Shown here piece after piece: positions 1-15,392 of a stretch of 15,392 nt of DNA; position 1 is the first letter of the stretch; each line of letters starts with the position of its first letter. The translations under genes were made by a program, and so were the position numbers. Origin of the DNA: Jimgerdemannia flammicorona. Its lineage: Eukaryota > Mucoromycota > Endogonomycetes > Endogonales > Endogonaceae. Below the pieces are notes generated by a model that was given only the letters and a program-made list of their open reading frames with translations, ran no database searches and was not told where the DNA came from. Where the stretch lies: assembly GCA_003990745.1 (NCBI GenBank), contig RBNI01003675.1:1-15392 (forward strand). The letters run 5' to 3'.

Positions 1-1232
1 ACTGCTGGTTGAAGGTTCGCCTTGATCATCTGAGCTTGAATCCGATGGTAGAAACTCTTGGGGGTTTCATTGGCAGCTTGGCTCATATAGGTCAAAGCCT
101 CCTGTGCTTCTTGTTGGCACTTGAATCTATTGAACTGGGCATGGAGCCAGGCTTTGTGAATCATGTATCTTGATACATGGTTTCTATCAGATTGAAGGCC
201 ATCATTCAGTTCCTCTGTATGGATTCCTCCTCCGGCTTGCTTGGCTTGATTATACCTCTGTAGAGCTGGTCCTCTCAGGAGTGACTCCACAATTCTGAGT
301 TTTCTTGCAGCATCCCATTGTTTGGTGGCTGCTTGAACTTCGATTTCTCCAAAGAATTCCTCGATATCCTCATTATCTGCACCATGGAACTTCTGAAGGT
401 AGCTCATGTCTGGCTCATCTTCACTATCTGAGTATTGTTCAGGGGTGGGGGTTCTGACAGATCCTCGGGGTAATGGGAAAGGTAGTGGTGCTAGTACTTG
501 ATGATCTAGTGGTGCTGGCAGAGGGTGGTGTCTTGGTGAGGGTGAGGGTAATCTGGCTCTTCTAATTAATGCTGGGGTTGAAGTCCTGGGTAGTGGTGAA
601 GATCCTCTGATAGACTGGTGATAGTGGCGAGGTGTGAGTGACCAGGGTACCGAAGTTCGAGCAACTGATGGTGGGAGTGGACTGATATAACTAATAGAGA
701 GTTCCTCTGCCCCTTGCTGTTGTGAAGTAGTGAGGTCTTGTTCACCTTGCTGTGAGTTTGTATCACTGTCTGGATAATGGTATAGATTGAATTCGTCCCT
801 TTGATGGTCTGATCCCCAATCATCGTCTTGCTCTGGTTGATATGGATGGTAGTCCTCTTCTCCTTCTGATGTTTCAAAGTATACCCAGTCTAGTGGGGTG
901 ACTCGAGTAACAACAGTAGTTATGTAGTCACTTCTGTCTGAGTTTTTCCTATAGATAAGGGTCTGATACTCCTCGGGGATATCCTCTTCTTCTTCTTGGC
1001 TTAAGTCTTGGATCTGAAGGGGCAGTTCTGGTTGTCCTCTGAGTCATCTCCTTTCTCTTGAAGTCAAACCGTAATCTGGGTCACTTCTTTCTTCTGATTC
1101 AGTTTTCTGGCTACTGGTGTTGAATAGGGTCCTGGCCACTGTTCTGACAAGGGTGTGGGCTTTCTTTTCTGCTGAGAAGGGCTGTTGCTGCCCCTGGTTT
1201 GGTTGCTGACTTGGTCCTGCTAAGTTCTCCAC
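1..1232 (-). pseudogene. gag: Element 1 Gag (partial, one in-frame TGA)
   Basis: A frame runs from an ATG at 1232 to the window edge (410 codons) with one interruption, a TGA at 1046-1044 after residue 62. Residues 1-275 are a low-complexity, Gln/Glu/Ser/Pro-rich leader with an acidic run around 970-1000. From about 407 leftwards it becomes a retrotransposon capsid: an FHG..N-D-EEFF..IE motif followed by a W-to-GPA stretch, and later ETPKSFYHRIQ, which matches ESPRAFFIRIQ in element 2 gag. Gag would form the virus-like particle in the cytoplasm and package the RNA. No zinc knuckle is seen because the frame leaves the window before that point. The TGA most simply comes from CGA by CpG decay. 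The ATG at 1232 is chosen because it is the first in frame after the PBS. Confidence 0.82.
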
Positions 1233-1283
1233 TGTAGATAGCTGGGTTCTTGAGCCAAATGGTCAAGTCTTTTGAAAACTTTT

Positions 1284-1298
1284 CCAGTTGAGCCCCCA
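1284..1298 (-). other. Element 1 primer binding site
   Basis: On the minus strand TGGGGGCTCAACTGG lies 3 nt after the end of the LTR, the expected position for the minus-strand primer. The same 15 bases occur at the equivalent position of element 2. The matching tRNA cannot be named from sequence alone. The primer 3' end would read CCAGTTGAGCCC followed by CCA. Confidence 0.7.
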
Positions 1299-2059
1299 AA
1301 ATGTGGCATTCGATTTGTATTACTAAAGGTTCAAACACTGCTCAATGGTGCCACTTGTGTGAAGCGCGCGATGTATAACTGAAGGCGTTGGTGACATTTG
1401 CGAGTCGATGGTCATGTGACAGGTCATTCGATTCATATGGTGGAGGCTCGGGGCGAATTACTTCTTGAACGTATGCAGTTTGGGTCGTTCGATATGTTGG
1501 TAATTGATAATATCAGGACTTCGATTGTTCAACGGTGGTGACTCAGGACATTGATGGCTCAATTGTTTAGTGGAAAAGGGCGGCGATTATGCTGGCTAAG
1601 TTTCCTGGCAGCGATTAACTTGGCGGCAAACTTGAATTTATGCGGCGATGACGGGCTTGGCTATAAGCGGTCAATTAAAGCGGTCCATGGTGCAGTAGGT
1701 TGGGGAAAATGGAAGACGGCAGTCGTACGTTTGGTTACTTGTTTAACTTAGGGACATGTGGAATGGTGACGGAATGGCGGTCGTTCTGGGTGTTGGTCTT
1801 GTATCCTGGTCTTTTTGAGTTCCTTGGGTTCTCGGGTCTTGAATCTCGAATGGCAGGCGTGGTCTCGAATGGCGGCAGTCGGCGGTTGGTTTCCTTAACT
1901 TGGCGGTGGTTTTCCTGGTGGCTTTCCTTAGCGACAGTTCTTGAACAAGAGTTTTCCTTGGCTCTTAGAGTCTTTTCCCAAAGTTTCTCAAAAACTTAAG
2001 TTGGTATTATCTTACACTAGACTTCTGCGTTGTTCAGATAAAAGACCAATGGACTGAGG

Positions 2060-2091
2060 TTTATTCACTCTAAGATATGGGGTTACTTATA
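2060..2091 (-). promoter_or_regulatory. Element 1 LTR core promoter (TATAAG) and polyadenylation signal (AATAAA)
   Basis: The minus strand has TATAAG at 2091-2086 and AATAAA at 2065-2060, with 20 nt between them. The same pair with the same spacing occurs in both element 2 LTRs, inside a conserved stretch that also includes ACTTGTATAA and GTGAATAAACCTCAG. Transcription would start about 25-30 nt after the TATA box, around the AATAAA, and so define the start of R. The roles are inferred from position and conservation. Confidence 0.6.
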
Positions 2092-2222
2092 CAAGTTTGC
2101 TAACTATGGGAGGGGCATGACTAAGGCTAAGGTATACTACGTTGTGGCGAACTTTGCTATATTATTGGCTTGCACGATGCGAGGTGCAGGCTATTGTTTA
2201 CTACAGATTGGGTTGTAGGGGA

Positions 2223-2380
2223 TAGCAATGCTGGATTCAGACTTGCTGACATAACGTTGAAAATGGTGGTACTGAGTAGCAATGCTGGATTCGGACTTGC
2301 TGACAAAATGCTGAAAATGGTGGTACTGGGTAGCAACGCTGGATTCGGACTTGCTGACAAAATGCTGAAAATGGTGGTAC
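2223..2380. repeat. 3 x 54 bp tandem repeat in element 1 U3
   Basis: Three head-to-tail copies start at 2223, 2277 and 2331, each beginning TAGCAAYGCTGGATTC and ending ATGGTGGTACT. The period is exactly 54 bp. Copies 2 and 3 are nearly identical and copy 1 is more diverged. The block lies between the ORF end and the TATA box, the usual place for LTR enhancer repeats. Confidence 0.9.
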
Positions 2381-2383
2381 TTT

Positions 2384-3481
2384 CTAAAGGAAATAGTACC
2401 CTTCGTCTGCAGCGGGCAAATCTTGCTGGGTTAAGATTTCTTCTTCATCATACCTCTCCTCAAAAGGGGGAAGTGCTGGCCAAGAGGTGAGGGGGTAGAA
2501 AAGTGGCCAGTCATCTTCAACAACATTCTCCAACCCTTGAACAGCTTGAATGCGGACAGAGGACTGGTAGACTCTCTGTTGCTCCTCTTCTTCTGGAAAC
2601 TCATCAGTTTCAGTGTCAGAGGGGGTTTCTTCAGGGGCAGGGTCTTGGAGTTCTTGGGCTTCCTCTTCAAAGACAGGGACTTCTTGGGCTTCTTCTTGAT
2701 TTGGTTCCCAAATGATGAGATGTGAATTGTGGCTGACAGGGTGGTGGGTGATTGGGGTAGTTCCAACAGGTGCTTCTATGGTAATGGGTGGACCTTCAAA
2801 TATCTCCATAAGACTCATTAGGTGACCTTGATGGTTGTCTCAGAGTGGGGTGGTGTGGAAACCTGGCTGAGTGGATTCAGTTTGTTGGCTTCCTATGGCG
2901 ACGCGGTTGCTGCCAGTAGAGTTGGCTACTTCAGATTCTATCCAGTCAGCATCTTCAGTCGAAAGGCGGGAGAGGCTGCCTGCTGTTACTCCTTGCAAGT
3001 GTGCTATGGTCCAGGGAATATGGCGGAAGATTTGGTGGACACAGAGGGCTCTCTTGATTAGCCGGCTAGTGGTTATCAATTCGGTAATGAGACCTTCCTG
3101 GTCGTCTTCTTGAGTCTCATTGCAAAGGCGGTGTCTGATTTTGTAGTCATGCCAGAGGGTCATTCGTTCAGTAGTATCTTTGAGCTGCTGGGTCATTATA
3201 TACTGATAGTTGATGAAGTGTCCAAGGTCCTCGGTGTAGAAGTTCAAGTGTTCAGAAGTATCTGGGCGCCAGATGGCCTTCTTGATAGCTTCAAAGATCA
3301 GGGTCTTTGGGCCAGGCAAAGGGGTAGAGTGGTGGGAAGTCTGGTTGGATCGGCGGATGGGAGGCATTGTGTGATGGGTACTTGGTTCTTTGGTGCCGAT
3401 CCCTGAGGCGGAGTATGGTTTCTTAAATAACATGGTCTTCATTTTGGCTTGGATCATCTTGTCTTCTTTTGGGATGATCAC
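2384..3481 (-). pseudogene. ORF in element 1 U3 (or 3' accessory ORF), 366 codons with one TGA
   Basis: I do not recognise this protein. One frame is open from 3481 to 2384 and is broken only by a TGA at 2842-2840. It is preceded by an in-frame TAG at 3484-3482; the first ATG in frame is nine codons in, at 3457. The N-terminal half is basic and Thr/Pro-rich. It is followed by a helical, Leu/Arg/Gln-rich middle with an IFRHIPWTIAHLQG stretch, and then a strongly acidic C-terminal third (several E-E-E-rich runs, about codons 235-366). There is no signal peptide or obvious membrane segment. The architecture (helical middle, acidic tail, end close to the U3 repeats) resembles the extra 3' ORF of element 2, and a short segment aligns by hydrophobic pattern. 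A regulatory or Gag-associated role is possible but not shown. TGA probably derives from CGA. Confidence 0.6.
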
Positions 3482-3574
3482 CTAATGGGTCAGGCTGTCT
3501 ATTTGATTGTCATGCCATTATGTTGTCTGATCTTAGCAGTCACTGGTACTCCGTTGTCAATTACGTACGTCACA

Positions 3575-4591
3575 ATATATTGGTTATATTTTTTATCTAT
3601 AAGTAGATATTTCAGATATATTTTGGAACACCTTTTAAGCTATGAAAATTTCTTAGATATAGAATTTTAAAATAGTGTTTGAATTATATATAGTTCTAGT
3701 TTTTGTATATATTGTATTACTTTTCATCTAGTTTGTATTATTTTAATTACATATCTCATTGAGTAGGAGTATTGAAATAACAACTTGATATCTCAATATG
3801 TAATTACACTATTTTATTAGTTTTATAACATTTATTTGTAATATATAAAATATATAATCTATATAACTTTAATAAAATTATCTCTTTTTTATAATACTTC
3901 TCTCTATTGCCTAAGCCTACTTATTAAACTTAGTATTAAACTCTAGATACTTATCAAACTAAAGGACAGTATACTAGAATATTTGAAAAACAATTTCACT
4001 TTATTGTTCATCACTTAAGTTAATAATGTTCTTATGAGATACTTTATAAAGATAGTTGAGAACTTAAAGACAGATGTAGAAAAGAACATAGAGTATTTTG
4101 ATCATAATATAAGTATAGTTATTAATGAAAGATCAAGCTTATTATTTGATATTACTGAGAGTAGCTTATTGACAGATGAGGTATCCTATCTCATAATACT
4201 CATTTAATTCTTATTAGTAGAGAAAGTCTAGAAATACCAGATCCTTCTAAGATATTATTAGACTTTATTTAGATCTGGGTCTCTAGAGATTCATATATTA
4301 ACAGAAGGTAGTTTGATAGAGTTCTAATAATATTTAATAGCTCTAAGAACAGTAGTAGCAATCTTATTCTAATTTATACTTAGTATTATTGCTGAGTACT
4401 TAAGTATATTAGAGATGAGTTATCTATATAGAGTTGTTTCAGAATATTTATATTTCTCTTTATTAGTAATATTTAGAAGTATGACTATCTTTTGGAAATT
4501 CTTTGGAAATTCTTTAAAAATTTTCAATATACTAGATATCTGTATTGGATTACTACTTCTTCTGCATTAGACAAAAGACTGACTTCTTTTT
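3575..4591. other. AT-rich decayed DNA without a recognisable gene
   Basis: The composition changes sharply at 3575 to TpA-rich, very AT-rich sequence with almost no CpG. On the minus strand it lies downstream of the chromodomain fragment, so part of it may be the 3' untranslated region and LTR of the old chromovirus. I find no convincing coding match. The longest plus-strand run (4034-4207, 57 codons) is within chance for this composition. Strong RIP or RIP-like mutation is the simplest explanation. Confidence 0.7.
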
Positions 4592-5167
4592 TCAAATAAT
4601 ATTATACTTGAAGAATCTTTTCCATTTCACAAGATAGTATTGAGTGAGCTTAGTAGTATATTCAAATTAATAATTCTTGTGATCTAAGATATTGTCTACT
4701 TTATATTCTAGTTATTGATTAATAATTATTAGATCTGAAAGTAGTATAGTTCTTTCTTCAAAAATATTTAAGATATATAGCTGAAGTTGAGATATATAGA
4801 ATACTAGGTAAATTCTTTCTAGTATTGCTAAATGATCTATCTTATATATAACAGATCCATATTTTTTAAGAATTTTGAATGATTCAATATAGCAGAGTTT
4901 AAGCTTCTTTTTAGAATCTGTGTTATTTAGAATCAGGTATTAGGTGCTGAGTAATACTTACTCTTCTTTTTTATAAATAACTTCTCTTTATATCTCTATG
5001 AGAATATCTCTTGCTTGCTGAATATTATCTTATATAGTATTAGTAATTTCTTTTATAGTCAGTACTATAGTTTGTATCATAATTATATAAGTTCATTAAT
5101 ATTGTTATAGTTTAGATAAAATAACATCAGCTTAATACTTATACTTATATTATTATTATATATATAC
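4592..5167 (-). pseudogene. Old chromovirus remnant: integrase C-terminus and chromodomain
   Basis: Despite extreme AT bias, the minus strand from 5167 to 4592 reads as the C-terminal part of a Ty3/Gypsy chromovirus polyprotein. In order: the end of the integrase core (YNN, then LFYLNY at the usual SPF..YG position), a QQARD helix segment, a GPY/F module at about 4913-4770 (KLKLCYI..FKILKKYGSVIYK, then VFYISQLQ for the usual VFHVSQL), and a chromodomain at about 4711-4592 (EYKVDNILDHK, then YYLVKWKRF). The chromodomain normally targets integration to methylated histone H3 in heterochromatin. Several TAA and TGA stops and many G-to-A-type replacements show it is dead. Element 2 is inserted in its upstream end, and the rest continues at 15226. 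Confidence 0.85.
5164..5167. repeat. Target site duplication (left), ATAC
   Basis: ATAC directly precedes the left LTR and is repeated at 15222-15225 after the right LTR. Removing element 2 and one copy puts the chromovirus integrase frame back in register, which supports both the boundaries and the duplication. Confidence 0.75.
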
Positions 5168-5407
5168 TGTAATGTGCCAGCTCAATGGAGGCAGATTACA
5201 AGGTTGGGGTTAATGTAGTTTGGCTTGAGCCCCCAGTTACTTTGTCAAAAAGCAACAAAATGTTCTAAGATTTCCTAAGGTCTTTGGTGTTTAGTGGTAT
5301 AATAGTCAAGCTAGATATCTGCGAGCAATTTCCTTATTGGGACGGTTCTCTGGGTATAGTGGCGATTTATGTCTTTCCTTCTTGGGTCAACTGGGAGTAC
5401 CGCAATT

Positions 5408-5839
5408 TGTGTAGCATGAGCGGTTTCTTTCTTGAGTAGTGGGTGATTTCTTTGTGTAGCATGATAATCTCCTTGTATGTAACGGTCTGGTAATTTAGCG
5501 GTCCTCCTTATGTGGTTTCTGCATGATGATCTCTGTGTAGCGTGATGATTTCCAAAAGTATGCGATTTCTTGTAGGACGATTTTGGCGGACTTCTCGATT
5601 TGGGTGCGGGTTCTCGAAAAGCAGTAGTTTGGGAATAGAAGATGGTGCAGATTCTTCTTACTGGGAATTATACTGGCATGGTTTCTTCTGTATTGGGCTC
5701 ACTGGGAATAATGGATAACTTGGATGTCACGAATCGGGCTCTTCTGGGAATAATATCTCAGGTGGCGCGAATTTGGCTTTGACTGGGAATACTACTCGGA
5801 TGACGTGGATTCTTCCTGAATCGGCAGGTTTCTGAGAAT
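5408..5839. repeat. Degenerate ~40 bp repeats inside the R/U5 part of the LTR
   Basis: CTGGGAAT recurs at 5661, 5702, 5744 and 5783, with CTGAGAAT at 5832 (spacing 41, 42, 39, 49). TGTGTAGC recurs at 5408, 5453 and 5534 (spacing 45 and 81), usually followed by a TGA-rich and TTTCC tail. The right LTR has equivalents, some altered by transitions. The long transcribed leader seems to have grown by duplication of a unit of about 40 bp. Confidence 0.6.
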
Positions 5840-6109
5840 GCGGTGGAAGGGCGAAAGTCTTCAGGCTTATCTGGCAAGCGAACCAAAATATAGCGGACTT
5901 CTCTTGAAAACAGACTCGTTCTTTGTATCGGAAAGTGGACTGGAGTGGGAAAGGGGCAAAGCTCACAATCTCCTAGTAGTGGCTGTAGAGCAGACATTTC
6001 TCCTAAGTGTTGCAATCCAATTCCTTTAGGATCAAGTGGCTTTTGGCAGGCATATCTCTCGAAGTGTAGTAGGCAGACTTGTCTTTTGCTTTGTATTTTG
6101 GAACTGAGG

Positions 6110-6141
6110 TTTATTCACTCTTGTCTCTGGGGTAATTTATA
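6110..6141 (-). promoter_or_regulatory. Element 2 left LTR core promoter (TATAAA) and AATAAA signal
   Basis: The minus strand has TATAAA at 6141-6136 and AATAAA at 6115-6110. Spacing and flanks match element 1 (2091-2060) and the right LTR. In this 3' copy the AATAAA would serve transcript end formation. The role is inferred. Confidence 0.62.
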
Positions 6142-6201
6142 CAAGTTGGTTGCTATCCAGTTACTATGTGGCTAACTATAGATTTGCTATTTATGGTGAG
6201 T

Positions 6202-6256
6202 TGTGCAGGTCTAGCACAAGTGTGCAGGTCTGGCACAGGTGTGCAGGTCCTGCACA
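6202..6256. repeat. 3 x 19 bp palindromic repeat in U3 (left LTR)
   Basis: Units of 17 bp start at 6202, 6221 and 6240. The third, TGTGCAGGTCCTGCACA, is a perfect inverted repeat of 8 bp arms around one base; the other two differ by one or two bases in one arm. They lie about 60 bp upstream of the TATA box, so they are good candidates for a dimeric activator or repressor site. Confidence 0.8.
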
Positions 6257-6403
6257 GATATACCTTATCTGGTAGTCTGGCTATTTATACAGTTTCCACA
6301 GCAATGGTTGCTGGTTACTATGCTGGGTGTTCATGTCATCTGGCTAATTGTTTGCATCATCTGGCTAAGATATAATTCAGGTGATACGTTCTGGTTCATC
6401 ACA

Positions 6404-6417
6404 TCAGCCCCCACTAA
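6404..6417 (-). other. Polypurine tract of element 2
   Basis: The minus strand reads TTAGTGGGGGCTGA and abuts the LTR start TGTGATG. A G-rich purine run at this site is expected to resist RNase H and prime plus-strand DNA. It shares TGGGGGCT with the PBS. Confidence 0.7.
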
Positions 6418-6443
6418 AGGATGGTCTGTCTCCAGACTATCTT

Positions 6444-6959
6444 TTAGTCATCATTCCAGTGTGGGTAAGTGTCTTCTGCATCAATACCTGTTTCATCATC
6501 TTCGTCATCTGTACCATGGTCACTCCATTCCAAGGGTTCCTCTTCTTCTTCTGGGAATAAAATCTCGACAGCATTGACAATACTCAGGTAGGTGGCTAGG
6601 TTCATTCCTCATGTATCATACCAGGAGAATTGTGCTTGCATCAGAGCTGCAGGGTTTCACTTATAGAGGGTGTAGAGCCTGTCAGCAGCAGTTACATCTC
6701 TTCTTGATAGTTCTGTGGTATTTCTGATATATGTTAGTTCTGAGACTGGGAGGTTTTGCAATTGTTCTCCAATTGCATAGTGGGCCTAAAGTTGATGGAC
6801 CTGTAGCAATTGTCTGGCCAGGACGAGATTCTCTTGATGAATCTGGATCTTCTGGAGAGTGTTCTCATTGACTTCCCAGAATTGGGGTAGGGGAACTGGC
6901 AGTGATTGAAATGAGCTGAGGATAAGAGTCTGAAGGCAGTTGTCAATTCTCTGACTCAT
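6444..6959 (-). pseudogene. Extra 3' ORF of element 2 (171 codons, three in-frame stops)
   Basis: I do not recognise this protein. The ATG at 6959 overlaps the integrase stop (6945-6943) by 17 nt in the +1 frame, and the frame ends with TAA at 6446-6444, about 27 nt before the PPT. It is broken by TAG at 6788-6786, TGA at 6659-6657 and TGA at 6611-6609. The N-terminal part is predicted helical (Leu/Gln-rich, around residues 25-60), the middle contains SRRDVTAADRLYTLYK, and the last 45 residues are very acidic (EEEEE, then DDEDDE). No membrane segment or signal peptide argues against an envelope. The position matches accessory or env genes of retroviruses, but the function is unknown. It may be related to the ORF at 3481-2384. 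Confidence 0.65.
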
Positions 6960-8037
6960 GATGTGGGGAAAGGTATATCTTGAGGTGGTTGATGTACACT
7001 GATGTTCTGAGGGTTTGTCTATCCATGCTTCTTAAATAGATGCTGGTTCCTCTGATATTGTATACAAGATAAGGTCCTTCCCATTTCAGTTCTAGTTTAG
7101 CAGCAAAGTTTGTCTCGATCATGCTTCTCCAAACTAGGACTTGATCTCCAATCTTGATCTCTTGATCCTTCTGTTTTTTGTTGTAGTACTTCTTTTGTCT
7201 TTCCTGGGCCTTGATAATCTGTCCTTGGGCTTGATTTCATAACTGTTCTGCCTTTTTGAGGAGGTCTCTGAGATTCTCATGGTCAGCAGTTCTGGTTCTC
7301 TTGGCAAACATCATTTCGAATGGCTTTTGTTTGGTGGATATAGCAGGGGTGTTCCGAATTTCCCATAAGATCTCAGGTAAGCAGAGGTCCCAATTAGTAG
7401 GATTGACTCAGGCAAGTCCTTTCTTGATGGTCTGGTTCATTCTCTCTGTCATACCATTGTCTGGGGGTGGTATGATGTGGTCCTTTTGAGGTGGATCTTG
7501 TGAATTCAGGCATAACTTGTGATTATGTTATTGATGAATTCTGTGCCTCGGTCAGAAATGAGTTCTTCTGGGGGTACATATCTGAATGTAAGTTCATGGA
7601 GGAGGCCTACAATGGTTAAGGCATCTGCAATTTCCATTGGGAAAGCCTCGGGCCACTTAGTCAGGTGTTCCACAATTACAAGGATATATTTATTTCATCT
7701 TGGTATAACTGGTAGAGGTCCAATTACATCTACTCTCCATCTCTGAAGATGTGAGTGGGTGGGGGAATCGGTTGCAAAGGAGCTTGATAGTTCTTCTTTC
7801 CTTGGTACTTCTGGCAAGTATCACATTTCTGGATAATGTCTCGGACTTGAGTTCTGAGGTAAGACCAAGGTTGATACAGTTTTTGAATCTTCTCTTCTGT
7901 GCTTGTCTGTCCTTGATGGGCTTTCTGATGTTCTTTTCAGATGAGATCTTCTTGTGCTTTGATGGTCTGAGGAGCTTCCTTTAGGGTGTAGTTTCTGGGG
8001 ACACCCTTCTTCTGGTTCATTGGAGTTGGCAGAAAAG
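6943..8037 (-). pseudogene. int: Integrase (HHCC, D-D-35-E, GPY/F), disrupted
   Basis: The pol C-terminus, which would insert the cDNA in the nucleus. The zinc-binding N-terminus (H-x3-H, then CDTC) is at about 7936-7800. The catalytic core has Asp at 7730-7728 (VDVIGPLP), Asp at 7553-7551 (ISDRGTEF) and Glu at 7446-7444 (NGMTERMNQ). The last two are 35 residues apart only if one base is counted as lost near 7459. A GPY/F module (KWEGPYLVYN, then VYINHLKIY) ends the protein. There is no chromodomain. The frame changes near 8035, 7745 and 7459. Five in-frame stops, all TGA, lie at 7939, 7697, 7508, 7410 and 7239. All catalytic residues survive, but the gene cannot be translated whole. Confidence 0.9.
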
Positions 8038-8475
8038 TACATTAACATTGTTGTGAGCTTTCTCTACTTTGTGGATGATGGTGATTTTGTAATCCTGAAG
8101 AATAAGGATCCAGCAGGCTAGGATTCCTGTGGGTTCCTTGTGGTTGAATAACCATTTGAGGGCTGCATGGTCTATAATCAGGGTGAACCTTTTTCCGATG
8201 AGGTAATGCTTGAATAGGGTGACTGCCCATATGACTGCAAGGCATTCCAGTTTGGTGCTACCATAGTTCATCTGCTGCTGATTGGTAGCTCTGCTCGCAT
8301 AAGCTATCACATGGTGCTGTTGATCAGGTCCTTCCTGGGCTAGAACTGCTCCGAGGCCATCTTTAGAAGCATCTGTATACAAGATGAATGGCTTCTGTAG
8401 ATTGGGGCGCACAAGGATTGGTGCTGTGGTCATGCAGTTTTTGAGTTCCTTGAAGGCTTTTCCTTGTGATTCTGT
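8017..8475 (-). pseudogene. rnh: RNase H domain
   Basis: Degrades the RNA strand of the cDNA hybrid inside the particle. It follows RT in the same frame after a TAA at 8478-8476. The visible motifs are LYTDASKDGLGAVL (first Asp), TKLECLAVIWA (Glu) and IDHAALKWL (second Asp). The final conserved Asp position, in the KAHNN-V-N-V stretch, is Asn (AAT at 8043-8041), which a single G-to-A change would produce. The reading frame is lost just after this, near 8035. The length is normal for a Gypsy RNase H. Confidence 0.9.
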
Positions 8476-9483
8476 TTATTTGAATAGTACTCCTTTCTTG
8501 AGAAGGATCCGGATTGGGGCAGTGATTTGAGCAAAGTTCTTGATAAACCTTCTGTAATAGGATACTAGCATCAGAAATGATAGTGTCTCCTTTGGGGTCT
8601 TGGGTACTGGCCAATTGTTGATCTTCTCAGTTTTCTTTGGATCTGCATGGGTTCTTTCTTTTGTGAATATAAATCCAAGGAATTTGAGTTTCTGTTTCCC
8701 AAAGTAACATTTCTTTGCATTTAGCCTCAAGTGGTTTTTGCGGGTGAGCTTGAAGAATTCCTCTAAGTGGTGCAGGTGTTCTTCGAAATTTGCAAAATAG
8801 ATATTGGAATCATCCATGTATACAATCAGACAGTGGTGAATCAAAGGGGCATAGACTGAATTCATCATCCTCTGAAAGGTGGGGGGTGTATTGCAGAGTC
8901 CAAAGAGTATTCAGAGATACTCAAATAGTTTTCCTAGAGTGAGGAAGACTGTCTTTTGAATGTCCTTGGGGTCCATGGAGATCTCGTGGAATCCTGCAAA
9001 GAGGTCCATACTGCTGAAGTATCTGGCATCTTGTAACTGATCCAAAAGGTCATCGATTCTGGGCAAAGGATAGGCATCCTTTTCGGTAACTGAATTGAGT
9101 TTTCTGTAATCCACACAGAGTCTCCATCCTCCCTTCTTCAGTACAATAAGTATAGGACTGGCCCAAGGGCTGGTAGAGGGTCGGATGACTCCATTGTCTA
9201 AGAGTTCTTGTATGTGCTCCTTTTCAAATGTTTTCAAGTAATGGGATATTCTATAAGGTTTCTGCCAGATGGGTGTTGCACTTTCTGTATGTATGCTGTA
9301 GTGATATGATGGATTGTATGGCAGGTTGCCATAATCGGTGGTGAAGATATCTTGATATTTGTTGAGAAGTTCTGCTAGTTGTTGCTGTTGTTGAGGTGTC
9401 AATTCTTCTCCAATGTTGGTGGAAGACTTCACTGTCTCTGGGTCGCAGAGGGGCCTTTCCTTTCTTCTGGGACCTTTTGCCAT
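8476..9483 (-). pseudogene. rt: Reverse transcriptase, broken by one TGA
   Basis: Copies genomic RNA to cDNA in the particle. After a leader with a Q5 run it shows the standard Gypsy series: WQKPYRIS, GVIRPSTSPWASPIL, GGWRLCVDYRKLN, YFSSMDLFAGFHEI (catalytic Asp), FGLCNTPPTFQ and IVYMDDSNIYF (catalytic YMDD), then KCYFGK..LKFLGF and the thumb/connection with SYYRRFIKNFA. A TGA at 8913-8911 falls between FEYL and ILFGL, and a TAA ends the segment at 8478-8476. Both sides are in one frame, the same frame as gag and protease but not the same as the dUTPase region. The catalytic residues are intact. Confidence 0.93.
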
Positions 9484-9835
9484 TTCTCAATAGGTTTAGT
9501 TCATAAACTTCTCTATGAGTTCGGTTGAGAAAAGGCACCAGATGTCCTATGATGGTTCCTTTCAGCAAGATGATGGTTTCCCAGCTTTGGTTGATTCCTC
9601 AGGAGTGTACTGGATCCATCTTGTTGGGGAATGTGTGTCCCTCTATATCCAGGTGTGGGATATCTTCCTTGGGTTCAAAGAAGAGGTTTCTGGGGTCAGG
9701 TGATGCAAAGATTTCGAAGGTAGTTTGCTCTCCAGGTTCCAGGATGAGATTCTTATGCAGTCTAACTGGTTGCCGGTACACTTGCTGGGGAACATTCCTC
9801 TTGAGGTGGTTGACTTGAAGGAGATGTACCTCCTT
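9484..9835 (-). pseudogene. Pol linker between dUTPase and RT
   Basis: It continues the dUTPase frame. It resembles the beta-rich linker that usually joins protease to RT in Gypsy pol: LEPGEQTTFEIFAS, NLFFEP, then LLKGTIIGHLVPF. Its presence after, not before, the dUTPase shows where the extra cassette was placed, between the protease and this linker. A TGA at 9601-9599 interrupts it, and the frame must change near 9485 to enter RT. Confidence 0.65.
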
Positions 9836-10225
9836 CCCATCTGAACTTCCAAATCCCTTTGCTTGTCTTGTTCCTTCAGTTAGTTCAGGGACTTCCTGTA
9901 GCTGTGGGGTCTTGACCTTCATGAAGACTGCTTGAGCAATCTTCTGTCCTCTAATAATTCAGTGCCATTCTGCACTGCTGTTGTGTAGGATAACCTTGAT
10001 TTCGCCTGTATATCCAGGGTCAATAGTTCCTCCTTCTACAGTTATCCCTTGGCTGGCAAGTCCAGACCTTGAGGTCAGTTGAATATAAGCTCCTTGGGGT
10101 GGCTGCATGGCTAGTCCAGTTCTGACCATGAAGGTCTTTCCAGACTTGATAGATTCTTCCTCCAGGCTGTGAAGATCATATCCTACATCTTCTGGGTGGG
10201 CTTTGGTCGGAGGTTTGGCTTTTGG
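9836..10225 (-). pseudogene. dut: dUTPase domain within pol (all five motifs, one TGA)
   Basis: A trimeric-type dUTP pyrophosphatase, which hydrolyses dUTP to dUMP and pyrophosphate and would lower uracil incorporation during reverse transcription. All five family motifs are visible in order: HPEDVGYDLHS (motif 1), LTSRSGLAS (2), GGTIDPGYTGEIKV (3, with the catalytic Asp and the base-stacking Tyr), IIRGQKIAQAVF (4) and AKGFGSSDG (5, the flexible arm). A TGA at 9961-9959 lies between motifs 3 and 4, where CGA decay is the simplest origin. The length of about 130 residues is normal. It is fused behind a Cys/His-rich region and before the pol linker. Retroviral dUTPases of this fold occur in lentiviruses (between RNase H and integrase) and betaretroviruses (before protease); the position here differs from both. 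Confidence 0.92.
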
Positions 10226-11410
10226 GTGCAGTAGGACATACTGGGCAATATCCTTGCTGAGTTCAGGCTTTTCTAGGGCTGAAGCTCCACTAGCAGAGAG
10301 CCTCCAAGCTCTGAGGTTGAGGTGTGGCCATCTGGCTCCAGTAGAAGGATCTTGAAGGTAATTAATTCCCCTTCTTCCTGTAGGGTCTAGGGCTTCCATG
10401 AAGTTGGCAGCATCTTCTGCCCATCCTTGGTGAGTAGCATGTCTGATAAGAGCTAGAACATCTTCTCCCAAATTGTAGATCTTGAAGATTCTTCTTCCTG
10501 GCTTCTTGGTCTGGCTTTTTTGAATCTGGCTCTTTCGGATCTGACTTCGGTCATCTCCTTTCTTCAAAGTATGCACTGCAACATCATGACTGAGGTGAAT
10601 CTTCTGATGTCTGCAGTCTCGGCAGTCAGGGTGTCTCCCATGATTGCAATATCCCATTGCTCGAAAATGATTTTCCCAGCTATTTATCTCTTGTTGTCTT
10701 GGAAATCGATACCCATCTTGATCATAAGTTGGGGGAAGGGTAGACAAGGGGTATATTTCTGTTCGGGTGAAGAAGCCTTGTCCCCTAAATCGACTTTGTA
10801 GTCTTGTGGTGACTTCTTGAAAGGTGGTAGACTGTGCAAGAGTAGTTGGGGGTTCTGGTCTCTGGGGTCTCTGTCTTTCTTGTTGGTCCAACAAATGACA
10901 CTGGTAGCAGTAGTCTCGGGGAGAGTGGAAGATCATTTGGTGAGGACATCTTCCTAGCCAAAAGGCTTTCTCTTGGTGGGTTTCTTTCTTAGAAATAATG
11001 GTGATTATACTGGATCCTTCTTCTATATTCCAAGGGTCATTGTCTTCAGGTGGTGTCCAGCAAGGGTCATCCCAGAGAATGAGTTCAGGGACCTCTTCTT
11101 CATTGGGTGCTTCTTGTTCAGGAGCTTCTTGGTCAGAAGTTTCTTCTTCCTCAAGTGATTCTTGACCCCAAATCACTTGTACTTCTGCAGCTTCGGTTGC
11201 AGGTGTTTCCAGAACATGTCTGCATTTCTTCTTCTTTCTTCTGCACTCTGGGCAGGCTATGCCAGGCGATTTCCTTGTTCCCATAATCTTGGAGGAGTGC
11301 TTGGGACACCTGTGTCTCTTGAGGCATGTAGGGCATCCTTTGATTTCTCCTGCAATGGCTCCAATGGTGATAGGGATGGTATTCTTGGCCCATACATTGT
11401 ATTCTGGTCT
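10226..11410 (-). CDS. Cys/His-rich region between protease and dUTPase, function unknown
   Basis: Open without a stop from 11410 down through the dUTPase to 9962, the longest open frame in the window (about 483 codons). Numbered from the ATG at 11284, it has four Cys/His clusters. Cluster I (upstream of that ATG, 11335-11297) is C-x2-C-x5-C-x2-H. Cluster II is C11, C14, C21, H23 with a poly-Lys run. Cluster III is C113, H115, H120, C126, C129, H130. Cluster IV is C213, H215, H218, C221, C224, H226. III and IV share the form G-x-C-x-H...H...C-x2-C...H and look like duplicated units. Acidic (residues 41-70) and basic (residues 242-265) stretches separate them. Zinc and nucleic-acid binding is a reasonable inference; I do not recognise the family. 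It is in the -1 frame relative to the protease and RT. Confidence 0.7.
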
Positions 11411-11427
11411 TCATCCACCAGGTTAAT

Positions 11428-11937
11428 TCAGGGATTGAGTCTGGGATCATTTCTATCTTCAGATTCTTCTTCCTCTTCTGTAGTAGACTCCTCACTACTG
11501 GCATATTCTTCTTGAATAGTGATCTTCTTCTTCTTCTTTGATTGTTCATAGCTGGTCACCTTAACTCTGTACTTCTTTCCTCGATAGTCAAACTTGAGTA
11601 CTTGTTGGCTGATATCAACAACTGCATTCATTTCCTTCATCCAGTTGGTGCTAAGAATCATGTCATAGGTGACAGCTTCTGTGACAACAGCTTTGGGAAT
11701 GGAGAACTGGATTTGTCTCAGAGAAATGGTGATGTTTTGTACTTCTCGAAGGGGTTGAGTTCGGGCTCCATCTGCTACTATGATGCTGAGGTTGGATGGT
11801 CCATCAATGGGCCATTTGAGGGTGTCCAAGAATCATTAGGCAATGACACAGATAGCTGCTCCTGTGACTATAAGGATTTTCACTTTTTGCCCTCCAATAT
11901 CTCCATGTAAGTAGGTGCTGACATGTCTTTCGGCTGC
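11428..11937 (-). pseudogene. pro: Retropepsin-like protease with altered active site
   Basis: An aspartic protease that would process Gag and Pol in the particle. It follows gag in the same frame. The segment GQKVKILIVTGAA sits at the usual LIDTGA site, but the catalytic Asp codon is GTC (Val) at 11868-11866, an A-to-T transversion not expected from deamination. The flap and C-terminal part follow normally (SNLSIIVADG, then YDMILSTNWM and VVDISQQVLKF). Stops lie at 11940-11938 (TAA), 11838-11833 (TAA TGA) and 11430-11428 (TGA). A Lys-rich, then Glu-rich tail leads towards the Cys/His region in another frame. Confidence 0.8.
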
Positions 11938-13923
11938 TTAGACAGGGATGGAAGCTGGTTCTTGCTGTGGGATTGGAACTCAGCCAGTGCTAGACCTGGT
12001 GGTTCTCAGCAATTTGTTTCGAACTCCAGCTGGTGTCAGTTGTAAGAACTGCAGGAGAGGGACTTCCATCTTAGCCTCTTGAATCTTCTGCCAGGCTTCA
12101 TTGTAGATATCTCTGGACATGGTCTTTGGAGAATACTTTTTCTTGGGCTTCAGGGGTATAGGTTCCCATTCTTCTTGTTCCATTTCTTCATCTTCTGGTG
12201 GCAGCTCATTTGTTTTGGGCACAAATGGTGAGGGAGTTCGGAGAGGTATTTCTACCTGTTCCTCTTCATGCTCTTCATCTTCTTCCTAGATCATTCTTCT
12301 GCTGACATTTCTGGATGGCCTTCCTACAGGTCTCTTCCTTTTTTCTGCTGGGTAGACTGTTTTTCGGGTGCTAACCTTGGTGGGGTATAAGTCTAAGTCA
12401 CTGTAGTCTTCACTGTTGCTTGCTTCTTCGAAATCTTCAACAGGATGGGCTTCAGTCTTCTTGTACTGAGTATTATTCCTTTGGTTCGGTGGTTCTGAGT
12501 CCCTTTGGTCATTTCTTTTATTGTCACATTCAATAGCATAGTGTCTGAATTGTCCACAGTAGAAGCATTGGACTTGGGCTCTGTCTCGGGTGGGGTACCT
12601 TCATTCTTCTTGCTGGTAATTCCTGTTATCTCTTGGTGGATAACCTTGGCTCCTCTGTGATGGGTATGCTCTGTTGTCCTGGTAATTCCGATTTTCATGT
12701 ATGGTGAGTTTTTCAATCTGTCCAACCAATCGGTCCAACTTGGAGCTAAGGTCTTGGATTTCACTTCTGTCCTTCTTTCCTTCCTTGGCTGGCCTTCTTT
12801 CTTCAGATCTTTCTTGTCCTTGAAGGAGTCCTTGTAGGGCTTTGACCAGGATGTCTTCCTTCTCTTCTTTTCTGTCATGATCACTCTAGGTAGTTCCTTG
12901 TCTGATATCAAAGTATCCTTGGGCTGCATCTACTTGTTCCTTGGACCTTCTGATGCCTAGGGTGTGGACATGCTGAGCAATATTTGTGGAAATTCCATTC
13001 ATGAAGGTCATTGGACCTATGATGTCTTGGTTGGTGGCATTGAACCCAGCAGAATGCATTCTCTTCTGGATTCTTATGAAGAAGGCTCTGGGTGATTCTC
13101 CAAGATTTATCTTCATTCCCATGATGGATTCCTGAGCCTTGTAGTGGGTTTCATTTCCTGCATACTTTTCGATGAGTCAGTAGACCATGGCTTCATATTC
13201 TAGCTCATCAGACATCACTGCTTATATCTGTCTTGCTAATTCTGAACCTCGGTTGTTTGCTGTTTGATGGAAAATTCCTCTGGCTGGTTCACTGAGCTGG
13301 GCTTTGTAGATAGCGATTTTTCTTTCATCTGAGAGGTTTCTCAAGACTGCAATTCCTTCAATTCCATCAAGGAATTCTCTGGGGTCTTCCTCCAGATATC
13401 CTGCAAAGGTTGGCAATAAAGTGGCCATTTCTTTGTCACTTTCTTCTGATTCTGGTTCAGGTTCGGATTCAGATTCTAATTCGCTTTCTGAGCTGTCACT
13501 GGAGATGGGGGTGCTTGGGTATCCTGAGGATGGTGTTCTGGTCCTTGGGCGAAGTGGGATAGGCCTAGGTGATCTTGTAGAGACTACTTCCAGTTCTGCA
13601 AGGGGCTGTAGTAGGGGTTCTATTGGTGAGATTGGTGGGGCTGGGGAGGGTTGTCTGGCTGTAAAGTGTTGGGTTCGTGTGATGAGATCTTCTAGTTCTT
13701 GTGCAAGTTCTCCGAAATCTCTAGCAGGGCTATCTGTATTGTCTGGTTGATCTGGTTGAGGATTTCAGGCTGTACTGCCTTCTGGTTCTAGTTGGGATCC
13801 TTCTGATGCTGGGTAGTTAGCAAGTCTTGATGTGATTACTTCTCTTCCTGTCCAAATGCTGGTGATAACTGGTTCTCCTGTAGTGGCAGAAGTTGGTGTT
13901 GGATCAAATGTATCCAGTTTGAC
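11938..13923 (-). pseudogene. gag: Gag: capsid and CCHC zinc knuckle, multiple stops
   Basis: One frame runs from about 13923 into the protease. An acidic Ser/Glu-rich leader (SESELESESEPEPESEES) precedes the ATG at 13428. Comparison with element 1 suggests that gag began upstream and that the original start is lost. Capsid follows: FAGYLEEDPREFLDGIEGI, then LGESPRAFFIRIQKRM. A perfect knuckle CFYCGQFRHYAIEC (C-x2-C-x4-H-x4-C) at 12567-12526 would bind the genomic RNA. Beyond it are a basic KRKRPVGRPSR patch and an acidic linker. In-frame stops lie at 13767 (TGA), 13224 (TAA), 13179 (TGA), 12888 (TAG), 12603 (TGA), 12288 (TAG) and 11982 (TGA). Both CGA-type and CAG/CAA-type origins are possible. 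Confidence 0.88.
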
Positions 13924-13967
13924 TGTGGGTTCTTGTGAGCTGAAAAGTCACGTCGATTTGAAATCTT

Positions 13968-13983
13968 CCCAGTTGAGCCCCCA
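13968..13983 (-). other. Element 2 primer binding site
   Basis: The minus strand reads TGGGGGCTCAACTGGG, 2 nt after the 5' LTR. It is shared with element 1. An 11-base match (TGGGGGCTCAA) also occurs inside U5 of the left LTR at 5235-5225. The tRNA is not identified. Confidence 0.72.
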
Positions 13984-14927
13984 AATGTAATGTACCGGCT
14001 CAATAGAGGTAGATTACAAGGTTGGGGTTAATGTAGTTTGGCTTAAGCCCCCAGTTACTTTGTCAAAAAGCAACAAAATGTTCTAAGATTTCCTAAGGTC
14101 TTTGGTGTTTAGTGGTATAATAGTCAAGCTGGATATCTGTGAGCGATTTCCTTATTGGGACAGTTCTCTGGGTGTAGCAGCGATTTATATCTTTCCTTCT
14201 TGGGTCAACTGAGAGTACCACAATTTGTGTAGCACAAGCAGTTTCTTTCTTGAGTAGTGGGTGATTTCTTTGTGTAGTGTGACAATCTCCTTGTACGTAA
14301 TGGTCTGGTAATTTAGCAGTCCTCCTTATGCGGTTTCTGCATGACAATCTCTGTGTAGCATGACGATTTCCAAAAGTATGCGATTTCTTGCAGGATGATT
14401 TTTATGGACTTCTCGATTTGGGTGCAGGTTCTCCAAAAGCGGCGGTTTGGGAATAGAAGATGGCACAGATTCTTCTTACTGGGAATTATACTGGCATGGT
14501 TTCTTCTGTACTGGGCTCACTGGGAATAATGGATAACTCGGATGTTTCAAATCGGGCTCTTCTGGGAATAATAACTCGGGTGGCGCGAATTCAGCTTTGA
14601 CTGGGAATACTACTCGGATGACGTGGATTCTTTCTGAATCGGTGGGCTTCTGGGAATGCAGCGGAAGGGCGAAAGTCTTCAGGCTTATCTGGCAAGTGAA
14701 CCAAAACATAGCAGACTTCTCTTGAAAACAGACTCGTTCTTTGTATCGGAAAGTGGACTGGAGTGGGAAAGGGGCAAAGCTCACAATCTCCTAGTAGTAG
14801 CTGTAGAGCAGGCATTTCTCCTAAGTATTGTAATCCAATTCCTCTAGGATCAAGTGGCTTTTGGCAGGCATATCTCTTGAAGTGTAGTAGGCAGACTTGT
14901 CTTTTGCTTTGTATTTTGGAACTGAGG

Positions 14928-14959
14928 TTTATTCACTCTTGTCTCTGGGGTAATTTATA
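14928..14959 (-). promoter_or_regulatory. Element 2 5' LTR promoter (TATAAA) and AATAAA
   Basis: The minus strand has TATAAA at 14959-14954 and AATAAA at 14933-14928, identical in spacing to the other LTR and to element 1. In the 5' copy this should be the functional promoter. The TATA box is unchanged in spite of the many transitions around it. Confidence 0.62.
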
Positions 14960-15019
14960 CAAGTTGGTTGCTATCCAGTTACTATGTGGCTAACTATAGA
15001 TTTGCTATTTATGGCAAGT

Positions 15020-15074
15020 TGTGTAGGTCCAGCATAAGTGTGTAGGTCCGGCACAGGTGTGCAGGTCCAGCACA
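15020..15074. repeat. 3 x 19 bp palindromic repeat in U3 (right LTR)
   Basis: The counterpart of 6202-6256, with units starting at 15020, 15039 and 15058. Here C-to-T changes have weakened the arms (TGTGTAGG for TGTGCAGG), so symmetry is reduced compared with the left copy. Confidence 0.75.
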
Positions 15075-15221
15075 GATATACCTTATCTGGTAGTCTGGCT
15101 ATTTATACAGTTTCCACAGCAATGGTTGCTGGTTACTATGCTGGGTGTTCATGACATCTGGCTAATTGTTCGCGTCATCTGGCTAAGGTATAATTCAGGT
15201 GATATATTCTGGTTCGTCATA

Positions 15222-15225
15222 ATAC
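15222..15225. repeat. Target site duplication (right), ATAC
   Basis: Matches 5164-5167. Four bases is at the short end for Ty3/Gypsy integration, which usually duplicates 4-6 bp. Confidence 0.75.
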
Positions 15226-15330
15226 AAACTTAGCAAAGATCAGCTTTTGTCTCAATTAATTTGCTTATAGTTATAATAGATATAGAGTATCTATTTAGAG
15301 TTTGGTTAGTTTTTTTCAAGTTCACAGATA
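15226..15330 (-). pseudogene. Old chromovirus integrase core fragment (continues at 5167)
   Basis: The minus strand reads KKTNQTLNRY, the usual TERTNQTLE.YLR region after the third catalytic residue. After a one-base slip, YNYKQIN is followed by a TGA where NW is usual, and the fragment ends at SLLSLY (usual LPLAEFAYN). The catalytic Glu position is Lys, as G-to-A mutation would give. It is AT-rich with several stops. The next residues of the same protein are found at 5163 on the other side of element 2, in register. Confidence 0.78.
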
Positions 15331-15392
15331 ATATACTGTAGATATTATTAGTTGTACTCTTAGGCTTTTGAAGAGTATCTTTTTTTTTTTTT
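15331..15392. other. AT-rich window end with a 13-base T run
   Basis: Further decayed DNA, presumably upstream chromovirus integrase but too altered to read. The window stops in at least 13 consecutive T (15380-15392), which could be a natural homopolymer or a contig edge. Confidence 0.5.

What the first reader, a model, noticed from the sequence alone, without database searches (positions are those of the whole stretch)
2384..3574. An ORF inside the U3 of a 2.27 kb LTR (nef/sag-like arrangement)
The sequence right of the firm LTR edge at 1302 stays non-AT-rich until 3574, where a TGTGACG terminus meets AT-rich DNA. Between 3481 and 2384 lies a 366-codon frame with a single TGA. If 3574 is the LTR end, the ORF is encoded in U3 and present twice per element. 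Retroviral parallels are nef (partly in U3) and MMTV sag; I know of no well-described fungal case.
Basis: partly seen in the sequence, partly recalled or inferred. Interest (0 to 1): 0.85.

Follow-up and report, generated by a model that had tools for sequence, protein, structure and literature searches.

The report
Protein gene inside a retrotransposon LTR
The long terminal repeats of this jumping element carry a protein-coding gene, so it sits at both ends of each copy; such an arrangement is known from a few animal retroviruses, and here the gene bears marks of natural selection and recurs in a second family of elements in the same genome.

Summary
The finding holds. Element 1 (minus strand) has a 2,273-bp 5' LTR at 1302-3574, and the ORF lies wholly in U3, upstream of the TATA/AATAAA block. 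Of 20 other copies read, 10 are 3' LTRs directly behind a polypurine tract and 4 are solo LTRs, all with the ORF. A diverged full-length element (C358) has the ORF in both 2.11-kb LTRs and ATAG on both flanks. The TGA is decay of this copy; 5 of 68 full-span copies scored have no stop. Subfamilies differ mainly at third codon positions (for example 51:29:94; dN/dS 0.17-0.22), and indels after the likely start codon are multiples of three. The two LTRs of C358, diverging since insertion, give 27:22:25 and 0.5. A second, abundant family with a different LTR and primer-site region has a 28%-identical ORF at the same place in its 1.56-kb LTRs. No Pfam, NCBIfam or PDB match, and no usable fold. Best reading: a U3-encoded accessory protein made from the 3' end of the genomic RNA, arranged like MMTV sag. 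Expression was not seen, and the biochemical role is inferred only.

The parts
1302..3574 (-). 5' LTR of element 1, 2,273 bp, sense TGTGACG...GCCACA
   Evidence: Edges shared with other copies; primer-binding site at one end, AT-rich flank at the other
2384..3367 (-). U3 gene, likely coding part: ATG 3367-3365 to stop at 2386-2384 (broken in this copy by TGA 2842-2840)
   Evidence: Open from this ATG to the end in 4 of the 20 other copies read (L009, L019, L023, L025); codon-position bias and in-frame indels; same start in P0002
3368..3481 (-). Upstream part of the open frame, probably leader and not coding
   Evidence: 1-nt deletion here relative to L009 in both LTRs of C358
2223..2381 (-). 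54-bp tandem repeats, 2.9 copies, between the ORF stop and the TATA box
   Evidence: TRF; same period in L010; 54- and 82-bp periods in L015; no such array reported in C358 or L046
2060..2091 (-). Core block: TATAAG, then AATAAA 26 nt downstream; start of R inferred here
   Evidence: A TATA-AATAAA pair 26-29 nt apart is in each of the 7 LTRs examined, from four element types; repeat D3
1284..1298 (-). Putative primer-binding site TGGGGGCTCAACTGG
   Evidence: Directly inside the U5 end in the window, L015, L022 and C358; no genomic match for the one tRNA 3'-end pattern tried
1..1283 (-). Leader and gag-like part of element 1; runs off the contig
   Evidence: Position next to the primer-binding site and open frame 3-407; repeated in other copies; no Pfam hit above cut-off

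Best explanation
Element 1 belongs to an LTR retrotransposon family with Ty3/Gypsy domain order (dUTPase, RT, RNase H, integrase) whose U3 encodes a further protein. Shown: the ORF is an integral part of both LTRs, lies wholly upstream of the TATA/AATAAA block, and evolved under purifying selection between subfamilies; a homologous ORF sits at the same place in the LTRs of a second family. Inferred: because U3 is present only at the 3' end of the genomic RNA, the ORF is the 3'-most gene of that RNA and is made from the 3' LTR copy (spliced, internally started or read-through RNA), and reverse transcription then puts a copy in both LTRs. Inferred with low confidence: the protein is an intracellular accessory factor acting in trans for the element (control of transcription or escape from silencing are my two best guesses, together about 0.3), since it has a strongly acidic C-terminal half, a less acidic to basic N-terminal half and no membrane-like segment.
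For: Ends and copy types. C358 LTR pair 2,112/2,111 bp, 90.9% identical, ORF in both, ATAG on both flanks. Codon-position bias, dN/dS 0.17-0.22 between subfamilies against 0.5 for the C358 LTR pair, in-frame indels after M39. 5 of 68 full-span copies stop-free. Second family: C1448 LTR pair aligned over 1,562 bp, 89.0% identical, with homologous ORF; 8 contigs in the list hold two such LTRs 6.6-7.6 kb apart in one orientation; 97 of 150 copies scored have no stop in a 113-aa stretch. Relatives P0002-P0011 in public assemblies. TATA/AATAAA block beyond the ORF stop. Pol domains of element 1. pI and hydropathy.
Against: No transcript or protein was seen. No known domain and no usable fold (mean pLDDT 38.3 and 43.6). 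The presumed main promoter lies beyond the ORF, so a solo or 5' LTR could not make the protein from it. The contrast of C358 3' LTR against L009 with the C358 LTR pair is significant but not overwhelming (chi-square P 0.0054, and 0.042 for the C350 comparison), and the LTR pair's dN/dS is 0.5, not 1, so 0.17 should be read against 0.5. Within the window's own family dN/dS is 0.18-0.41. In the second family the codon test is weaker: 3 of 5 comparisons between copies have a third-position excess at P<0.05, and its LTR pair, meant as a control, also does (43:16:43, P 0.039). The 54-bp repeats that a transactivator might bind were not reported in C358.
Confidence: 0.8

Rival explanations
1. A refinement of the best reading: the gene was an ordinary third ORF between pol and the 3' LTR and was taken into U3 when a new polypurine tract arose upstream of it. 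Element 2 of this window, with a third ORF between pol and its polypurine tract and a short U3, would show the older state.
For: Element 2 has an ORF (three internal stops in this copy) at 6959-6444, outside its 1,236-bp LTRs, with 7 database relatives. Its TATA lies only 263 nt into U3, against 1,484, 1,460-1,461 and 1,322-1,324 nt in the LTRs that hold the ORF (positions, corrected for the slice ends). Both proteins have acidic C-terminal halves, pI 4.05-4.16.
Against: Homology of the two proteins is not established: no significant BLASTP match; hhalign E 0.044 and 0.079, with two different alignments; 4 of 100 column shuffles reach the real score.
Confidence: 0.3
2. The ORF belongs to a separate element inserted next to, or nested in, a shorter LTR; the LTR really ends near 2380.
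For: The tandem repeats ending at 2381 could mimic a boundary. All copies were found with the ORF region, so LTRs without it would not be in the sample.
Against: 3' LTRs start directly after the polypurine tract, upstream of the ORF (10 of 20 copies); C358 has the ORF in both LTRs with matching flanks; 4 solo LTRs span it; C54, found by gag and not by the ORF, also has it in its 5' LTR.
Confidence: 0.02
3. The frame is open by chance or base composition and makes no protein.
For: 63 of 68 full-span copies carry at least one stop. Shorter frames also exist in U3 on both strands.
Against: Third-position excess and low dN/dS between subfamilies, flat pattern in the C358 LTR pair, in-frame indels; an 82%-identical 325-aa relative elsewhere; a homologous ORF in another family. 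Stops differ from copy to copy, as expected of dead copies.
Confidence: 0.04

Closest known systems
MMTV sag (superantigen/Naf ORF in the U3 of a betaretrovirus)
   Same: An ORF inside U3, hence in both LTRs; MMTV also has a dUTPase (passages of PMC9412291). Similar size of about 320 codons (recalled).
   Different: Sag is a membrane protein (recalled); no membrane-like segment is seen here. Sequence kinship with Sag was not tested directly. No env was recognised in these elements.
HIV/SIV nef and foamy virus bel2/bet (recalled)
   Same: 3'-most accessory gene of the genomic RNA, overlapping U3.
   Different: Those lie only partly in U3 (recalled); here the whole likely coding part does.
LTR retrotransposons of bdelloid rotifers with a third ORF, and dUTPase-bearing elements of basidiomycetes (abstract and passages of PMC5408684)
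   Same: Extra third ORF of non-envelope type, one type shared by unrelated lineages; dUTPase upstream of RT, as in L019.
   Different: In the passages seen the third ORF lies downstream of pol; nothing there places it inside the LTR.

Membership tests
LTR retrotransposon with Ty3/Gypsy domain order | Two direct LTRs with TG...CA ends flanking an internal part | tested here: met
   C358: 2,112 and 2,111 bp, TGTGAC...CACA, 90.9% identical
LTR retrotransposon with Ty3/Gypsy domain order | RT and RNase H before integrase | tested here: met
   L019: dUTPase, RVT_1, RT_RNaseH and Integrase_H2C2 in that order, above Pfam cut-offs; rve_3 below its cut-off. No RT tree was made.
LTR retrotransposon with Ty3/Gypsy domain order | Target-site duplication | tested here: inconclusive
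   4-bp flanks equal in 4 of 6 elements compared, but also in 14 of 30 crossed pairs, since most flanks are ATAT-like. ATAG/ATAG at C358 and ATAC/ATAC at element 2 (not among the six) fit 4 bp.
LTR retrotransposon with Ty3/Gypsy domain order | Primer-binding site matching a host tRNA | tested here: inconclusive
   Conserved site at the U5 end; no match for the one tRNA 3'-end pattern tried
U3-encoded accessory gene of the sag type (arrangement only) | Coding frame wholly in U3 and in both LTRs | tested here: met
   the U3/R border itself is inferred from TATA and AATAAA
U3-encoded accessory gene of the sag type (arrangement only) | Translated, functional product | not testable with these tools
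   Selection is shown; expression is not
Envelope-like third ORF | Membrane segment | tested here: not met
   Highest 19-residue mean hydropathy 0.74-1.07 in the three U3 proteins measured; no dedicated predictor was run and signal peptides were not tested

The most novel reading that the evidence does not exclude
One ancient accessory gene has been kept inside U3 across at least two, and probably three, LTR retrotransposon families of one genome that differ in LTR and primer site. It may have begun as an ordinary third ORF behind pol that a shifted polypurine tract pulled into the LTR, and it is now scattered over the genome in hundreds to thousands of LTRs: a U3-encoded gene class for non-retroviral LTR elements.
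Probability: 0.4. Interest if true: 0.8.

Novelty: new variant of a known kind. Interest (0 to 1): 0.72.

Why it matters
Whole genes inside U3 are hardly known outside MMTV (recalled). Of eight searches of the held papers, five aimed at this question, and no title or abstract start that they listed described an LTR retrotransposon with a gene in U3. If the protein is made, each insertion carries two copies of the gene and each solo LTR keeps one. Annotation that treats LTRs as non-coding would miss it, and the two copies in each element give a built-in control for studying selection on it.

Tried and rejected
Nested or adjacent element with the LTR ending near 2380: rejected. Recoded TGA: rejected, other copies read R (CGA) there. 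Homology with element 2's third ORF: BLASTP, hhalign twice and a shuffle control; not established. Structure: two AlphaFold jobs, both poor, so no fold search was made. Domain searches were empty for the U3 proteins. tRNA for the primer site: one pattern, no match. A transactivator that binds the 54-bp repeats: kept as a guess only, because no such array was reported in C358. Family B (gag 67-73% identical in DNA) shows decayed traces of the ORF in the element's own orientation in L029 and in one of the two matches of L031, but its LTR ends were not fixed, so it counts as probable only. The trace in L030 and the other one in L031 lie in the opposite orientation and so belong to neighbouring elements.

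Full report
The window is one contig (C3675, 15,392 bp) of a 134.8-Mb assembly in 7,754 contigs. It holds two LTR elements on the minus strand. Element 2 has both LTRs, 5168-6403 and 13986-15221, 1,236 bp each, flanked by ATAC on both sides. Element 1 enters from the left end: gag-like frame, primer-binding site at 1298-1284, then the LTR from 1302 rightwards. The finding concerns that LTR.

Is 3574 the LTR end? The ORF region was searched against the assembly: 206 first-look candidates, 40 scored, all at 94% identity or more, the window itself included. I read 20 of the other 39 with flanks and compared ends. In 10 of 20 (L011, L012, L014, L016-L021, L028) the LTR start, TGTG or in L011 TGTA, follows GCTCTAATTTTGCAAGGGGCAGA, as a 3' LTR start should. 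In the other 10 it follows other sequence, mostly AT-rich, as in the window. U5 ends meet the primer-binding site (L015, L022, window) or sequence beginning ATA (L010, L011, L013, L014, L017, L026-L028); L023 and L025 continue into gag. L010, L013, L026 and L027 have non-element sequence on both sides: solo LTRs with the ORF. The sample was chosen by the ORF, but C54, found by its gag, also has the ORF in its 5' LTR.

The strongest single case came from a protein search: contig C358 has two copies of the ORF 9,989 bp apart in one orientation. Reading both ends showed LTRs of 2,112 and 2,111 bp, 90.9% identical, ending at TGTG and CACA, with the primer-binding site after the first, the polypurine tract before the second, and ATAG on both outer flanks. 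This LTR is 72-80% identical to the window's in the parts that align, so the arrangement predates that split. A still older 3' LTR (C350, ORF 58% identical in protein) keeps it too. The 4-bp flanks must be read with care: own flanks agree in 4 of 6 elements, but so do 14 of 30 crossed pairs, because most flanks are ATAT-like.

Where in the LTR? A TATA box followed 26-29 nt later by AATAAA is present in each of the seven LTRs examined: window element 1, both of C358, both of element 2, both of C1448. Other TATA-like sites occur too, notably in C1448. In element 1 the pair starts 1,484 nt into the LTR (window 2091), past the ORF stop at 2384. If R starts there, as is usual, the ORF is wholly in U3. 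By the general logic of LTR replication (established knowledge), U3 is present in the genomic RNA only at its 3' end, so the ORF is the last gene on that RNA and is copied into both LTRs by reverse transcription. How its RNA is made is not shown. A CTGAC...TAG stretch in the leader (printed) could serve as a splice acceptor, but that is a guess.

Is it a gene? Of 113 matches listed in the protein search (3,344 first-look candidates, 112 scored), 68 span the query from residue 6 or earlier to 366, and 5 of these 68 have no stop: C1914, C3800, C1967, C7593, C2798 (recounted). Counted from M39, 4 of the 20 other copies read are open to the end: L009, L019, L023, L025. Between subfamilies the changes fall on codon positions 1:2:3 as 51:29:94 (L009 against the C358 3' LTR), 44:35:91 (5' LTR) and 90:56:134 (C350), with dN/dS 0.17-0.18 for these and 0.17-0.22 over all subfamily pairs. 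The two LTRs of C358, which diverged after insertion, give 27:22:25 and 0.5; copies of the window's own family among themselves give 0.18-0.41. The contrast between C358-L009 and the C358 LTR pair has chi-square P 0.0054 (0.042 for C350). Indels after M39 are 3, 6 or 54 nt, apart from the alignment ends; the single-base shift shared by both C358 copies lies before M39. P0002, a 325-aa protein on a 1,116-nt outside contig with 6 member sequences, starts at the same Met and is 82% identical. Whether that contig is a transcript is unknown.

How widespread is it? Comparing P0001 with loci of a related family gave matches of 27-43% identity, E down to 3e-11 in a set of eight sequences. Following one of these led to a second family ('C'): LTRs aligned over 1,562 bp, 89.0% identical without gaps in C1448, TGTAAC...TGACA, ATAT on both sides, a different primer-site region, and a gag-position frame without a Pfam match. 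In the list (40 candidates scored of 3,204) eight contigs hold two such LTRs 6.6-7.6 kb apart in one orientation. The ORF homologue matches at 28-29% (E 7e-17 and 4e-15 against just these two loci). Of 150 copies scored for a 113-aa stretch, 53 have a stop in it by my count and 97 do not, and the longest frame listed without a stop is 306 aa. The proteins align from about the first Met, with Q112, I113, F114, H116, W119, I121 and L135 of the element-1 protein invariant in the rows present. The candidate numbers 3,116, 3,204 and 3,697 are first-look counts, not confirmed copies. In family C the codon test is less clean: L048 against L047 gives 24:20:44, P 0.0009, but the C1448 LTR pair, meant as a control, gives 43:16:43, P 0.039. 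Family B is probable only.

What does it do? Family and structure searches gave nothing. In the three U3 proteins measured the N-terminal half has pI 6.2-9.1, the C-terminal half pI 4.05-4.16, and no 19-residue stretch averages above 1.07 in hydropathy, which speaks against an envelope protein. The AlphaFold models show helices at confidences too low to use. I commit to an intracellular accessory factor; transcriptional control or anti-silencing are the likeliest roles by analogy with retroviral 3' accessory genes (recalled).

Relation to known kinds. The arrangement equals that of MMTV sag (passages of PMC9412291). The exchangeable non-envelope third ORF and the dUTPase upstream of RT match elements of bdelloid rotifers and, for the dUTPase, basidiomycetes (abstract and passages of PMC5408684). 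PMC10974842 (abstract and passages) reports a 67-aa antisense ORF in a mussel element, a different thing. PMC10787394 (passages) shows a fungal element with two internal ORFs; no ORF in the LTR is mentioned in what I saw. Five of the eight paper searches aimed at genes in LTRs; nothing they listed, by title and abstract start, describes an LTR retrotransposon with a gene in U3. Subscription journals are mostly not held, so this does not prove novelty.

Noticed in passing
window 5168-15221 (minus strand): Element 2 has both LTRs (1,236 bp each, flanks ATAC/ATAC) and a dUTPase domain in the frame 9959-11284; its coding part is broken into several frames in this copy.
   Followed up: partly
window 6444-6959 (minus strand): Element 2 has its own third ORF between pol and the polypurine tract (three internal stops here; 171 aa in the relative P0012), with 7 database relatives and one weak Pfam hit below cut-off; 729 first-look candidates in the genome.
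   Followed up: partly
L045, L046 (C1448) and the list: An abundant LTR family ('C') with a homologous U3 ORF and a gag-position frame that has no Pfam match.
   Followed up: partly
window 2223-2381; L015 5467-5741: Tandem repeats between the U3 ORF and the TATA box differ in unit and copy number between copies.
   Followed up: no
window 1284-1298: The primer-binding site would need a tRNA 3' end CCAGTTGAGCCC+CCA; one such pattern had no match in the genome, so the primer may be unusual.
   Followed up: partly
window 3575-5167: AT-rich stretch (about 23-26% GC) between the two elements; the insertion flanks read are mostly ATAT-like, suggesting a preference for such DNA.
   Followed up: no
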